Source: Caldovatus sediminis (GTDB taxonomy: Bacteria > Pseudomonadota > Alphaproteobacteria > Acetobacterales > Acetobacteraceae). Taken from it: a DNA stretch of 64,000 nucleotides. The translations under genes and the position numbers were made by a program. Within the stretch, counting starts at the first letter, position 1. Each line of letters opens with the position of its first letter. The notes under the pieces were generated by a model, which saw only the letters and a list, made by a program, of their open reading frames with translations, did not search any database and was not told the DNA's origin. The stretch covers positions 186,001-250,000 of the forward strand of contig NZ_BMKS01000002.1 of NCBI RefSeq assembly GCF_014644455.1, read 5' to 3'. This document shows positions 1 to 64,000 of this stretch, piece after piece.

Positions 1-247
1 GGGTGGGCGCGGTGCCGGCCTCGACCTCCTCCTCCGCGACCACGGGGATGTCCGGCGTGGCGGCGCGCAGGCCCTCGACGATCAGGGCCTCGGCGATGCG
101 GTCGGCCTCGGTGACGGGGCTGCGGTCGGCCTTGCGCGCGACGGCGAAGCCGGCGGCGCGCACGGCCATGATCGCGGCCGCCGCGCGCCGGGCGAGATCG
201 GCGGCGAGTTCGAGCAGGGCGGCGTCGGCGTCGGCGGGCGCGGTCAT
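1..247 (-). CDS. cysQ: 3'(2'),5'-bisphosphate nucleotidase CysQ, N-terminal part
   Basis: The gene runs off the left edge, so only the first 82 codons are visible. The product reads as CysQ, an inositol-monophosphatase-fold, Mg2+-dependent cytoplasmic enzyme that hydrolyses PAP left over from sulfate activation. Visible support is the helical N-terminus, the loop KADRSPVTEADR (residues 39-50), which is typical of CysQ, and VVAEEE (69-74), where the first metal-binding glutamates lie. The ATG is at 245-247 and the gene is divergent from pepA. A general inositol monophosphatase is possible, but the SPVTEAD loop favours CysQ. The catalytic DPLDGT motif would lie outside the window. Confidence 0.82.
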   Translation of the reverse strand, partial: MTAPADADAALLELAADLARRAAAAIMAVRAAGFAVARKADRSPVTEADRIAEALIVEGLRAATPDIPVVAEEEVEAGTAPT

Positions 248-420
248 GGCGCGACGCTCTTGGCCGGGACTGCGCCGCGCGGCAAGGCCGGGCGCCGGGG
301 TGGCGCGCGCGATCGCGCGATCGCGCGGCTGGCGCGGGGCCGGCGGGCCGCCGCTAGCCGCCCGCGCGCGGCCTGATACAGTGCGGCGCGTCCCCATCCG
401 GTCCGCCGCACGGAGCCCGC

Positions 421-1950
421 ATGCTCGAGATCGCCTTCGTCAAGCCCGACGCCCTGCCGCGCGCGGGGGCGCTCGTCCTTCTCGCGGCGGAGGTGGAGAG
501 CGCCGCCGCGGCGGCCCCGCCGCAGGGACTGGGCCAGCGCGCCGACGAGGCGACCGGCGGCGCCATCGGGCGCGCGCTGCAGGCCGCCGGGTTCAAGGGC
601 CGCAAGGGCCAGTCGGCCACGGTCTGGGCGCCCGGCGCCGGGCTCACCAAGGTCGTCGCCGTCGGCCTCGGCAAGGCGGCGGAGCTGTCGCCGGAGGCGG
701 CGGAGGCCGCCGGCGCGACGCTGCTGCCGGCCGTCTCCTCCGACGCCGAGGCGACGGTCTCGGCCGAGCACCTGCCGCCCGCGCTCGCCGTCGCGCTGGC
801 GATGGGCGCGGTGCTGCGCGCCTACCGCTTCGACCGCTACCGGACGAAGGAGAAGGAGGAGGACAAGCCGAAGCTCCAGCGCCTGACGGTCGTGACCGGC
901 GAGCCCGACGCCGCCCGCTCGGCCTGGGCGGCGCAGGAGGCGGTGGCGAAGGGCGTCTACCTGGCCCGCGACCTGGTCACCGAGCCGCCGAACGTGCTCA
1001 ACCCCGCCGAGATGGCGGAGCGCTGCCGGCAGCTCGAGGCGCTCGGCGTCGAGGTCGAGATCCTCGGGCCGAAGGAGATGCGGAAGCTCGGCTTCGGCGC
1101 GCTGCTTGGCGTCGCCCAGGGCTCGGAGAACGAGCCGCGCACGGTGGTGATGCGCTGGATGGGCCGGTCCGGCGGGGGTGGCGGCAAGGGCAGGAGGAAC
1201 AGCGAGGCCGCCGCAGCCACGCGGCCGCTCGCCTTCCTCGGCAAGGGCGTCACCTTCGACACCGGCGGCATCTCCATCAAGCCCGCGCAGGGCATGGAGG
1301 AGATGAAGTGGGACATGGCCGGCGCGGCCACCGTCGTCGGCCTGATGGCCGCGCTCGCCGGGCGCAAGGCGAAGGCGGACGCGGTCGGCCTGGTCGGCCT
1401 GGTCGAGAACATGCCCTCCGGCAAGGCCCAGCGCCCGGGCGACGTGGTGAAGAGCTACTCCGGCCAGACCATCGAGGTGATCAACACCGACGCCGAGGGC
1501 CGGCTCGTGCTCGCCGACCTGCTCTGGTACTGCCAGGAGAAGTACGACCCGCGCTTCATGGTGGACCTCGCGACGCTGACCGGCGCGATCATCATCTCGC
1601 TCGGCCACGAGCACGCGGGGCTGTTCAGCAACGACGACGAGCTGGCGCAGCGCCTCCTCGCCGCCGGCCTGGCGGTGGGCGAGAAGTGCTGGCGCATGCC
1701 GCTCGGCGAGGCGTACGACAAGCAGCTCAAGTCCGACATCGCCGACATGAAGAACGTGGGCGGGCGGCCCGGCGGCTCGATCACCGCGGCGCAGTTCCTG
1801 CAGCGCTTCACCAACGGCAAGCCCTGGGCGCATCTCGACATCGCCGGCACCGCCTGGGCGAGCAAGGACCAGGGCAGCACGCCGAAGGGCGCGACCGCGT
1901 TCGGCGTGCGGCTGCTCGACCGGCTGGTGGCCGAGCACTACGAGGGATGA
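421..1950 (+). CDS. pepA: Leucyl aminopeptidase PepA (M17)
   Basis: This is a cytosolic M17 leucyl aminopeptidase (509 aa, the usual length), which removes N-terminal residues from peptides with a two-metal centre. The C-terminal catalytic domain starts near residue 200. It holds K275 and D280 in [15 protein letters not shown] and the family signature NTDAEGRL at 355-362, whose D357, E359 and R361 are metal ligands and the bicarbonate-site arginine. A low-complexity Gly/Lys/Arg insertion sits near residues 246-265, just before the catalytic domain. ATG 421 follows a -10-like GATACAGT near 375. A second M17 enzyme follows 71 bp downstream, then holC. In E. coli pepA is also next to holC, so this order is probably ancestral with a duplication added. 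Confidence 0.95.
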
Positions 1951-2021
1951 GGCGCGGCGCGGCGGCCGCGCGTGCCGGATGACGGCGCGGCGCGGCGGCG
2001 AGGGGCGCCACGGCGCGCGGC

Positions 2022-3467
2022 ATGCTGAAGGTCCGCCTGCATCGCGAGGCGCGGGATCCCGGGGCGGTTCGCGCGCTGCCGCTCGCCGAGGGCGCCGCGC
2101 CGCCCGCGCCCCTGCGCGCCGCCGCCGCCGCGGCGCGCTTCACGGGGAAGGCCGGGCAGGTCGTCGAGAGCCTCGTCCCCGCGCCGCGCACCCTGCTGGT
2201 CGGCGCCGGCCCGGGCGCCGCCCCGCTCGACTGGGAGCGCGCGGGCGGCGAGGCGGCCGCGCATGCGGGCGAGGGGACGCGCGTCCTCGCGCTCGACGCC
2301 CGGGGCCTGCCGCCCGGGGCGGCGGCCGCCCTCGCCGCCGGCGCCTGCCTGCGCGCTTGGCGCTTCGAGCGCCACCGCACCAGGGACGTGAAGCCGGGCC
2401 TCGAGCGGCTGGAGCTGATCGTGGACCGGCCGCGCGACGTCGCACCGTTCTGGCAGCGCGCCGCCGCAGCGGTGCGCGGCTGCCTGCTCGCGCGCGACCT
2501 GGTGGCGGAGCCGGCGAACCGCCTCTCCCCCGCCGCTTTCGCGGAGCGGATGGAGGGCCTCGCCGCGCACGGCCTCGCGGTCGAGGTGCTCGGCCCGAAG
2601 CGCCTGGCGCGGCTCGGCTTCGGCGCGCTGCTCGCGGTGGGCGGCGGCTCGGCGAACCCGCCGCACCTCGTGGTGCTGCGCTGGAAGGGGACGACCGGGG
2701 CGGCGCCGGTCGTCTTCGTCGGCAAGGGGATCACCTTCGACACCGGCGGCGTCTCGATCAAGCCCGCCGCGGGGATGGAGGAGATGCGCGCCGACATGGC
2801 CGGCGCGGCGGCCTGCGCCGGCGCGATGCTGGCGCTGGCGCTGCGCGGCTCGCCGGCGCCGGCGGCGGCGGTGCTGGCGCTGGCGGAGAACGCGGTGGGC
2901 GCGGCGAGCTACCGGCCGGGCGACGTGCTGCGCACCCTCTCCGGCCGCACGGTGGAGGTGCTGGACACCGACGCCGAGGGGCGGCTCGTGCTCGCGGATG
3001 CGCTGCACTACGCGGCGACGCGGCTGAGGCCGCGGGCGATCGTGGACGTGGCGACGCTGACCGGCGCGATCGTCACCGCGCTCGGCCACCACCGCGCCGG
3101 GCTGTTCGCCACCGACGCCGCGCTGGCCGCGCAGCTCGCCGCCGCCGGCGAGGCGGTGGGGGAGCCGGTCTGGCCGATGCCGATCGGCGAGCGCCACCGC
3201 GAGGACCTGCGGAGCGACATCGCCGACCTGCGGCAATGCGCGCCGCACGGCAGCGGCGTCTGGGGCGGGCGCTTCCTGCCCGATGCGTGCCACGCCGCCG
3301 CCTTCCTGCGCGAGTTCGCGGAGGGCGTGCCCTGGGCGCATCTCGACATCGCCGGGGTCGAGCTGCGGCGCGAGGCCGATGCGCTCGGCATCAAGGGCGC
3401 GAGCGGCTTCGGCGCGCGGCTGCTGGACGCGCTGGTGGCGATGCGCTTCGAGGAGGCGGAAGGCTGA
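2022..3467 (+). CDS. Second M17 leucyl aminopeptidase family protein
   Basis: This tandem paralogue of the upstream PepA has 481 aa. The catalytic domain is intact: GKGITFDTGGVSIKP supplies the lysine and aspartate ligands. The signature at 315-322 reads DTDAEGRL instead of NTDAEGRL, so the first Asn is Asp while the metal-binding D317, E319 and R321 remain. The N-terminal domain is shorter and very different from PepA, as expected for a paralogue with another peptide specificity or oligomer regulation. It lies 71 bp after pepA and 202 bp before holC on the same strand, probably co-transcribed. The start is ATG 2022. Family membership is secure; the substrate is unknown. Confidence 0.9.
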   Translation: MLKVRLHREARDPGAVRALPLAEGAAPPAPLRAAAAAARFTGKAGQVVESLVPAPRTLLVGAGPGAAPLDWERAGGEAAAHAGEGTRVLALDARGLPPGAAAALAAGACLRAWRFERHRTRDVKPGLERLELIVDRPRDVAPFWQRAAAAVRGCLLARDLVAEPANRLSPAAFAERMEGLAAHGLAVEVLGPKRLARLGFGALLAVGGGSANPPHLVVLRWKGTTGAAPVVFVGKGITFDTGGVSIKPAAGMEEMRADMAGAAACAGAMLALALRGSPAPAAAVLALAENAVGAASYRPGDVLRTLSGRTVEVLDTDAEGRLVLADALHYAATRLRPRAIVDVATLTGAIVTALGHHRAGLFATDAALAAQLAAAGEAVGEPVWPMPIGERHREDLRSDIADLRQCAPHGSGVWGGRFLPDACHAAAFLREFAEGVPWAHLDIAGVELRREADALGIKGASGFGARLLDALVAMRFEEAEG

Positions 3468-3669
3468 CGCCAGGGCCGGCCCGCTGGTATCCTCGCCCGG
3501 CCTCCACGACGCACGGGTCCCCGATGCGCGCCAGCCTAGCCCCTGCCATCGCCGCCGGCGGCCGCGCGCCGGCCGCTGCCGTCCAGGCGGGCGCCGCCTG
3601 CGCCCGGTCCGGGCGCGGTGCGCCCGGACGCGCGATGCGGCTCGTCGCCGTCCCGCGCCGCACGCGGCG

Positions 3670-4119
3670 ATGACCGAGATCGGCTTCTACCACCTGACCC
3701 GCACCACCCTCGAGCAGGCGCTGCCGAGGCTGCTTGGCCGCGTGCTCGCCGCGGGCGGGCGCGCGGTGGTGCTGTGCGGGGAGGAGGAGCGGCTGCGCGC
3801 GCTCGACGCCGCGCTCTGGCTCAGCGCCGATCCCGACTGGCTGCCGCACGGGACGCGGGCGACGGGGCATGCCGAGCTCCAGCCGATCTGGCTGACCACG
3901 GAGGACGAGCCGGCGCCGAACGGCGCGCGCTTCCTGTTCCTGGTGGACGGCGCGGAGAGCGCGCGGCTCGGCGAGTACGACCGCGTGCTGGACCTGTTCG
4001 ACGGCACGGACGGGGCGGCGGTGGCCGCCGCGCGGCGGCGCTGGGCGGCGGCGAAGGCCGCCGGGCACGCGCTGACCTACTGGCAGCAGGGGCCCGGGGG
4101 CTGGACGAAGAAGGCCTGA
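3670..4119 (+). CDS. holC: DNA polymerase III chi subunit HolC
   Basis: The 149-aa product matches the chi subunit of DNA polymerase III, which bridges the clamp-loader psi subunit or the tau complex to single-strand binding protein at the replication fork. The N-terminus TEIGFYHL, the LPRLLGRVLAAGGRAVVL segment with WLPHGT further on, and the C-terminal YWQQGPGGWTKKA are typical of alphaproteobacterial HolC. ATG 3670 is used because the frame upstream is low-complexity and unlike HolC. It lies downstream of two M17 peptidases, the pepA-holC association also known in enterobacteria. No HolD is visible, which is normal for alphaproteobacteria. Confidence 0.9.
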   Translation: MTEIGFYHLTRTTLEQALPRLLGRVLAAGGRAVVLCGEEERLRALDAALWLSADPDWLPHGTRATGHAELQPIWLTTEDEPAPNGARFLFLVDGAESARLGEYDRVLDLFDGTDGAAVAAARRRWAAAKAAGHALTYWQQGPGGWTKKA

Positions 4120-4612
4120 GAAGGCCTGCGCGCGGCCGAGTCCGGACGCGCGGCTTCCGCGGATTTCGAGCCGCGCCGGTTTCACGGACGGCTCGGGGCT
4201 CGCGACGGAGGTGGCCGGGATGCCGGACTCCCGGCTTCCCCATCGGCCGGAATTCGGGCGGCCGATGGCGGATCCGGTCCGGTCGGGCGGAATGCCCGGC
4301 GGTGTTTGCCGGGCGTTCGCGCCGACGGCGCCTGCCCGCCTCCCGCCCCGTCAGCCGGCGCAACGCCGCCGGAAGCGTGGTCCGGATCGGCAGGCCCGGC
4401 GCTGCCATCGCGTCCGCCCCGTCCGGTTCGGACGCAATCCGAACCAGAGCCCGCCCCGTCGCCACGACGCTCGCCAAGGCGGCGCCGGCTCCGGCCGGTG
4501 AGAGGCGCCCCGGCTCGGGTCGCCGCCGTGGCGCGCCGGGCCTCGCCCGGGCGCGGGCGGTGCCTGTCCTCTCTGGCCTTCACGCCGCGCCCCGCCTATT
4601 CCAGCGGGCGAG
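4120..4612. other. Non-coding 493-bp spacer rich in perfect stem-loops
   Basis: No convincing gene lies between holC and the CDF transporter. The stretch carries several perfect inverted repeats: 4240-4249 with 4259-4268 (10 bp, 9-nt loop), 4294-4300 with 4308-4314 (7 bp, 7-nt loop), 4421-4426 with 4430-4435 (6 bp, 3-nt loop) and 4426-4433 with 4439-4446 (8 bp, 5-nt loop). The last two overlap, so they exclude each other. There is no T-run after any stem, so these are not ordinary intrinsic terminators. A structured RNA or remnant repeats are possible. Confidence 0.6.
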
Positions 4613-5509
4613 ATGACCAGCCCCGCCGAGCGGACCGCCGTTGCCAGCGTGGCCGTCGCGCTGGCGGTGCTGGCGCTGAAGGCCGCGGCCTGGTGGCTGA
4701 CGGGCAGCGTCGCGCTCTTCGCCGACGCGCTGGAGAGCGTGGTGAACGTCGCCGCCGCGCTCGCGGCCCTTGCGGCCGTGCGCTACTCGCACCGCCCGGC
4801 CGACGCCAACCACCCCTACGGCCATGCCAAGGCGGAGTACTTCTCCGCCGTGCTGGAGGGCGCGCTGATCGTCGCGGCGGCGCTCGTCATCCTCCAGGAG
4901 GCGTGGGGCGCCTGGCAGCAGGCCCGCGCGCCGGTGTACTCGCCGGTCGCCCTGGCCGTCGCCGGCCTCGCCATGGCGGCCAACGCCGCCTGGGCGACCG
5001 TGCTGACGCGCCGCGGCCGGGCGCTCCGCTCCCCGGCCCTGCTCGCCGACGCCCGGCATCTCTGGGCCGATGTCGTCACCTCGGGCGGCGTGCTGGTCGG
5101 GGTCGGCCTCGTCTTCCTCACCGGGATCCTCTGGCTCGACCCGCTCCTCGCGGCGCTGACCGCGGGGAACATCCTCGTTTCCGGCTGGCGGCTGGTGCGC
5201 GAATCGGTCGGCGGGCTGATGGACGAGTCGGTGCCGGAGGCGCTGCTGACGCGCATCCGCGCCGTCGTCTCCGCCAACGCGGAAGGCGCGCTGGAGGCCC
5301 ATGACCTGCGCACCCGCCACGCCGGCCGGCTCACCTTCATCGAGTTCCACCTGGTGGTCCCCGGCGAGATGAGGGTGGTGGACGCGCACGCCATCTGCGA
5401 CCGCATCGAGGCGGCGCTGCGGCAGGAGCTGGAGCTGGAGAACGCCGTCATCACCATCCATGTCGAGCCGGAAGGCAAGGCCAAGGCGCAGGGGGTGCCG
5501 GTGCTGTGA
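4613..5509 (+). CDS. Cation diffusion facilitator (CDF) family transporter
   Basis: This 298-aa inner-membrane CDF exporter has six predicted helices and a C-terminal cytoplasmic ferredoxin-like domain (about 205-290, with LEAHDLRTRHAGRLTFIEFHL), and presumably exports divalent metal in exchange for protons. Helix 2 reads FADALESVVN, so the positions equivalent to the Asp pair of E. coli FieF (D45/D49) are E41 and N45. The helix 5 site keeps the usual HxxxD in RHLWADVV. The motif HPYGHAKAEY after helix 2 is classic for the family. ATG 4613 follows the hairpin-rich spacer. The next gene starts inside this stop codon (GTGA overlap), so the two are translationally coupled. The metal cannot be assigned. 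Confidence 0.88.
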   Translation: MTSPAERTAVASVAVALAVLALKAAAWWLTGSVALFADALESVVNVAAALAALAAVRYSHRPADANHPYGHAKAEYFSAVLEGALIVAAALVILQEAWGAWQQARAPVYSPVALAVAGLAMAANAAWATVLTRRGRALRSPALLADARHLWADVVTSGGVLVGVGLVFLTGILWLDPLLAALTAGNILVSGWRLVRESVGGLMDESVPEALLTRIRAVVSANAEGALEAHDLRTRHAGRLTFIEFHLVVPGEMRVVDAHAICDRIEAALRQELELENAVITIHVEPEGKAKAQGVPVL

Positions 5510-6558
5510 CGGGGGTGGCCCGGGTGGCCGCGGCGGGGGAGGGGCGCCGGCCCCTCGTGGGCGCTCCGGCGCCGGCGTCGCCTGGCGGGCGCGGTCCTCC
5601 CGCCGGGGGCCGTGCCTGGCCGGCCGCGCTGTCCGTTCTGCTGCATGCGGGCGCGCTGGCAGGGGTCCTGTTCCTGCTCGACCGCGCCGGCCCGCGGGCG
5701 CCCGAGCAGGAACGCGGCGTCGCGCTGATCTGGGCGGAGGTGGCGGACGAGGCGGTCGGCTACGGCGCGCGCGGCGGCGCCGCGTCCGAGGCGGCGGATG
5801 CGCCGCCGGAGCCGGCCGCCCCGGCGGCACCGCCGGCAGTGGCGGCACCGGGCGGGCCGGCGGGCCCGCCGCCTGCCCCCGCGCCGCCGCCCGAACCGGT
5901 GCCGCCGCCGCCTGCACCGGCACAGATGGCGGCCGCACCGCAGCCGCCGCCCCCGCCCGCGGCGCCGCCCGTCCCGGCCGCGCCGCCCTCTTCTCCGCCG
6001 GATGCGCCCGCCGTACCGGTCGGTGCCCCGCCGGCACCGCCCGCGCCGCAGCCGCCGGCGCCAGCCCCGGTCGGGCCCGTGCCGCCCACCGCCGCGGCTC
6101 CCGTCCCTCCGCCGCCGGCGGCCGCGCGCCCGGCGCGACCGCCGCCGCGTCCGGCGTCGGAGCCGCGCTCCGCGCAGACGGTCGCAGGCGATGCGCCGAG
6201 GGCGACCGCGCCCTCGGCCAACCCTTTCGCCGGGCTGGACCCCGACGTGCTCGTGCTCGGGCCCGGCCGGGCCGAGGGCGCGGTCACCCGCAGCGCCACG
6301 CCGCTCGCCCAGCCCCGCTTCGTCTATCCGCCGGAGAGCGAGCGGCGCGGCGAGCAGGGCACGGTCGTCCTGCTGCTCCACGTGGACGCGCAGGGCCAGG
6401 TGGCCGAGGTGACGCTGCTGAGCAGCTCCGGCTACCCCGCGCTCGACCGCGCCGCCATCGCGGCGGCGCGCCAGTGGCGCTTCCGCCCCGCCCTGCGCGA
6501 CGGGCGGCCGGTCGGCAGCACCGTGCGCGCGCCCGTCACCTTCCGTCTGCAGGGCTGA
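5506..6558 (+). CDS. TonB-family energy transducer protein
   Basis: The 350-aa protein has a short cytoplasmic N-terminus, one signal-anchor helix (about residues 43-62, AWPAALSVLLHAGALAGVLFL), a long Pro/Ala-rich periplasmic spacer (about 100-230) and a C-terminal TonB domain (about 265-350) with the YPP near its start and WRFRPALRDGRPV. It should pass proton-motive energy to outer-membrane receptors. The GTG start at 5506 overlaps the CDF stop. No exbB or exbD is next to it. It is followed after 19 bp by a cobalamin adenosyltransferase and then a convergent BtuB-like receptor, so a dedicated role in vitamin B12 uptake is a reasonable inference. Confidence 0.88.
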   Translation: MTGVARVAAAGEGRRPLVGAPAPASPGGRGPPAGGRAWPAALSVLLHAGALAGVLFLLDRAGPRAPEQERGVALIWAEVADEAVGYGARGGAASEAADAPPEPAAPAAPPAVAAPGGPAGPPPAPAPPPEPVPPPPAPAQMAAAPQPPPPPAAPPVPAAPPSSPPDAPAVPVGAPPAPPAPQPPAPAPVGPVPPTAAAPVPPPPAAARPARPPPRPASEPRSAQTVAGDAPRATAPSANPFAGLDPDVLVLGPGRAEGAVTRSATPLAQPRFVYPPESERRGEQGTVVLLLHVDAQGQVAEVTLLSSSGYPALDRAAIAAARQWRFRPALRDGRPVGSTVRAPVTFRLQG

Positions 6559-6577
6559 ACCGCGAAGGAGGTCCCGC

Positions 6578-7174
6578 ATGGTGCGGCTCGACCGGATCAC
6601 CACCCGCGGCGGCGATGCCGGCGAGACCTCGCTCGGCGAGGGCAGCCGCGTGCGCAAGGACACGGCGCGCATCGAGGCGATCGGCGCGGTGGACGAGGCG
6701 AACGCGGCGCTCGGCCTGCTGCGCGCGCAGATCGCCGCCGCCGGCGCGGATGCGGAGGCGGACGCGATGCTCGCGCGCATCCAGAACGACCTGTTCGACC
6801 TCGGCGCCGATCTCTGCGTGCCGGGCGCGGAGGCGACGGATGCGCGGACCGGCCGCACCCGCCTGCGCGTGAGCGACGCCCAGTCCGCACGGCTGGAGGC
6901 GGAGATCGCGGCGATGAACGCCGCGCTGCCGCCCCTCGCGAGCTTCGTCCTGCCCGGCGGCAGCCTGGCCGCGGCGCAGGCGCATGTGGCGCGCGCCGTG
7001 GTGCGGCGGGCGGAGCGCCGGGCGGTGCGCCTCGCCGCGGAGGAGACGGTGAACCCGGCCGTGATCCGCTACCTGAACCGGCTCTCCGACCACCTGTTCG
7101 TGCTGGCGCGGCGGCTGAACCGGAACGGCGCGGGCGAGGCGCTGTGGGTGCCGGGCGGGGCGCGCCAGGGCTGA
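6578..7174 (+). CDS. Cob(I)alamin adenosyltransferase, PduO type
   Basis: The 198-aa product is a PduO/MMAB-type ATP:cob(I)alamin adenosyltransferase, which makes adenosylcobalamin in the cytoplasm. The ATP-binding N-terminus TTRGGDAGETSLG (residues 8-20), the segment IGAVDEANAALGLLRA, the RRAERRAV arginine patch and the C-terminal YLNRLSDHLFVLARRLN are all family hallmarks. ATG 6578 is preceded by a good Shine-Dalgarno (AAGGAGG). It follows the TonB-type gene by 19 bp and is convergent with the btuB-like gene, so uptake, energisation and activation of B12 are grouped in one 4-kb island. Confidence 0.94.
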   Translation: MVRLDRITTRGGDAGETSLGEGSRVRKDTARIEAIGAVDEANAALGLLRAQIAAAGADAEADAMLARIQNDLFDLGADLCVPGAEATDARTGRTRLRVSDAQSARLEAEIAAMNAALPPLASFVLPGGSLAAAQAHVARAVVRRAERRAVRLAAEETVNPAVIRYLNRLSDHLFVLARRLNRNGAGEALWVPGGARQG

Positions 7175-7196
7175 CGCCCGCCCGGCCTCCCGCGCG

Positions 7197-9146
7197 TCAC
7201 AGCCCGAGCCGCACCCCGAGGAGCAGGCTCCGCCCCGGCACGACGAAGCCGTTGGCCGGCTCGAAGCGGCTGTTGCCGAGGTTCCGCCCCTCGACGAACA
7301 GCGTCGCCGCGTCGCTCCAGCGCCAGCTCGCCGTCAGGTTCGCCACCACGCCCGCCGGGTTGCTGCGCGCGGTCGGGAACGGCGTGCCGTCGTCGGCGTA
7401 GCTCGCGAAGGGCGCCTCGCGCGAGCGGCCGGTGAGGAGGATCTCCGGCGCGATGACGAGGCGCGGCAGCGGCGCGATCCGCGCGGTCACGCCCACCACG
7501 TGCTCGGGCCGGCGCGGCAGGCGCTCGCCGGTCGCCGCGTCGCGCGCGTCGGTGATGGCCCAGGCGAGCGTGGCCGAGAGCCACGGCGCCGGGCTCAGGG
7601 TCAGGCCGAGCTCCGCGCCGCGGATGCGCGCGCGGTCCACGTTCTCCAGCGTGCGGAAGGCGGCGTCGAAATTGATCAGGTCGCGGACCCGGCTCTCGAA
7701 GTAGAGCGCCGAGACGGTGGCGAAGCCGTCGAGCAGGTCGGTCTCCGCGCCCGCCTCCCAGGCGAGGGAGCGCTCCGGCCGCAGGTCGGGATTGCCGCGG
7801 AAGAAGGTGCCGATGACGCCGAAGCGCTGGAACAGCGAGGGCGCCTTGAACGCGGTCCCGGCCGAGGCGCGCAGGCGCGTGGCGATCTCCGGCAGGGCGA
7901 GCACGCCGCCGACCTGCCAGCTCGTCGCGCCGTCGAACCCCTCCGGCGCGTCGTGGCGCAGCCCGGCGGAGAGGTCGAGCCGGTCGAAGAGACGGAATTG
8001 CAGCCCGCCATGCCCGGCCAGGCTGCGCTGCGAGGCGTTGACCGTGGTGCGGAAGAAAGGGCTGCCGGAGGCGCTGTCCACCCGCTCGCGCTCCTCCGCC
8101 ACGCCGAAGGCCAGCAGCGCGTCCGACACCGGCCCGAAGCCGCCGAGGCGGACGGTGTTGGCCCAGTCGAGCACGACCCGCTCGCCGCGGTAGAGGTCGT
8201 AGGTGCTGGCGGGGCTGCCGGCGTCGGGCAGGTTGACGTAGCGCCTGCGGTCGTGGGTGGCGGCGAGGCGCAGCCCGGTGGTCCAGCGCCCGTCGAGGAG
8301 GCGCGTCTCGCCGCGCATCCAGCCGATCCAGCGGCGGTCCGAGCCGCTGTAGTTCGGGTCGTCGCGCGGCACGTCGTCGAGCCCGAAGACGTTCTCCCGC
8401 CAGCGCAGCAGCGCCTCGAAGCGCGTGCCCTCGATGGGCGTCGCGCCGAGCCGCGCCGTGAAGGCCGCCGCGTGCAGCCCGTCGCGCTCGCCGAGCGAGG
8501 AGAGGAAGCGCGGCGCCGTGGCGTTGAAGCCGCGCGTCGAGAGCGCCTGGCCGGCGAGCATCCAGTCGAGCCCGCCGGACTCGCCCGCGGCGCCGACCGT
8601 GCCGCGCAGGGTGCGCTGCGTGCCGCCGGCGATCTCGCCGAACGGGGCGAAGGCGCGCCCGGGCGGGGCGCGGCGGGTGATCAGGTTCACCACCCCGCCG
8701 ATCGCGCCCGAGCCGTAGAGGGCGGAGGCGGGGCCGCGCACCACCTCGATGCGCTCGATGTCGCCGAGGAGGTCGTTGCCGAAATTGAACGCGCCGTTCG
8801 GGTCGGAGGGATCCTCGATCGGCACGCCGTCGAGCAGCACGCGCACATGCCGCGAGGCGGCGCCGCGCAGGAAGGCGCTGGCCTGCTGCCCGAGCCCGCC
8901 GACCTGCACCAGGTGCAGGCCGGGCGCCGCGGCGAGCGCCTCGGCGAGCGACTGGTAGCCGCGCTCATCGATGTCCTGGCGCGTGATCACGGTGACGGCG
9001 GCGGGGATGCGCGCCGCCGCGAGCGGCGCGCGGGTGCCGGTGACGACGGTCTCCGGCAGGGTCGGCGCGGCGGGCGCCTCCTGCGCCCGGGCCGCGGCGG
9101 GCGCGGCGAGGAGGGAGAGGGTGACCAACGGGAACAGGCGGCGCAT
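7197..9146 (-). CDS. btuB: BtuB-like TonB-dependent cobalamin receptor
   Basis: This outer-membrane TonB-dependent receptor has 649 aa. It has a signal peptide (1-21, cleavage after ARA), a TonB-box-like ETVVTGTRA, a plug domain (about 35-145, with FLRGAASRHVRVLLDGVPI and IERIEVVRGPASALYGSGAIGG) and a 22-strand barrel. The open frame extends further upstream, but ATG 9146 is the start because it opens the signal peptide and the upstream DNA is the riboswitch. The cobalamin riboswitch 240 bp upstream on the same strand identifies the ligand as a cobamide. No BtuFCD transporter is in the window. Confidence 0.92.
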   Translation of the reverse strand: MRRLFPLVTLSLLAAPAAARAQEAPAAPTLPETVVTGTRAPLAAARIPAAVTVITRQDIDERGYQSLAEALAAAPGLHLVQVGGLGQQASAFLRGAASRHVRVLLDGVPIEDPSDPNGAFNFGNDLLGDIERIEVVRGPASALYGSGAIGGVVNLITRRAPPGRAFAPFGEIAGGTQRTLRGTVGAAGESGGLDWMLAGQALSTRGFNATAPRFLSSLGERDGLHAAAFTARLGATPIEGTRFEALLRWRENVFGLDDVPRDDPNYSGSDRRWIGWMRGETRLLDGRWTTGLRLAATHDRRRYVNLPDAGSPASTYDLYRGERVVLDWANTVRLGGFGPVSDALLAFGVAEERERVDSASGSPFFRTTVNASQRSLAGHGGLQFRLFDRLDLSAGLRHDAPEGFDGATSWQVGGVLALPEIATRLRASAGTAFKAPSLFQRFGVIGTFFRGNPDLRPERSLAWEAGAETDLLDGFATVSALYFESRVRDLINFDAAFRTLENVDRARIRGAELGLTLSPAPWLSATLAWAITDARDAATGERLPRRPEHVVGVTARIAPLPRLVIAPEILLTGRSREAPFASYADDGTPFPTARSNPAGVVANLTASWRWSDAATLFVEGRNLGNSRFEPANGFVVPGRSLLLGVRLGL

Positions 9147-9247
9147 CGGGCCTCCGGCGGACGAGCATTGCGACACGCGCCCGACCCCCTCGCGGCGGCC
9201 GGGCAGGCTTGCGTCGTCACCGCTGGCGGAACCGCCGGCGCGATCCG

Positions 9248-9270
9248 CGCCGCGCCCTCCGGGCGCGGCG
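9248..9270 (-). promoter_or_regulatory. Strong GC stem-loop in the btuB leader
   Basis: A perfect 10-bp stem (9248-9257 with 9261-9270) with a 3-nt loop lies between the riboswitch aptamer and the btuB start codon. There is no T-run, so it is not a classical terminator. It could belong to the expression platform, for example as part of a Rho-linked or translational switch. That role is inferred only from position. Confidence 0.4.
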
Positions 9271-9387
9271 CCGCGATGGCACCGGACTGCCGACGCGGCC
9301 GCGCGCGCGGCGCCCGGGGGCGCAGCGCGCGGCCCGCATCGCTCCGTTGCGCCGGTGCACCCCGCCCGACGCGCGCGGCACGGCTCT

Positions 9388-9668
9388 GCGCCGGCCGGTC
9401 TCCTGGCTCGCGGCTGTCGGGCGAGGCGGAGGATCCCGCCTCGCCCGGCGTCCGGGCCCCGCCTTCTCGCGCCGCAGGGGGCGGCGCAATGGCACAGGGT
9501 GGGGCCGGACTCGCCGCCTACAGTTGCGGGGGCAGCCGCGGACTCGCGGCGGTCGTGCCCGGGGCGATCGGCGCGGCGCGCCACCTGGCGCAGCCCCGCG
9601 CGGACCGCGCGCGGGCCGTCACCGCCGCTTCGCGCGTTCCCGTTTCAGCCCTTGCGGGCCACCGGCGC
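9388..9668 (-). promoter_or_regulatory. Cobalamin riboswitch controlling btuB
   Basis: Read on the minus strand, the element has the expected parts in order. The P1 5' strand GCGCCGG is at 9668-9662. GAAACGGGAA is near 9646-9637. The core GCCCCCGCAACTGTA is at 9533-9519. A TGCCATTG follows near 9494. The B12 box GCCAGGAGACCGGCC is at 9407-9393, and the P1 3' strand CCGGCGC at 9394-9388 pairs exactly with the 5' strand. It starts only 12 nt after the maoC stop codon, so its promoter must lie inside maoC or it is read through from there. When B12 is bound it should lower btuB expression. Confidence 0.95.
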
Positions 9669-9680
9669 ATGCGCGCGAGG

Positions 9681-10157
9681 CTAGCAGGACGTTCCGGAGT
9701 CGGGAACCCGGCTCGGCACGATCAGCCGCGTCACCAGCACCTGCACCGGCTCGTCGCGCTGGTTCAGCGTGGTGACGCGCAGCCGCGCCCAGCCCCGGTC
9801 GGGGCGGGAGCGCGAGCGGCCGGTCTCCAGCACCTCCGCCTCCACCCGCAGCGTGTCGCCCGGGCGCACCGGCCGCGGCCAGGCGATCTCGCCGCCGCCG
9901 CCCACCACGCCCCAGGCGAGCGGCAGCGCCTCCGTGACCATGCGCATGGTGAGCGAGGCGGTGTGCCAGCCGCTCGCGGAATGCCCGCCGAGCACCGGAT
10001 GCGCCGTCGTCGCGGGATCGGTGTGGAAGGGCTGCGGGTCGAAGCGCGCGGCGTAGGCGAGCACCTCCTCGAGCGTCACGGCTTCCGGCCCGGCCGCGAA
10101 GCGCCGGCCGATGGCCAGGTCCTCGAGGAACAGCTTTTCCCCTGCCGCGTCCGCCAT
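9681..10157 (-). CDS. MaoC-family hot-dog dehydratase
   Basis: The 158-aa single hot-dog domain protein resembles R-specific enoyl-CoA hydratases of the MaoC family, which hydrate 2-enoyl-CoA. The motif FDPQPFHTDP (about residues 39-48) carries the usual Asp and His of the active site, followed by GGHSASGWHTASLTMRM, and WPRPVRPGDTLRVEAEVLE is the family's second signature. It starts 22 bp after exoD on the same strand, and its stop is 12 bp before the B12 riboswitch. A supply of (R)-3-hydroxyacyl-CoA for the PHA synthase at 13676 is possible, but the substrate is not shown by sequence. Confidence 0.87.
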   Translation of the reverse strand: MADAAGEKLFLEDLAIGRRFAAGPEAVTLEEVLAYAARFDPQPFHTDPATTAHPVLGGHSASGWHTASLTMRMVTEALPLAWGVVGGGGEIAWPRPVRPGDTLRVEAEVLETGRSRSRPDRGWARLRVTTLNQRDEPVQVLVTRLIVPSRVPDSGTSC

Positions 10158-10179
10158 CCCGCTCGCGCCCGCCCCGCGC

Positions 10180-10845
10180 TCAAAGCATCCAGCGCACCGC
10201 CTCGAAGCCGAACCAGGCGATCAGCACCAGCACGGCGGTGGCGAAGGCGCAGCCCAGCACCGTGAGCGCCACGCCGATGCCGACCACCCGGCTGTCGTGC
10301 TCGACGAGGCCGAGCGCCATGACGATGTTGCCGAAGGCGGGCGGCCCGTTCGTGCCGGGACCGGGCAGGATCAGCATGAGCGCCACATAGGCGCTGAGCC
10401 AGCCGACCAGCCGGTCCCCGAAGGGCGAGACGAACATCCCGGGCCGCGGCCTCACGTAGCGCTCGATCCGCCGGAGCCACGACGACGAGACGTTGGTGAG
10501 CATCAGGAGGTCGCTGCGGCGGATGGTCATGCGGCGGATGAAGCCCGGCAGCCGCGGCACCCGCATGCCGATGCCCATCTGGATCCCGAGGATCAGGATC
10601 GGCGTGCCGAACACCGAGGCGAGGCCGGGCAGCAGCGCCGGCAGGAGGAGCAGCAGGATGAGCAGGCCGAAGGCGCGGTCGCCGAACGCCTCCGCCATCT
10701 CGCCGAGGCTGATCCGCTCGCCCGGGCATTGTGTCGCGACCTCGGCGACGATGCGCGAGATCGGAGCGCACTCCGCGTCGGCGCCGCGCACCAGCGCGGC
10801 CGGCGACACGAGGGGCGCCGGAACCTTCAGATCGCTGCCGTCCAT
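10180..10845 (-). CDS. exoD: ExoD-family exopolysaccharide synthesis membrane protein
   Basis: The 221-aa protein matches the ExoD family, first described as needed for exopolysaccharide production in Rhizobium. It has a soluble N-terminal helical part containing ISLGEMAEAFGDRAFGLLILLLLLP, then several hydrophobic segments including LPGLASVFGTPILILGIQM and a C-terminal pair of helices (about 165-215). The biochemical role of the family is not settled. It lies 22 bp upstream of maoC on the same strand, so the two are probably co-transcribed, though no functional link is evident. Confidence 0.85.
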   Translation of the reverse strand: MDGSDLKVPAPLVSPAALVRGADAECAPISRIVAEVATQCPGERISLGEMAEAFGDRAFGLLILLLLLPALLPGLASVFGTPILILGIQMGIGMRVPRLPGFIRRMTIRRSDLLMLTNVSSSWLRRIERYVRPRPGMFVSPFGDRLVGWLSAYVALMLILPGPGTNGPPAFGNIVMALGLVEHDSRVVGIGVALTVLGCAFATAVLVLIAWFGFEAVRWML

Positions 10846-11004
10846 GCTCGGTGCCCGAGCCCTCCCTTCGCCCCTCGGCGTGGTGAAGCCTTGTTGCCGC
10901 GAACGGCCCGACCGGCGACGCAGACGTTCACGGAAGAGTGAGGCATGATAGCGGGTCGCCTTCCCGCCCGGAAGGGCGCGGCCGGGGGAGCGCCTTGCGG
11001 AGGA

Positions 11005-11817
11005 TCAGCGTCCGGCGAAGGCGGGCTTCCGCTTCTCCATGAAGGCCCGGCGGCCCTCCCGGTAGTCGGCGGAGTCGAAGCAGGCGGCGTAGGCGGCCCG
11101 CACCGCCTCCATGTCCCGCTCCGCCGGGTCGCGCAGCACGGTCCGCACCGTGAGCTTGTTCGCCACCAGCGAGAGCGGGGCGTTCGCCGCCATGGTCGCG
11201 GCGAGCCTGGCGACCGTGGCCTCGAGCTGGTCCACCGGCACCACCTTGTTGACGAGGCCCATGCGCTCCGCCTCGCGCGCGTCGAAGCGCTCGCCGGTCA
11301 TCAGGATCATGTGCGCGTGCGCCGGCCCGACCAGGGCGACGAGGTTGCGCACCATGTCGAAGCCGTAGGCGATGCCGAGCTTCGCCGCCGGGATGCCGAA
11401 CTGGGAATCCTCCGAGGCGATGCGGATGTCCGCCGACATGGCGATGCCGAGGCCGCCGCCCATGCAGAAGCCGCGGATCTGGGCGATGATCGGCTTGCGG
11501 AAGGCGGCGAGCCTGGCCCGCCCGCCGGAGGTCAGGCGGTCGTACTCCTTCTGCGCGTCGGCATCCGCCCGGCGCTGCTCGAACTGGCTGATGTCGGCGC
11601 CGGAGACGAAGGCCTTGTCGCCCGCGCCCTGCAGCACCACGCAGCGCACCCCGTCGTCGGCGGCGAAGGCGTCGAGGGCGGCGCCCATGCCCTCCCACAT
11701 CTCGACCGACATGGCGTTGCGCTTCTCGGGCTGGTTGAAGACGATCCGCCCGAAGCCCTCCTCGCGCCGCGCGAGGATCTTGCCGTTCGCGTACTCCATG
11801 CTCTCCGCCATCGTCAT
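11005..11817 (-). CDS. Crotonase (enoyl-CoA hydratase/isomerase) family protein
   Basis: The 270-aa product has the crotonase fold: FNQPEKRNAMS near the N-terminus, the oxyanion-hole segments SGADISQF and GFCMGGGLGIAMSADIRIA, and a C-terminal trimerisation tail. Both catalytic glutamates of true enoyl-CoA hydratases appear to be missing. The first position reads GGLGIA instead of GG.ELA, and the second reads IPAAKLG instead of PE..LG. The reaction may therefore not be simple hydration. ATG 11817 overlaps the stop of the upstream CoA-transferase gene (ATGA), which implies coupled translation and a shared acyl-CoA pathway. A second ATG lies at 11811. Confidence 0.88.
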   Translation of the reverse strand: MTMAESMEYANGKILARREEGFGRIVFNQPEKRNAMSVEMWEGMGAALDAFAADDGVRCVVLQGAGDKAFVSGADISQFEQRRADADAQKEYDRLTSGGRARLAAFRKPIIAQIRGFCMGGGLGIAMSADIRIASEDSQFGIPAAKLGIAYGFDMVRNLVALVGPAHAHMILMTGERFDAREAERMGLVNKVVPVDQLEATVARLAATMAANAPLSLVANKLTVRTVLRDPAERDMEAVRAAYAACFDSADYREGRRAFMEKRKPAFAGR

Positions 11818-13046
11818 GCCGCTCCGAGCGCGCCCGAGGCGCGCAGGTCCCTGATCTCGTCCGCCGTGAAGCCGGCCTCGGCGAGGATCTCGTCCGCGTG
11901 CTCGCCGAGCTCCGGCACGTCGCGGTAGACGCCCGTCTCCAGCCCCTCGATGTTGATCGCGCTGGCGACCACCTGTATGTCGCCGCGCCGGCGGTGGCGC
12001 ATCGGCATCGCCATGCCGAGGTGCCGGACCTGCGGGTCCTCGAACACCTCCTTGATGTTGTTGATCGGCCCGCAGGGGATGCCGACCTCCTCGAGCCTGG
12101 CGATCCAGTACTCCGAGGGCTTCGTCCGCGTCACCTCGGCCACCGTCGCGTTCACCCGCGCGCGGTCCTTGCTGCGCCCCTGAGGGGTCTTCCACTCCGG
12201 CACCTCGAGCCATTCCGGCCTCTCGAGCGCCCTGCAGAACACCTCCCACAGCTTCGGCGAGGAGGCGGCGATGTTGATCGGCTTGTCGGCGGTGGGGAAC
12301 ACGCCCATCGGGATGTTCACCGGATGGTCGTTGCCGGCCTGGCCGGCGATGTGCCCGTCCATCAGCCAGCGCGTCGCCTGGAAGTCGAGCATGAACACCT
12401 GCGCCTCGAGCAGCGAGGTGTGCACGTAGCGCCCGAGGCCGGTCCGCTCCCGCTCGTAGAGCGCGAGCAGGATGCCGAGGGCGAGGAGGTTGCCGGCGGT
12501 GAGGTCGTCGATCGGGATGCCGACGCGCATCGGGCCGCGCCCGGGCTCGCCGGTGATGCTCATCAGCCCGCCCATGCCCTGGGCGATCTGGTCCACGCCG
12601 CCGCGCGTCGCGTACGGCCCGGTCTGCCCGAAGCCCGAGATCGAGGCGTAGATCAGCCGCGGATTGAGCGGCCGGAGGTGCTCGTCGGCGATCTTCAGCC
12701 GGTGCTTGACCTGCACCCGCATGTTCTCGACCAGGATGTCGGCCGTCCGGGCGAGGCGGAGGAAGGCCGCGTGCCCGGCCGGGTTCTTCAGGTCGAGCGC
12801 GATGGCGCGCTTGTTGCGGTGCAGGTTGACGAAGTCGAACCCGTCGCGCGGCCCGCCGAGGGCGTCGTTGGCGCCCGGCGGCTCGACCCGGATGACGTCG
12901 GCGCCCCAGTCGGCGAGGTGCCGCACGCAGGTCGGCCCGGCGCGGGCGAGGGTGAGGTCGAGGACGCGCAGGCCGGCGAGCGGCAGGCGGCTCGCCGCCG
13001 GGCTCGCGCCGGGCGCCGGCTTCGGATCGACGGGGCTCTCGGGCAT
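11814..13046 (-). CDS. CaiB/BaiF family (class III) CoA-transferase
   Basis: The 410-aa protein is a family III CoA-transferase, which moves CoA between carboxylic acids through an aspartyl anhydride. It shows LPLAGLRVLDLTLARAGPTC, the CoA-binding region GADVIRVEPPG, IYASISGFGQTGPY, and the catalytic Asp in GGVDQIAQGMGG (D152). The downstream crotonase starts inside its stop codon. Together they look like an activation-and-modification pair for a carboxylic acid, for example a branched or hydroxylated dicarboxylate. The actual substrate cannot be read from the sequence. The start is ATG 13046. Confidence 0.92.
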   Translation of the reverse strand: MPESPVDPKPAPGASPAASRLPLAGLRVLDLTLARAGPTCVRHLADWGADVIRVEPPGANDALGGPRDGFDFVNLHRNKRAIALDLKNPAGHAAFLRLARTADILVENMRVQVKHRLKIADEHLRPLNPRLIYASISGFGQTGPYATRGGVDQIAQGMGGLMSITGEPGRGPMRVGIPIDDLTAGNLLALGILLALYERERTGLGRYVHTSLLEAQVFMLDFQATRWLMDGHIAGQAGNDHPVNIPMGVFPTADKPINIAASSPKLWEVFCRALERPEWLEVPEWKTPQGRSKDRARVNATVAEVTRTKPSEYWIARLEEVGIPCGPINNIKEVFEDPQVRHLGMAMPMRHRRRGDIQVVASAINIEGLETGVYRDVPELGEHADEILAEAGFTADEIRDLRASGALGAA

Positions 13047-13147
13047 GCGCCGCGGTCTCCTCCCGGAAGTCGGGGCGAGACTAGGGCCCGGCGCGGCGGA
13101 GGGCTAGACGGGAACGGCGGCCCGCGCCGCCGCCCCGCCGCCGGTCG

Positions 13148-13573
13148 TCAGCGCAGGACCTCGAAGAAGCCCGTCTCCTCGTCCATCCGCGCGTGCTCCT
13201 TGGCGCGGAAGTCGTAGCGCGAGACGATGCCGCGCACCCGCCGGTCCTCCGTGCAGATCGGCAGGTGGCGGAAGCCGCAGTCGGAGAGCAGGCGCAGCGC
13301 GTCCATCGCGTGCGCCTCCGGCGGCAGCGTCACCGGGTCGCGCGTCATCACCTGGCGGAGCCTGGTGTGCTTGGCGTCGCAGCCCTCCGCGAGGCAGCGG
13401 ACGGCGTCGCGGCCGGTGAAGATGCCGACCAGCCGGTCCTCGTCCTCCACCACCAGCACCGCGCCGACGCGGCGCTTGTGCATGGCGGCGCAGGCCTGGG
13501 CGACGGTGGCGTTGGGCCCCATCATCAGCGGACGCTGGTCGCGGACGATCTCGCCCATGCTGCGTTCGTGCAT
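13148..13573 (-). CDS. Tandem CBS-domain protein
   Basis: The 141-aa protein consists of two CBS domains (about 7-62 and 72-128) forming one Bateman module, which usually binds adenine nucleotides or NAD. Typical segments are MMGPNATVAQACAAM, GIFTGRDAVR, VMTRDPVTL and GIVSRYDF. The frame is open 12 codons further upstream, but the ATG at 13573 gives the normal N-terminus HERSMGEIVRDQ. It is a stand-alone regulator-type protein with no effector domain. It sits between the CoA-transferase and the PHA synthase on the same strand, and its partner is unknown. Confidence 0.88.
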   Translation of the reverse strand: MHERSMGEIVRDQRPLMMGPNATVAQACAAMHKRRVGAVLVVEDEDRLVGIFTGRDAVRCLAEGCDAKHTRLRQVMTRDPVTLPPEAHAMDALRLLSDCGFRHLPICTEDRRVRGIVSRYDFRAKEHARMDEETGFFEVLR

Positions 13574-13675
13574 GCCCTGTCTCCCCGCTGCTCGCGGCGC
13601 CGGCCGCAACCGGACGCCCTCCGCGCGGCCCGCGCCTTGATGCAGCGCAAGGGCGCCGCCGGGCCGCGGCCGGCT

Positions 13676-15586
13676 TCACGGCATGTGAACATAGGTGCCC
13701 GGCGCCGCCTCGAGCGGCGCCAGGTTGTGCTCCGGCGCGCCCATCGGCGGCGGCGCGGTCCGCTCGCCGGAGCCGGCCGCGACCAGCCAGTCCTCCCAGG
13801 CGGCCCACCAGGAGCCCTCGTGCCGCGGCGCGACGGTGGCCCAGGTATCGGGGTCCATGTAGCGCTCGCCGTGCCGGCGGGTCATCAGCTGGTAGCCGCT
13901 GCCCGGCCGGCCCGGCGGCGGGTTGACGATGCCGACATTGTGCCCGCCCGAGACCAGGGCGAAGGTGACGTCGGTGTCGGTGAACAGGCTCACCTTGTAG
14001 ACCGAGCGCCAGGGAGCGATGTGGTCGCGCACCGTGCCGACGGCGAAGGTCGGGGCGCGGATGTCGCGCAGCGCGATCACCCGCCCCTCCACCGCGAAGC
14101 GCCCGGCGGTGAGGCGGTTCTCCAGGAACAGCCCGCGCAGGTACTCGCTGTGCATGCGCGCCGGCATCCGCGTCTGGTCGGCGTTCCAGGCCGTCAGGTC
14201 GGTCATCGCGTCGCGCTCGCCGAGCACGTAGTTGCGGATGATCCGCGACCACACCAGGTCGTTCGAGCGCAGCATCTGGAACGCGCCGGCCATCTGGTGG
14301 GTGTCGAGATAGCCCTGGTCCCACATCAGGTCCTCGAGCCAGCCGACCTGGTTCTCGTCGATGAACATCATCAGCTCGCCCGCCTCGGCGAAGTCGGTCT
14401 GCGCCGCGAGCAGGCTCATGGAGGCCAGCCGGTCGTCGTGGTCGCGCGCCATGGTCGCCGCGGCGATGGCGAGGATCGTGCCCCCCAGGCAGTAGCCGCA
14501 GGCGTGGATCTTCCGCCCCGGCACGATCGCGCTCACCGCGTCGAGCGCCGCCATCACGCCCCGCTGGCGGTAGTCGTCGAGCCGCGTCTCGCGGTCGCGC
14601 GCGTCGGGGTTCTTCCACGAGATCATGAACACCGTGTGCCCGCGCCCGACCAGCCAGCGGACCAGCGAGTTCTCCGGGCTCAGGTCGAGGATGTAGTACT
14701 TCATGATCCAGGCCGGCACGATCAGCACCGGCTCGGCGTGCACCTGCGCGGTCGCCGGCGCGTACTGGATCAGCTCCATCAGGTCGTTGCGCAGCACCAC
14801 GCGCCCGGGCGTGACCGCGATGTTCCCCCCGACGACGAAGCGCTCCGCCCCGACCGGAGGCTTGCCGGCGAGCTGGCGGTCGAGATCCTCGATCCAGTTC
14901 TGCAGCCCGCGCAGCAGGTTCATCCCGCCTTCCTGCGCCGTGCGCATGACGATCGCCGGATTGAGCCAGGGCTGGTTGCTGGGCGCCAGGACGTCGAGGA
15001 CCTGGCGCATGAGGAATCCGAGCTGCTCCTCGTGGCGCCGGGTGACGCCGGGCACGCGCCGCGCCGCCTCCAGCCACCAGGACGCGGCGAGAAGGTAGCC
15101 CTGCGCGACGGCGCTGAAGGGGAACAGGCCCCAGCTCGGGTCGGCGAAGCGGGTATCGCCCGGCTCCGGCGCGGCAACCGGCTCGACCTCCCCGCCCGCC
15201 GCGGAGCGGGCGAGCCAGAGGGCGTAGCGGGCCGCCAGCACCTGCGCGCGCAGCGCCAGCGCCGTCCGCTTGCCCGGCGCGCTCGCCAGGTGGAACGCCC
15301 AGTCCAGCAGGGGCGCGGCGACGGCGGCCGGCGAGATCCCCTGCGTCGCCCGCGCCTGCGCCGCGCGCAGGCTGCGGTCGAAGGTCTCGAAGCCGGGCAG
15401 CGGCGCGGCCGCGGCGGGCCCGGCCGGCGCCGCGCCGGACGGCCCGCCCCTTGCCGGCGCGTCGCCCGCGCCGGCCGCGCGAGGCCCGGCGCCCGCTTCC
15501 GGCCCGGACGGCGACCGCGGCGGCCGGTTCGCGTCCGCCGCCTCGCGCGCTGCCGCCGCCGCTCGATCGGCCTTGTCCACGTCCAT
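13676..15586 (-). CDS. phaC: Class I poly(R)-3-hydroxyalkanoate synthase PhaC
   Basis: The 636-aa enzyme polymerises (R)-3-hydroxyacyl-CoA into PHA granules. It has the conserved N-terminal domain (WGLFPFSAVAQGYL, NPAIVMRTAQEGGMNLLRGL) and the alpha/beta-hydrolase catalytic domain with lipase-like box GYCLGGT (nucleophile C366), VRDHIAPWRSVYK with the catalytic Asp, and GGHNVGIVNPP with the His. A disordered Pro/Ala/Arg-rich stretch of about 80 residues precedes the fold and makes it longer than average. ATG 15586 (DVDKADR) is preferred over an in-frame ATG 60 bp upstream, whose added sequence is low-complexity. No phaA or phaB is adjacent. Confidence 0.94.
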   Translation of the reverse strand: MDVDKADRAAAAAREAADANRPPRSPSGPEAGAGPRAAGAGDAPARGGPSGAAPAGPAAAAPLPGFETFDRSLRAAQARATQGISPAAVAAPLLDWAFHLASAPGKRTALALRAQVLAARYALWLARSAAGGEVEPVAAPEPGDTRFADPSWGLFPFSAVAQGYLLAASWWLEAARRVPGVTRRHEEQLGFLMRQVLDVLAPSNQPWLNPAIVMRTAQEGGMNLLRGLQNWIEDLDRQLAGKPPVGAERFVVGGNIAVTPGRVVLRNDLMELIQYAPATAQVHAEPVLIVPAWIMKYYILDLSPENSLVRWLVGRGHTVFMISWKNPDARDRETRLDDYRQRGVMAALDAVSAIVPGRKIHACGYCLGGTILAIAAATMARDHDDRLASMSLLAAQTDFAEAGELMMFIDENQVGWLEDLMWDQGYLDTHQMAGAFQMLRSNDLVWSRIIRNYVLGERDAMTDLTAWNADQTRMPARMHSEYLRGLFLENRLTAGRFAVEGRVIALRDIRAPTFAVGTVRDHIAPWRSVYKVSLFTDTDVTFALVSGGHNVGIVNPPPGRPGSGYQLMTRRHGERYMDPDTWATVAPRHEGSWWAAWEDWLVAAGSGERTAPPPMGAPEHNLAPLEAAPGTYVHMP

Positions 15587-15782
15587 GGGCTGGGTCCTGC
15601 GATGCCGTGCAGCGCCCCGCTTGCCGCAGCGCCGCGCGGCGCGCATTGCGCTTGCTCAACCGGCAACGAGGCGGGCGGTTCACCCGTTCGCCGGCCGGTC
15701 GGCCGCCCTCGCGGTCGGCGGGCGCGGTCCGCCGCGCCCCGGGCCGTGGCGCGCCGCCGCGCGAGGCCCTATCTCGGCCAGC

Positions 15783-16406
15783 GTGCAGCCCGTGGACCTC
15801 GCCCTCTGTCTCGCCGTGGATGCCTCCGCCTCGGTGGACCACGACGAATTCGGGCTGATGCTCGGCGGCTACGCCGCGGCGTTCCGCGACCCCGACATCG
15901 CCGCCGCCTGCGCCTCCGGGCCGCGCCGCGCCGTCGCGGTGGCGATGCTGCTGTGGTCCGGCATCGGCGCCCAGGAGCTGGCCGTGCCCTGGACCCGGGT
16001 GGAGGACGAGGCGTCCGCCGCCGCCCTCGCCGAGGCCATCGAGGCCTCGCCGCGCCTCGTCCGCCCCGGCGCCACCGCGCTGGGCGAGGGCATGGCGGCC
16101 GGCCTCGCCGTGCTCGGCCGCTTTCCCGCCGAGGCGGAGCGGCTGGTGCTCGACGTCTCGGGCGACGGGCGGCACAACCAGGGCCGCGCGCCCGGCCCCG
16201 TGCGCGACATCGGCGTCGCCGCCGGCGTCACGATCAACGCGCTGGCGGTGCTGAACGAGGAAGGGCCGGAGCTGCTCGCCCACTACCGCGACCAGGTGAT
16301 CGGCGGCCCCGGCGCCTTCGTCATGCACTGCCCCGACTACGCCGCCTTCGCCGAGGCGATCCGCGAGAAGCTGTGGCGCGAGATCGGCGGGGTTCCCGTC
16401 GCCTGA
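15783..16406 (+). CDS. DUF1194 (von Willebrand A-like) protein
   Basis: The 207-aa protein matches DUF1194, a vWA-like family. The MIDAS-like sequence DASASVDHDEF opens the domain, followed by the GGYAAAFRDP helix and a second metal-site-like VSGDGRHNQG. Family members usually have a secretion signal, but none can be found here in frame upstream, so this copy may be cytoplasmic. The most plausible start is GTG 15783, right after a CTATCT -10-like box; GTG 15792 is an alternative. It is 54 bp before the PhnW-like gene on the same strand. The function is unknown. Confidence 0.8.
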   Translation: MQPVDLALCLAVDASASVDHDEFGLMLGGYAAAFRDPDIAAACASGPRRAVAVAMLLWSGIGAQELAVPWTRVEDEASAAALAEAIEASPRLVRPGATALGEGMAAGLAVLGRFPAEAERLVLDVSGDGRHNQGRAPGPVRDIGVAAGVTINALAVLNEEGPELLAHYRDQVIGGPGAFVMHCPDYAAFAEAIREKLWREIGGVPVA

Positions 16407-16460
16407 GCGGCGTGCCATCACGCGCGCCGCCGTCGCCCCCTCCGGTTCCGCGCCCGAACG

Positions 16461-17576
16461 ATGCTCCTGCTCATCCCCGGCCCCGTGCAGACCCGCCCCG
16501 AGGTGCGCGCCGCCATGGCGGTGGACATCGCGCCCTGGGACGACGACACCCAGGCCGAGCTCGCGGCGCTGCGCGAGCGCCTCCTCGCGATCGCCGGCGG
16601 GGTGCCGGGCGAGCACGCGGTGCTGCCGGTGACCGGCGCGGGCCATGCCGTCGTCGAGGCCTGCCTGCGCAGCTTCGTCCCGCCCGGCGGCAAGGTGCTG
16701 ATCCCGCTCAACGGCGCCTACGCGCAACGCATGGCCCGGCTGGCGCGCGAGGCCGGGCGCGCCGTGGTGGCGCTCGAGGTCCCGGACACCCGCCCCGTGG
16801 GCGCCGCGGAGGTCGCTGCCGCGCTCGCCGCAGACCCGGCGATCGGCCATGTCGGGATGGTGTACAGCGAAACCGGCAGCGGCATCGTCAACGATCCGGA
16901 GGCGGTCGGCGCCGCGGTCCGCGCGGCGGGGCGGCGGCTGGTCCTCGACGCCGTCTCGGCCTTCGGCGCGTTGCCCTTCCGGATGGACGCGCACCCGGAA
17001 TGCGACGCGCTCGCCTTCACCACCGGCAAGTGCCTGGAGGGCATGCCGGGCATCGGCATGGCCGTCGCCCGCACCGACCGGCTCCTCGCCTGCGCCGGCC
17101 GCGCGGGGTCCTGGGTGCTCGACCTCGCCGCGATCCACGACCACGCGCTGCGCAACGGCTGGGGCAGCCACCGCTTCACGCCGGCGGTGCAGGTGCTGCA
17201 TGCCCTCGGGGCGGCGCTCGACCTCTACGATCGGGAGGGCGGCCAGCCGGCGCGCCTCGCGCGCTACGCGGAGAACGCGCGGGTGCTGTACGAGGGCGCG
17301 CTCGCCCTCGGGCTGACGCCCTATCTCGAACGGCGCCACCAGGGGCCGATCGTCGTCACCGTGCACCAGCCGCCCGATCCGGCCTTCGCCCTGCGGGGCT
17401 TCGTCGCGGCCCTGAAGGCGCGCGGGGTGCTGATAAGCAACTTCTTCAGCACCGCGACGCCGACCTTCCGTGTGGGCTGCATCGGCGCGGTGACGCCCGG
17501 GGAGATGGGCGCGGCGGTGGCAGCGATGCGCGACGCCCTCGACAGCCTGGGCGTGCGCCGCCGCGCCGCGGCCTGA
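16461..17576 (+). CDS. PhnW-like class V aminotransferase (2-aminoethylphosphonate/alanine-glyoxylate type)
   Basis: The 371-aa PLP enzyme belongs to fold-type I class V. The N-terminus LLLIPGPVQTRPEVRAAM, the PWDDDTQAEL segment, HVGMVYSETGSGIVND and the Schiff-base lysine in TTGKCLEGMPG (K190) resemble 2-aminoethylphosphonate-pyruvate transaminase more than serine-glyoxylate transaminase. No other phosphonate gene (phnX, phnA, phn transporter) is present, so alanine-glyoxylate or another small amino donor remains possible. It lies between the DUF1194 gene and dodecin, all on the plus strand. Confidence 0.78.
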   Translation: MLLLIPGPVQTRPEVRAAMAVDIAPWDDDTQAELAALRERLLAIAGGVPGEHAVLPVTGAGHAVVEACLRSFVPPGGKVLIPLNGAYAQRMARLAREAGRAVVALEVPDTRPVGAAEVAAALAADPAIGHVGMVYSETGSGIVNDPEAVGAAVRAAGRRLVLDAVSAFGALPFRMDAHPECDALAFTTGKCLEGMPGIGMAVARTDRLLACAGRAGSWVLDLAAIHDHALRNGWGSHRFTPAVQVLHALGAALDLYDREGGQPARLARYAENARVLYEGALALGLTPYLERRHQGPIVVTVHQPPDPAFALRGFVAALKARGVLISNFFSTATPTFRVGCIGAVTPGEMGAAVAAMRDALDSLGVRRRAAA

Positions 17577-17644
17577 GCGCCCGCAGCGGCCGCGGCGCCG
17601 CGCCGGACCGGTGCACGCAACCCGCACCGCCGCCTCCCGTTCGG

Positions 17645-17667
17645 GAAGCGCCCATCACGGGCGCTTC
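17645..17667 (+). promoter_or_regulatory. Perfect 9-bp hairpin just before the dodecin ribosome-binding site
   Basis: GAAGCGCCC at 17645-17653 pairs exactly with GGGCGCTTC at 17659-17667 around a 5-nt loop. The next bases are the ribosome-binding site GGAGGA and the dodecin ATG at 17680. There is no T-tract. Its place suggests a 5'-leader control or mRNA-stability element for dodecin rather than a terminator for the upstream gene. Confidence 0.5.
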
Positions 17668-17679
17668 GCGGAGGACGCC

Positions 17680-17886
17680 ATGTCAGTGGTGAAGGTCATC
17701 GAGCTGCTCGCCGAATCGGAGCAGAGCTGGGAGGATGCGACCCGCAAGGCGGTGGCCGAGGCGGCCAGGAGCGTGCGGGGCATCCGCTCAGTCTACATCA
17801 AGGAGATGCAGGCCACGGTGGACAACGACCAGGTCCGCACCTATCGGATCAACGCGAAGATCTCCTTCGTCGTCGAGAACACCTGA
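17680..17886 (+). CDS. Dodecin flavoprotein
   Basis: The 68-aa protein is a full-length dodecin, which forms hollow dodecamers that store flavin (FMN, riboflavin or lumichrome) as stacked dimers. The sequence VKVIELLAESEQSWEDATRKAV, then RSVYIKEMQATVDND and the end strand YRINAKISFVVEN match the family along its whole length. ATG 17680 has a strong GGAGGA site 8 bp upstream, preceded by a perfect hairpin. Its TGA stop is in the same frame as the following LigD-polymerase open frame. Confidence 0.95.
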   Translation: MSVVKVIELLAESEQSWEDATRKAVAEAARSVRGIRSVYIKEMQATVDNDQVRTYRINAKISFVVENT

Positions 17887-18000
17887 GGCCGGCGGCCGGG
17901 CGGGGCGCGCCGCCACCGGCGCGTCCCCCTCGCGCCGGTCGCGGGCGGCCGGAAACGGCGGCCTCGCCCGCGGCGGCGGCCGGCGGCGCGCGGCCCGCGG

Positions 18001-18858
18001 CTGCCCCATCCGGACCGACTGCTCTGGCCCGAGGCCGGCATCACCAGGCGGGCCCTCGCCGAGTATCTCGCCGCCGCCGCGCCGCGGCTGGTGCCGCATC
18101 TCGCCGGGCGCCCGGTGACGCTGCTGCGGGCGCCGGGCGGGATCCACGGGCCGCGGTTCTTCCAGCGCCATCCGGGCGGCGGGCTCGGGCCCGCGATCCG
18201 GCGCATCGTCCTGCCGGGCGAGGCGAAGCCGCTGATCGGCGTGGATTCGGCCGAGGGCCTCGCGGCGCTCGCCCAGGCCGGGGCGCTCGAGGTCCACCCC
18301 TGGGGGGCGCGCCTCGAGGACATCGAGCGGCCGGACCGCCCGGTCTTCGACATCGACCCCGCCGAGGACCTGTCCTTCGCCGCCGCCGTCCGCGCCGCCC
18401 ACGAGCTGCGCGAGCGGCTCGAGGGGCACGGCCTCGCCGCGTTCTGCAAGACCACGGGCGCCAAGGGCCTGCACGTCGTCGTACCGCTGCGCCCGCGCGC
18501 CGCCTGGCCGGAGGCCAGGGCCTTCGCACGGGCGATGTCCGAGGCGATGGCGTGCGCCACGCCCGAACGCCACACCACGGTCCTCGCGAAGCGGGCACGG
18601 CCGGGCCGGGTCCTGCTCGACTACCTGCGCAACGACCGCGGATCGTCGGCGGTGGCGCCCTGGTCGCCGCGCGCGCGGCCGGCGGCCACCGTGTCCACGC
18701 CGCTCGCCTGGAGCGAGGTGACGGAGGCGCTCGACCCGCTCGCCTTCACCATCGGCACGGAAGCGGCCCGTCTCGCGGTCCCCGATCCCGGGGGCGGCTT
18801 CGCGACGGCGGCACGGCCGCTGCCCGAGGGCGCGCCGTGGCGCGCGGGCGGTGGCTAG
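18001..18858 (+). CDS. ligD: Stand-alone LigD polymerase/primase domain; start codon unclear
   Basis: The frame encodes a complete archaeo-eukaryotic-primase-type LigD polymerase domain of bacterial end joining: [33 protein letters not shown], the metal motif [23 protein letters not shown], and [21 protein letters not shown] followed by VSTPLAW. Ligase and phosphoesterase domains are absent. The frame is open from the dodecin stop (17887), but between there and 18091 it contains no ATG, GTG or TTG. The first GTG (18091) would remove about 30 conserved residues. A rare CTG start at 18001, loss of the start, or readthrough from dodecin are the options. The TAG stop (18856-18858) belongs to a dispersed repeat. 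No Ku gene is in the window. Confidence 0.75.
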
Positions 18859-18961
18859 CGCCGTTTTCGCTCGGCTGTGCTCGCTGCAACGGCTCCCGCT
18901 CGCTGTTTGCCGAGCCGATTCACGCTCCCGGCTGTTCCCGGCCATCCGTGATCGGCTCTAG
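18855..18961 (+). repeat. Dispersed two-hairpin repeat, copy A
   Basis: This is the first of three copies of an element of about 107 bp. The 5' hairpin pairs GCCGTT (18860-18865) with AACGGC (18888-18893). The 3' hairpin pairs GAGCCGAT (18912-18919) with ATCGGCTC (18951-18958) and contains an inner stem GGCTG-TTCC-CGGCC (18930-18943). It sits between the convergent ligD and AAA-ATPase genes, and its first bases, CTAG, supply the ligD stop. Ends are nearly inverted (CTAGCGCCG / CGGCTCTAG). No protein is encoded. Confidence 0.92.
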
Positions 18962-18997
18962 GCCGCCCCGCGCGCGGCCGGGGGCGTCGGCCGGCGC

Positions 18998-20488
18998 TCA
19001 GGCGCCCGCTGCGATGCGCAGGTTCGGCGTGCCCCGGCGCGCGACGGTCATGCCGTAGCCGGGGCTGTCCTTGGTGAACAGGTTGCCGATCGCGAAGTCG
19101 AGCATGTCCTTGTGGAACTGCGCCCGGATCCCGCGGAACTTGCAGGAGGCCACCACCTGCCGGACGATGAACTCGGGCTGGTAGGCGGCGAGCGGGAAGT
19201 CGTTGCGCTCGGTCAGTTCGGCCAGGACGTAGTTGATCACCTCGTCGGTGGCCTCGAGCCCGTTGCGGCGCGCCGCGCTGCGGAAGATCGCCCGGTACTC
19301 GTCGCGGCTCGGCGCGCCGACCTCGATCTTGTAGGGCAGGCGCCGCAGGAAGGCGCCGTCCATGAGCTGGCTCGGCGGCATGTTGGTGGAGAAGATCACG
19401 AGCTGGTCGAAGGGCAGCGCGAAGCTCTTGCCGGTGTGCAGCTTGAGGTAGTCCACCCGGCTCTCGAGCGGCACGATCCAGCGGTTCAGCAGCGTCTCCG
19501 GCGCGACGAGCTGGCGGCCGAAGTCGTCGATCAGGAAGGTGCCGTTCATCGCCTTCACGTGAAGCGGCGCCTCGTAGAACTTCGCCAGCTCGTTGAAGCG
19601 GAGGTCGAGCATTTCCAGCGTCAGCTCGCCGCCGGTCACGACGAAGGGGCGCCGGCAGAGCACCCAGCGCCGGTCGAAGCCGGTCGCGCGGATGCTGTTG
19701 CTGTTCGCCCCGTCGTCGAGCTGCACCTCCTTGTGGATGTCGGGGTCGAACACCTTCACGATCTGCCCGCCGACCTCGAAGCAGTGCGGCACGCAGATCA
19801 TGGTGTCGAAGATCGAGCCGATGCGCTCGGCGATGGAGGTCTTGCCGTTGCCCGGCGGGCCGTAGAGCAGCATCGGCCGGCCGGAGTTGATCGCCGGCCC
19901 GACCTGGCTGATCAGGGCGTCGGCGATGGTGAGGCCGCCCAGCGCGCCCGCCACCGCCTCCGGCGCCACGCGCTCGTCGCCGATCGCCTGCCGCTGGATG
20001 CGGGAGACGTAGTCGGCGAGCGGCACCGGGGCGGGGCCGACATAGCTGCTCTGCTCGAAGGCCTGCATCGCCCATTCGCGGCCGCGCGCCGAGAGGCCGT
20101 AGCGCGGATGGGCGCCGGTGAGGGTCTTCACCGCGCCGATCGCCTCGATCAGCTTGGCCGCGTTCGCCTCCTCGAGCAGCAGGTGCACGACGCGCTGCGG
20201 GAGCTTCAGCACCTCGGCGAGCTTGGTGGCGGTGTCGACCGAGCCGCCGTGCATCGCCTTCGTCAGCAGGTTGAGCAGGTCGTTCAGCGAGAGTCCCGTC
20301 TCCTCGATGGACAGCGGGGCGGCGGGGACGCTGTGCAGGACGCGCTGGAGGTCGCGCTCGGTGATCCTGCCCATCGCGATCAGGATATCGCCGAGGCGCC
20401 CGCCGTGCTGCCGCTGCCGGCGGAGGGCCTCGGCGGCATCCTGCGCGGTGATGAGACCGTTCGCGACCAGCAGTTCGCCAAGAAGCAT
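18998..20488 (-). CDS. AAA ATPase with N-terminal MshEN-like domain
   Basis: The 496-aa protein combines an N-terminal MshEN-like helical module (residues 1-55, LGELLVANGLITAQDAAEAL and GDILIAMGRITERDL) with a central linker and a AAA ATPase domain (from about 185) whose Walker A is GPPGNGKT at 210-217; TFLIDDFGRQ is the Walker B-like part, and an arginine-rich C-terminal lid follows. MshEN modules in type II/IV secretion ATPases bind cyclic-di-GMP. Here the ATPase is not of the GspE/PilB type, so this may be a nucleotide-responsive remodeller. No secretion or pilus genes are adjacent. It is transcribed alone from a strong promoter at 20600-20628. Confidence 0.86.
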   Translation of the reverse strand: MLLGELLVANGLITAQDAAEALRRQRQHGGRLGDILIAMGRITERDLQRVLHSVPAAPLSIEETGLSLNDLLNLLTKAMHGGSVDTATKLAEVLKLPQRVVHLLLEEANAAKLIEAIGAVKTLTGAHPRYGLSARGREWAMQAFEQSSYVGPAPVPLADYVSRIQRQAIGDERVAPEAVAGALGGLTIADALISQVGPAINSGRPMLLYGPPGNGKTSIAERIGSIFDTMICVPHCFEVGGQIVKVFDPDIHKEVQLDDGANSNSIRATGFDRRWVLCRRPFVVTGGELTLEMLDLRFNELAKFYEAPLHVKAMNGTFLIDDFGRQLVAPETLLNRWIVPLESRVDYLKLHTGKSFALPFDQLVIFSTNMPPSQLMDGAFLRRLPYKIEVGAPSRDEYRAIFRSAARRNGLEATDEVINYVLAELTERNDFPLAAYQPEFIVRQVVASCKFRGIRAQFHKDMLDFAIGNLFTKDSPGYGMTVARRGTPNLRIAAGA

Positions 20489-20599
20489 GCCATCCCCCTC
20501 CGGTGACGCGGCGGTCCGCAGGCGACCCGACGCGCCGTCCGACGCCCCGTCGGGCGGCCTCGCCGCGGCAGCGGAGCGCGAGGCCGTCCCGGCGAAATC

Positions 20600-20628
20600 C
20601 TTATACTGTTTTTAATCCGACTTCACAA
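20600..20628 (-). promoter_or_regulatory. Sigma-70 promoter for the AAA ATPase gene
   Basis: On the minus strand TTGTGA (20628-20623) and TATAAG (20605-20600) are separated by exactly 17 bp of unusually AT-rich DNA. The start codon of the AAA ATPase lies 112 bp downstream. This is the best housekeeping-type promoter seen in the window, in an otherwise GC-rich setting. Confidence 0.7.
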
Positions 20629-20699
20629 GATCGTGAGGTCCGGCGACCGCCCGTCCCCTCCGCCCAGGCCCCTGCCGCGGCGCGCGCCGGATCCCGGGC

Positions 20700-21404
20700 T
20701 CAGCCGGGCGGCGGCACCATCACGCGCTCGGCGAGCACCACCGTCTTCACCCGGCCGAGGAAGGCGGCGCCGTCGGCGAACCAGCGTCGCGCCTCCGGGG
20801 AGGCGACCATCCGCGCCCGCGCCTCGAGGCTGCCGAACCAGCTCTCGGCAAAGCCGTCGATCGGGCCTGCCATCGGGAAGGGCGCGATGTCGGGGCGGAA
20901 CTGCTCCTCGACGATCCCCGAGAGGACGAACCCGCGGAGTTCCGGCACCTCCCGCGCCATCGCGGCGTGGACCACGCGCCAGTGGTGGTGGAAGGCCCCG
21001 GGGGTCGAGTCCGGCCGGCGCTGGATCACCGTCAGCGCCTTGAGGGGAGGCCGGCGGTCGCCGTCCGCCACGGGCAGCACCACCTGCTCCTCGGTCACGA
21101 AGGTGCGGATGCCGCCGATGATGCTGGCGCCGTCGGCGTGCCAGCGCCGGCCGGCGGGGGAGGCAGCGGCACGCGCCCGCGCCTCGAGGTCGTCGAACCA
21201 GAGCTGCGCGACGCCGTCGAAGGGCGCCATCTCGAGCGCCGCGACGTCGTCGCGGACGTGCTCCTGCACCGGCAGGCAGAGGACGTAGCCGCGCAGGCCC
21301 GGCACGTCGCGGTACATCGGCGCGTGCACCTCGGTCCAGTGCCTCAGGAAGGCCTCGCGGGAGATCTCCGGCCGACGGACGAGGAAGGAGAAGGACTTGA
21401 TCAT
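20700..21404 (-). CDS. Protein with two EthD domains
   Basis: The 234-aa protein is an internal tandem duplication of the EthD dimeric alpha/beta-barrel domain. Both halves carry the same markers: FLRHWTEVHAPMYRDVPGLRGYV then FDDLEARARAAASP in the first half, and FHHHWRVVHAAMAREVPELRGFV then FGSLEARARMVASP in the second half. EthD proteins form small dimeric barrels linked to ring cleavage or ether degradation, often without known reaction; a fused pair would make a single-chain barrel. ATG 21404 starts the first domain directly. It is alone on its strand between the AAA gene and the TRAP transporter. Confidence 0.87.
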   Translation of the reverse strand: MIKSFSFLVRRPEISREAFLRHWTEVHAPMYRDVPGLRGYVLCLPVQEHVRDDVAALEMAPFDGVAQLWFDDLEARARAAASPAGRRWHADGASIIGGIRTFVTEEQVVLPVADGDRRPPLKALTVIQRRPDSTPGAFHHHWRVVHAAMAREVPELRGFVLSGIVEEQFRPDIAPFPMAGPIDGFAESWFGSLEARARMVASPEARRWFADGAAFLGRVKTVVLAERVMVPPPG

Positions 21405-21586
21405 GCGTCACCCCCGAGGTGCGGACCGGGCGCCGCCGGCGCCGCCAGGCCGACCGCCCGCGCGCAGCATAGCCGCCCGGGCGGGGAGGGCGAGCCGGCG
21501 GGGGCGGCGGCGCGCGCCGGAAGGCTCGCCCCGCCGCGATCCGCGCGCCGCGCCGGCGCGCCCGGGATCCGGACGCGATCCGGTCG

Positions 21587-23746
21587 TCAGGCCCCCTGCG
21601 GCGCCGCGGGCGCCGCGCGCGCCGCATCCAGGCGGCGCGAGGCCGCGAGGTTGAAGGCGAAGTAGACCGCGAGCACCGCCAGGCCCGCGAGATGCGCCAG
21701 CCGCTCGTTCGGCCACATCATGGCGACGCCGGCCGCGAACATCACGGCGCGCATCGGCCAGCTCACCGGCGCCTCCATGTGGCCGTCGATCGCCCCGGCG
21801 ATCGCGTAGATGGCGAAGAAGGCGAAGAAGCAGACCTCCAGGTCGTACCAGAGGCTGCCGCCGAGGAGCGGCGTGTAGGCGAACAGGAAGGGCACGATGT
21901 AGAGGCCCTTCGCCACCTTCCAGGCGACCAGGCCGGTCGCCATCGGCGGGGTGCGCGCGATCGCGGCCGCCGCGAAGGCCGTCAGGCAGACCGGCGGCGT
22001 CACCCCCGAGTCCTGGCTCAGCCAGAAGATGATCATGTGCGCCGACAGCAGCGCGACCGTCAGCACCTCCGGGGACAGCGCGTGCTCCTTGAAGGTCCGC
22101 AGGAAGTCGGGGGGGACCAGCGCGACCAGCTCGCGCGCGGCCTCCGTGCTCATCGGCTGGCCGATCGCCGCGATCCGGTCGGGCGCCACCAGCATGAGGA
22201 TCGCCTTGGCCTGGTCGCCGATCTGGCCGGAGGCGACCGCCTCGATCAGGCTCGACTGCGCGATCATGTCGGCGAGCGCCGGCGCCGAGAGCGTGGCGAG
22301 CACCACGTAGGAGGCGGTGACCGGCAGGCCCATGCCGAGCACCAGCGACGCCAGCGCGACCAGGATCAGCGCGACCAGCAGGCTGCCGCCGGCCCACTGG
22401 TTGATCATCAGCGAAAAGGTGTTGCCGATGCCGGTGGTGGCGATCGCGTTGATCACGACGCCGACGCCGACCAGCAGCACGGCGGTCGGGATCATGTCGA
22501 AGGCGCCCTTGCCGAGGGCCTCGAAGATCGCCCGCGGCCCCATGGCGCGGTCCTTGCGCAGCCAGGAGACGGCGATCAGCGCCAGCATGGCCGCGCCGGC
22601 GCAGTAGGTCGGCGTGAACCCCGCCATGAGGAGGCCCATCAGGACGCCGATCGGCAGGAAGAACTGCAGCCCGCCGCGCCGCATCACGGCGCCGACCGAC
22701 GGCGCGTCCTCATCCGCCACCGCGATGTGGTGGCGCTTGGCCTCGATGCGGATGTAGCAGGCGACCGACCAGAAGTAGAGCAGCGCCGGCAGCAGCGCGA
22801 CCGAAACGATGGTGAGGTAGGGGATGCCCGTGTAGGACGCCATCACGAAGGCGCCTGCCCCCATGATCGGCGGCATGATCTGGCCGCCGGTGGAGGCGGC
22901 CGCCTCGGTCGCCGCGGCGAACTTCGGCCGGAATCCGGCGCGCTTCATCATCGGGATGGTGATCACCCCGGTCGCGGCCACGTTGGCCACGGTGGAGCCG
23001 GAGATCGTGCCCATCAGCGCCGAGGCGATCACCGCGACGTAGCCGGGGCCGCCGATCAGGCGCCTGGCCAGCGCCCGCGCCAGGTCGATGATGAACTCGC
23101 CGGCGCCGGAGCGGTTCAGGAACGCCCCGAACAGCACGAACATGAATACGTAGGTCGCCGAGATCGAGGCGATGTTCCCGAGCATCCCGTCGTCCGTGTA
23201 GAACGTCCGGTAGAGCATCGTCTCGAGCGACAGGCCCGGGAAGGTCAGCATGCCCGGCACGTATCGGCCCCACACCACGACGTAGCTGAAGGCCGCGACC
23301 ATCAGCGCCGGGATCAGCAGGCCGGTGGTGCGGCGCACGAACTCCAGCACCAGCAGCGGCGCGAGGGCGGTGAACAGCCAGTCGTACCAGAGGAAGCGGG
23401 CGTTGCGCGCGAAGAAGCTCTCCTCGCCGAGGATCATGTAGGCGATGACGGCCAGTGCGAGCAGGGCGAGGACGACGTCGACCAGGAGCGCGAGGCGGGC
23501 CCCGGCGCGCGTGCGCGCGCGGAAGGCCGGATAGACCAGGGCGCAGATCGCCCCGAACCCGCCGAAATGGACGACGTTCACCCAGGTCTCGGACCAGGTG
23601 CCGAGCGTGTTGAAGTAGATGTGGAGGACGGCGAGGAGCGCGCCGCCGACGAGCGCGACCCGGCCCGCGACGGTGTCGGGCCCGCGCAGGATCGCGCCGG
23701 TGTCGGGATCCGCCGCGCCAGGGGCGGCGTTGGGGGATGGGGACAT
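21587..23746 (-). CDS. TRAP transporter fused permease (4TM/12TM, TAXI type)
   Basis: The 719-aa polytopic inner-membrane protein is the fused small-plus-large permease of TRAP transporters that work with TAXI-type receptors. The N-terminal part (about 25-200) gives the DctQ-like helices. The DctM-like part begins near residue 200 with IGGPGYVAVIASALMGTISGSTVANVAATG and GGQIMPPIMGAGAFVMASY, both diagnostic. Import is sodium- or proton-driven. It lies 171 bp downstream of its solute receptor on the same strand. The substrate is unknown; TAXI systems often carry glutamate or other dicarboxylates. Confidence 0.94.
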   Translation of the reverse strand: MSPSPNAAPGAADPDTGAILRGPDTVAGRVALVGGALLAVLHIYFNTLGTWSETWVNVVHFGGFGAICALVYPAFRARTRAGARLALLVDVVLALLALAVIAYMILGEESFFARNARFLWYDWLFTALAPLLVLEFVRRTTGLLIPALMVAAFSYVVVWGRYVPGMLTFPGLSLETMLYRTFYTDDGMLGNIASISATYVFMFVLFGAFLNRSGAGEFIIDLARALARRLIGGPGYVAVIASALMGTISGSTVANVAATGVITIPMMKRAGFRPKFAAATEAAASTGGQIMPPIMGAGAFVMASYTGIPYLTIVSVALLPALLYFWSVACYIRIEAKRHHIAVADEDAPSVGAVMRRGGLQFFLPIGVLMGLLMAGFTPTYCAGAAMLALIAVSWLRKDRAMGPRAIFEALGKGAFDMIPTAVLLVGVGVVINAIATTGIGNTFSLMINQWAGGSLLVALILVALASLVLGMGLPVTASYVVLATLSAPALADMIAQSSLIEAVASGQIGDQAKAILMLVAPDRIAAIGQPMSTEAARELVALVPPDFLRTFKEHALSPEVLTVALLSAHMIIFWLSQDSGVTPPVCLTAFAAAAIARTPPMATGLVAWKVAKGLYIVPFLFAYTPLLGGSLWYDLEVCFFAFFAIYAIAGAIDGHMEAPVSWPMRAVMFAAGVAMMWPNERLAHLAGLAVLAVYFAFNLAASRRLDAARAAPAAPQGA

Positions 23747-23917
23747 GGGCGTGTTCGCTGACCCGAACCGGTCCCGTTCGCGCGCTCTCGTCCCGCGGGA
23801 CGGAACCGCCCGCCCGCGGCGCCTTCCGGGCGCCCGGGCGGCCGGCGCCGCCCCGGCAACGCGGGCCGGCCGGGACCGAGGCCCCGGCCCGCCGTCGCGG
23901 TCACGGGAGCCGGCAGC

Positions 23918-24931
23918 TCACGCGGGGATCAGCGCTGCCGGGACGTCCATCCCGGCTTCCCGGTAGTAGCGGATCGCGCCGGGGTGCAGCGGGAAGGGAT
24001 AGCCGCCCAGCGACTGCCTGAGGTCGATCTCCCGCGTCGCGCCGTGGATGTTGTTCAGGAACGGCAGATTCTCGAAGATCGTCTTGGTGACGAGGTAGAC
24101 GTCCTCCTCCGGTACGGCGGCGTTGACCGCGAGGTAGTTGGGCAGCCGCGCCGTGCGCAGGGCGTTCGGCTGGTTCGGATAGGTGTTCGCCGGGATCGTG
24201 GCCTGGGAGAGCAGCGTGGTGTTGCCGTTCGCCTTCGCGACGTCCTCCTCGGTGAACTCGAGGATCTGCAGGCGGTCGCCGGCGGCCGCCATCGCCTGGG
24301 TCAGGCTGCCGGTCGGCAGCCCGGCCTCGAAGTTGCCGCCCTGGATGGTGCCGTTCTGCAGGGCCTCGGCGGTCGGTCCGTAGCCCAGATAGACCAGGTC
24401 GAACTTCTCGTACTCGATGCCCAGGTTCGGGAAGATCCAGCGGTGCATCGTCTCGAGGCCCGAGCCGCGCGCGCCCATCGAGTACTTCCTGCCGTAGAGG
24501 TTCTTCAGGTCGCCGATGCGCCCGGTGGTGACCAGCCGCTTGTCGATGACGAACTGTTCGTAATTATACCAGAGCGGCATGATGCCGCGCAGGTTGGCCT
24601 GCGCGCCGTCGTTCGCGAAGGCGCCGGTTCCCGTGGCCGCGAACTGCGCGACCAGGCCCTGCAGGATGGCGAACTGCGCCTGGTTCTCGCGCAGGAGCTT
24701 CACGTTCTCGGTCGAGCCGGCCGAGCTGATCGCGCTCATGTCGATGTTCTTCTGGGCCTGCAGCCTGACCTTGATCAGCGTCGCGATGGCGACGCCCACC
24801 GGGTAGTAGGTGCCCCCGGTGGTCGCGGTCGTGAGGACGTAGGAACGGCCGCGCTGCGCCGCCGCGGGGGCCGTCCCGAGCGCCGCGGCCGCCACGCCCA
24901 TCCCGAATGTCCTGCGGGTGATGCAGTTCAT
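23918..24931 (-). CDS. TAXI-family TRAP transporter solute-binding protein
   Basis: The 337-aa periplasmic receptor begins with a twin-arginine-like signal (RRTFGMG at 6-12, cleavage near residue 25). The mature part carries the TAXI hallmarks TTATTGGTYYPVGVAIATLI and SSAGSTENVKLLRENQAQFAILQG, then YNYEQFVIDKRLV. It delivers ligand to the fused permease encoded downstream on the same strand. ATG 24931 has GGGAG about 8 bp upstream. The 550 bp upstream, before tRNA-Ser, hold no gene, so its promoter should lie there. Confidence 0.94.
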   Translation of the reverse strand: MNCITRRTFGMGVAAAALGTAPAAAQRGRSYVLTTATTGGTYYPVGVAIATLIKVRLQAQKNIDMSAISSAGSTENVKLLRENQAQFAILQGLVAQFAATGTGAFANDGAQANLRGIMPLWYNYEQFVIDKRLVTTGRIGDLKNLYGRKYSMGARGSGLETMHRWIFPNLGIEYEKFDLVYLGYGPTAEALQNGTIQGGNFEAGLPTGSLTQAMAAAGDRLQILEFTEEDVAKANGNTTLLSQATIPANTYPNQPNALRTARLPNYLAVNAAVPEEDVYLVTKTIFENLPFLNNIHGATREIDLRQSLGGYPFPLHPGAIRYYREAGMDVPAALIPA

Positions 24932-25481
24932 GGGTCACGTCTCCCTTCGAGCGCCTGCTTTCCACCCGGCTCTGTGGCACGGGTTGGTCGTTTCACGGAC
25001 GCGGGATCTTCCTTGGCGTGGCGGCCGCGGTCAACCGCATCGCCGCATCCCGCCGGCAGGCCGCGACGTGCCGCGCGCCCGCGGTGCGGGCGATCCGCGT
25101 GCGCCTGCGGCGATCGCCCGCGAATCGCGCGTCGCCTGGCGCGAGGGCTCGTCCGGCCGCGCCACACGGGGGCGTGGCGCCCGCGGCGCCATCGCCGAGG
25201 GCGCCCCGGGGGGATGCGCCACGTCGCATGAGCCCATCGCCGCCATCGGCTCGATCGCGGGCAGCCGCGCAAGCTTGGGGCCCCTGGAGCGTTTCGGCGC
25301 GCGGATGCCCGGCACGCTCACGCGCGTGCGGCGCCGCGGCGCAGGCTGCCGCGACGGTCGGCGCAAGGCATCCGGGGCCGTCTCCGGTCCGGCCGACTCC
25401 GCTCCCATCCGCGAAAGCCGCGAGAGGGGGCCGAGGCCGGGGGACGTCTCCGAAGGGGCCCTGCCGTCGCGGCGGGCGGCC
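24932..25481. other. Gene-free 550-bp stretch between the TAXI receptor and tRNA-Ser
   Basis: Open frames here are low in complexity and resemble no family I know. I see GC-rich dyads but no clear promoter, terminator or integrase-type attachment repeat next to the tRNA. Presumably it holds the promoter of the TAXI receptor gene. Confidence 0.5.
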
Positions 25482-25571
25482 TGGCGGATGGGGTGGGATT
25501 CGAACCCACGGTGGGCTCGCGCCCACGCCGGTTTTCAAGACCGGTGCCTTAGACCGCTCGGCCACCCATCC
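25482..25571 (-). tRNA. tRNA-Ser (anticodon UGA)
   Basis: On the minus strand the acceptor strands GGATGGG (25571-25565) and CCCATCC (25492-25486) pair fully, with discriminator G at 25485 and an encoded CCA at 25484-25482. The anticodon loop CTTGAAA between CCGGT and ACCGG gives anticodon TGA (25537-25535). A long variable arm (GTGGGCGCGAGCCCAC) marks the serine class, and GGTTCGAATCC is the T-loop. It reads UCA and other UCN codons and lies 20 bp after the MmgE/PrpD ATPase-free gene's stop. Confidence 0.97.
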
Positions 25572-25591
25572 GCGGAAGCTGCCGCGCGCCG

Positions 25592-27007
25592 CTACTCCCC
25601 CGCCAGCCGCGCCGCCATCAGCGGCGCGCCGAGGCGCATCATCCCGTGCACGTCCGCCGCCCGCTCCAGCCCCAGCACCGCGTCGGCGAGCTGCGCCGCG
25701 CGCTCCTTCCCCAGCACCGCGTCGCACAGCCCGTGGAACTTCGCCCGCAGCTCCGCCTCGGTGAGGAAATTGGCCGGCTCGCCCTTCGGCACCACCACCT
25801 TGCGGACGAACTCCTTCCCGCGCGCGCGCAGCGTCACCTTGCCGGACATGTTCGCCGGGAATTCCGCCTCGATCTCCGGGTCCTGCTCGCAGACCGTCAG
25901 CGCCATGATCCGGCGGATGTCGGCGTCCTGCAGCCAGGCGTAGCTGTCCCAGCCGAAATGCCCGCGGGCGAGGGCGCAGGCGACGACGAACGGCCCGCTG
26001 AACTGTCCGTCCACCACGTTCCGCGGATTGCGCTTGTAGTCGAGCGGCGCGCCGATCAGCAGCATCCCCTTGGCGGGCAGGCCGATGGTCACGGCCTCGA
26101 TCTCCTCGGCCTTCAGCCCGTGCTCGGCGCGCAGGGCGAGCGCCGCGTCCACGCTCGCATGCCCGTAGCGGCAGGAGGGGTAGGGCTTCACCGCCGTGTT
26201 CATCAGCTCCCACTCGGCGCCGAGCGCCTGCAGCGCGCGCTCCGGCACCGGGTTCGGCGCGTAGGCGCGCAGGAACCCGGCCTTGCCCTCCAGCGCCTCG
26301 GCCGCGCCGCGGAAGCCCTCGCGCGCCAGCGTCGCGGCGACGAGGCCGTTGGTCGCGCTCCAGCCCACCTGGAAGCGCTTGGTCCAGGCGCCGTTGGCGA
26401 GGAACTGCAGCGAGCCTGCCGCCTGCGACAGCGCGATGCCGAAGGCGTGCGCCACCCGCTCCGCGTCCAGCCCGAACACCCGCGCCGCCGCCGCGGCCGC
26501 GCCGAAGGCGCCGCAGGTCGCGGTCGGGTGGTAGCCGCGGTCGTAGTGGTCGCCCGCCGGCAGCGCGAGCGCGAGGCGGCAGGTCACCTCGTAGCCGGCG
26601 ACGATCGCGGCGAGCACCGTCCGCCCGTCCGCCCCCGCCATCTCCGCCGCGGCGAGCGCCGCCGGGATCACCGGCGCGCCGGGATGCAGGCTGCCCGCGG
26701 CGTGGGTGTCGTCGAAGTCGAGGCTGTGCGCCAGCGCGCCGTTCAGCAGCGCCGCCCCCGCCGGCGTATAGCGCGCCGAATCGCCGAACACCGCCGACGA
26801 TCCCGCGCCGAAGCCGAGCGCGCGCGCCGCGGCCAGCAGCGGCGGCGTGCTCTCCGCGTCGTGGCGCCCGCGCACGATGTTCCCGACCAGGTCGAGCAGC
26901 AGGAAGCGCGTGCGCTCGCGCAGCCCGGCCGGCAGCCGGTCGCACTGCAGGCCGGCGACGAAGGCGGCGAGCTCTTGGGTGACGGGGGTGGCGGCCATGG
27001 CGGACAT
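25592..27007 (-). CDS. MmgE/PrpD family protein
   Basis: The 471-aa protein belongs to the MmgE/PrpD family, which includes 2-methylcitrate dehydratase, cis-aconitate decarboxylase and related lyases. The N-terminal helical domain carries LLDLVGNIVRGRHDA, ALAHSLDFDDTH and HPGAPVIPAALAAAE; GYHPTATCGAFGAAAAAARVFGL and QFLANGAWTKRFQVGWSA are conserved active-site segments; the smaller alpha/beta lid is C-terminal. No prpB, prpC or aconitase gene is near, so methylcitrate metabolism is not supported by context. The start is ATG 27007; a second Met is three codons later. Confidence 0.9.
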   Translation of the reverse strand: MSAMAATPVTQELAAFVAGLQCDRLPAGLRERTRFLLLDLVGNIVRGRHDAESTPPLLAAARALGFGAGSSAVFGDSARYTPAGAALLNGALAHSLDFDDTHAAGSLHPGAPVIPAALAAAEMAGADGRTVLAAIVAGYEVTCRLALALPAGDHYDRGYHPTATCGAFGAAAAAARVFGLDAERVAHAFGIALSQAAGSLQFLANGAWTKRFQVGWSATNGLVAATLAREGFRGAAEALEGKAGFLRAYAPNPVPERALQALGAEWELMNTAVKPYPSCRYGHASVDAALALRAEHGLKAEEIEAVTIGLPAKGMLLIGAPLDYKRNPRNVVDGQFSGPFVVACALARGHFGWDSYAWLQDADIRRIMALTVCEQDPEIEAEFPANMSGKVTLRARGKEFVRKVVVPKGEPANFLTEAELRAKFHGLCDAVLGKERAAQLADAVLGLERAADVHGMMRLGAPLMAARLAGE

Positions 27008-27194
27008 TCCTCCGGGAGCGTGGCCCGAAGATTACCACCCGGTCGCCGGGGCGGAAGCCGGGCGCGGCGGAACGCGGCGCCCCGGGCCCGGCCGGTCGGC
27101 CCGCCGGCGCCTCTCTCCCGCCCGGCCGCCGCGCGGGCGGAACGACCTCCACTTCGCGTTGCGGTTGCCGAGGCCTCGTGGCACCTGTTGCGTC

Positions 27195-28241
27195 ATGCCG
27201 ACTCGGCGATTCCTCGTCCTTGCCGGCGTCAGCGGCCTCGCTTCGGGCTGCGGCGCCGCAGCCAGCCCCGTCGCCAACCCGGCGCCCGCCGCGCCCGCGC
27301 CGGCGGCGCCGTCCCTCGCGCCCGAACCCGTCTCCGCGGAGAGCTTCGACCGCTTCCTCGCCGGCGTGCGGGCGGAGGCGCGCCGCGCCGGCATCTCGCA
27401 GGCGACGCTCGATCGTGCCCTCGCCGGGCTCCGCCCCAATCCCCGCGTGATCGAGCTGGACCGGCGCCAGGTGGACGCCGTGCTGAGCTGGGAGGAGTAC
27501 CGCGACCGCATCATGCTCACCCCGGCGCGCGTCCAGAACGGCCGCCGGCACTACGCGGAGAACGCCGCCCTGCTGCGCCGCATCGGCGCGCGCTACGAGG
27601 TGGATCCCCCGGTCATCGTCGCGATCTGGGGCATCGAGACCAACTACGGCGCCAACACCGGCGGCTTCGGGGTGATCGAGTCGCTCGCCACCCTCGCCTG
27701 GGAGGGCCGCCGCGCCAGCTATTTCCGCACCGAACTGCTCGCCGCGCTCCGCATCCTCGACGAGGGGCACATCGCGCCGGCGCGCATGCGGGGCTCCTGG
27801 GCCGGGGCGATGGGCCAGCCGCAGTTCATGCCTTCGAACTTCGAGCGCCTGGCGGTGGACTTCGACGGCGACGGGCGGCGCGACATCTGGGACAGCCGGG
27901 CCGATGCCCTTGCCTCCATCGCCCACTATTTCCGCCGCCACGGCTGGCGCGAGGGCGAGCCCTGGGGCCACGAGGTCGTCCCGCCGCCCGGCTTCGCGCC
28001 GGAGCGGGCCGACACCGAGAGCCGCCGCCCGCTGCGCGACTTCGCCCGCCTCGGCTTCCGCCGCGCCGACGGCGCGCCGCTGGCGCCCGCCGAACTCGAG
28101 GCCGCGGTCGTCCTGCCCAACCGCGGCAACGGCCAGGTCTTCCTCGGCCACCACAACCTGCGCGTCATCCGCCGCTACAATCCGCCGGTGAACTACGGCC
28201 TCGCGGTCGGTCTCCTCGCGGACCGCATCGCCCGGGCATGA
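27195..28241 (+). CDS. Membrane-bound lytic murein transglycosylase, MltB type
   Basis: The 348-aa lipoprotein cleaves glycan strands of peptidoglycan with formation of 1,6-anhydro ends. It has a lipoprotein signal ending in C19 (GLASGC), an Ala/Pro linker, then the SLT/MltB domain: WGIETNYGANTGGFGV with catalytic E148, WAGAMGQPQFMPSNF, a DFDGDGRRDIW EF-hand-like loop and PNRGNGQVFLGHHN. ATG 27195 begins the lipoprotein signal; the frame is open upstream but antisense to MmgE/PrpD. Its stop overlaps the RlpA-type gene (ATGA). It heads the envelope/replication operon. Confidence 0.93.
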   Translation: MPTRRFLVLAGVSGLASGCGAAASPVANPAPAAPAPAAPSLAPEPVSAESFDRFLAGVRAEARRAGISQATLDRALAGLRPNPRVIELDRRQVDAVLSWEEYRDRIMLTPARVQNGRRHYAENAALLRRIGARYEVDPPVIVAIWGIETNYGANTGGFGVIESLATLAWEGRRASYFRTELLAALRILDEGHIAPARMRGSWAGAMGQPQFMPSNFERLAVDFDGDGRRDIWDSRADALASIAHYFRRHGWREGEPWGHEVVPPPGFAPERADTESRRPLRDFARLGFRRADGAPLAPAELEAAVVLPNRGNGQVFLGHHNLRVIRRYNPPVNYGLAVGLLADRIARA

Positions 28242-29218
28242 CGTCGGCCGGAGCGCCGCGGGCGGACCGCGCCGCGCGGCGGGCGCGGCGGAGCGCGGCG
28301 GTGGTCGCGCTGCTGCTCTTCGCCGCGACGGGCTGCGCGGCGCCCGCGCCGGCGCCCCGCTACGTGGTGGGCCCGCCCTACCCGCTCGGCGGCGAGTGGC
28401 ACTATCCGCGCGAGGACTTCGCCCTGGTCGAGACCGGCCTCGCCGTCGTCGCGCCCGACGCGCGCCCCGGGCGCGTCACCGCGAATGGCGAGCGGCACGA
28501 TCCCGGCCGCCCCTCGGCCGCCCACCGCACGCTCCAGCTCCCGGCCGCGCTGCGCGTGACCAATCTCGAGAACGGGCGCGCCCTGCTGCTGCGCGTGAAC
28601 GACCGCGGCCCGGCGCATATCGGGCGTGTGGTCGAGCTGTCGCGCCGCGCCGCCGAGCTGCTCGGCATCCCGCCCGGCGGGACGGCGCGGGTGCGCATCG
28701 CCGTGGCGCCCGAGGAGAGCCGCGCGCTCGCCGCCTCGCTGCGCGCCTCGGGCGGCGCCGACCCGGCCGACCCGGCGGCCTCGCCGGCGCCGATCCTCGT
28801 GGCCGCCGCCCCCCGCGCCGCCGTCGCCGCGGAGGCGCTGCCGCCCCCGCCCGGTGCGCGCGCCGCCGCGACCGATGCGGCACGCCCGGCCGCCATGCCC
28901 GCGCAGGCGGCCGCGCCGTCTCGCTCCGCGCCGCCCCCGCCCGCCTTTCCGGAGCGGGTGGAACAGGAGGCGCCGGCTCCCGGCCATCTCCTCGTTGAGA
29001 CCGGAACCTTCTCCCGCCGCGACTCCGCCGCGCAGCAGGCGCTTCGCCTCGCCGCGCTCGGCGCCCGGCTCGAACCCGTCGGCGGTGGCCGCCAGCGGCA
29101 GTTCCGGGTCCGCATCGGCCCGCTCGCGACCGTCGCGGAGGCCGATCGAGTTCTTGAGCGGGTGCGCGCCTCTGGCGTATCCGGGGCACGCATCCTGGTG
29201 GACGACGCCGTCCGGTAG
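28238..29218 (+). CDS. rlpA: RlpA-like septal lipoprotein with SPOR domain
   Basis: The 326-aa lipoprotein has a signal ending in C33 (AATGC), a double-psi beta-barrel domain (about 70-150, TANGERHDPGRPSAAHRTL then RVTNLENGRALLLRVNDRG), a Pro/Ala linker and a C-terminal SPOR domain (about 247-326) that binds denuded peptidoglycan at division sites. RlpA proteins are lytic transglycosylases in some species. The classical ASWYG segment before the barrel is replaced by GLAVVAP, so activity is not certain. Translation is coupled to the MltB-type gene by an ATGA overlap, and dacC follows 69 bp later. Confidence 0.88.
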   Translation: MTSAGAPRADRAARRARRSAAVVALLLFAATGCAAPAPAPRYVVGPPYPLGGEWHYPREDFALVETGLAVVAPDARPGRVTANGERHDPGRPSAAHRTLQLPAALRVTNLENGRALLLRVNDRGPAHIGRVVELSRRAAELLGIPPGGTARVRIAVAPEESRALAASLRASGGADPADPAASPAPILVAAAPRAAVAAEALPPPPGARAAATDAARPAAMPAQAAAPSRSAPPPPAFPERVEQEAPAPGHLLVETGTFSRRDSAAQQALRLAALGARLEPVGGGRQRQFRVRIGPLATVAEADRVLERVRASGVSGARILVDDAVR

Positions 29219-29287
29219 GCGGGAACGCGGGGGGACCGCGCCGCCGCCGGGCTCGGCCGGCGTCCTGGAGATGAGGGGGACTCCGCC

Positions 29288-30514
29288 ATGTTTGCCCGCC
29301 GCTTGCTGCTCGGCGGCGGTGCCGCGGCGCTCGCCGCGGCCGCCGCCGCGCTCCCGCCCGCCGATGCCGTCGCGCAGGCGCAGCGTCGCCAGGGCGGCCG
29401 CGGCGGGGCGGCGCCCGGGCCGCAGCCCACGCCGGCGGCGACCCCGCTCGGCGGCATCGACGTGCTGGCGCGCCAGGCGATCCTCGTGGACTTCGACACC
29501 GGTGCCGTGCTGCTCGAGAAGAACGCCGACGAGCCGATGCCGCCGAGCTCGATGTCGAAGCTGATGACCATGTACGTGGTCTTCGACCTGCTGAAGCAGG
29601 GCCGCCTGCGTCTCGACCAGGAGCTGCCGGTCAGCGAGCGCGCCTGGCGCATGGGCGGCTCGAAGATGTTCGTCGAGGTCGGCAGCCAGGTGAAGGTCGA
29701 GGATCTGGTGCGCGGCGTCGTCGTGCAGTCCGGCAACGACGCCTGCGTCGTCTTCGCCGAGGCGATCAGCGGCTCGGAGGAGCAGTTCGCGGCGCTGCTC
29801 AACGAATACGGCCGCCGCATGGGCCTGCGGGGCAGCACCTTCCGCAATGCCAGCGGCTGGCCGGACCCGGAGCACCGGATGACGGCGCGCGACCTCACCA
29901 TGGTGGCGCGCCGCATCATCACCGACTTCCCCGAATACTTCCACTACTACAACGAGCGCAGCTTCACCTACAACGGCATCAGCCAGCAGAACCGCAACCC
30001 GCTGCTCGCCCGCGTCGCCGGCGCCGACGGCCTCAAGACCGGCCACACCGAGGAGGCGGGCTACGGCCTCACCGGCACGGCGAGGCGCGGCGGGCGCCGG
30101 CTGATCCTCGTCGTCAACGGCCTGCCCTCCATGCGCGCCCGCACCGAGGAGACCGAGCGGCTGATGGAATGGGGGTTCCGCGAGTTCGAGAACGTCGTGC
30201 TGTTCCGCGCCTCCGACACGGTGGAGGAGGTGCCGGTCTGGCTCGGCGAGCGCCGGACCGTGCCGCTCGTCGGCGGCCGCGACATGGTGCTGACCCTGCC
30301 GCGCCAGTGGCGGCGCAGCCTGCAGGTGCGGGTGAGCTACGCCGCGCCGGTGCCGGCGCCGGTGGCGCGAGGGCAGGAGCTCGGCCGCATGGAGGTCTCG
30401 GGCCAGGGCGTGCCGCCGATGGCGCTGCCGCTGTTCGCCGGGGCGGACGTGCCGCGCCTCGGCATCGTCCCGCGCATTCCGGCGGTGATCGGGCGCTGGA
30501 TGTTCGGGGCATGA
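29288..30514 (+). CDS. dacC: D-alanyl-D-alanine carboxypeptidase (PBP5/DacC type)
   Basis: The 408-aa low-molecular-weight penicillin-binding protein trims the terminal D-Ala of peptidoglycan stem peptides. It has a signal peptide (about 1-30), the S11 catalytic motifs SMSK (S88, K91), SGN in VVQSGNDACVVF and KTG in DGLKTGHTEEAG, and the C-terminal PBP5 beta domain (about 300-385, with WLGERRTVPLVGGRDM). ATG 29288 starts the signal peptide. It sits in the conserved alphaproteobacterial order rlpA-dacC-tmk-holB. Confidence 0.95.
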   Translation: MFARRLLLGGGAAALAAAAAALPPADAVAQAQRRQGGRGGAAPGPQPTPAATPLGGIDVLARQAILVDFDTGAVLLEKNADEPMPPSSMSKLMTMYVVFDLLKQGRLRLDQELPVSERAWRMGGSKMFVEVGSQVKVEDLVRGVVVQSGNDACVVFAEAISGSEEQFAALLNEYGRRMGLRGSTFRNASGWPDPEHRMTARDLTMVARRIITDFPEYFHYYNERSFTYNGISQQNRNPLLARVAGADGLKTGHTEEAGYGLTGTARRGGRRLILVVNGLPSMRARTEETERLMEWGFREFENVVLFRASDTVEEVPVWLGERRTVPLVGGRDMVLTLPRQWRRSLQVRVSYAAPVPAPVARGQELGRMEVSGQGVPPMALPLFAGADVPRLGIVPRIPAVIGRWMFGA

Positions 30515-30572
30515 GCCGCCGCGCGGCCCGGCCGCGTGGCGGCGGGGCCGCGCCGGCGGTAGTTTCGCGCCG

Positions 30573-31238
30573 GTGAGCGAATCCGCACCCGAACTCCGCA
30601 CGCCGCGCGCGCGCTTCGTCACCCTCGAGGGCGGCGAGGGCGCCGGCAAGTCCACCCAGGCCCGCCGCCTCGCCGCCGCGCTCGCCGCCGCCGGCCTCCC
30701 GGTGCTGCGCACGCGCGAGCCCGGCGGCGCGCCCGGCGCCGAGGCGATCCGCGCCCTGCTCCTCCACGGCGGCACGGCCTGGGACCCGGTCGCCGAGGCC
30801 ATGCTGCACTTCGCCGCCCGCCGCGAGCACCTGGTGCGCACCATCCGCCCCGCGCTCGCCGCCGGCATGTGGGTCGTGTGCGACCGCTTCGCCGATTCCA
30901 CCCTCGCCTACCAGGGCTTCGGCCAGGGCCTCCCGCGCGCCGTGTTCGACGCGCTGGCGGCGCTGACGCTCGATGGCCTCGCCCCCGATCTCACCCTGAT
31001 CCTCGACCTGCCGCCCGAGGCCGGCATGGCCCGCGCCTCCGGCCGCGGCGAGGCGCCGACCCGCTACGAGCGCCTCGGCCCCGAATTCCACGCCCGCATC
31101 CGCGCCGGCTTCCGCGCGATCGCCGAGGCCGAGCCGGCCCGCTGCGTCCTGGTGGACGCCGCCCGCCCGGCGGAGGCGGTCGCCGCCGACCTCCGCGCCC
31201 TGGTCCGCGCCCGCCTCGGCGCCCCGCTGCCGCCATGA
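30573..31238 (+). CDS. tmk: Thymidylate kinase
   Basis: The 221-aa enzyme phosphorylates dTMP to dTDP for DNA synthesis. The P-loop GGEGAGKST lies at residues 20-28; DRFADSTLAYQGFGQGL holds the DR motif and dTMP-binding residues, and SGRGEAPTRYE is the lid. The GTG start at 30573 fits the family N-terminus. Its stop overlaps the ATG of holB (ATGA), the usual tmk-holB pairing. Confidence 0.96.
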   Translation: MSESAPELRTPRARFVTLEGGEGAGKSTQARRLAAALAAAGLPVLRTREPGGAPGAEAIRALLLHGGTAWDPVAEAMLHFAARREHLVRTIRPALAAGMWVVCDRFADSTLAYQGFGQGLPRAVFDALAALTLDGLAPDLTLILDLPPEAGMARASGRGEAPTRYERLGPEFHARIRAGFRAIAEAEPARCVLVDAARPAEAVAADLRALVRARLGAPLPP

Positions 31239-32272
31239 GCGACCTGCCGCCCGAGCCGCGCGCCAATCCCGACCTCGCCGGCCACGACCACGCCGCGCGC
31301 GCGCTGGAGCAGGCGGCGCGCTCCGGCCGCCTGCACCACGCCTGGCTGCTCGCCGGGCCGCCGGGGGTGGGGAAGGCGACGCTCGCCTACCGCTTCGCCC
31401 GCTGGCTGCTCGCCGGCCCGCCGCCCGGCGAGGGCGCCGCCCCGCTCGCCCTCGACCCGCGCCATCCCGTGTTCCGCCGCGTCGCCGCCGGCGCCCATGC
31501 CGACCTGCTCGCCATCGAGCCCGGCACCCTCCAGGGCAGCCGCAAGCGCGCCGATGTGATCAACGTGGACGCGGCGCGGCTGATCCCCGCCTTCATGGCG
31601 CTCACCGCCGCCGAGGGCGGCTGGCGCGTGGTGGTGATCGACGGCGCCGAGACCATGGCCGCCCCCGCCGCCAACGCCCTGCTCAAGATCCTGGAGGAGC
31701 CGCCGCCGCGCGCCGTCCTGCTGGTCCTCACCGCCGCGCCCGGCCGCCTGCTGCCCACCATCCGCAGCCGCTGCCGCCGGCTTGACCTGTTCCCGCTGGC
31801 GGACGCCGAGCTGCTGCCGCTGCTCGCGCGCTGGCTGCCGGACATGGCCCCCGGCGAGCGGCAGGCGCTCGCCTGCCTCGCCGGCGGCTCCCCCGGCCGC
31901 GCCCTGGCCCTCGCCGAGGAGGGCGGGCTCGCGCTCCAGGCCCTGGTGGAGGAGGTGCTCGCCGGCCTCGCCCGGCGCCCCGACCCGCGCCAGGCCCACG
32001 CGGTCGCCGACCGCCTCGCCGCGGGCGGCGACGCCGCCGCCTTCCTCACCTTCTTCGCCCTGCTCCGCCAGGCGATCGCCGCCGCGATCCGCCTCGCCGC
32101 GCGCGACGCCGCCGCGGCGCCCGCCTGGGTCGCCCGCCGTCCGCTTGCCGAGTGGTCGGCGCTGTGGGATAGGCTCGGCCGCCTTGCGGCGGAGACGGAC
32201 GCGCTCAACCTCGACCGCAGGCAGGCGGTCCTGACCGGGCTGGGCTGGCTTTCCGCGCCCGGCCGCGACTGA
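31235..32272 (+). CDS. holB: DNA polymerase III delta-prime subunit HolB
   Basis: The 345-aa clamp-loader subunit has an AAA+ fold with LHHAWLLAGPPGVGKATLAY (Walker A at 41-48), the VVIDGAETMAAPAANALLKILEEPPP sensor region split over Walker B, and IRSRCRRLDLFPL. As in many alphaproteobacteria the zinc-finger cysteines are lacking. ATG 31235 overlaps the tmk stop, and metG follows 32 bp after the stop. Confidence 0.95.
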   Translation: MSDLPPEPRANPDLAGHDHAARALEQAARSGRLHHAWLLAGPPGVGKATLAYRFARWLLAGPPPGEGAAPLALDPRHPVFRRVAAGAHADLLAIEPGTLQGSRKRADVINVDAARLIPAFMALTAAEGGWRVVVIDGAETMAAPAANALLKILEEPPPRAVLLVLTAAPGRLLPTIRSRCRRLDLFPLADAELLPLLARWLPDMAPGERQALACLAGGSPGRALALAEEGGLALQALVEEVLAGLARRPDPRQAHAVADRLAAGGDAAAFLTFFALLRQAIAAAIRLAARDAAAAPAWVARRPLAEWSALWDRLGRLAAETDALNLDRRQAVLTGLGWLSAPGRD

Positions 32273-32304
32273 GGGCGACCGCAAGCGAACGAAGGGCGAG
32301 ACCG

Positions 32305-33849
32305 ATGGCCGAGGGCGAGGCCCGGCGCATCTACCTGACGACGCCGATCTATTACGTGAACGACCGGCCGCACATCGGCCACGCCTACACGAGCCTCGCC
32401 ACCGACGTGCTGGCGCGCTGGCACCGGCTCGACGGGCACGAGGTGTTCTTCCTCACCGGCACCGACGAGCACGGGCAGAAGGTCGAGAAGGCGGCGCGGG
32501 ACGCGGGGATGGACCCGCAGGCCTTCACCGACCAGGTGAGCGAGCACTTCCGCGAGCTCGCCCGGCGGATGAACTTCTCCAACGACGACTTCATCCGCAC
32601 CACGGAGGAGCGCCACAGGCGCGCCTGCACGGCGCTGTGGGAGGAGCTGGCGCGCCGCGGCGAGATCTACCTCGGCCACTACGAGGGCTGGTACGCGGTG
32701 CGCGACGAGGCCTTCTACGGCCCGGACGAGATCACCGAGCGCGACGGGCAGCGCTTCGCCCCCTCCGGCGCGCCGGTGGAGTGGGTGCGGGAGCCCTCCT
32801 ACTTCTTCCGCCTCTCCGCCTGGCGCGAGCGGCTGCTGCAGTTCTACGAGGACAACCCCGACTTCATCCTGCCGCCCGGCCGCCGCAACGAGGTGATCAG
32901 CTTCGTCAGGGCGGGGCTGCAGGACCTCTCGATCAGCCGCACCAGCTTCCGCTGGGGCGTGCCGGTGCCGGGCGACCCGGCGCACGTGATGTACGTCTGG
33001 CTCGACGCGCTGACCAACTACATCACCGCCGTCGGCTACCCGGACACGGGCGCGCCGCGCTGGCGCTTCTGGCCGGCGGACGTGCATTTCGTCGGCAAGG
33101 ACATCCTGCGCTTCCACGCCATCTACTGGCCGGCCTTCCTGATGGCGGCGGGCATCGCCCCGCCGCGGCGCGTCTTCGCCCACGGCTGGTGGACCAACGA
33201 GGGGCAGAAGATCTCGAAGTCGCTCGGCAACGTCATCGATCCGCTGGCGCTGATCGGGACCTACGGCCTCGACCCGGTGCGCTACTTCCTGCTGCGCGAG
33301 GTGCCGTTCGGGCAGGACGGCGACTTCTCCCGCCGCGCCCTGATCGCGCGCCTGAACAACGAGCTGGCGAACGACCTCGGCAACCTCGCCCAGCGCACGC
33401 TGAGCCTGATCCAGCGCAATTGCGACGCCCGCCTGCCGCAACGCGCGCCGCCGACGGAGTCCGACCGCGAGCTGCTCGATGCCGCCGCCGCGCTGCCCGG
33501 CCGGCTGCGTGCCCTGTTCGACCGCCAGGCCTTCCACGAGGCGCTGGAGCAGGTCTGGAGTGTGGTGCGCCTCGGCAACGCCTGGATAGACCGCGAGAAG
33601 CCCTGGGCGCTGCGCAGGACCGACCCCGCGCGGATGGCCGCCGTGCTGCGCAGCCTGCACGACGCCATGCGCGTGATCGCCACCGTGTTGCAGCCCTTCA
33701 TGCCCGACACCATGTCGCGGATGCTCGACCAGCTCGGCGTCCCGCCGGGGGAGCGGACCCTCGCCGCGCTCCGCACGCCGCTCCCCGGCGGCATCGCCCT
33801 GCCGCCGCCGACGCCGCTGTTCCAGAAGATCCAGGACGCGCCCCTCTAG
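32305..33849 (+). CDS. metG: Methionyl-tRNA synthetase
   Basis: The 514-aa class I synthetase charges tRNA-Met. It shows TTPIYYVNDRPHIGHAYT with HIGH at 23-26, the KMSKS loop as QKISKSLGN, WWTNEGQ before it, and the anticodon-binding helical domain at the C-terminus. It is the short bacterial type without the zinc knuckle pair or C-terminal EMAP/tRNA-binding domain. The start is ATG 32305. Eight bases separate it from tatD. Confidence 0.97.
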   Translation: MAEGEARRIYLTTPIYYVNDRPHIGHAYTSLATDVLARWHRLDGHEVFFLTGTDEHGQKVEKAARDAGMDPQAFTDQVSEHFRELARRMNFSNDDFIRTTEERHRRACTALWEELARRGEIYLGHYEGWYAVRDEAFYGPDEITERDGQRFAPSGAPVEWVREPSYFFRLSAWRERLLQFYEDNPDFILPPGRRNEVISFVRAGLQDLSISRTSFRWGVPVPGDPAHVMYVWLDALTNYITAVGYPDTGAPRWRFWPADVHFVGKDILRFHAIYWPAFLMAAGIAPPRRVFAHGWWTNEGQKISKSLGNVIDPLALIGTYGLDPVRYFLLREVPFGQDGDFSRRALIARLNNELANDLGNLAQRTLSLIQRNCDARLPQRAPPTESDRELLDAAAALPGRLRALFDRQAFHEALEQVWSVVRLGNAWIDREKPWALRRTDPARMAAVLRSLHDAMRVIATVLQPFMPDTMSRMLDQLGVPPGERTLAALRTPLPGGIALPPPTPLFQKIQDAPL

Positions 33850-33857
33850 GCCATCGC

Positions 33858-34634
33858 ATGCTGATCGACAGCCATTGCCACCTCGACTACTACGCCGAGG
33901 CGGAGATCGAGGACGTCATCGCCCGCGCCCGCGAGGCCGGCGTGGCCGGGATGGTCACCATCGGCACCCGCATCCCCCAGGCCGCGAAGGTCAAGGCGCT
34001 CGCCGAGCGCTTCCCCTGCGTCTGGGGCACGGTCGGCATCCATCCGCACAACGCGGCCGAGCACGAGCCCCTGCCGACGCCGGAGGAGATCGCCGCCCTC
34101 GCCGACCACCCGCGCATCGTCGGCATCGGCGAGAGCGGGCTCGACTACTTCTACGACAAGTCCCCGCGCCCGGTGCAGCAGGAGAGCTTCCGCCGCCACA
34201 TCCGCGCCGCGCGCCTCGCCGGCCTGCCGCTCGCCATCCACGCCCGCGACGCCGACGCCGACATCCTCCGCATCCTGCGCGAGGAGCGCGAGGAGGGCGG
34301 CGCCTTCGACTTCCTCCTCCACTGCTTCAGCTCGACGCGCCGACTCGCCGAGGAGGCGGTGGCGATGGGCGCCTATGTCTCCTTCTCCGGCATCCTCACC
34401 TTCCCGAAGAGCGAGGAGATCCGCGCCATCGCCCGCGACCTTCCCGCCGAGCGCCTGCTGGTCGAGACCGACGCGCCCTACCTCGCCCCCGTGCCGCTGC
34501 GCGGCAAGCGCTGCGAGCCCGCGCATGTCGTCCACACCGCCCGGGTGCTGGCCACGGTGCGGGGCATGGAGAGCGCCGCGCTCGCCGAGCTGACGACGCG
34601 CAACTTCCGGCGCCTGTTCAGGAAGGCGGTGTGA
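33858..34634 (+). CDS. tatD: TatD-family metal-dependent hydrolase
   Basis: The 258-aa TIM-barrel enzyme belongs to the TatD deoxyribonuclease family. Metal ligands are visible in DSHCHLD (N-terminus), GESGLDYFYD, LAIHARDAD, LLHCFSST and VETDAPYLAP. Family members act as 3'-5' exonucleases or D-amino-acyl hydrolases; which applies here is not shown. It is transcribed with metG and the MBL-fold gene downstream, an order widely kept in alphaproteobacteria. Confidence 0.94.
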   Translation: MLIDSHCHLDYYAEAEIEDVIARAREAGVAGMVTIGTRIPQAAKVKALAERFPCVWGTVGIHPHNAAEHEPLPTPEEIAALADHPRIVGIGESGLDYFYDKSPRPVQQESFRRHIRAARLAGLPLAIHARDADADILRILREEREEGGAFDFLLHCFSSTRRLAEEAVAMGAYVSFSGILTFPKSEEIRAIARDLPAERLLVETDAPYLAPVPLRGKRCEPAHVVHTARVLATVRGMESAALAELTTRNFRRLFRKAV

Positions 34635-34641
34635 GGCGGCC

Positions 34642-35451
34642 TTGCGGCGCCTGAAGGTCACGCTCCTCGGCTGCGGCTCCTCCGGCGGCGTGCCGGCGAT
34701 CGGCGGGCCGGACGGGCGCGGCGACTGGGGCGCCTGCGACCCGGCCGAGCCCGCCAACCGCCGCACGCGTTCGAGCGCCCTGATCGAGGGCCCGGAGGGC
34801 GGGCGCCTGCTCGTGGATGCCGGCCCCGACCTGCGCGCCCAGCTCCTCGCCGCCGGCGTCGGCCGCGTGGACGCGGTTCTGTTCACCCATGCCCATGCCG
34901 ACCACATCATGGGCATCGACGAGCTGCGCGCGATCAACCGCGCCACCGGCAGGCCGCTCCCCGCCTACGCCACGCCGCAGACGCTCGAGATCCTGCGCCG
35001 GCGCTTCGACTACGCCTTCCTCCCCGCCACCCCCGGCTTCTACCGCCCCGCCCTCGAGCCGATCCCGGTGCAGCCCGGCGAGACGCCGACCATCGCCGGC
35101 ATCGCGCTGCGCCTGCTGCGCCTCGACCACGAGGTGATGGAGACGCTCGGCCTGCGCGCCGGCGGCTTCGCCTACTGCACCGACGTGATCCGCATCCCGC
35201 CCGAGACGCTGGATGCGCTGCACGGCCTCGACGCCTGGATCGTCGGCTGCTTCCAGCGCCGCCCGCACAAGGTGCACGCCGACCTCCCCACGGTCCTCGG
35301 CTGGGTCGAGGCGCTGCGCCCGCGCCGCACCGTGCTCACCCACATGAGCCCCGATCTCGACTACGCCGCGCTGCGCCGGACGCTGCCGCCGGGCGTGGAG
35401 CCCGGCCGCGACGGACTGGTGCTGGAGATCGGCGAGGCGGGCGGAGCCTAG
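34642..35451 (+). CDS. MBL-fold hydrolase (PhnP/RNase Z-like)
   Basis: The 269-aa metallo-beta-lactamase-fold protein has LLGCGSSGGVPAIGG at the N-terminus and the metal motif HAHADH at residues 83-88, followed by LDHEVMETLGLRAGGFAYCTD and LTHMSPDLDY. It resembles the PhnP phosphodiesterase group, which cleaves cyclic phosphates. The start is a TTG at 34642, 7 bp after tatD; no ATG or GTG fits the conserved N-terminus. Its TAG stop overlaps that of the convergent phoX in a shared CTAG (35448-35451). Confidence 0.88.
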   Translation: MRRLKVTLLGCGSSGGVPAIGGPDGRGDWGACDPAEPANRRTRSSALIEGPEGGRLLVDAGPDLRAQLLAAGVGRVDAVLFTHAHADHIMGIDELRAINRATGRPLPAYATPQTLEILRRRFDYAFLPATPGFYRPALEPIPVQPGETPTIAGIALRLLRLDHEVMETLGLRAGGFAYCTDVIRIPPETLDALHGLDAWIVGCFQRRPHKVHADLPTVLGWVEALRPRRTVLTHMSPDLDYAALRRTLPPGVEPGRDGLVLEIGEAGGA

Positions 35452-37424
35452 CTCCCGATCACCCCGCCGTCCTTCTTCACGATCGCGATCACGCTCGGCC
35501 GCGGCGGCACGCCGTCGCGGAAATCGGGCCAGCGGGTGGAGGGGCGTTCGAAGGTGCTGCCCGGGTCCTCCCCCGGATGCTGGATGGCGAGGAACAGCGT
35601 GCGCTCGTCGGGCGTGAAGGCGAGGCCGCACACCTCCGCCCCCGTCGGCGCCTGGTAGAACAGCCGCGTCAGCGCGCGGCCGTAGCCCGTGGTGTCGGCG
35701 GCGTAGAGCCCGTCCGCCACGCCCGCCGCGGCCGGCGCGCCGTCGGTCGAGATCCAGATCCGGCCCCTGCTGTCGAAGGCGCAGTTGTCCGGGCAGGAGA
35801 GCCAGCCGTTCGCGCTCGTGGCCCGGTGGTAGCGCGCGCCCGGATCGATCCCCGGCGCGCCGGCGAGGAGGAACAGGCCCCAGCGCGCCTCGGTCGCCGC
35901 GTGGTCCGGCCGCTCCCCGGCCATCGGCGGGATGATCTCCACCACGTGCCCGTGGAGGTTGTTCGCGCGCGGATTCGCCCCGCGCGCCTGCTCCGCCGTG
36001 CGGCGCGTGTTGTTGGTCAGCATCGCGTAGACGCGCCCGGTCACCGGGTTCGCCTCGACGTCCTCCGGCCGGTCCATCGGCGTGGCGCCGAGCAGGTCGG
36101 CGGCGCGCCGCGCCTCGATCAGCACGTCGGCCTGGCTGGCGAAGCCGTTCGCCGCCGTCAGCGGTCCCTCGCCGTGCACCAGCGGCAGCCACGCCACCCT
36201 GCCGTCCTCGTCGAAGCGCGCGACGTAGAGCGTCCCCTCGTCGAGCAGGTCGCGGTTCGCCGCGCGGTCGGCCGGGTTCCACGGGCGCGCGGTGACGAAC
36301 TTGTAGATGTACTCGAAGCGCTCGTCGTCGCCGCTGTAGAAGGCGACGCGGCCGTCCGGGCACAGCGCCATGGTGCAGCATTCGTGCTTGAAGCGGCCGA
36401 GCGCGGTGCGCTTCACCGGAACGCTCGCCGGGTCGTAGGGGTCAACCTCGACGATCCAGCCGAAGCGGTTCGGCTCGTTCGGCTCCTTGTCGAGGTTGAA
36501 GCGGTCCACGTGCCGTCCCCAGCCGTAGACCGCCTCGCGCACGATGCCGTAGCGGCGGTAGTGCTCGCGCTGCGGGCCGTTCGCGGCGGCCTCGCCGCCG
36601 AAGTAGAAGTTGAAGTTCTCCTCCGCCGTCAGCAGGGTGCCCCAGGGCGTGCGGCCGCCGGCGCAGTTGTTGAGCGTGCCGAGCACCCGCGTCCCGGTCG
36701 GGTCGGCGTTGGTGCGCAGGCGCGGGTGCCCCGCGGCGGGGCCGGAGAGGCGCATCGGCGTCTCCGCCGTGATGCGGCGGTTGAAGCGGCCGCCCGCCAC
36801 GTAGCGCCAGCGCCCGTCCGCCTCGCGCCGCACCTCGACGACGCTGCCGCCGTGCGCGGCGATCTCCACCGCGACCTGCGCGGCGCTGGTGCGGGACCGC
36901 GCGGCGCGGCCCGCGCCGAGGCCGGGGAACATCAGGTTCGTGTTGGTGTATTCGTGGTTGGACCAGAGCAGCCCGTGATCGGCGCTGCGCGAGCCCTGCG
37001 GCAGCGGGAAGAAGTCGAGGTAGTCGCAGTTGTAGCCGAACTGCCGCGCCTGCCCCTCGGCGGTCAGCCGCGCGATGTCGAATTCCGGCGCGTCGGCGAG
37101 GATCGGGTCGCCCCAGCGGATCACGAGCTGGATCTCGTAGCCCTCCGCCACCGCGTCGCCCTGGGCGAGCTGGTGGCGCAGCTCGGGGAAGGTGAGGGTG
37201 GAGGGGCCGCCATCCGGCGTGTTGCCGCTGCTGTGCGCCGGCACGGCTGCCGCCGCGGCGCCGGCGACCGCGAGCGCCGCCGCCGCCGCGCCGCCGCCGA
37301 GCAGCCCGCGGCGGCCGTAGCGCGCGGCGGCCACCTCGCCGAACGGGCGGGTCGGGGCAGGATTGCTGCCGATGTCCTCGATCTCGATGTCGTCGGCGTC
37401 GTGCGGCGCGATCGGCTCCGGCAT
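35448..37424 (-). CDS. phoX: PhoX-type alkaline phosphatase
   Basis: The 658-aa protein is a PhoX (DUF839) phosphatase, a periplasmic Ca/Fe-dependent enzyme releasing phosphate from organic esters. It has a twin-arginine signal (RRGLLGGG at 38-45), DYLDFFPL, WSNHEYTNTNLMFPG, GTLLTAEENFNFYFGG and GRFKHECCTMALCPDG, which supply the acidic and cysteine-type metal ligands of the family, and the C-terminal NCAFDSRGRIWISTDG and HPGEDP. It is monocistronic, with a copy of the dispersed repeat about 110 bp upstream. I see no clear Pho box. Confidence 0.93.
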   Translation of the reverse strand: MPEPIAPHDADDIEIEDIGSNPAPTRPFGEVAAARYGRRGLLGGGAAAAALAVAGAAAAAVPAHSSGNTPDGGPSTLTFPELRHQLAQGDAVAEGYEIQLVIRWGDPILADAPEFDIARLTAEGQARQFGYNCDYLDFFPLPQGSRSADHGLLWSNHEYTNTNLMFPGLGAGRAARSRTSAAQVAVEIAAHGGSVVEVRREADGRWRYVAGGRFNRRITAETPMRLSGPAAGHPRLRTNADPTGTRVLGTLNNCAGGRTPWGTLLTAEENFNFYFGGEAAANGPQREHYRRYGIVREAVYGWGRHVDRFNLDKEPNEPNRFGWIVEVDPYDPASVPVKRTALGRFKHECCTMALCPDGRVAFYSGDDERFEYIYKFVTARPWNPADRAANRDLLDEGTLYVARFDEDGRVAWLPLVHGEGPLTAANGFASQADVLIEARRAADLLGATPMDRPEDVEANPVTGRVYAMLTNNTRRTAEQARGANPRANNLHGHVVEIIPPMAGERPDHAATEARWGLFLLAGAPGIDPGARYHRATSANGWLSCPDNCAFDSRGRIWISTDGAPAAAGVADGLYAADTTGYGRALTRLFYQAPTGAEVCGLAFTPDERTLFLAIQHPGEDPGSTFERPSTRWPDFRDGVPPRPSVIAIVKKDGGVIGS

Positions 37425-37536
37425 GGCCTGGTGCGGTCCCTCGGTCGCGGTTGCGGGGCGGGACGGAGTCTAGACCGCGGCGAGCGACGGAATCATCAGC
37501 AGGGCGTGACGGTTCCGTGAAACCGCGCCCGTCCGC

Positions 37537-37643
37537 CTAGCGCCGATCGCGGACGGCTGGAAACAGCCGGGAGCGCGAATCGGCTCGGCAAACGACGAGC
37601 GGGAGCCGTCGCAGCGGGCACGGCCGAGCGGAAACGGCGCTAG
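37537..37643 (-). repeat. Dispersed two-hairpin repeat, copy B
   Basis: Second copy, on the minus strand. The ends are perfectly inverted (CTAGCGCCG and CGGCGCTAG). The inner 3' stem is GGCTG-TTTC-CAGCC (37568-37555), which differs from the CGGCC partner of the other copies by a compensating change. The 5' hairpin pairs GCCGTT with GACGGC through one G-T wobble. Its first bases give the TAG stop (37642-37640) of the PhoX-like gene. It separates that gene from phoX downstream. Confidence 0.92.
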
Positions 37644-39214
37644 CCGCCAACCGTGCCGCCGCCGCGCCGCGTCAGCGCCAGGAGCGCGGTGCGCGGCGGC
37701 AGCGCGGGATCGAAGGCCGGCCAGCGCGTGCCCGGCTGCCCGAAGCTGGCGCCCGGCTCCGCGCCCGGGCGCCGCGCCACGGTGAACAGCGCCGTCCCGT
37801 CGGGGCTCACCGCCGCGCCGCCGACCGCCGCCGCGCGCGGCGCCCCGTAGATCGGCACCGCCTCGCCGCGCGACGGCCCCTCGATCTCGCAGGCGTAGAG
37901 GCCGTCCGCCTGGCGTCCGACCACCCCGCCATGGTCGGTGCCGATCCAGAGCCGCCGGCCGGAGGGATCCATCGCCAGCGTGTCCGGCATGGCCGGCTGG
38001 GCAGGCGGCGGGGGCTCCGGCGGCGGGGCGCCGCGCACGGACCGAGGCGGCGGGGGCGGGGGCGGCGGCTCGCGGCCGACCAGCAGGGTCAGCACCACGC
38101 CCGTCTCCGCCGCGTGGTCGCCGGCCGCCGGCACGATCTCGAGCACGCTGCCGGCGGGGCCGCCCGGCGCCGCCTGGGCGCCGCGGCAGGCGACGAACAG
38201 CCGCGCCCGCCGCGGGTCCGCGGCGAGCCCGGAGGGCGTGTCGAACGGGCTCGCGCCAAGCCGGCCCGCCACCGCCACCGGATCGCGCCAGGTCGCGGCC
38301 TCCGCCGGCAGCGGCAGCCAGCGCAGCCCGCCCGCCGGCTCAAGGCGCGCGACGAAGAGGGTGCCGCGATCGAGCGCGTCCGGCTCGGTCGCCGCGGCGT
38401 CGGAGACGAAGCGGAACAGGAAGCCGCCCGGCCGGCGGTCGCTGAGATAGACCACCGCTCGCCCGTCGCGGGCGAGCGCCGCCGCCGCGTCGCCCTGGGC
38501 GAAGCGGCCGAGCGCGCTGCGCTTCGCCGGCACCGCCAGCGGGTCGAGCGGGTCGAGCTCCGCCACCCAGCCGTAGCGCGCGGGGTCGCGCCCGCCGCCG
38601 AGCCGCGCCAGCCAGGCCGCGGCCTCACCCTCGCACAGCAGCAGCGTGCCCCAGGGAGTGGCGGCGCCGCCGGTGATGCCGAACAGGCCGGTGACGGGCG
38701 TCCCAAGCGGCCCGAGGCCCTCGGCGAGCGGGCCGCTCAGCCGGCACAGCGTGCGCCCGGTGAGGCGGCGCATCTGGTAGCCGCCCTCGACCACCAGCCA
38801 GCGCCCGTTCTGGCGCATCACGTTGATGAGGCTCGCGCCCTGCATGGCGGCCGCCACTTCCGGCCGGTCGCGCCCGTCCGGGAAGGCCATGCGCGGCTCC
38901 ACCGTCGGATGGGCGACGGCGAGCACGGCGCGAGGGATGCCGTCGGTCGCGGGCGGCGGCTCGATCAGCGCGGCGATGCGCGCGTCCCAGCCGAATTGCG
39001 CCTCCGCCGCCTCGGCGCTCGGGCGGTAGGGGTCCCAGGGCGGCGCGTCGTAGGCGACGCGGTCGCCCCAGGCGAGCATCAGCAGCCGCTCGTGCGGGCC
39101 GAGCACCGTGTCGCCCGGCATCACCGGGAGCGGCGCCGGGGCGAGCTGCGCCCGCGCCGGCGCCGCCGCAGCGAGGGCGGCGACCCCGGCGAGGGCGGCG
39201 CGGCGGCCGATCAC
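37640..39214 (-). CDS. Diverged PhoX-like (DUF839) secreted protein
   Basis: The 524-aa protein starts with a GTG at 39214 that overlaps the stop of the molybdoenzyme gene upstream, and has a signal peptide (1-22, cleavage after ARA). It is related to PhoX across its length: GTLLLCEGEAAAWL, PDTLAMDPSGRRLWIGTDHGG and GTRWPAFDPALPPRTALLAL. Where phoX has GRFKHECCTMALC and SGDDERFEY, this protein reads GRFAQGDAAAALA and SDRRPGGFL, so several metal ligands seem lost, and it carries a polyproline insertion near residue 395. A non-phosphatase beta-propeller role, perhaps with the molybdoenzyme, is likely. The stop comes from a dispersed repeat. Confidence 0.82.
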   Translation of the reverse strand: MIGRRAALAGVAALAAAAPARAQLAPAPLPVMPGDTVLGPHERLLMLAWGDRVAYDAPPWDPYRPSAEAAEAQFGWDARIAALIEPPPATDGIPRAVLAVAHPTVEPRMAFPDGRDRPEVAAAMQGASLINVMRQNGRWLVVEGGYQMRRLTGRTLCRLSGPLAEGLGPLGTPVTGLFGITGGAATPWGTLLLCEGEAAAWLARLGGGRDPARYGWVAELDPLDPLAVPAKRSALGRFAQGDAAAALARDGRAVVYLSDRRPGGFLFRFVSDAAATEPDALDRGTLFVARLEPAGGLRWLPLPAEAATWRDPVAVAGRLGASPFDTPSGLAADPRRARLFVACRGAQAAPGGPAGSVLEIVPAAGDHAAETGVVLTLLVGREPPPPPPPPRSVRGAPPPEPPPPAQPAMPDTLAMDPSGRRLWIGTDHGGVVGRQADGLYACEIEGPSRGEAVPIYGAPRAAAVGGAAVSPDGTALFTVARRPGAEPGASFGQPGTRWPAFDPALPPRTALLALTRRGGGTVGG

Positions 39215-41529
39215 GGCAGCGTCTCCTCCTCCGCGACCGGCGGCGGGAGGTGCACCTTCACCGGCGGCAGCGGCCCTTCCCAGCGCTCCACCTGCACCAG
39301 GCAGGACTGCGCGCTCGGCCCCTGGCCGAGGCGCGAGGTGCCGATGTCCGGCGTCAGCACGTTCGGGTTGCCGTGCACGCAGAGCGAGCCCGGCACGCCC
39401 GGCTCCAGCGGGTCGAACCAGGCGCCGGTCGCCATCGCCGCCACGCCGCGCAGCAGCCCGGGATCGAGCCTGAGCCCCGCGAGGCACGCCCCGCGCGCGT
39501 TGAACACGCGCACCACCTCGCCCTCGCGCAGGCCGCGCGCCGCCGCATCCTCCGGGTGCATCCGGATCGGCTGCCGCCCCTGGATCTTGTCGGCCGCGGC
39601 GACGCGCCCGGGATCGAGCTGCCCGTGCAGCCGCGTCGCCGGCTGGTCGGACAGCAGGTGCAGCGGATACGCCGCCGCCGCCTGCGCCCCGAGCCACTCG
39701 CGCGGCGCGATCCACACCGGGTGCCCCGGGCAGTCGGCATAGCCCATCGCCGCGATGGTCTCGCTGAACAGCTCCACCTTCCCCGAGGGCGTGTCGAGCG
39801 GATGCCCCGCCGGGTCGGCCGCGAACTCGGCGAACTGGGTGTAGGCCTCCTCCGGTTCCGGCGGCGGCACCTCGACATGCCCTTCCGCCCAGAACCGCTC
39901 GAAGTCCGGCGCCTCGAACCCCATCCGCGCGCAGGCCTGGCGCCAGCGCTCGTAGAGGTGGCGCAGCCACGCCCCCTCGTCGCGCTGCTCGGTGAAGCGG
40001 TCGCGGTAGCCGAGCGCGTCCGCCACGTCGGCGAGCATGTCGAAGTCGTTCCGCGCCTCGCCCTGCGGCGGGATCGCCTGGTGCATCGCCCGCACGAAGC
40101 GGTCGCGCGAGGAGGAGGCGATGTCGTTGCGCTCCAGCGTCGTCGTCGCCGGCAGCACGATGTCGGCGTGCCGCGCGAGCGGCGTCCACCACGGCTCCTG
40201 CGCGACGATCGTCTCCGCGCGGCTCCAGGCGCGCAGGAACCGGTTGAGGTCCTGGTGGTGGTGGAACGGGTTGCCGCCGGCCCACCAGATGATGCGGATG
40301 TCGGGCAGCGTGATCGTCCGCCCGTTGTATTCCAGCGTCCCGCCCGGCCGCTCCAGCATCTCGGTGATGCGCGCCACCGGGATGTGCAGCCCCGCGTTGC
40401 GCACCGGCGGCATGGAGACGGCGGGCAGCTCGCGCCGCGGCGTCCCCATGCCGTTGATCGAGCCGTAGCCGAAGGCGACGCCCTGCCCGGGCCTGCCGAT
40501 CGTCCCGAGCATCGCCGCCAGCGCCACCAGCATCCACCAGGGCTGCTCGCCGTAGTCCGCCCGCTGCAGCGACCAGGCCGCGGTGAGCATGGTCGGCTTC
40601 GCCGCGCATTCCAGCGCGAGCCGGCGGATCGTCGCGGCGGGGACGCCGGTGATCGGCTCCGCCCATTCCGGCGTCTTCGCCACCCCGTCCGCCTCGCCCG
40701 CGACGTAGGCGCGGAGCCTCTCCCAGCCGACGCAGCGGGTGGCGAGGAATTCGCGGTCCTCCTTCCCCGCGGCGAGGATCGCGTGCGCCATCGCCAGCAT
40801 CATCGCCGCGTCGGTGCCGGGCCGGATCGGCACCCACTCCGCCCCGAGCTCCGCCTCCATGTCGCCGCGACAGGGCGAGATGCCGACGAACCGCACGCCG
40901 GCCGCCGCGGCGCGCCGCATCAGCGGCAGGTACTCGTGCGCGCCCCCGCCGCCGTTGCTGATCAGCCCGTTCTTCGCCGCCAGCCCGCCGAAGCAGAGCA
41001 TCAGCCGGGCGTTCGCGGCGATCGCCGCCCAGTCGGTGACGCGGCCGAGCACCACCTCGTTGGTGCCGAGCACGTGCGGCATCAGCGTCTGCCCGGTGGC
41101 GTAGGAATAGGACGTCACCGAGGAGGTGAAGCCGCCGCCGAGGCCGAGGAAGCGCTGGAGCTGCGTCTTCGCGTGGTGGAACCGCCCGGCCGAGGACCAG
41201 CCGTAGCTGCCGCCGTAGATCGCGCTCGGCCCGTGCTCGGCGCGCACGCGCCGCGTCTCCTCGGCGAGCAGGCGCGTGACGCGGTCCCAGGAGAGGGGGA
41301 CGAAGGGATCGCTGCCGCGCGGCGCGCCGCGCCGCTCGCCGCGCAGCCAGCCGCGCCGGACGTAGGGGCGGTCTATGCGGCACGCGGCGTGCACCACGTC
41401 CGGCATGCTCTCGATCAGCGTGCCGGGGAAGGGATCGCGCGCGAAGGGCCGCACGCCGACCAGGCGGCCATCCTCCACCACGGCGTCGAAGTAGCCCCAG
41501 TGCGATGCGTGCGGCTTGATGACGGTCAT
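39211..41529 (-). CDS. BisC/TorA-type molybdopterin oxidoreductase
   Basis: The 772-aa enzyme is of the DMSO-reductase family with a serine molybdenum ligand, in YGGSYGWSSAGRFHH (S113 by alignment to W-x-S). It lacks both the N-terminal 4Fe-4S cysteine motif and a twin-arginine signal, so it is probably cytoplasmic, as in biotin sulfoxide reductase BisC. MTVIKPHASHWG opens the N-terminus at ATG 41529, and other marks are WWAGGNPFHHHQDLNRF, IVLPATTTLERND and the C-terminal MGD site LLSDQPATRLHGQ. It is translationally coupled to the PhoX-like gene. Methionine sulfoxide, biotin sulfoxide or other S/N-oxides are likely substrates. Confidence 0.88.
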   Translation of the reverse strand: MTVIKPHASHWGYFDAVVEDGRLVGVRPFARDPFPGTLIESMPDVVHAACRIDRPYVRRGWLRGERRGAPRGSDPFVPLSWDRVTRLLAEETRRVRAEHGPSAIYGGSYGWSSAGRFHHAKTQLQRFLGLGGGFTSSVTSYSYATGQTLMPHVLGTNEVVLGRVTDWAAIAANARLMLCFGGLAAKNGLISNGGGGAHEYLPLMRRAAAAGVRFVGISPCRGDMEAELGAEWVPIRPGTDAAMMLAMAHAILAAGKEDREFLATRCVGWERLRAYVAGEADGVAKTPEWAEPITGVPAATIRRLALECAAKPTMLTAAWSLQRADYGEQPWWMLVALAAMLGTIGRPGQGVAFGYGSINGMGTPRRELPAVSMPPVRNAGLHIPVARITEMLERPGGTLEYNGRTITLPDIRIIWWAGGNPFHHHQDLNRFLRAWSRAETIVAQEPWWTPLARHADIVLPATTTLERNDIASSSRDRFVRAMHQAIPPQGEARNDFDMLADVADALGYRDRFTEQRDEGAWLRHLYERWRQACARMGFEAPDFERFWAEGHVEVPPPEPEEAYTQFAEFAADPAGHPLDTPSGKVELFSETIAAMGYADCPGHPVWIAPREWLGAQAAAAYPLHLLSDQPATRLHGQLDPGRVAAADKIQGRQPIRMHPEDAAARGLREGEVVRVFNARGACLAGLRLDPGLLRGVAAMATGAWFDPLEPGVPGSLCVHGNPNVLTPDIGTSRLGQGPSAQSCLVQVERWEGPLPPVKVHLPPPVAEEETLP

Positions 41530-41980
41530 TGCGGCGCCCGTGTCCTTCGTTCCGTCCCGACCATGCCCCGGTGGGCGCACGCGCCGCAAGCGCCGGCGCG
41601 GGGCGGCGCGGCCGGACCCGGCCGCGCCGTCCTCCCCGCAGCCCATGCGTCGGAAAGGGGCGGTTCCGGGGAAGGCGCGTCCGCGACCCGTTCTGCTCGA
41701 TCCGGGGCGCCAGGCGCCGATCCTCGCGGGCCCTGCGCCGGCGGGCGGCACCATCGGTCGCGTCGCCGTCACCACGCGGTTCGCACCGGTCCCGGCCTCC
41801 GGCCTCGCTCGCGGCCGAGATTCCCCGCGCCGGCTTCGAACCGCGCACGGTCGAGGCGGTGCCGGCGTCACGCCTGACCGGCGACCGGGGCGGCCCGCCG
41901 GCCGGCCGCCGGGCTTGGGTGCCGGCCCCGTTCGCGCCTACACTCGCACCCCGACAGCACCGCCAGAGGAAGACCGCCCC
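41530..41980. other. Divergent 451-bp intergenic region, bisC-like / aminotransferase
   Basis: No gene is supported here. It should contain the promoters of both flanking genes. The only promoter-like pair I can point to is on the plus strand near the right end (41915-41944). Confidence 0.5.
41915..41944 (+). promoter_or_regulatory. Possible promoter of the class III aminotransferase gene
   Basis: TTGGGT (41915-41920) and TACACT (41939-41944) are 18 bp apart, 36 bp upstream of the ATG at 41981, with AGAGGAAG as ribosome-binding site in between. The boxes are imperfect, so this is a weak call. Confidence 0.4.
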
Positions 41981-43375
41981 ATGACCCCGCCCCGCAACTC
42001 CAGCGCCGCGCGCGACATCGCCCACGTCCTGCATCCCTACACCGACCACAAGGTGCACCAGCAGGCCGGCCCCGTGGTGATCAGCCGCGGCAAGGGCATC
42101 CGCGTCTGGGACGACCAGGGCAAGGAGTACATCGAGGCGGTCGCCGGCCTCTGGTGCGCCGCGCTCGGCTTCGACAACGAGCGCCTGGTGAAGGCGGCCG
42201 AGGCGCAGATGCGCAAGCTGCCCTTCTACCACGCCTTCACGGCGAAGTCGCATGAGCCGATGATAGACCTCGCCGAGATGCTGATCGAGCGGGCGCCGGT
42301 GCCGATGAGCAAGGTGTTCTTCGGCAACTCGGGCTCCGAGGCCAACGACAGCGCGATCAAGATGATCTGGTACTACAACAACGCCCTCGGCCGGCCGCGG
42401 AAGAAGAAGATCATCTCGCGCCTCAAGGCCTATCACGGCATCACCGTCGCCTCCGGCTCGCTCACCGGCCTGCCGGCGAACCACAAGCTGTTCGACCTGC
42501 CGCTGCCCGGCTTCCTGCACGTCTCGACGCCGCACCACTACCACGGCGCGCAGCCCGGCGAGACGGAGGAGCAGTTCGCGACGCGCCTCGCCGAGGAGCT
42601 GGACGCCGTGATCCAGCGCGAGGGGCCGGAGACGGTGGCCGCCTTCTGGGCCGAGCCGGTGATGGGCGCGGGCGGCGTCATCGTCCCGCCCGCCACCTAC
42701 TTCGAGAAGATCCAGGCCGTGCTGCGGAAGCACGACGTCCTCCTCGTCGCCGACGAGGTGATCTGCGGCTTCGGGCGCACCGGCAGCTACTGGGGCTGCC
42801 AGACCATGGGGATCGAGCCCGACATCCTCACCTGCGCCAAGGCGCTGTCGGCGAGCTTCCTCCCGATCTCGGCGGTGATGATCAACGACAAGGTGTTCCA
42901 GGGCATCGCCGAGGGCAGCCACACCATCGGCACCTGGGGCCACGGCTTCACCTATTCCGGCCACCCGGTGCCCGCCGCCGTCGCCGTCGAGACGCTGAGG
43001 ATCTACGACGAGATCGGCCTGCTCGACCACGTCCGCCGCGTCGGCCCCTACATGCAGAAGGCGCTGCGCGCGCGCTTCGCCGACCATCCGCTGGTCGGGG
43101 AGGTGCGCGGCGTCGGCCTCATCGCCGCGATCGAGCTGGTCGAGGACAAGGCGGCGCGCAGGAACTTCGACCCGGCGAGGAAGGTCGGCCTGCGGCTCGC
43201 GAAGCTCGGCGAGGAGCACGGCGTGATCCTGCGCGCCCTGATCAACGACACCATCGCCTTCTCCCCGCCGCTGATCATCACCGAGGCGGAGATCGACGCG
43301 ATGCTCGACCGCACCGCGGCGGCGCTCGAGGCGCTGGCCGTCCAGCTCCGGCGCGAGAGCCTCGCGGTCGTCTGA
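41981..43375 (+). CDS. Class III aminotransferase (omega-amino acid/pyruvate type)
   Basis: The 464-aa PLP enzyme moves an amino group from a terminal amine or omega-amino acid to a keto acid. Marks of the class are GLWCAALGFDNERL, FFGNSGSEANDSAIKM, KAYHGITVASGSLTG, AFWAEPVMGAGGVIVPP, LLVADEVICGFGRTG and the Schiff-base lysine in LTCAKALSAS (K287), with GHGFTYSGHPVPAAVA after it. The first ATG that gives a family-like N-terminus is 41981. It is probably a single-gene unit, divergent from the molybdoenzyme. The exact donor (beta-alanine, putrescine, taurine or a xenobiotic amine) is undecided. Confidence 0.92.
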   Translation: MTPPRNSSAARDIAHVLHPYTDHKVHQQAGPVVISRGKGIRVWDDQGKEYIEAVAGLWCAALGFDNERLVKAAEAQMRKLPFYHAFTAKSHEPMIDLAEMLIERAPVPMSKVFFGNSGSEANDSAIKMIWYYNNALGRPRKKKIISRLKAYHGITVASGSLTGLPANHKLFDLPLPGFLHVSTPHHYHGAQPGETEEQFATRLAEELDAVIQREGPETVAAFWAEPVMGAGGVIVPPATYFEKIQAVLRKHDVLLVADEVICGFGRTGSYWGCQTMGIEPDILTCAKALSASFLPISAVMINDKVFQGIAEGSHTIGTWGHGFTYSGHPVPAAVAVETLRIYDEIGLLDHVRRVGPYMQKALRARFADHPLVGEVRGVGLIAAIELVEDKAARRNFDPARKVGLRLAKLGEEHGVILRALINDTIAFSPPLIITEAEIDAMLDRTAAALEALAVQLRRESLAVV

Positions 43376-43459
43376 GACGCGCGCGCCGGCCGCGCCTTCG
43401 CCCCGCCCCGGCGCGCCGCCGGGGAGGGCGGGGCCCTGCCGCATGGAGCCGACCCGGCC

Positions 43460-44737
43460 TTGATCCCGCCCCGTCCGGCGGCGCTGTCCGCTGCGCCGCA
43501 CGCCTCCGCTTCCCCGCTCCGCTCGCCGAGCCTGCCGGTCGCGGTCGCGCTGGCCGCCGCGCCCGTGGCGGTCCTGCTGCAGTCCAAGGCGATGGCGCCG
43601 CTCGCCCTCGTGGCGATGGCGCTTGCCGTGCTCGTCCACCGGCGCGTCCATGGCGCCTGGCCCTGGCCGCGCGCGGCCGCGGCCTGGCTGGCGGTGGCGC
43701 TCGGGCTCTGGGGCATGGAAAGCGCGGCCTGGTCCGTCGTGCCGGGGCGCAGCCTCGGCGCCGGCGCAGCCCTCGCCGGCGCGGCCCTGCTCGGCGGCGC
43801 GGCGGCGCGGGCGGTGGCGGAGGACACGGCGGAGGCGCGGGCGCGGCTGGCCCGCTGGCTCGCCGCCGGCCTGGCCCTCGGCCTCGCCGCCGCGCTGTTC
43901 GACCACCTGAGCGGCAGCGCCCTGCGCGCGGCGGTGCGCGGGCTGCGCGAGGCGCCTGCGGCGCTCGCCTTCGGCCTCAAGCCCGCCGCGGCGGTGATGG
44001 CGATGCTGCTGCCGCTCGCCCTCGCCGCGCCCTGGCCCGGCTGGGCGCGCGGCGCCCTGCTCGCGGCCGGCATCGCGGTCGTCCTGACGCTTCCCGGCGA
44101 GTCGGCGAAGCTCGCCGCGCTCGCCGGGCTGGCGGTCGCCGGCGCGGCCTGGGTCGCGCCGCGCGCGGTGCCGCGGCTGCTCGGCGCGGTGCTGGCGGCG
44201 CTCATCCTGCTCGGCCCGGCCCTTCTCGCGCCGGCCCTGGAGGCCGCCGCGCCGCGCCTCGCCGCCACCCTGCCGCATTCGGCCGCGCACCGGCTGGCGA
44301 TCTGGGACTTCGCCCTGGCGCGGATCGCCGAGCGTCCGCTCCTCGGCTGGGGCATGGAGGCGAGCCGCGCGATCCCCGGCGGCGGGGAGGGACCGACCGA
44401 GGAGACCCTCGCCCGCCTCGGCCTCACCGCCCCCGCGCAGCGCGCCTTCCTGCTCGCGCCCGGCGCGGCGGAGCTGATGCCGCTCCACCCGCACAGCGGC
44501 GCCCTGCAGGTCCGGCTGGAACTCGGCGTGCCGGGGGCGCTGCTGGCGGCGGCGCTGGCGCTGCTGCTCGGCCGCGCCGCGGCGCGCCGCGCGCCGCATC
44601 CGCCGGCCGCCGCGGGGGCGCTCGCCGCGGCGGCGGTCTCGGCGCTGCTGAGCTTCGGCGCCTGGCAGGCCTGGTGGTATGCGGCGCTGCTGCTGGTGGC
44701 GGCGGGGGCGGCGGGGCTGCCGTCGCGGGCGCGCTGA
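43460..44737 (+). CDS. O-antigen ligase/polymerase-like membrane protein
   Basis: The 425-aa very hydrophobic protein has about ten to twelve membrane helices and a Wzy_C/O-antigen-ligase-type loop near the C-terminal third: AAHRLAIWDFALARIAERPLLGWGMEASRAIPG and MPLHPHSGALQVRLELGVPGA, with the typical Arg and His. It could ligate or polymerise a surface polysaccharide in the periplasm. The likely start is TTG 43460; it overlaps the stop of a 6-codon reading frame that begins at ATG 43443 after a purine-rich stretch. No other polysaccharide gene is adjacent. A dispersed repeat follows its stop by 22 bp. Confidence 0.83.
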   Translation: MIPPRPAALSAAPHASASPLRSPSLPVAVALAAAPVAVLLQSKAMAPLALVAMALAVLVHRRVHGAWPWPRAAAAWLAVALGLWGMESAAWSVVPGRSLGAGAALAGAALLGGAAARAVAEDTAEARARLARWLAAGLALGLAAALFDHLSGSALRAAVRGLREAPAALAFGLKPAAAVMAMLLPLALAAPWPGWARGALLAAGIAVVLTLPGESAKLAALAGLAVAGAAWVAPRAVPRLLGAVLAALILLGPALLAPALEAAAPRLAATLPHSAAHRLAIWDFALARIAERPLLGWGMEASRAIPGGGEGPTEETLARLGLTAPAQRAFLLAPGAAELMPLHPHSGALQVRLELGVPGALLAAALALLLGRAAARRAPHPPAAAGALAAAAVSALLSFGAWQAWWYAALLLVAAGAAGLPSRAR

Positions 44738-44759
44738 ACGCGACGCGGCCGGCCCGCGC

Positions 44760-44864
44760 GAGAGCCGTCTTCGCTCGGCCGTGCCCGCTGCGACGGCTCT
44801 CGCTCGTGGTCCGTCGAGCCGATTCACGCTCCCGGCCGTTCCCGGCCGTCCGCGATCGGCTCTA
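44760..44864 (+). repeat. Dispersed two-hairpin repeat, copy C
   Basis: Third copy, between convergent genes. Its 5' hairpin is the most perfect: GAGAGCCGTC (44760-44769) pairs with GACGGCTCTC (44792-44801). The 3' hairpin pairs GAGCCGAT (44816-44823) with ATCGGCTC (44855-44862) and holds the inner stem GGCCG-TTCC-CGGCC (44834-44847). Its right end gives the TAG stop (44864-44862) of the polyprenyl diphosphate synthase gene on the minus strand. Confidence 0.92.
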
Positions 44865-45908
44865 CCGCGCCCGGTCCACGCAGAAGCGCACGATCCCGGC
44901 CAGCGCCCGCCGCTCCGCCCCGTCGGCGAAGCCCTCGAGCGCGGCCAGCGCCGCGGCGCCGTACTCGCGCGCCCGCGCCAGGGTGTCGCGCAGCGCGCCG
45001 TGGCGCTCGATCAGCGCCTGCGCGTGGGCGAGGTCGCCCTCGCGCTGCTCGCGCTCCTCCAGCGCGCGCCGCCAGAAGGCGCGCTCCTCCTCGCCGCCGC
45101 GGGCGAAGGCGAGCAGCACGGGGAGCGTGATCTTGCCCTCGCGGAAGTCGTCGCCGACCGTCTTGCCGAGCGCCGCCTGCTCGGCGGCGTAGTCCAGCGC
45201 GTCGTCCACGAGCTGGAAGGCCATGCCGAGGTTGCGGCCGTAGGCGCGCAGCGCCTCCGCCTCCGCCGCCGGCCGGTCGGCGACCACGGCGCCGATCTCG
45301 GTGGCGGCGGCGAACAGCGCCGCGGTCTTGCCCTCGATCACCTCCAGGTACTGCGCCTCGGTCGTCGCCGTGTCGTTCTGGGTGACGAGCTGCAGCACCT
45401 CGCCCTGGGCGATCGTCGCCGCCGCCTCGGAGAGGATGGCGAGCACCCGCAGCGACCCGTCCGCGACCATGAGCTGGAAGGCGCGGGCGAACAGGAAGTC
45501 GCCGACCAGCACCGAGGGCTTGTTGCCGAACAGCGCGTTGGCGCTGGCCTGGCCGCGGCGCAGCGCGCTCTCGTCCACCACGTCGTCGTGCAGCAGGGTC
45601 GCGGTGTGGATGAACTCGACGCAGGCGGCGAGCGCCACGTGCCGCTCGCCCCGGTAGCCGCACATCCGCGCCGCGGCGAGGGTGAGCAGCGGCCGCAGCC
45701 GCTTGCCCCCGGCCGCGACGATGTGGGCGGCGAGCTGCGGGATCAGCGCCACCGGGCTCTGCATCCGCTCGACGATCAGGCGGTTGCAGGCCTCCAGATC
45801 CGCGCGCACCAGCGCCGTCAGCGCGGCGAGCGCGTCCTCGCCGCGGCTGGCGGGGGCGTCCTGCGGCCCGATCGCGGCGGACGCGGCGGCTGCGGCGGCG
45901 GCTCTCAC
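44862..45908 (-). CDS. ispB: Polyprenyl (octaprenyl-type) diphosphate synthase
   Basis: The 348-aa trans-prenyltransferase makes the long isoprenoid tail of ubiquinone. Both aspartate-rich motifs are present, LLHDDVVDES and QLVDDALDYAA, with GGKRLRPLLTLAAA, GDFLFARAFQLM and EGKTAALFAAATEIGA between them and GDDFREGKITLPVLLA after. A GTG at 45908 is the best start; the frame is open further but runs into the divergent DUF2007 gene region. Tail length cannot be fixed by eye. The stop codon lies in a dispersed repeat. Confidence 0.93.
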   Translation of the reverse strand: MRAAAAAAASAAIGPQDAPASRGEDALAALTALVRADLEACNRLIVERMQSPVALIPQLAAHIVAAGGKRLRPLLTLAAARMCGYRGERHVALAACVEFIHTATLLHDDVVDESALRRGQASANALFGNKPSVLVGDFLFARAFQLMVADGSLRVLAILSEAAATIAQGEVLQLVTQNDTATTEAQYLEVIEGKTAALFAAATEIGAVVADRPAAEAEALRAYGRNLGMAFQLVDDALDYAAEQAALGKTVGDDFREGKITLPVLLAFARGGEEERAFWRRALEEREQREGDLAHAQALIERHGALRDTLARAREYGAAALAALEGFADGAERRALAGIVRFCVDRAR

Positions 45909-45983
45909 TCGGCTTGACCTCGGCGCGGGGGCGGCACCATAACGGCCGGCCCGGCGGGCGGCAAGAACAGGGAAATCAAAGGC

Positions 45984-46223
45984 TTGGCAGACGAGGGCCT
46001 TCGTGTCGTCGCGGTCACCGGCGATCCGGTCCGCCTCTCCTTCCTCGCCGCCCTGCTGCGCGACGCCGGCCTCGGCTGCGTCGTCCTCGACGCGCACATC
46101 GCGGCGGTCGAGGGCGGCATCGGCGCCTTCCCGCGCCGCCTCGCGGTCGCCGCGCGGGACGAGGCGGCGGCGCTCGCCGTGCTGCGCGAGGCGGGCGAGC
46201 TGCCGCCCACCGCCGCGCGATGA
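45984..46223 (+). CDS. DUF2007 domain protein
   Basis: The 79-aa protein matches the DUF2007 family (putative signal-transducing protein): VAVTGDPVRLSFLAALLRDAGLGCVVLD followed by RRLAVAARDEAAALAVLREAGEL. The start is a TTG at 45984; no ATG or GTG fits. It is divergent from ispB and overlaps the next gene (ATGA), an arrangement seen in other alphaproteobacteria. The role is unknown. Confidence 0.83.
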   Translation: MADEGLRVVAVTGDPVRLSFLAALLRDAGLGCVVLDAHIAAVEGGIGAFPRRLAVAARDEAAALAVLREAGELPPTAAR

Positions 46224-47014
46224 CCGGCCGCGGCGGGGCCGGCGGCGCCCGGGCCGGTGCCGCGCTCGCGGCGGCGGAGCCGCTGCTCGGCGGGCGGGTC
46301 CGCCTGCGCCAGCCCGCGCGCGGCAGCGGCGGCTTCCGCGCCGCGATCGACCCCGTCCTGCTCGCCGCCGCGGTGCCCGCCCGGCCGGGCGATCGCGTGC
46401 TCGAGGCCGGCTGCGGCAGCGGCGCCGGATTCCTCTGCCTCGCCGCCCGCGTGCCGGGGCTTGCCATCCTCGCCGTCGAGCGCGACCCGGCGCTCGCCGC
46501 CCTGGCGCGCGAGAACGCCGCGGCGGCCGGGCTCGCCGCGCAGGTCGAGGTGGTGGCGGGCGACGTCGCCGATCCGGCGCTCGCCCGCCGTCTCGGCCCC
46601 TTCGACCATGCCTTCGCCAACCCGCCCTTCTGGCCGGCCGGGACGCCGCCGCCCGCCGCCGCCCGCCAGGCGGCGACGCACGAGGCCGGGGCCACCCTCG
46701 ACGATTGGGCGCGCTTCCTCGCCGCCGCGCTGCGGCCGCGCCGCGGCACGGCGAGCCTCATCCTCCCCGCCGCGCGGTTCGACGCCGGCGCCGCGGCGCT
46801 GCGCGCGGCCGGCTGCGGCGCGGTCGCGCTGCTGCCGCTCTGGCCCCGCGCCGGGATGCCGGCGAAGCGCGTGCTGCTGCAGGCGGTGCGCGGCGGCCGC
46901 GGCCCCGCGCGGGTCCTGCCCGGCCTGGTGCTGCACCAAGCGCCGCCGGGCCGCGGCTACACCGCCGCCGCCGAAGCGGTGCTGCGCGACGCCGCCCCTC
47001 TGGATTTCGATTGA
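46220..47014 (+). CDS. TrmN6-like N6-adenine methyltransferase
   Basis: The 264-aa SAM-dependent methyltransferase shows the SAM motif VLEAGCGSGAGFLCLAAR, the acidic loop VERDPALAALARENA and the amino-methylating motif ANPPFW (NPPF), as in TrmN6 acting on A37 of tRNA-Val or HemK-like enzymes. The N-terminal LLGGRVRLRQPARGSGGFRAAID is typical of the TrmN6 group. The ATG at 46220 overlaps the DUF2007 stop. It ends before a bidirectional-looking hairpin that acts as a terminator for the opposite strand. Confidence 0.85.
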   Translation: MTGRGGAGGARAGAALAAAEPLLGGRVRLRQPARGSGGFRAAIDPVLLAAAVPARPGDRVLEAGCGSGAGFLCLAARVPGLAILAVERDPALAALARENAAAAGLAAQVEVVAGDVADPALARRLGPFDHAFANPPFWPAGTPPPAAARQAATHEAGATLDDWARFLAAALRPRRGTASLILPAARFDAGAAALRAAGCGAVALLPLWPRAGMPAKRVLLQAVRGGRGPARVLPGLVLHQAPPGRGYTAAAEAVLRDAAPLDFD

Positions 47015-47044
47015 TAAACGAAAACGGCCACCCGCCAGGTGGCC
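47015..47044 (-). terminator. Intrinsic terminator for the gene at 47092-47388
   Basis: A perfect 7-bp stem (GGCCACC 47026-47032 with GGTGGCC 47038-47044, 5-nt loop) is followed on the minus strand by GTTTTCGTTTATC. It lies 48 bp after the stop of the minus-strand gene and 11 bp after the plus-strand methyltransferase stop. Confidence 0.7.
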
Positions 47045-47091
47045 CGCCGACCTCCGACCTGCCGGACCGCGCGGCCCGGCGATGTCGCCCG

Positions 47092-47388
47092 CTACTGGTC
47101 CTTCGCCTCCGGATGGCGCAGCAGCCAGAGCCGCTCATGCGCCGCGACCAGGCTTTCCATGTTCTTCCGCCGGTTCAGGTCCGGCGAGACCGGCCGGCGG
47201 GTGAGCATCATCTCGAGGATGCGCAGCAGCTCCTCCGCGACCTCGAAATCGCCCTGGTCGCACGCGTGGTGGAAGGCGATCAGGATCTTGTCCGACAACC
47301 GACGCGTGTAGCGCGGCGGAGAACTCGCCCCTGCCCTGGCGGTGTCGCGTAGGTCGCCCGGGTCCTGACCGTGCTCGTCATTGGCCAT
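47092..47388 (-). CDS. Small conserved alphaproteobacterial protein of unknown function
   Basis: The 98-aa protein starts at ATG 47388 (ANDEHGQDPGDLRD); the frame is open 18 codons further but that part is low-complexity. A basic, possibly disordered N-terminus (ASSPPRYTRRLSDK) leads into two amphipathic helices (KILIAFHHACDQGDFEVAEELLRILEMML split over about 45-73) and a second helical stretch (RRKNMESLVAAHERLWLLRH). I recognise the sequence type from Rhodospirillales genomes, where it is annotated as hypothetical, but know no function. It has its own intrinsic terminator, so it is a separate transcription unit. Confidence 0.8.
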   Translation of the reverse strand: MANDEHGQDPGDLRDTARAGASSPPRYTRRLSDKILIAFHHACDQGDFEVAEELLRILEMMLTRRPVSPDLNRRKNMESLVAAHERLWLLRHPEAKDQ

Positions 47389-47494
47389 TTTCTGCCCCCC
47401 CTGCGCCGCTTCCCTAGCCCCCGGGCCGGCGGCGCGTCCCATGCAACGGGACGGAACAATAACCTAGCGACGGGTTTGCCGATACCCGGTGAAT

Positions 47495-48169
47495 TCACGA
47501 TCCGCTGAGCTGCGCGCGGGTGGCGGCGGCCAGCGCCTCCGGCGCGGTGCCGGGCCGGAACAGGTTGCGGACCCTGCCATCGGGCCCGACCAGGTAGATG
47601 AAGCTGGAGTGGTCCATCAGGTAGTCGGTGTGGTCGGCGGAGCGGGCGCGGGCGAAATAGACGCGGTAGCGCCGGGCCGCCTCCGCCACCTGCTCGGGGC
47701 TGCCGGTCAGGCCGACCATGCGCGGATGGAAGCGCGAGACGTAGTCCGCCAGCGCCTCCGGCGTGTCGCGCTCGGGGTCGATGGTGACGAAGACCGGGGT
47801 CACCCGCTCGCCCTCGGGGCCCAGCATGTCCACCGCATCGGCGATCACGCCGAGCTCGGTCGGGCAGACGTCGGGGCAGAAAGTGTAGCCGAAGTAGACG
47901 AGAAGCCAGCGCCCCGCGAAGTCCTCGTGCGAGACGGGGCGGCCCGAATGATCGATCAGGCGGAACGGGCCGCCGAGCGCCAGGCCCTGCGGCAACTGCA
48001 CCCCGCCGGCGGCGGGCACGGGCATCTCGGCGCCGAACAGGCCGGCAAGGCGCCGCAGGAAGGCGTCGCCCGGCGACTCGCCGGGGCCGCGCCCGAACCA
48101 GGCGAGCGCCCAGAGGCCGGCGAGCAGGACCAGGAGCGAGAGCGAAAGGAACCGGATGGTGCGGAGCAT
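47495..48169 (-). CDS. SCO1/SenC-family copper chaperone
   Basis: The 224-aa membrane-anchored thioredoxin-fold protein delivers copper to the CuA site of cytochrome c oxidase or controls its redox state. An N-terminal anchor helix (about 5-25) precedes the domain with GYTFCPDVCPTE (C98 and C102) and the later copper-binding His in YLMDHSSFIYLVGPDG. Length and motifs are normal. It is on the same strand as nrdB upstream but 243 bp away, with nothing recognisable between. No cytochrome oxidase genes are in the window. Confidence 0.94.
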   Translation of the reverse strand: MLRTIRFLSLSLLVLLAGLWALAWFGRGPGESPGDAFLRRLAGLFGAEMPVPAAGGVQLPQGLALGGPFRLIDHSGRPVSHEDFAGRWLLVYFGYTFCPDVCPTELGVIADAVDMLGPEGERVTPVFVTIDPERDTPEALADYVSRFHPRMVGLTGSPEQVAEAARRYRVYFARARSADHTDYLMDHSSFIYLVGPDGRVRNLFRPGTAPEALAAATRAQLSGS

Positions 48170-48412
48170 GCGCGGCCTGTCGCGAAGCGGGGCCCGGCCC
48201 GTCCTTCGTCGCGCGGCGAAGCCGGCCCGTCCGCCCCTGCCCGCTGCCTCGCTGCGGGCGGGGTCCCGGCGCCGGTCTCCTGCCGCGTCCCGGAACGGGC
48301 CTCGGGCGGAGCGGTTGCGGAACGTCGTCGCGGCCTAGATAGGCATCCCGGCGCGCCTCGGCCAGCGCCGCGCCGCGCCGCCCGCGGCGGCCATGCGCCC
48401 GCCGCCTGCGCG

Positions 48413-49477
48413 TCAGTGCCGGGCGGGAAGCACCGGCCCCTCCGGCTGCAGCGAGGGGAAGGCCGTGTCGGCGAAGGCCTCCTCCCAGGTGCCGGTGGTG
48501 CTGGCCTTGGAGTATTCCGTCGCCCGGTTCTCGAAGAAGTTGGTGTGCTCGATCGCGTTCAGCATCTCGTCGAGCCAGGGCAGCGGGTTCTTCTCGATGT
48601 GGTAGAGCGGCGGCAGGCCGAGCTGCTGCAGGCGGCGGTCGGCGATGTAGCGGATGTAGCGCTTGGTCTGCGGCGCATCGAGCCCCTGCACGCCGCCGAG
48701 CTCGAAGGCGAGGTCTATGAAGGCGTCCTCGTGGTCCACGATGGTGGCGCAGATCAGCGCGATGTCGCGCCGCAGCTCCTCCGTCCAGATCTCCGGGTTC
48801 TCCTGGATGAAGGTGCGGAACAGGCGGATGATGGAGAGGCAGTGCAGCGTCTCGTCCCGCACCGACCAGGAGATGATCTGCCCCATCCCCTTCATCTTGT
48901 TGAAGCGCGGGAAGTTCATCAGGATGGCGAAGGAGGCGAAGAGCTGCAGCCCCTCGGTGAAGGCGCCGAAGGCGGCGAGGGTCTTGGCGATCTCGGTCCG
49001 GTTCTCGACCGAGAAGCCCTGCATGTAGTCGTACTTGTCCTTCATCTCCTTGTAGCGGAGGAAGGCGGCGTATTCGACCTCCGGCATGCCGACGGTGTCG
49101 AGCAGGTGGCTGTAGGCGGCGATGTGCACCGTCTCGATGTTGGAGAAGGCGCTGAGCATCATCAGCACCTCGGTCGGCTTGAACACCTGCGCGTAGTGGC
49201 GCATGTAGCAGTTGTTCACCTCGACGTCCGCCTGGGTGAAGAAGCGGAAGATCTGGGTGAGCAGGTTGCGCTCGGCGGGCGTCAGGTTGCGCTGCCAGTC
49301 CTTCACGTCGTCGGCGAGCGGCACCTCCTCCGGCAGCCAGTGGATGCGCTGCTGGGTGAGCCAGGCGTCGTAGGCCCAGGGATAGCGGAACGGCTTGTAG
49401 ACCGGGTTGGCGGTGAGCAGGTCGAAGCGGACCGGATGCTCGTCCGGCGAGGGGGCGGCGGTGGCGGGACGGCTCAT
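48413..49477 (-). CDS. nrdB: Ribonucleotide reductase small subunit, class Ia
   Basis: The 354-aa R2 subunit carries the di-iron centre and tyrosyl radical. ETVHIAAYSHLLD keeps the E-x2-H-x3-Y arrangement with the radical tyrosine, and EGLQLFASFAILMNF and SWSVRDETLHCLSIIRLF hold the remaining iron ligands. It pairs with nrdA at 51036-52892 on the same strand, but a tctC gene and a 508-bp spacer lie between the two. The start is ATG 49477. Confidence 0.96.
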   Translation of the reverse strand: MSRPATAAPSPDEHPVRFDLLTANPVYKPFRYPWAYDAWLTQQRIHWLPEEVPLADDVKDWQRNLTPAERNLLTQIFRFFTQADVEVNNCYMRHYAQVFKPTEVLMMLSAFSNIETVHIAAYSHLLDTVGMPEVEYAAFLRYKEMKDKYDYMQGFSVENRTEIAKTLAAFGAFTEGLQLFASFAILMNFPRFNKMKGMGQIISWSVRDETLHCLSIIRLFRTFIQENPEIWTEELRRDIALICATIVDHEDAFIDLAFELGGVQGLDAPQTKRYIRYIADRRLQQLGLPPLYHIEKNPLPWLDEMLNAIEHTNFFENRATEYSKASTTGTWEEAFADTAFPSLQPEGPVLPARH

Positions 49478-49558
49478 GCGGCGATCCTTCGCTGCGGCGG
49501 GCGTGCGGGCGGGCGATGCCGGCCCGGGCGCGTCTCCGCCCGGGCCCGGCGGCGGTCG

Positions 49559-50527
49559 CTACTCGATCCGGATGCCGGCGGCGCGCGCCACCTCGGCGTT
49601 CGCCTCGAGCTCGCGGCGGATGCGGGCGGCGAACTCCTCCGGGCCCTCGCCCTCGATCACGCCGCCGGTCTCGACGATGCGCCGGGCGATCGCCGGATCG
49701 CGCAGCAGGCCCTGCACGTCGCGCGCGATCCGCTCCACGAGCGGCCGCGGCAGGCGGGCGGGGCCGATGAAGCCGTACCAGGGGCTGGTGTCGGGGATGC
49801 CCAGGCCCTCCTCGTCGAGCGTCGGCACGTTCGGCAGGACCTCGACGCGGCGCGGGGCGGCGATGGCGATGGGGCGCAGCTTGCCGTCGCGCGCGAGCGC
49901 GATCGCGCCGGACAGGGTGCTGAAGGTCGCGGGCACCTGCCCGGCGACCACGTCCTGCAGGGCCGGCGGCGCGCCGCGGTAGGCGACGTGGGTGAGCTCG
50001 ATGCCGGCCTTGCGGCGGAACATCTCCAGCGCGAAGTGGCCCGACGAGCCGTTGCCGGAGGAGGCGAAGGCCATCCCCGGCTGGCGCTTCGCCGCCTCCA
50101 CCAGCTCGCGCGCGCTGCGGTAGGGCAGGTTCGGGTTGACGAACAGCACGGTGGGCGAGCTGTACATCAGCACGATCGGCGTGAAGTCGTTGATCGTGTC
50201 GTAGGGCAGGCGCGCGTAGACCGCGGCGTTGCTCGAGTGGGTGCTGGCGGAGAGGAACAGCGTGTAGCCGTCCGGCGCGGACTTGGCGACCGCCTCGCTG
50301 GCGATGATCTGGCTCGCGCCGGCGCGGTTCTCGATGACGAGCGGCTGGCCCCAGAGGCGCTGCAGCGGGTCCTGCAGCAGCCGGCCGACGAAGTCGGTGG
50401 GCCCGCCCGCCGGGTAGCCGATGATCACGCGGATCGGGCGGCTGGGCCAGTTGTCCTGCGCGCGTGCGGCGACCGGCGCGAGCCCGGCGGCAAGGGGGGC
50501 GGCGAGTGCGGTGCGGCGTGCGATCAT
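49559..50527 (-). CDS. TctC-type tripartite tricarboxylate receptor
   Basis: The 322-aa periplasmic solute-binding protein (Bug family) has a signal peptide (1-23, cleavage after ARA) and the family marks WPSRPIRVIIGYPAGGPTDFVGR, VIENRAGASQIIASEAVAKSAPDG, AYRGAPPALQDVVAGQV and VPTLDEEGL. No tctA or tctB is adjacent; the only full set is at 58201-61290, whose permease it might share. Such orphan receptors are abundant in Acetobacteraceae. Its position between nrdA and nrdB is unusual. The ligand is unknown. Confidence 0.93.
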   Translation of the reverse strand: MIARRTALAAPLAAGLAPVAARAQDNWPSRPIRVIIGYPAGGPTDFVGRLLQDPLQRLWGQPLVIENRAGASQIIASEAVAKSAPDGYTLFLSASTHSSNAAVYARLPYDTINDFTPIVLMYSSPTVLFVNPNLPYRSARELVEAAKRQPGMAFASSGNGSSGHFALEMFRRKAGIELTHVAYRGAPPALQDVVAGQVPATFSTLSGAIALARDGKLRPIAIAAPRRVEVLPNVPTLDEEGLGIPDTSPWYGFIGPARLPRPLVERIARDVQGLLRDPAIARRIVETGGVIEGEGPEEFAARIRRELEANAEVARAAGIRIE

Positions 50528-51035
50528 GCGGTTCCTCCAGTCCCCTTCGGGCGTCGGCGTGTGTGACGGCGGAGCGCGGTGTGCCAGGACCAGAGGCGAG
50601 TCGCCAGACCCTGGCCGCCCGCCGGATCATGCCTCGTTACCTTGCAAGGATTAGCCATTTGTTTGGGCGACCGCGGCGCTCGGAGATGGCGGAAGCTGGC
50701 GCTTGCGCGGTCAGCGCCGCGGCGGCGCGACCACGCGGTCGGTGACGGCGATGGCCGCCACGCCGGGTGCCGTGCGCGCGGGCGAACCTCCTTCGAGGCG
50801 GAAGATCAGCCGCAGGGGAGGACGATCCCGGCCGCTTCCGGGAGAGTCCCGCCCGACATCGGGCGCGGTACGCCCAGCCGCTCGCGATCAGACGCGAAAC
50901 GCCCTCGCACGTCCGGCCGCGGCGGTCCCGATGGGTGAAGCTTCGGTTCAGCTCCATCGCCATTTCCGTTGACGCCACGAATCCGCAGGCGCGGACAACC
51001 GCGGCGATCCGCGCGGCGCCGTCCTTGGCGTGCCC
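50528..51035. other. Gene-free 508-bp spacer between nrdA and tctC
   Basis: I see no supported gene. A tight hairpin CGCCCG-ACAT-CGGGCG is at 50850-50865. A moderately AT-rich patch near 50635-50660 (minus strand CAAATGGCTAATCCTTGC) may mark the promoter of the tctC gene. The length suggests that tctC arrived with its own control region. Confidence 0.5.
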
Positions 51036-52892
51036 TCACTGGCACGCCAGGCACTCCTCGTAGTCCGTCGCGTTCCGCGCCCCGCCCTGCGCCGCCAGCG
51101 GCACCGCCGCCTCCTCCCGCGCCGGCGCCGCCAGCACGTCCCCCGCCAGCACCTTCTCGCTGATCGCGTCCGCCCGCTGGATGGAGAGGCTGCGGCAGTA
51201 GTAGAGCGACTTCACCCCCTTCTTCCACGCCATCATGTGGATCTGGTGCAGGTCGCGCTTGTGCACGTTGGCCGGCAGGAACAGGTTCACCGACTGGCTC
51301 TGGCAGATCCAGGGGGCGCGGTCCGCCGCGTGCTCCACCACCCAGCGCTGGTCGAGCTCGATCGCCGTCTTGAACACCGCCTTCTCCTGCTCGGTCAGGA
51401 AGTCGAGGTGCTGCACCGAGCCCTTGTTGACGGTGATCGAGGTCCAGGTCTCCTCGTCGTCCCGCCCGTGCCTCGCCAGCACGCGCTGCAGGTAGGGGTT
51501 GCGGACGATGTAGCTGCCCGAGAGCGTCTTGTGGTTATACACGTTCGCCGCGATCGGCTCGATCCCCGGGCTCGCGCCGCCGCAGATGATCGAGATGCTC
51601 GCCGTCGGCGCGACCGCCAGCTTGTTCGAGAACCGCTCCATGAAGCCGTACTCGGCCGCGTCCGGGCAGGGGCCGCGCTCCTCGGCCAGCACCCGGCTCG
51701 CCGCGTCGGCCCGCTCGCGGATGTGCCGGAACATCCGCTTGTTCCAGACCTTCGCCACCACGCTCTCGAACGGCACCCCCTGCGACTGCAGGAAGGAGTG
51801 GAAGCCCATCACGCCGAGCCCGACGCTCCGCTCCCGCATGGCGCTGTAGCGCGCGCGGCGCATCGAATCGGGCGCGTGGTCGATGAAGTCCTGCAGCACG
51901 TTGTCGAGGAAGCGCATCACGTCCTCGATGAAGGACGGATGGTCCTTCCACTCGAACCACTTCTCGAGGTTGAGCGAGGAGAGGCAGCAGACCGCCGTCC
52001 GCTCCTGCCCGTGGTGGTCGAGCCCGGTCGGCAGGGTGATCTCGGAGCAGAGGTTGGAGGTCTTCACCTCCAGCCCCGCGAGCTTGTGGTGCTCCGGCCG
52101 CGCCCGGTTCACGTGGTCGGAGAACACCAGGTAGGGCTCCCCCGTCTCCACGCGCGCGGTGAGGATGCGGATCCAGAGCGCGCGGGCCGCGATCCGGCGC
52201 ACGATCGCCCCGTCCTTCGGCGAGACCAGCGGCCACTCCTCGTCGCGCTCCACCGCGCGCATGAAGGCGTCCGGCACCAGCACGCCGTGGTGCAGGTTGA
52301 GCGCCTTGCGGTTCGGATCGCCCCCCGTCGGGCGGCGGATCTCGACGAACTCCTCGATCTCCGGATGGCTCACCGGCAGGTAGACCGCCGCCGAGCCGCG
52401 CCGCAGCGAGCCCTGGCTGATGGCGAGCGTCAGGCTGTCCATCACCCGGATGAAGGGGATGACGCCGGAGGTCTTGCCGTTGCGCCCGACCTTCTCGCCG
52501 ATGCCGCGCAGGTTCCCCCAGTAGCTGCCGATCCCCCCGCCCTTCGCCGCCAGCCAGACGTTCTCGTTCCACAGCCCGACGATGCCCTCGAGGCTGTCCG
52601 ACGCCTCGTTGAGGAAGCAGGAGATCGGCAGGCCGCGGTTCGTCCCGCCGTTGGAGAGCACCGGCGTCGCCGGCATGAACCACAGCTTCGAGATGTAGTC
52701 GTAGATCCGCTGCGCGTGCGCCGTGTCGTCGCCGTAGGCGCTGGCGACGCGGGCGAACAGGTCCTGGTAGCTCTCCCCGGGCAGCAGGTAGCGGTCGTCG
52801 AGCGTCGCCTTGCCGAACTCGGTCAGCAGCGAATCGCGCGACCGATCGACGCGAACCTGGCCGTGACCCTCCAACTGAACGGCATCGAACAC
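51036..52892 (-). CDS. nrdA: Ribonucleotide reductase large subunit, without ATP-cone
   Basis: The 618-aa R1 subunit reduces ribonucleoside diphosphates with NrdB. Catalytic cysteines lie in GLPISCFLNE, SNLCSEITLP and AVCCLSSLNLEKW, and the C-terminal redox pair is CLAC at the very end (EECLACQ). The N-terminus goes straight into VDRSRDSLLTEFGKATL, so the ATP-cone that gives dATP feedback control is absent and the protein is shorter than E. coli NrdA. The frame has no ATG there; GTG 52892 is the best start, with TTG 52907 possible. It is divergent from a hydrolase gene. Confidence 0.94.
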   Translation of the reverse strand: MFDAVQLEGHGQVRVDRSRDSLLTEFGKATLDDRYLLPGESYQDLFARVASAYGDDTAHAQRIYDYISKLWFMPATPVLSNGGTNRGLPISCFLNEASDSLEGIVGLWNENVWLAAKGGGIGSYWGNLRGIGEKVGRNGKTSGVIPFIRVMDSLTLAISQGSLRRGSAAVYLPVSHPEIEEFVEIRRPTGGDPNRKALNLHHGVLVPDAFMRAVERDEEWPLVSPKDGAIVRRIAARALWIRILTARVETGEPYLVFSDHVNRARPEHHKLAGLEVKTSNLCSEITLPTGLDHHGQERTAVCCLSSLNLEKWFEWKDHPSFIEDVMRFLDNVLQDFIDHAPDSMRRARYSAMRERSVGLGVMGFHSFLQSQGVPFESVVAKVWNKRMFRHIRERADAASRVLAEERGPCPDAAEYGFMERFSNKLAVAPTASISIICGGASPGIEPIAANVYNHKTLSGSYIVRNPYLQRVLARHGRDDEETWTSITVNKGSVQHLDFLTEQEKAVFKTAIELDQRWVVEHAADRAPWICQSQSVNLFLPANVHKRDLHQIHMMAWKKGVKSLYYCRSLSIQRADAISEKVLAGDVLAAPAREEAAVPLAAQGGARNATDYEECLACQ

Positions 52893-52945
52893 GTTGGCGC
52901 CCCCTATCAACCGCAGCGTTGAAACATGCCCGGAGGTCGGCTCCC

Positions 52946-52961
52946 ACACAACATATCGCGC
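52946..52961. promoter_or_regulatory. Possible NrdR box upstream of nrdA
   Basis: The 16 bp ACACAACATATCGCGC matches the NrdR consensus (ACAC-W-A-W-ATAT-W-GTGT) at 12 positions and lies 54 bp upstream of the nrdA start, within the 390-bp gene-free region 52893-53282. A normal NrdR site has a second box about three helical turns away. I find only an ATAT core 72 bp away (53025-53028), so support is limited. Confidence 0.35.
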
Positions 52962-53282
52962 TGGGGCAGCAGACACGCCCCCAGATCGAGTGGCATTTCG
53001 GTCACGAGTCTTCGATTGTGGGCGATATGGTTGCATACCAAAACCGATATTCGCCTCGCGTTCCGGAAGGCCGCCTCGCCGGACGAATCCCGTCCCGCCC
53101 GCGTCGCGGCGTCGCCCGCGGCGCCGGCGCATCCCCGGGCACCGACACGCGCAGCCGGGCGATGGCGGCGCCGCCGCATCGCCTCCCTCCCCCGGCGCGC
53201 GCCAGCGACGGCCGCGTCGGCTTCCCATCGGGCGATGCCGCTGCGAGGATCCGACTCCACGGGGAAGGAGCGTCATCGCACC

Positions 53283-53987
53283 ATGGCCTGCATCCTGCTC
53301 ATCCACGGCGCCTACACCGGCGGCTGGGTCTGGTCCCGCGTCGCCGCCGAGCTGCGCGCCGCCGGGCACCACGTCCTCGCCCCCTCGCTCGACGGCTGCG
53401 CCGAGCGCGCACACCTGATCCGCCCCGGCATCACCACCGAGAGCCAGGCCGAGGAGCTCGCGGGCCTGCTCTTCCACGAGGACCTGCGCGAGGTCGTCCT
53501 CGTCGGCACCAGCACCGGCGGCATGGTCCTGTGCCGCCTCGCCGAGATCGCGCGCGCGCGCGTCGGCCGCCTCGTCTTCGCCGACGCGCTGGCGCTGCGC
53601 GACGGCGAGCGCGTCGCCGACATCGTCCGTCGCCCGACCGCCGTCTCCACCGCGCTCACCACCGGCCCCTCGCGCGAGGACGCCGAGGGCCGTCTCTTCG
53701 CCGAGCTCGAGCCCGGTCTGCGCGCCTGGACCCTGGCCCGCTACCGCCAGCACCCGATCGCCGCGATGGAGGCGCCGGTGCGGCTGGAGCGCTTCTGGGA
53801 CCTTCCCTGGCCGAACAGCACCGTCATCTGGTGCCGCCGCAGCGCCAACCCGCCGCAGGCGCACCAGCGCCGCACCGCGGAGTCGCTGAACGCGCGCTGG
53901 CTGGAGCTCGACACCGGCCACTACCCGATGCTGACCGAGCCGGTGGCGCTGGCGCGGATGATCCTCGCCGGGGAGGGAGAGGGATAG
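53283..53987 (+). CDS. Alpha/beta-hydrolase fold protein
   Basis: The 234-aa protein has an alpha/beta-hydrolase fold of the short esterase/hydroxynitrile-lyase-like type. ILLIHGAYTGGWVW holds the oxyanion HG, GTSTGGM the nucleophile Ser, and DTGHYPML the catalytic His. ATG 53283 is preceded by GGGGAAGGAG. It is convergent with the dppC-like gene, ending 9 bp from it. The substrate is unknown; esters or small lactones are typical. Confidence 0.86.
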   Translation: MACILLIHGAYTGGWVWSRVAAELRAAGHHVLAPSLDGCAERAHLIRPGITTESQAEELAGLLFHEDLREVVLVGTSTGGMVLCRLAEIARARVGRLVFADALALRDGERVADIVRRPTAVSTALTTGPSREDAEGRLFAELEPGLRAWTLARYRQHPIAAMEAPVRLERFWDLPWPNSTVIWCRRSANPPQAHQRRTAESLNARWLELDTGHYPMLTEPVALARMILAGEGEG

Positions 53988-53995
53988 CACGACCC

Positions 53996-54847
53996 TCAGC
54001 CGCGCCCGCGCACCCCGTCCGCCACCAGCGTGCACCCCGCCACCGCGAGCAGGATCGCCAGCCCCGGCCACGCCGCGGCGAGCGGCGCGCTGAACACCAT
54101 CTCCTGCGCGTTCGCCAGCATGTTCCCCCAGGACGGCGCCGGCGGCTGGATGCCGAGGCCGAGGAAGCTCAGCGTGCTCTCGGCGAGGATCGCCCCCGCC
54201 ACCGCCAGCGCCGTCGCCACCGTCACCGGCCCGAGGATGTTCGGCAGCACGTGGCGCAGCACCACCCGCGCCTCGCCCGCCCCCAGCGCCCGCGCCGCCC
54301 GCACGTAGTCCCGCGCCAGCACCGAGAGCGCCGCCGCGCGCGCGAGCCGCGCCACCCCCACCCAGCCGAACAGCGCGAGGATGACGACGATGCGCAGGAT
54401 GTCGGTCGCCGCCTCGCCCCGCGGCAGGCCGATGCGCGCCGGGTCCACCGCCGCCAGCACCACGAGCAGCGGCAGCGCCGGCAGCGCGAGCAGCCCGTCC
54501 GCGATCCGCATCAGCACCGCATCCGCCAGCCCGCCGCGCCAGGCCGCGAACAGCCCCGCCGCGGTGCCGAGCAGCGTCGCCGCCAGCGCCGCCGCGACGC
54601 CGACCGTCAGCGACACCCGCGCCCCGTGCAGCAGCCGGAGCAGCAGGTCGCGCCCGAGATCGTCGGTGCCGAGCGGATGCTCGGCGGAGGGCGGCGCGAA
54701 CCGCCGGAACAGGTCCGGCGCGAAGGGATCGTGCCCGAGCCAGTGCTGCGCGAGCGGCGCCGCCAGCGCCGCCGCCGCCAGCGCCCCGAGCACCGCGAGC
54801 CCGAGCGCGAGCCGCACCCGCGCCCCCCGCCCCGCGCCGCTACGCAT
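53996..54847 (-). CDS. ABC transporter permease, DppC/OppC type
   Basis: The 283-aa inner-membrane permease has about six helices. HPLGTDDLGRDLLLRLLHGARVSL and the EAA-loop region ARAARALGAGEARVVLRHVLPNI are diagnostic for dipeptide/nickel-type importers. It overlaps the partner permease gene by 8 bp. No substrate-binding protein or ATPase subunit is encoded on either side, so the pair depends on genes elsewhere or is a remnant. Confidence 0.92.
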   Translation of the reverse strand: MRSGAGRGARVRLALGLAVLGALAAAALAAPLAQHWLGHDPFAPDLFRRFAPPSAEHPLGTDDLGRDLLLRLLHGARVSLTVGVAAALAATLLGTAAGLFAAWRGGLADAVLMRIADGLLALPALPLLVVLAAVDPARIGLPRGEAATDILRIVVILALFGWVGVARLARAAALSVLARDYVRAARALGAGEARVVLRHVLPNILGPVTVATALAVAGAILAESTLSFLGLGIQPPAPSWGNMLANAQEMVFSAPLAAAWPGLAILLAVAGCTLVADGVRGRG

Positions 54848-55784
54848 CCCGCAGCCGCGGATCGAGCGCCCGCTGCGCCAGATCGGCCGCGAGCGTCGCC
54901 AGCATCGTCACCAGCGCCGCCAGCAGCAAGGCGAGCAGCGCCAGGTTGTAGTCGTTCCCCATCACCGCGTCGTAGATCAGCTTCCCCATCCCCGGCCGCG
55001 CGAACACCGTCTCCGTCACCAGCGCGCCCGAGACCAGCGCCCCCGCGTCGAGCGCCGCGATGGTGAGGATCGGCACCGCCGCGTTGGGCAGCGCATGGCG
55101 CCACAGCACCACGCGCTCCGGCGCCCCCCGCGCGCGGGCCGAGCGGATCCAGGGCTCGCGCAGCGCCGCCCCCAGCGCCGCCGCGCTGTGCCGCGCATAG
55201 GCCGCGAGGTTGGCGATGGCGAGCGTCGCCACCGGCAGGACGAGGAAGCGCAGCGCCTCGCCCGCGCCCGCCCCCGCCTCCGCGCTGCCGCCGGCCGGCA
55301 GCCAGCCGAGCCGCACCGCGAACAGGATGATCAGCAGCATGCCGAGCCAGAAGGACGGCGCCGACTGCCCGATCACCGCCACCGCGTCCACCGCCGGCGC
55401 GAGCCGCGGCCGCAGCGCCGCCAGCGCCCCGAGCCCGACCCCCACCGCCGCCGCGATCGCCAGCGCCGCGCCGAGCAGCACCAGCGTCGAGCCCAGCGCC
55501 GGCCACAGCACCGCCGCCGCCGGCTGCGCGAACAGCCGCGAGAAGCCGAACTCGCCCGAGAGCACCATCCCCGCCCAGGCGCCGTAGCGCGCGAGCAGCG
55601 GCCGATCGAGCCCGTGCAGCGCCCGCAGCCGCGCCGCATCCTCGGCCGAGAGCCGCGGGTCGGCGGCGATGGCGAGATCAATGGGATCGCCCGGCATCAG
55701 CCCGATCAGCCCGTAGGCGCAGAAGGACAGCGCGACGAGCGTGACCGCGATCTGCACCAGCCGCGCGCCGACCAGGCGCAGCAT
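54840..55784 (-). CDS. ABC transporter permease, DppB/OppB type
   Basis: The 314-aa permease has the N-terminal LVQIAVTLVALSFCAYGLIGLMPGDPIDL typical of DppB/OppB, the EAA motif IRSARARGAPERVVLWRHALPNA, and FARPGMGKLIYDAVMGNDYNLA near the end. It precedes the DppC-type gene with an 8-bp overlap and follows the SDR gene by 22 bp, so all four genes from manC to dppC appear co-transcribed. Confidence 0.92.
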   Translation of the reverse strand: MLRLVGARLVQIAVTLVALSFCAYGLIGLMPGDPIDLAIAADPRLSAEDAARLRALHGLDRPLLARYGAWAGMVLSGEFGFSRLFAQPAAAVLWPALGSTLVLLGAALAIAAAVGVGLGALAALRPRLAPAVDAVAVIGQSAPSFWLGMLLIILFAVRLGWLPAGGSAEAGAGAGEALRFLVLPVATLAIANLAAYARHSAAALGAALREPWIRSARARGAPERVVLWRHALPNAAVPILTIAALDAGALVSGALVTETVFARPGMGKLIYDAVMGNDYNLALLALLLAALVTMLATLAADLAQRALDPRLRDA

Positions 55785-55806
55785 CGCCCGCGCCCCGCGC
55801 CGCCGC

Positions 55807-56559
55807 TCAGTGGCTGAACCGCCGGAGCCCGCCGTCCACGTGGATCACCTGCCCGGTGATGTAGCGGGCCCGCGGCGAGCAGAGGAACGCGACCAGCACC
55901 GCGAGGTCCTCGGGATCGCCGATGTAGCCGACCGGCACCTCCCTCTCCGCCCAGGCGCGCTGCGCCGCCTCGCCGGGCAGGATGCGCGTGTCGATCTGCT
56001 CGCTGTGGATGCGCCCGGGCGGGACGCAGTTCACCGTGATCCCGTCGCGCCCGAGCACGCGCGAGAGCGCCTTCGCCCAGATGTGCGTGGCGCCGTTCGG
56101 CGGCATGGCGGTGTTGACGATCAGCGGCTCGTCGGTGCCGGTGATGGCGACGATGCGGCCGAACCTCTGCGCGCGCATCGCCGGGATGAAGGCGTGCGCC
56201 ATGCGCCGCCCGGCCTCGAAGTTCAGCATCATGCCCTCGGCCCAGGCCTCGTCGCCGCCGAGGTCGGACTGCGGCCGCGAGCCGCCGGCGTTGTTCACCA
56301 GGATGTCGCAGCGCCCGAAGCGCCCGAGCACCGCCTCGCGCGTGCGCTCCGCCGCCCCCTCGGCGCAGATGTCCTCGACCACGACGAGCGGCTCCGCCGA
56401 GGCCGGCAGCTCGCGCGCCAGCGCCTCCAGCAGATGCCGGCGCCGGGCGAGGATGGCGAGGCGGCATCCCTCCTCCGCGAGCGTCCTCGCGATCTGCCGC
56501 CCGAGCCCGGCCGAGGCGCCGGTGACCAGCGCGACCTTGCCGCCGAGCCGCAGATCCAT
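55807..56559 (-). CDS. Short-chain dehydrogenase-fold protein with altered active site
   Basis: The 250-aa protein has the SDR Rossmann fold: VALVTGASAGLGRQIA for NAD(P), DILVNNAGGS and the C-terminal YITGQVIHVDGGL. The catalytic YxxxK reads HIWAK, with His at 159 and Lys at 163, and the usual catalytic Ser region reads ITGTDEP. It is therefore an atypical SDR, probably with a different reaction or none. Known SDR subgroups with GRIHSEQI after the active site also lack the tyrosine. It starts 14 bp after manC and precedes the dppB-like gene. Confidence 0.87.
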   Translation of the reverse strand: MDLRLGGKVALVTGASAGLGRQIARTLAEEGCRLAILARRRHLLEALARELPASAEPLVVVEDICAEGAAERTREAVLGRFGRCDILVNNAGGSRPQSDLGGDEAWAEGMMLNFEAGRRMAHAFIPAMRAQRFGRIVAITGTDEPLIVNTAMPPNGATHIWAKALSRVLGRDGITVNCVPPGRIHSEQIDTRILPGEAAQRAWAEREVPVGYIGDPEDLAVLVAFLCSPRARYITGQVIHVDGGLRRFSH

Positions 56560-56573
56560 CGCCCCGCCTCCCC

Positions 56574-58007
56574 TCAGGTCCGTCCGTAGGTGTCCTCGAA
56601 GCGCACGATGTCGTCCTCGCCGAGGTAGCTGCCGACCTGCACCTCGATCAGCGTCAGCGGGATGATTCCCGGATTCGCCAGGCGGTGCACGGCGCCGAGC
56701 GGCAGGTAGACGCTCTCGTTCTCGCGCAGCAGGATCTCCTCCCCGTCGCGCGTGACGAGCGCGGTGCCGCTCACCACCACCCAGTGCTCGGCGCGGTGGA
56801 AGTGCTTCTGCAGCGACAGCTTGGCGCCGGGGCGGACGGAGATCTTCTTCACCTGGAAGCGGTCGCCGAGGATCAGCCCCTCGTAGTGCCCCCAGGGGCG
56901 GTAGACGCGCCGGTGCTCCGTCGCCTCCTTGCGCCCGGCGGCGCGCAGCCGCTCGACCAGCGCCTTGACGTCCTGCGCCCGCTCGCGCGGCATCACCAGC
57001 ACCGCGTCGTCCGTCACCACCACCACCGCGTCCTGCAGCCCGACCACGCCGGTCAGGATGCCTTCCGAGCGGACGTAGCAGCCGGAGGAATCGAGCAGCG
57101 CCACCGGCCCCTCGACGACGTTGCCCGCCGCGTCCTTCGCCCGCGCCTCCCACAGCGCCGCCCAGGAGCCGATGTCGGACCAGCCGAGCGAGGCCGGCAC
57201 CACCGCCGCCCGCGCCGTCTTCTCCATCACCGCGTAGTCGATCGAGATCGAGGGCGCCGCCTCGAACGCCGCCGCGTCGAGCCGGACGAAGCCGAGGTCG
57301 CGCTTCGCCCCCGCCACCGCCCGGCGCGCCGCCGCCAGCACCTCCGGCGCGTGGCGCTCGAGCTCGCCGAGCAGCGTCGCCGCGGTCGCGACGAACATCC
57401 CGGAGTTCCAGAGGTGCCGCCCCCCGGCCAGCCAGCGCGCGGCGGTCGCCGCGTCCGGCTTCTCGACGAAGCGGGCGACGGCGCGCACGCCAGGCGCCTC
57501 GGGCAGTTCGGCGCCCGCCTCGATGTAGCCGTATCCGGTCTCGGGCGCGGTCGGCGTCATGCCGAAGGTGACGATCCGCCCCGCCCGCGCGGCGACGGCG
57601 GCGCGGGCCAGCGCCGCGTGCAGCGCCGGCAGGTCGGCCACCGCGTGGTCGGCGGCGAGCAGCCAGAGCACCGTCGCGGGGTCCTCCTCGGCGGCGACGA
57701 CGGCGGCGGCGGCGATCGCCGGGGCGCTGTTGCGCGGCTTCGGCTCGAGCAGGATGCGGCTGCCGGCGAAGGGGCGGAGCTGCTCGGCGACCAGGAAGCG
57801 GTGCGCCTCGTTGCAGACCACGAGCGGCGGGGCGAAGCCGGGGCCCTGCGCGCGCGCCGCCGTCTCGGCGAGCATCGGGCGGTCGGAGACCAGCGGCCAG
57901 AACTGCTTCGGATAGCCCTCGCGCGAGAGCGGCCAGAGCCGGGTGCCGGACCCGCCCGAGAGGATCACCGGCAGGATCGGCCCGCCCTCGTCCTTGCCGC
58001 GACCCAT
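56574..58007 (-). CDS. manC: Mannose-1-phosphate guanylyltransferase/mannose-6-phosphate isomerase
   Basis: The bifunctional 477-aa enzyme makes GDP-mannose for surface polysaccharides. The nucleotidyltransferase half has LSGGSGTRLWPLSREGYPKQF split at the N-terminus, FVEKPDAATAARWL and SIDYAVMEKT; the cupin isomerase half at the C-terminus has VRPGAKLSLQKHFHRAEHW and GTALVTRDGEE. Start ATG 58007 gives the normal length; ATG 58031 is possible, as neither has a perfect ribosome-binding site. A terminator 100 bp upstream isolates it from tctA. The downstream SDR and permease genes follow closely. Confidence 0.93.
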   Translation of the reverse strand: MGRGKDEGGPILPVILSGGSGTRLWPLSREGYPKQFWPLVSDRPMLAETAARAQGPGFAPPLVVCNEAHRFLVAEQLRPFAGSRILLEPKPRNSAPAIAAAAVVAAEEDPATVLWLLAADHAVADLPALHAALARAAVAARAGRIVTFGMTPTAPETGYGYIEAGAELPEAPGVRAVARFVEKPDAATAARWLAGGRHLWNSGMFVATAATLLGELERHAPEVLAAARRAVAGAKRDLGFVRLDAAAFEAAPSISIDYAVMEKTARAAVVPASLGWSDIGSWAALWEARAKDAAGNVVEGPVALLDSSGCYVRSEGILTGVVGLQDAVVVVTDDAVLVMPRERAQDVKALVERLRAAGRKEATEHRRVYRPWGHYEGLILGDRFQVKKISVRPGAKLSLQKHFHRAEHWVVVSGTALVTRDGEEILLRENESVYLPLGAVHRLANPGIIPLTLIEVQVGSYLGEDDIVRFEDTYGRT

Positions 58008-58109
58008 GCTTGCCCCAGCAGCCACCGCCATCGCCCCTCGTCCGCCCGTTCGCCCGTCGGTCCGACCGTCCCCGACCGCCATGCGGCGGGACCATGCGGC
58101 GGGCGCGGA

Positions 58110-58148
58110 CAAAAGAAAAGCCGCCGGGCCGTGACCGGTCCCGGCGGC
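58110..58148 (-). terminator. Intrinsic terminator of the tctCBA transcript
   Basis: A 9-bp perfect stem (GCCGCCGGG 58120-58128 with CCCGGCGGC 58140-58148, 11-nt loop) is followed on the minus strand by TTTTCTTTTGT (58119-58109). It is 53 bp after the tctA stop and upstream of manC, so manC needs its own promoter. Confidence 0.85.
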
Positions 58149-58200
58149 GGAAGGAGCGGGGAGGGGCGGGCCCGGCGGCGCGCCCCGCGGCGCGCCGGGT

Positions 58201-59703
58201 TCAGCCGGCCATCGCCTCCTCCTTCTTCTTGCGCAGGTTGGGCAGCGCCATCAGGCCCAGCGCGATCGCCGCGATCGCGAGCAGCGTGCCGCTGATCGGC
58301 CGCTCGACGAACACCATCGGGTCGCCGCGGCTCAGCAGCATCGCCCGGCGCAGGTGCTCCTCCATCATCGGGCCGAGCACGAAGCCGATCAGCAGCGGCG
58401 CCGGCTCCATCCGCAGCTTGGCGAACAGGTAGCCGGCGATCGCGAACAGCACCGTCAGGTACACGTCGAACACGTTGTTGTTGATCGAGTAGACGCCGAT
58501 CGAGCAGAAGATGAGGATCGACGGATAGAGGTAGCGGTACGGCACCTGCAGCAGCCGCACCCACATGCCGATCATCGGCAGGTTGATGATCAGCAGCATC
58601 ACGTTGCCGATCCACATCGAGGCGATCAGGCCCCAGAACAGGTCGGGCTGCGCCTCCACCATGCGCGGACCGGGCTGGATCCCCTGGATGATCAGGGCGC
58701 CGACCATCAGCGCCATCACCGCGTTGGACGGGATGCCGAGGGTGAGTAGCGGGATGAAGCTGGTCTGCGAGGCGGCGTTGTTCGCGGATTCGGGTCCGGC
58801 GACGCCCTCGATCGCGCCGGTACCGAACTCGTGCCGGTTCTTGCTCACCCTCCGCTCCATCATGTAGGAGCCGAAGGAGGCCAGCGCCGCGCCGCCGCCC
58901 GGCAGGATGCCGAGGACCGAGCCCAGCGCCGTGCCACGCAGCACCGAGGGGATGGACCGCTTCACCTCCTCTCGCGTCATGTAGAGGCTGCCGACCTTGA
59001 CGGTCAGCGCGGAGCGCGCCTCGGGCCGGTCGAGGTTCAGGATGATCTCGGCGATGCCGAACATGCCCATGGCGAGGGCGGCGAAGTCGAGGCCGTCCGA
59101 GAGTTCCGGGATGCCGAAGGTGAAGCGCTGCTGGCCGGTCTGCACGTCGGTCCCGACCAGGCCGAGCGCCACGCCCAGCACCACCATGCCGATGGACTTG
59201 ATCACCGAGCCCTGCGCGAGGACCGCGGCGATGATCAGGCCGAGCAGCATGAGCGAGAAGTAGTCGGCCGGGCCGAAGGACAGCGCCACCGAGGTCAGCA
59301 GCGGGCCGGAGGCGGCCACCAGCACGGTCGCGACCGATCCGGCGAAGAAGGAGCCGAGGGCCGCGACGCAGAGCGCCGCGCCCGCGCGCCCCTTGCGCGC
59401 CATCTTGTAGCCTTCGAGCGTCGTGACGACGGCGGACACCTCCCCCGGCAGATTCAGCAGGATCGAGGTGGTCGAGCCGCCGTACTGCGCGCCGTAGTAG
59501 ATGCCGGCGAGCATGATGATGGCCGTCGTCGCCGGCTGCCCGAAGGTGATCGGCAGCAGCAGCGAGATCGTCGCCACCGGCCCGATGCCCGGCAGCACGC
59601 CGATCGCGGTGCCGATCATGCAGCCGATGAACGCGAAGAGGAGGTTCTGCCAGCTCAGCGCGACGGAGAAGCCGTGGGCGAGATTGGCGATGAGCGATTC
59701 CAT
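58201..59703 (-). CDS. tctA: TctA large permease of a tripartite tricarboxylate transporter
   Basis: The 500-aa protein has about twelve membrane helices. GCMIGTAIGVLPGIGPVATISLLLP, YYGAQYGGSTTSILLNLPGE, LGILPGGGAALASFGSYM and ESANNAASQTSFIPLLTLGIPSNA are the classical TctA signatures. It is the last gene of tctC-tctB-tctA and is followed by an intrinsic terminator. Transport is secondary and cation-driven with the periplasmic receptor TctC. Confidence 0.96.
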   Translation of the reverse strand: MESLIANLAHGFSVALSWQNLLFAFIGCMIGTAIGVLPGIGPVATISLLLPITFGQPATTAIIMLAGIYYGAQYGGSTTSILLNLPGEVSAVVTTLEGYKMARKGRAGAALCVAALGSFFAGSVATVLVAASGPLLTSVALSFGPADYFSLMLLGLIIAAVLAQGSVIKSIGMVVLGVALGLVGTDVQTGQQRFTFGIPELSDGLDFAALAMGMFGIAEIILNLDRPEARSALTVKVGSLYMTREEVKRSIPSVLRGTALGSVLGILPGGGAALASFGSYMMERRVSKNRHEFGTGAIEGVAGPESANNAASQTSFIPLLTLGIPSNAVMALMVGALIIQGIQPGPRMVEAQPDLFWGLIASMWIGNVMLLIINLPMIGMWVRLLQVPYRYLYPSILIFCSIGVYSINNNVFDVYLTVLFAIAGYLFAKLRMEPAPLLIGFVLGPMMEEHLRRAMLLSRGDPMVFVERPISGTLLAIAAIALGLMALPNLRKKKEEAMAG

Positions 59704-59733
59704 CGGGTCCGTTCCCCTGGTCCGGCGCTGCGC

Positions 59734-60180
59734 TCAGCGGAACTGCGGCCAGACGCTGACGCGGATGTCGAGCTCGTGGATGAACACCCACCAGCACAAT
59801 GCGAGCAGGAAGACCGTCACTCCCAGGACGCCGAGCGGCCTGTGCGAGCGGTCCGCCAGGGAGGCGATGCCGATCATCGCCGCGGAGGAGAGGAACAGCC
59901 CGCCGCGCTCGAGCAGCAGCCCGAAGGTGCACATGCCGAGCAGCACCAGCGAGATTTCGCGCCAGGCCCAGCGCTCCAGCGGGTCGGGGCCGCTGAACAG
60001 CGCCATGGCGGCGATGACCGCGCCGAGGGCGAACAACAGCATGAAGGTGAGCCAGGGCATGTAGCCGGGCCCCATGCGCCGCGCCGTGCCGAGCGCGTGA
60101 TCGGTGTTCAGCCACAGCCCGATCAGGGCGATTCCGATGAAGATCAGGCCGGAAAACAGGTCCTTTGCATTCACCCTCAT
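59734..60180 (-). CDS. tctB: TctB small permease
   Basis: The 148-aa protein has four membrane helices and the start MRVNAKDLFSGLIFIGIALIG typical of TctB, then ARRMGPGYMPWL, the most conserved stretch of the family. ATG 60180 is preferred over an upstream in-frame start because it opens this conserved sequence. It lies 30 bp before tctA. Confidence 0.92.
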   Translation of the reverse strand: MRVNAKDLFSGLIFIGIALIGLWLNTDHALGTARRMGPGYMPWLTFMLLFALGAVIAAMALFSGPDPLERWAWREISLVLLGMCTFGLLLERGGLFLSSAAMIGIASLADRSHRPLGVLGVTVFLLALCWWVFIHELDIRVSVWPQFR

Positions 60181-60255
60181 GTCGCTTGGTCCTTCATCGC
60201 CGGCGTGGCCGGCACACCGAGTTGCCACCGATTCGCAACGCCCCGCACGGCCGGT

Positions 60256-61290
60256 TCACTCGGCCGTTGCGCCGGAGGCCCGCACCAGCGCCGCCCAGCG
60301 CGCGTGCTCGTCGCGCACGAACTCCGCGTAGGCTTCGGGCGTCATGTCGCCCGGCGTCCCGCCGGTCTCGATCAGCCGCGCCCGCACCTCCGGCGCGGCC
60401 AGCGTCGCGCCCACCGCGCGCGCGAGCCGTTCCACGGCCGTCGCCGGCAGGCCCGCCGGCCCGGACAGCCCGAACCAGCTCCCGCTCACCAGGTCGAAGC
60501 CCTGCTCGCGGAAGGTCGGCACTTCCGGGAAGCCGGGATGCCGCTCGGCCGAGGACATAGCGATCGCCCGCACGCTGCCCTGGCGGATGTGGGCCGAGGC
60601 GGAGGGCAGGCTGTCCGACATCAGCGGCACCACGCCGGCGATCACATCGGTCATCGCCGGCCCCGCGCCGCGGTAGGGGACGTGGTTCAGCTCAACCCCG
60701 GCGAGCTGCGTGAACCGGACGACCAGCAGGTGGTTGGACGAGCCCGCGCCGGAGGTCGCGATGTCGAGCCCCCGGCCGGAGCGGGCGCGACGTACCACGT
60801 CGGCCAGGCTGTGCAGCCCCGAACGCGGATTGGCCACCCACACCGAGGGGTTGGAGACGACCAGCGCGATGTGCGTGAAGTCGCGCACCGGATCGTAGCG
60901 CACATTGGCGTAGAGCGCCGGGCCGATCGCATGGCTTGCGACGTTGCTCATCACCAGCGTCGTGCCGTCCGCCGGGCTCGACGCGACGAACTGGCTCCCC
61001 AGCGTCGCGCCGGCGCCCGGCCGGTTCTCGACCAGCACGGGCGTGCCGCCCAGGCGCTCCTGCATCCCGGCGGCGATCAGCCGCGCGACGAGGTCGGTCG
61101 TGCCGCCCGGGGCGAAGGGGACGACGACGCGGATCGGCTGGCCCGGCGCCGGCCATGCGGGCGCGCCCGCGCCGGCGCGCTCTGGCGGTTGCACATCGGA
61201 TCGCTGGGCGTGCGCTCGCGCCGCGACGGTTCCCGCCAGCAGCGCAGCCGCATTGAGCATGCCCCGGCGCAAGAGCCGTCCCGACATCAT
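60256..61290 (-). CDS. tctC: TctC periplasmic receptor of the tctCBA transporter
   Basis: The roughly 344-aa Bug-family receptor has a signal peptide ending at AHA (about residue 27), then a short linker and PAPGQPIRVVVPFAPGGTTDLVAR, VENRPGAGATLGSQFVA, VPYRGAGPAMTDVIAGVVP and VPTFREQGFD. Two ATG codons (61290 and 61287) follow a GGGAGGA site directly. It is divergent from the M20 hydrolase gene, and two operator-like palindromes lie between them. The M20/creatininase neighbours suggest an amide- or imide-type carboxylate ligand. Confidence 0.94.
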   Translation of the reverse strand: MMSGRLLRRGMLNAAALLAGTVAARAHAQRSDVQPPERAGAGAPAWPAPGQPIRVVVPFAPGGTTDLVARLIAAGMQERLGGTPVLVENRPGAGATLGSQFVASSPADGTTLVMSNVASHAIGPALYANVRYDPVRDFTHIALVVSNPSVWVANPRSGLHSLADVVRRARSGRGLDIATSGAGSSNHLLVVRFTQLAGVELNHVPYRGAGPAMTDVIAGVVPLMSDSLPSASAHIRQGSVRAIAMSSAERHPGFPEVPTFREQGFDLVSGSWFGLSGPAGLPATAVERLARAVGATLAAPEVRARLIETGGTPGDMTPEAYAEFVRDEHARWAALVRASGATAE

Positions 61291-61354
61291 TCCTCCCTGG
61301 GCGCGCGAGCGTATGGCACGCGGCCGACTTGGCCGACAAGGCACGCCGTCTTGC

Positions 61355-61370
61355 ATGAAAGAATGTTCAT
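61355..61370. promoter_or_regulatory. Operator-like palindrome 1 (tctC / M20 region)
   Basis: ATGAAAGAATGTTCAT shares the pattern ATGAAA-N3-TGTTCAT with a second site exactly 40 bp away. The ends ATGAA and TTCAT are inverted. A further dyad GAAAGA...TCTTTC overlaps it. A repressor controlling both divergent units is likely. Confidence 0.6.
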
Positions 61371-61389
61371 CTTTCGACAAGGCGTCGCA

Positions 61390-61418
61390 TTGGAATGAAA
61401 TTGTGTTCATAAATAAGA
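61390..61418 (+). promoter_or_regulatory. Possible promoter for the M20/creatininase operon
   Basis: TTGGAA (61390-61395) and ATAAGA (61413-61418) are 17 bp apart, 79 bp before the ATG. The second operator-like palindrome fills the spacer, so binding there would block this promoter. The call rests on box similarity only. Confidence 0.4.
61395..61410. promoter_or_regulatory. Operator-like palindrome 2 (tctC / M20 region)
   Basis: ATGAAATTGTGTTCAT keeps all 13 fixed positions of the first site (61355-61370). The 40-bp centre spacing is close to four helical turns, which would let two dimers bind the same DNA face. No regulator gene is adjacent in the window. Confidence 0.6.
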
Positions 61419-61496
61419 AATGGTCTGTACATGTCGCAGCGTGCTGGTACTGCCGACAGGCCGGGACTTTCACCGCCGGCCGGCCGAGGAACCTCC

Positions 61497-62672
61497 ATGC
61501 TCCCCAACGACCCCGCCCGCCGCATCCGCGACGCCGTCGCCGCCGTCGAGCCGCGCCTCCTCGCCCTGCGGCGCGACATCCACGCCCATCCCGAACTCGC
61601 CTTCGAGGAGACGCGCACCGCGGGAATCGTCGCCGCCGAACTCGCGCGCCTCGGCATACCCCACCGCACCGGCGTCGGCCGCACCGGCGTCGTCGGCATG
61701 ATCGAGGGCGGCCGGCCCGGCCCGACCCTCGCCATCCGCGCCGACATGGACGCCCTGCCGATCCAGGAGGAGACGGGCCTGCCCTTCGCCTCCACGCGGG
61801 AGGGCCGGATGCATGCCTGCGGCCACGACATCCACACCGCGACGCTGCTCGGCGTCGCCGCGGTGCTGAAGGAGCTGGCGCCCCAGCTCGCCGGCCGCGT
61901 CGCCCTCGTCTTCCAGCCGGCCGAGGAGGTGCTCGAGGGCGCCGCCGCGATGATTGCCGACGGCGCGGCGGAGGGCGTGGACCTCGCCCTCGGCTTCCAC
62001 AACCAGCCGGACATGCCGGTCGGCCGCTTCGGCTACGTCCGCGGCGCCTCGCTCGCCGCCTCCGACCGCTTCGACCTCGTCGTCCGCGGCCGCAGCGGCC
62101 ACGCCGCGCACCCCTACGCCGCGATAGACCCGATCGTCGCCGCCGCTTCCTTCGTCGCCGACGTGCAGACCGTGGTCAGCCGGGAGATCAAGCCGATTCA
62201 TGCCGCAGTCGTGACGATCGGCAGCTTCCAGGGCGGCACCACCTACAACATCATCCCGGAGCGCGTGCACCTGAAGGGCACGGTGCGCACCCTGCACGCC
62301 GAATCGCGCGACCTCGCCGAGGCCGCGATCCGCCGCCTCGCCGCCGGGCTGGAGACGGCGATGCGGGTCGCCTGCGCGCTCGACTACCGGCGCATGGTGC
62401 CGCCGCTCGTCAACGACGACCGCGTGCTGGAGCCGACGATCGCCGCGGTGCGGCGCCAGCTCGGCGACGTCGTCGAGGAGGGCGAGCCCTCGATGGGCTC
62501 GGAGGACTTCTCCGCCTTCGCCGCGCTGGTGCCGAGCTTCCAGCTCCGCATCGGCTCCGGCGCCCCGGGCCGCGAGGACCGCCTGCACAACGCCCGCTAC
62601 CAGCCGGACGAGGGCTGCATCGGCCTCGGCGTGCAGGCGCTCGCGCGCGCCGCGCTGGACATCCTGGCGTGA
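61497..62672 (+). CDS. M20-family amidohydrolase
   Basis: The 391-aa di-zinc enzyme is of the hippurate hydrolase/N-acyl-amino-acid amidohydrolase group. Metal ligands appear in MHACGHDIHTATLLG, FQPAEEVLEGAAAM and the later SMGSEDFSAF, and GRSGHAAHPYAAIDPI marks the lid domain. ATG 61497 gives the family N-terminus; an earlier in-frame start adds low-complexity sequence. Its stop overlaps the GTG of the creatininase-like gene, so two amide-cleaving enzymes are made together, next to a tripartite carboxylate transporter. Confidence 0.92.
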   Translation: MLPNDPARRIRDAVAAVEPRLLALRRDIHAHPELAFEETRTAGIVAAELARLGIPHRTGVGRTGVVGMIEGGRPGPTLAIRADMDALPIQEETGLPFASTREGRMHACGHDIHTATLLGVAAVLKELAPQLAGRVALVFQPAEEVLEGAAAMIADGAAEGVDLALGFHNQPDMPVGRFGYVRGASLAASDRFDLVVRGRSGHAAHPYAAIDPIVAAASFVADVQTVVSREIKPIHAAVVTIGSFQGGTTYNIIPERVHLKGTVRTLHAESRDLAEAAIRRLAAGLETAMRVACALDYRRMVPPLVNDDRVLEPTIAAVRRQLGDVVEEGEPSMGSEDFSAFAALVPSFQLRIGSGAPGREDRLHNARYQPDEGCIGLGVQALARAALDILA

Positions 62673-63478
62673 GCGCCCTGCCCGGGGCCGAGGCCCGCAT
62701 CGCCGCGCTGACCGCGCCCGAGGTCGCCGCGCGCCTCGCCGCCGGCGCCGCCGTGCTGCTGCCGATGGGCAGCCTGGAGACCCACGGCCCCGCCCTGCCG
62801 ATGGGCGACTACCTGATCGCCGAGGAGATCGCCCTGCGCATCGCCGGGGCCGCGCGCGCCGCCGGCGCCGACGCCCTCGTCGCCCCGGCCATCCCCTTCG
62901 GCGGCGAGGACTTCTTCGCCGGCGTCCCCGGCTCGATCTCGCTCCCCGGCGCGGTGCTGCAGGCGGTGATCGAGGAGATGGCCGGGTCCTTCCTGCGCGC
63001 CGGCACCACGCGCCGGCTGCTGATGGTCAACGGCCACGCCGGGAACATCCCCGCCGCCGAGGCCGCCGCCCGCGCCCTGCGCCAGCGCCACGGCGCCGTG
63101 GTGCCGGTCCTGCACGTCTGGCGCGCCGCCGGCGCGCTGCACGCCGAGCTCGGCGGCGATCCCGCCGCCCTCGGCCATGGCGGCGATCCGGTCGCCTCGG
63201 TGGCGCTCCATCTGCGCCCCGATCTCTGCCGGCCGGAGGCGGCGCGGCCGCGCCAGGCGACCGGCGCGCTGCTCGGCCTCGCCCCCACCGGCTTCGGCAC
63301 GGTGCGCGCCGCGGGGGTGGAGTTCGCCGTGCCGATGCAGGTCGAGGAGGTGGCCCCCGGCGGCGTGCAGGCGCCCGATCCGCGCGGCGCCTCCGCGGCG
63401 CACGGCGCGCGCCTGGTCGAACGCCTGGTCGCGGCGGGGGTCGCGATGCTGCAGGCGCTGCGCGACCACGCGCCCTGA
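62669..63478 (+). CDS. Creatininase-family amidohydrolase
   Basis: The 269-aa protein belongs to the creatininase family of metal-dependent amide and cyclic-amide hydrolases. LLPMGSLETHGPALPMGDYLIAEE and LLMVNGHAGNIPAAE carry the expected Glu, His and Asp metal ligands. The GTG at 62669 overlaps the M20 stop (GTGA). True creatininase, a formamide hydrolase of the MftE/ArfB type, or another imide hydrolase are all possible; the M20 and TctCBA neighbours suggest a catabolic role. Confidence 0.9.
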   Translation: MSALPGAEARIAALTAPEVAARLAAGAAVLLPMGSLETHGPALPMGDYLIAEEIALRIAGAARAAGADALVAPAIPFGGEDFFAGVPGSISLPGAVLQAVIEEMAGSFLRAGTTRRLLMVNGHAGNIPAAEAAARALRQRHGAVVPVLHVWRAAGALHAELGGDPAALGHGGDPVASVALHLRPDLCRPEAARPRQATGALLGLAPTGFGTVRAAGVEFAVPMQVEEVAPGGVQAPDPRGASAAHGARLVERLVAAGVAMLQALRDHAP

Positions 63479-63501
63479 GGGCCGGCGCCCGCCCGCCGGC
63501 C

Positions 63502-64000
63502 TCACCGCGGGCCCGGGGCGCCGCAGCCCTTCGGCAGCGCCGTCTGCCCGAGCACCCACCCCTCCCAGCGCCGCACCCAGGGATCCGCCGGCACGAAGTC
63601 CGGCTGCGCCCCGTCGAGCACGCCGATCAGGCCGAGCAGCCCGATCAGCGAATCGAAGCGGTCCTCGCCCGCCGCATCCGCCCCGAAGCCCTCCGCCACC
63701 GCCGCCGCGAGCGCCGGCGAGGGCAGCACATGCCGCGCGGCCATCGCCGCGCGCAGCGCCGGCGCCAGCGCCCGCCGCGCCGCCTGGCGCCGCTTGCTCC
63801 CTGCGAGGCGGAGCCCGCACTGGCGCAGCGCCTCGGCCGGATAGACCTCCGCCAGCACCGCCGCGCCGGGCGCGAGCAGCGCGTGCAGCCCGCCCTCGAA
63901 CGGCCAGAGCCGCAGCGGCGCCCCCGCCGCCAGCGCCGGCGCCAGCCAGTCGCGCCAGGCCGCGATCGCCGCCTTCCCGCTCTGGTTCGCCCCGAGGGTC
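63502..64000 (-). CDS. DUF429-like protein, C-terminal part
   Basis: The gene enters from the right edge; about 165 codons are visible. The segments RLWPFEGGLHALLAPGAAVLAEVYPAEAL, GSKRRQAARRALAP and EDRFDSLIGLLGLIGVLDG, and the end WEGWVLGQTALP, resemble the DUF429 group of predicted RNase-H-fold nucleases. An internal GTG at 63858 is not a start because the conserved part continues upstream. It is convergent with the creatininase-like gene. Confidence 0.65.
   Translation of the reverse strand, partial: TLGANQSGKAAIAAWRDWLAPALAAGAPLRLWPFEGGLHALLAPGAAVLAEVYPAEALRQCGLRLAGSKRRQAARRALAPALRAAMAARHVLPSPALAAAVAEGFGADAAGEDRFDSLIGLLGLIGVLDGAQPDFVPADPWVRRWEGWVLGQTALPKGCGAPGPR

Follow-up and report, generated by a model that had tools for sequence, protein, structure and literature searches.

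The divergent intergenic region between tctC and an M20 amidohydrolase gene in the window, the whole 64,000-nucleotide stretch of Caldovatus sediminis DNA analysed here, carries two copies of a nearly genome-unique dyad, TGAA-N6-TTCA, which recurs as a single copy at one position in the orthologous promoters of three genera. We consider it probable that this dyad serves the M20(-creatininase) transcription unit as its operator, bound by a dimeric protein that would repress it, with tctCBA possibly tuned by the same site. Judged from its sequence, the element is of an ordinary and well-known kind, a conserved operator-type site with an orphan regulator, duplicated in the window strain. The Acetobacteraceae have very many tripartite tricarboxylate transporters, mostly orphans as to both substrate and regulator. 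A clean operator at a conserved position can serve as bait in capturing the regulator, whose inducer would in turn name the substrate of the transporter-hydrolase pair.

Two copies of a rare dyad

An earlier note on this DNA had reported two ATGAAA-N3-TGTTCAT palindromes in an AT-rich island, and both 16-mers lie where it placed them, 40 bp apart from start to start (Table 1). The symmetry is not as it was described, since the palindrome is the even TGAA-N6-TTCA, with four perfect base pairs per arm in the window (five counting the outer A/T), and the difference between AAA and TGTTC in the two arms falls outside it. The island is borne out by a GC content of 38-50% over 61325-61449, compared to 75% for the window. 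Allowing up to three mismatches, there are seven strand-matches in the window where 0.42 are expected, a number reached in 0 of 100 shuffles. When the whole genome (4,797,000 bases) is scanned, ATGAAN6TTCAT without mismatch is confined to these two places, with 0.04 sites per genome expected from base composition, and one mismatch adds three more. The shorter TGAAN6TTCA has three genomic sites, two of them in the tctC/M20 intergenic region; base composition predicts 2.6.

To the left of the dyads, on the minus strand, tctC (which has a further in-frame ATG at 61290), tctB (starting probably at 60180) and tctA are followed by genes for a mannose-1-phosphate guanylyltransferase/isomerase and a short-chain dehydrogenase, while the M20 gene and the overlapping creatininase-family gene lie to the right on the plus strand. 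The absence of an adjacent regulator gene, already remarked upon in the earlier note, extends to the neighbouring proteins tested, to the called genes inspected in the next 14 kb rightward and to approximately 30 orthologous tctC/M20 loci, near which no regulator gene recurs. The neighbours that do recur at these loci are tctCBA, M20, creatininase, a 2-dehydropantoate-reductase-like gene, a sugar nucleotide enzyme and a short-chain dehydrogenase. The M20 unit itself varies, being M20-creatininase-PanE-like in Neoroseomonas, M20-PanE-like in Falsiroseomonas and M20-creatininase in Caldovatus (L039, L041, L045 and others).

Table 1. Features of the tctC/M20 region, in window coordinates
Feature	Coordinates	Strand	Basis or remark
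tctA	58201..59703	-	PF01970
tctB	59734..60228	-	PF07331
tctC, substrate-binding protein of a tripartite tricarboxylate transporter	60256..61287	-	PF03401 E=1e-56; orthologues in relatives
Candidate tctC promoter	61310..61340	-	CTTGTC (61340-61335), CATACG (61315-61310); alignments
Tandem unit 1	61334..61370	+	CGACAAGG...CTTGC-ATGAAAGAATGTTCAT; local alignment with unit 2
Operator-like dyad, copy 1	61355..61370	.	ATGAAAGAATGTTCAT; positional counterpart of the relatives' single copy
Tandem unit 2	61375..61410	+	CGACAAGG...ATTGGA-ATGAAATTGTGTTCAT; local alignment with unit 1
Candidate M20 promoter at copy 2	61390..61417	+	TTGGAA (61390-61395), 16-bp spacer, AATAAG (61412-61417)
Operator-like dyad, copy 2	61395..61410	.	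ATGAAATTGTGTTCAT; derived copy
M20-family amidohydrolase	61497..62672	+	TIGR01891 353 bits, above cut-off; PF01546
Creatininase-family hydrolase	62669..63478	+	PF02633 162 bits; overlaps M20 stop

Conservation of the dyad in relatives

The divergent tctC/M20 pair is kept in more than 30 Acetobacteraceae/Roseomonadaceae, the closest named relatives of the window genome being Caldovatus aquaticus and an Acetobacteraceae MAG. The intergenic region is compact in nearly all relatives and carries a pair of promoter-like elements that face outward, GCTTGC-N16-GTGCCATAC (or GCATGCCATAGG) on the minus strand and CTTGCC-N16-CTATGCT or CTACCATG on the plus strand; in the alignments the tctC element is conserved as GCTTGC...GCCATACG/GCCATAGG. 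In the relatives' M20 promoter, the 16 bp that separate the -35-like CTTGCC from the -10-like CTACCAT are taken up exactly by a dyad word of the ATGA...TTCAC type. This word is found in single copy in both other Caldovatus (ATGAAACAATGTTCAC, ATGAAACTTTGTTCAC), in 14 of the 14 examined members of g152, a Falsiroseomonas-type genus (mostly ATGAMNWMWTCTTCAC, looser in L059, L162 and L201), and in all three of genus g29 (ATGGAG....STTCAC or close), and further plus-strand N16 words in this set are ATGAAGACTTCTTCAC, ATGACCACTTCTTCAC and ATGGAGCCAACTTCAC. The earlier note had named conservation upstream of orthologous tctC/M20 pairs as its own test, and a dyad held at one fixed position in orthologous promoters of three genera is what one would expect of an operator, in support of its claim of an operator-like site in a divergent promoter. 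That the sites are a product of chance or a mutational relic without function, a view to which the lack of a known regulator and the weak promoter match in the window might lend something, is barely credible in the face of this conservation and of the genome-wide uniqueness.

The conservation is concentrated in the M20 spacer, whose mean pairwise identity is 0.79 in 18 dyad-bearing sequences, where the tctC spacer of equal length reaches 0.47 and the 8 bases that follow reach 0.49. At 11 Neoroseomonas-type loci, which retain both promoters and lack the dyad word, the M20 spacer falls to 0.42 with the -10 region at 0.78, and the tctC spacer is again at 0.47. On the M20 protein tree the motif state changes 3 times, versus 14 for shuffled labels. 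The symmetry is perfect in L040 (TGAAGA-N2-TCTTCA, with 6-bp arms) and imperfect in most g152 species, which carry TGAC in place of TGAA on the left. Positions paired across the dyad average 4.3 of 7, versus 1.8 after column shuffling (P=0.0007, a value that makes the case look somewhat too strong, since the 18 sequences are not independent of one another and the motif anchored their alignment).

These figures bear on whether the word is instead a feature of the promoter, such as spacer sequence, an extended -10 or DNA curvature, or a leader-RNA element, with no protein operator at all, which we regard as quite improbable. Part of the conservation does belong to the promoter, as the last two bases before the -10, AC, are also common in Neoroseomonas, and the region is AT-rich. 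However, one set of species shows almost no variation in ATGA...TTCA, which another set with the same -35 and -10 lacks, and the conserved word is dyadic. A leader-RNA element fits poorly with a dyad that lies upstream of the inferred start, hence outside the RNA, and with an intergenic region that matches no Rfam family. Among the Neoroseomonas-type loci, the leaders of L038, L042 and L044 have in common ATGTAA.CTGACGTTTCA, which follows the M20 -10 and may be another control element that has taken the place of the dyad.

A candidate operator of the M20 unit

In the reading we favour, where promoters, protein binding, repression, inducer and any effect on tctC are all inferred from sequence comparison, TGAA-N6-TTCA would be bound by a dimeric protein whose gene lies elsewhere in the genome. 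As the dyad fills the 16-bp gap between the -35 and -10 of the M20 promoter, the bound protein would exclude RNA polymerase, which makes repression the simplest reading, with some substrate of the tct/M20 pathway presumably relieving it. The protein may influence tctCBA as well, given a dyad centre at about -60 of the putative tctC start, and co-control of tctC in this manner is plausible. The two -35-like elements stand back to back with just 7-8 bp between them in most relatives, so that two polymerases at these promoters probably compete.

The earlier note had placed the second copy in the spacer of a possible promoter. From the window alone the case is weak, with no E. coli-type sigma-70 promoter there passing a consensus scan and only a poor match to consensus in the candidate itself, but comparison with relatives supports it, as the register equals that of their CTTGCC-N16-CTACCAT. 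Its broader proposal of a common regulator for uptake and degradation is less well supported. The site is internal to the M20 promoter and some 60 bp ahead of the putative tctC start, and Neoroseomonas has the same gene pair without the dyad. Additionally, L201 keeps the dyad though its M20 gene is without an adjacent close tctC homologue, which ties the dyad to M20 and not to tctC. A regulator of undescribed specificity with this single target could nevertheless use a shared site and back-to-back, mutually exclusive promoters to govern how one compound is taken up (tctCBA) and cleaved (M20/creatininase), with the duplication of the operator tightening the switch; we offer this tentatively, as a possibility with the odds against it.

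The site might also belong to an activator or dual-function protein that has tctC as its main target while shutting off M20, though we think this unlikely. Approximately 60 bp upstream of a start is where the polymerase alpha subunit is classically contacted, and the geometry is suggestive: copy 1 is centred on 61362.5, with the putative tctC -10 at 61310-61315 and the start near 61303, and the tctC -10 is separated from the dyad by 45-46 bp in most relatives, to which L057 adds one helical turn. However, most Neoroseomonas have a similar distance between their -35-like elements and no dyad, so that promoter architecture explains the distance, and a dyad that fits the M20 spacer exactly speaks for M20 as the target.

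Origin of the second copy

No second dyad copy is found in any relative examined. Tandem units 1 and 2 align over their length (CGACAAGG...ATGAAA...TGTTCAT) with a score of 33, compared to 25 for the best of 2000 shuffles, and the pair is most simply the product of a tandem duplication of about 40 bp that would have doubled the operator in the window strain. The spacing of 40 bp thus does not reflect a conserved design, nor is the pairing that the earlier note had remarked upon conserved. Copy 1 has kept the ancestral left flank CTTGC, with one base lost between CTTGC and the dyad and a poor -10, and in copy 2 TTGGAA-N16-AATAAG preserves the ancestral register and is a weak promoter match, so either copy may serve the working promoter. 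Paired operators are used by many repressors, and here two intact copies persist despite diverged flanks, as they might if the arrangement (40 bp, about 3.8 turns) had been selected to allow cooperative binding or looping. We find this improbable, with no relative having two copies, a spacing that is a non-integral number of turns, and a duplication that explains it.

The M20 leader (61411-61480) is about 50 bases longer than in most relatives, with 87 bases from dyad to ATG versus 15-50, and it resembles nothing in the rest of the genome or in 29 relatives. An insertion element as the source of the extra bases (61366-61485) was rejected, as the genome and the 29 relatives give only end matches of 24-30 bases.

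Candidate binding proteins and comparison with known systems

A PadR gene offered one lead to the regulator, as a near-identical dyad (TGAAGAAATCTTCA) lies upstream of it in one Falsiroseomonas (L135:4062-4463). It was rejected because this dyad is upstream only in two sister species, likely as a hairpin stem after the preceding gene, and is missing in both Caldovatus that carry the gene, and because co-occurrence fails, the gene being present in dyad-free Neoroseomonas and missing in many dyad-bearing species. At L135:3998-4017, in the gap that separates an RND-type gene from the PadR gene, GGATGAAGA-AA-TCTTCATCC forms a perfect inverted repeat and looks like a hairpin. This short PadR-family regulator is conserved in the family (71% identity in the window genome, G000:C1:68863-69237), and a conserved element around GATGCATCG...ATATTAG, some 40 bp upstream of the gene in L165-L169, is likely its autoregulatory site. 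A TetR gene with ATGAACGAACGTTCGT upstream (L005) was likewise set aside, its dyad AACGAACGTTCGTT differing from that of M20; the dyad ACGAACGTTCGT directly upstream of this TetR-family-like gene (L005:1501-1516; G000:C12:88752-88767) is probably its own operator. Of nine places inspected among the other TGAAN6TTCA sites of nine genomes, none recurs at the same gene as a regulon member would, the PadR hairpin excepted, and no paper with TGAAN6TTCA was found in the spellings tried. Activation of the MerR type, which uses an over-long promoter spacer of 19-20 bp, does not agree with the 16 bp seen here.

Among known boxes, the ARG box of ArgR, TGAAT-N4-ATTCA, which occurs in pairs about 21 bp apart, has the length and even symmetry of TGAA-N6-TTCA, but its inner T..A is not conserved in the dyad sites. 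PF01316 (Arg_repressor) is absent from 10 genomes, including all three Caldovatus, in a search with its control positive in 9 of 14. The box of KdgR and the IclR family, TGAAACAnTGTTTCA, is matched by the Caldovatus aquaticus site TGAAACAATGTTCA save for one T, but it is an odd dyad where ours is even, and its ACA-N-TGT is not kept in other relatives. A binder of the IclR, GntR, TetR or MarR type is possible, though no individual member of these families stood out.

The IolR/RpiR-family site of Caulobacter, GGAA-N6-TTCC, found in alphaproteobacterial catabolic promoters, has the GAA-N6-TTC core in common with the dyad and differs in its outer bases, G/C rather than T/A (PMC2597717). An HTH_6 (RpiR) protein is present in some Falsiroseomonas, but its absence from the three Caldovatus (G000, G001 and G002) and from G030, all dyad-bearing, led us to reject this family. 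The box of the LysR-type MetR, TGAAnnTnnTTCA, resembles our case in its arms and in its tandem sites within a divergent promoter (PMC5002191), but MetR/LysR boxes are TGAA-N5-TTCA (T-N11-A), while all dyad sites are T-N12-A with a gap of 6 rather than 5. The flanking elements CTTGCC and CTATGCT/CTACCAT of the relatives resemble the alphaproteobacterial sigma-70 consensus, CTTGAC-N17-CTATAT (PMC2873474), from which they differ in a spacer of 16, with the window copies deviating more.
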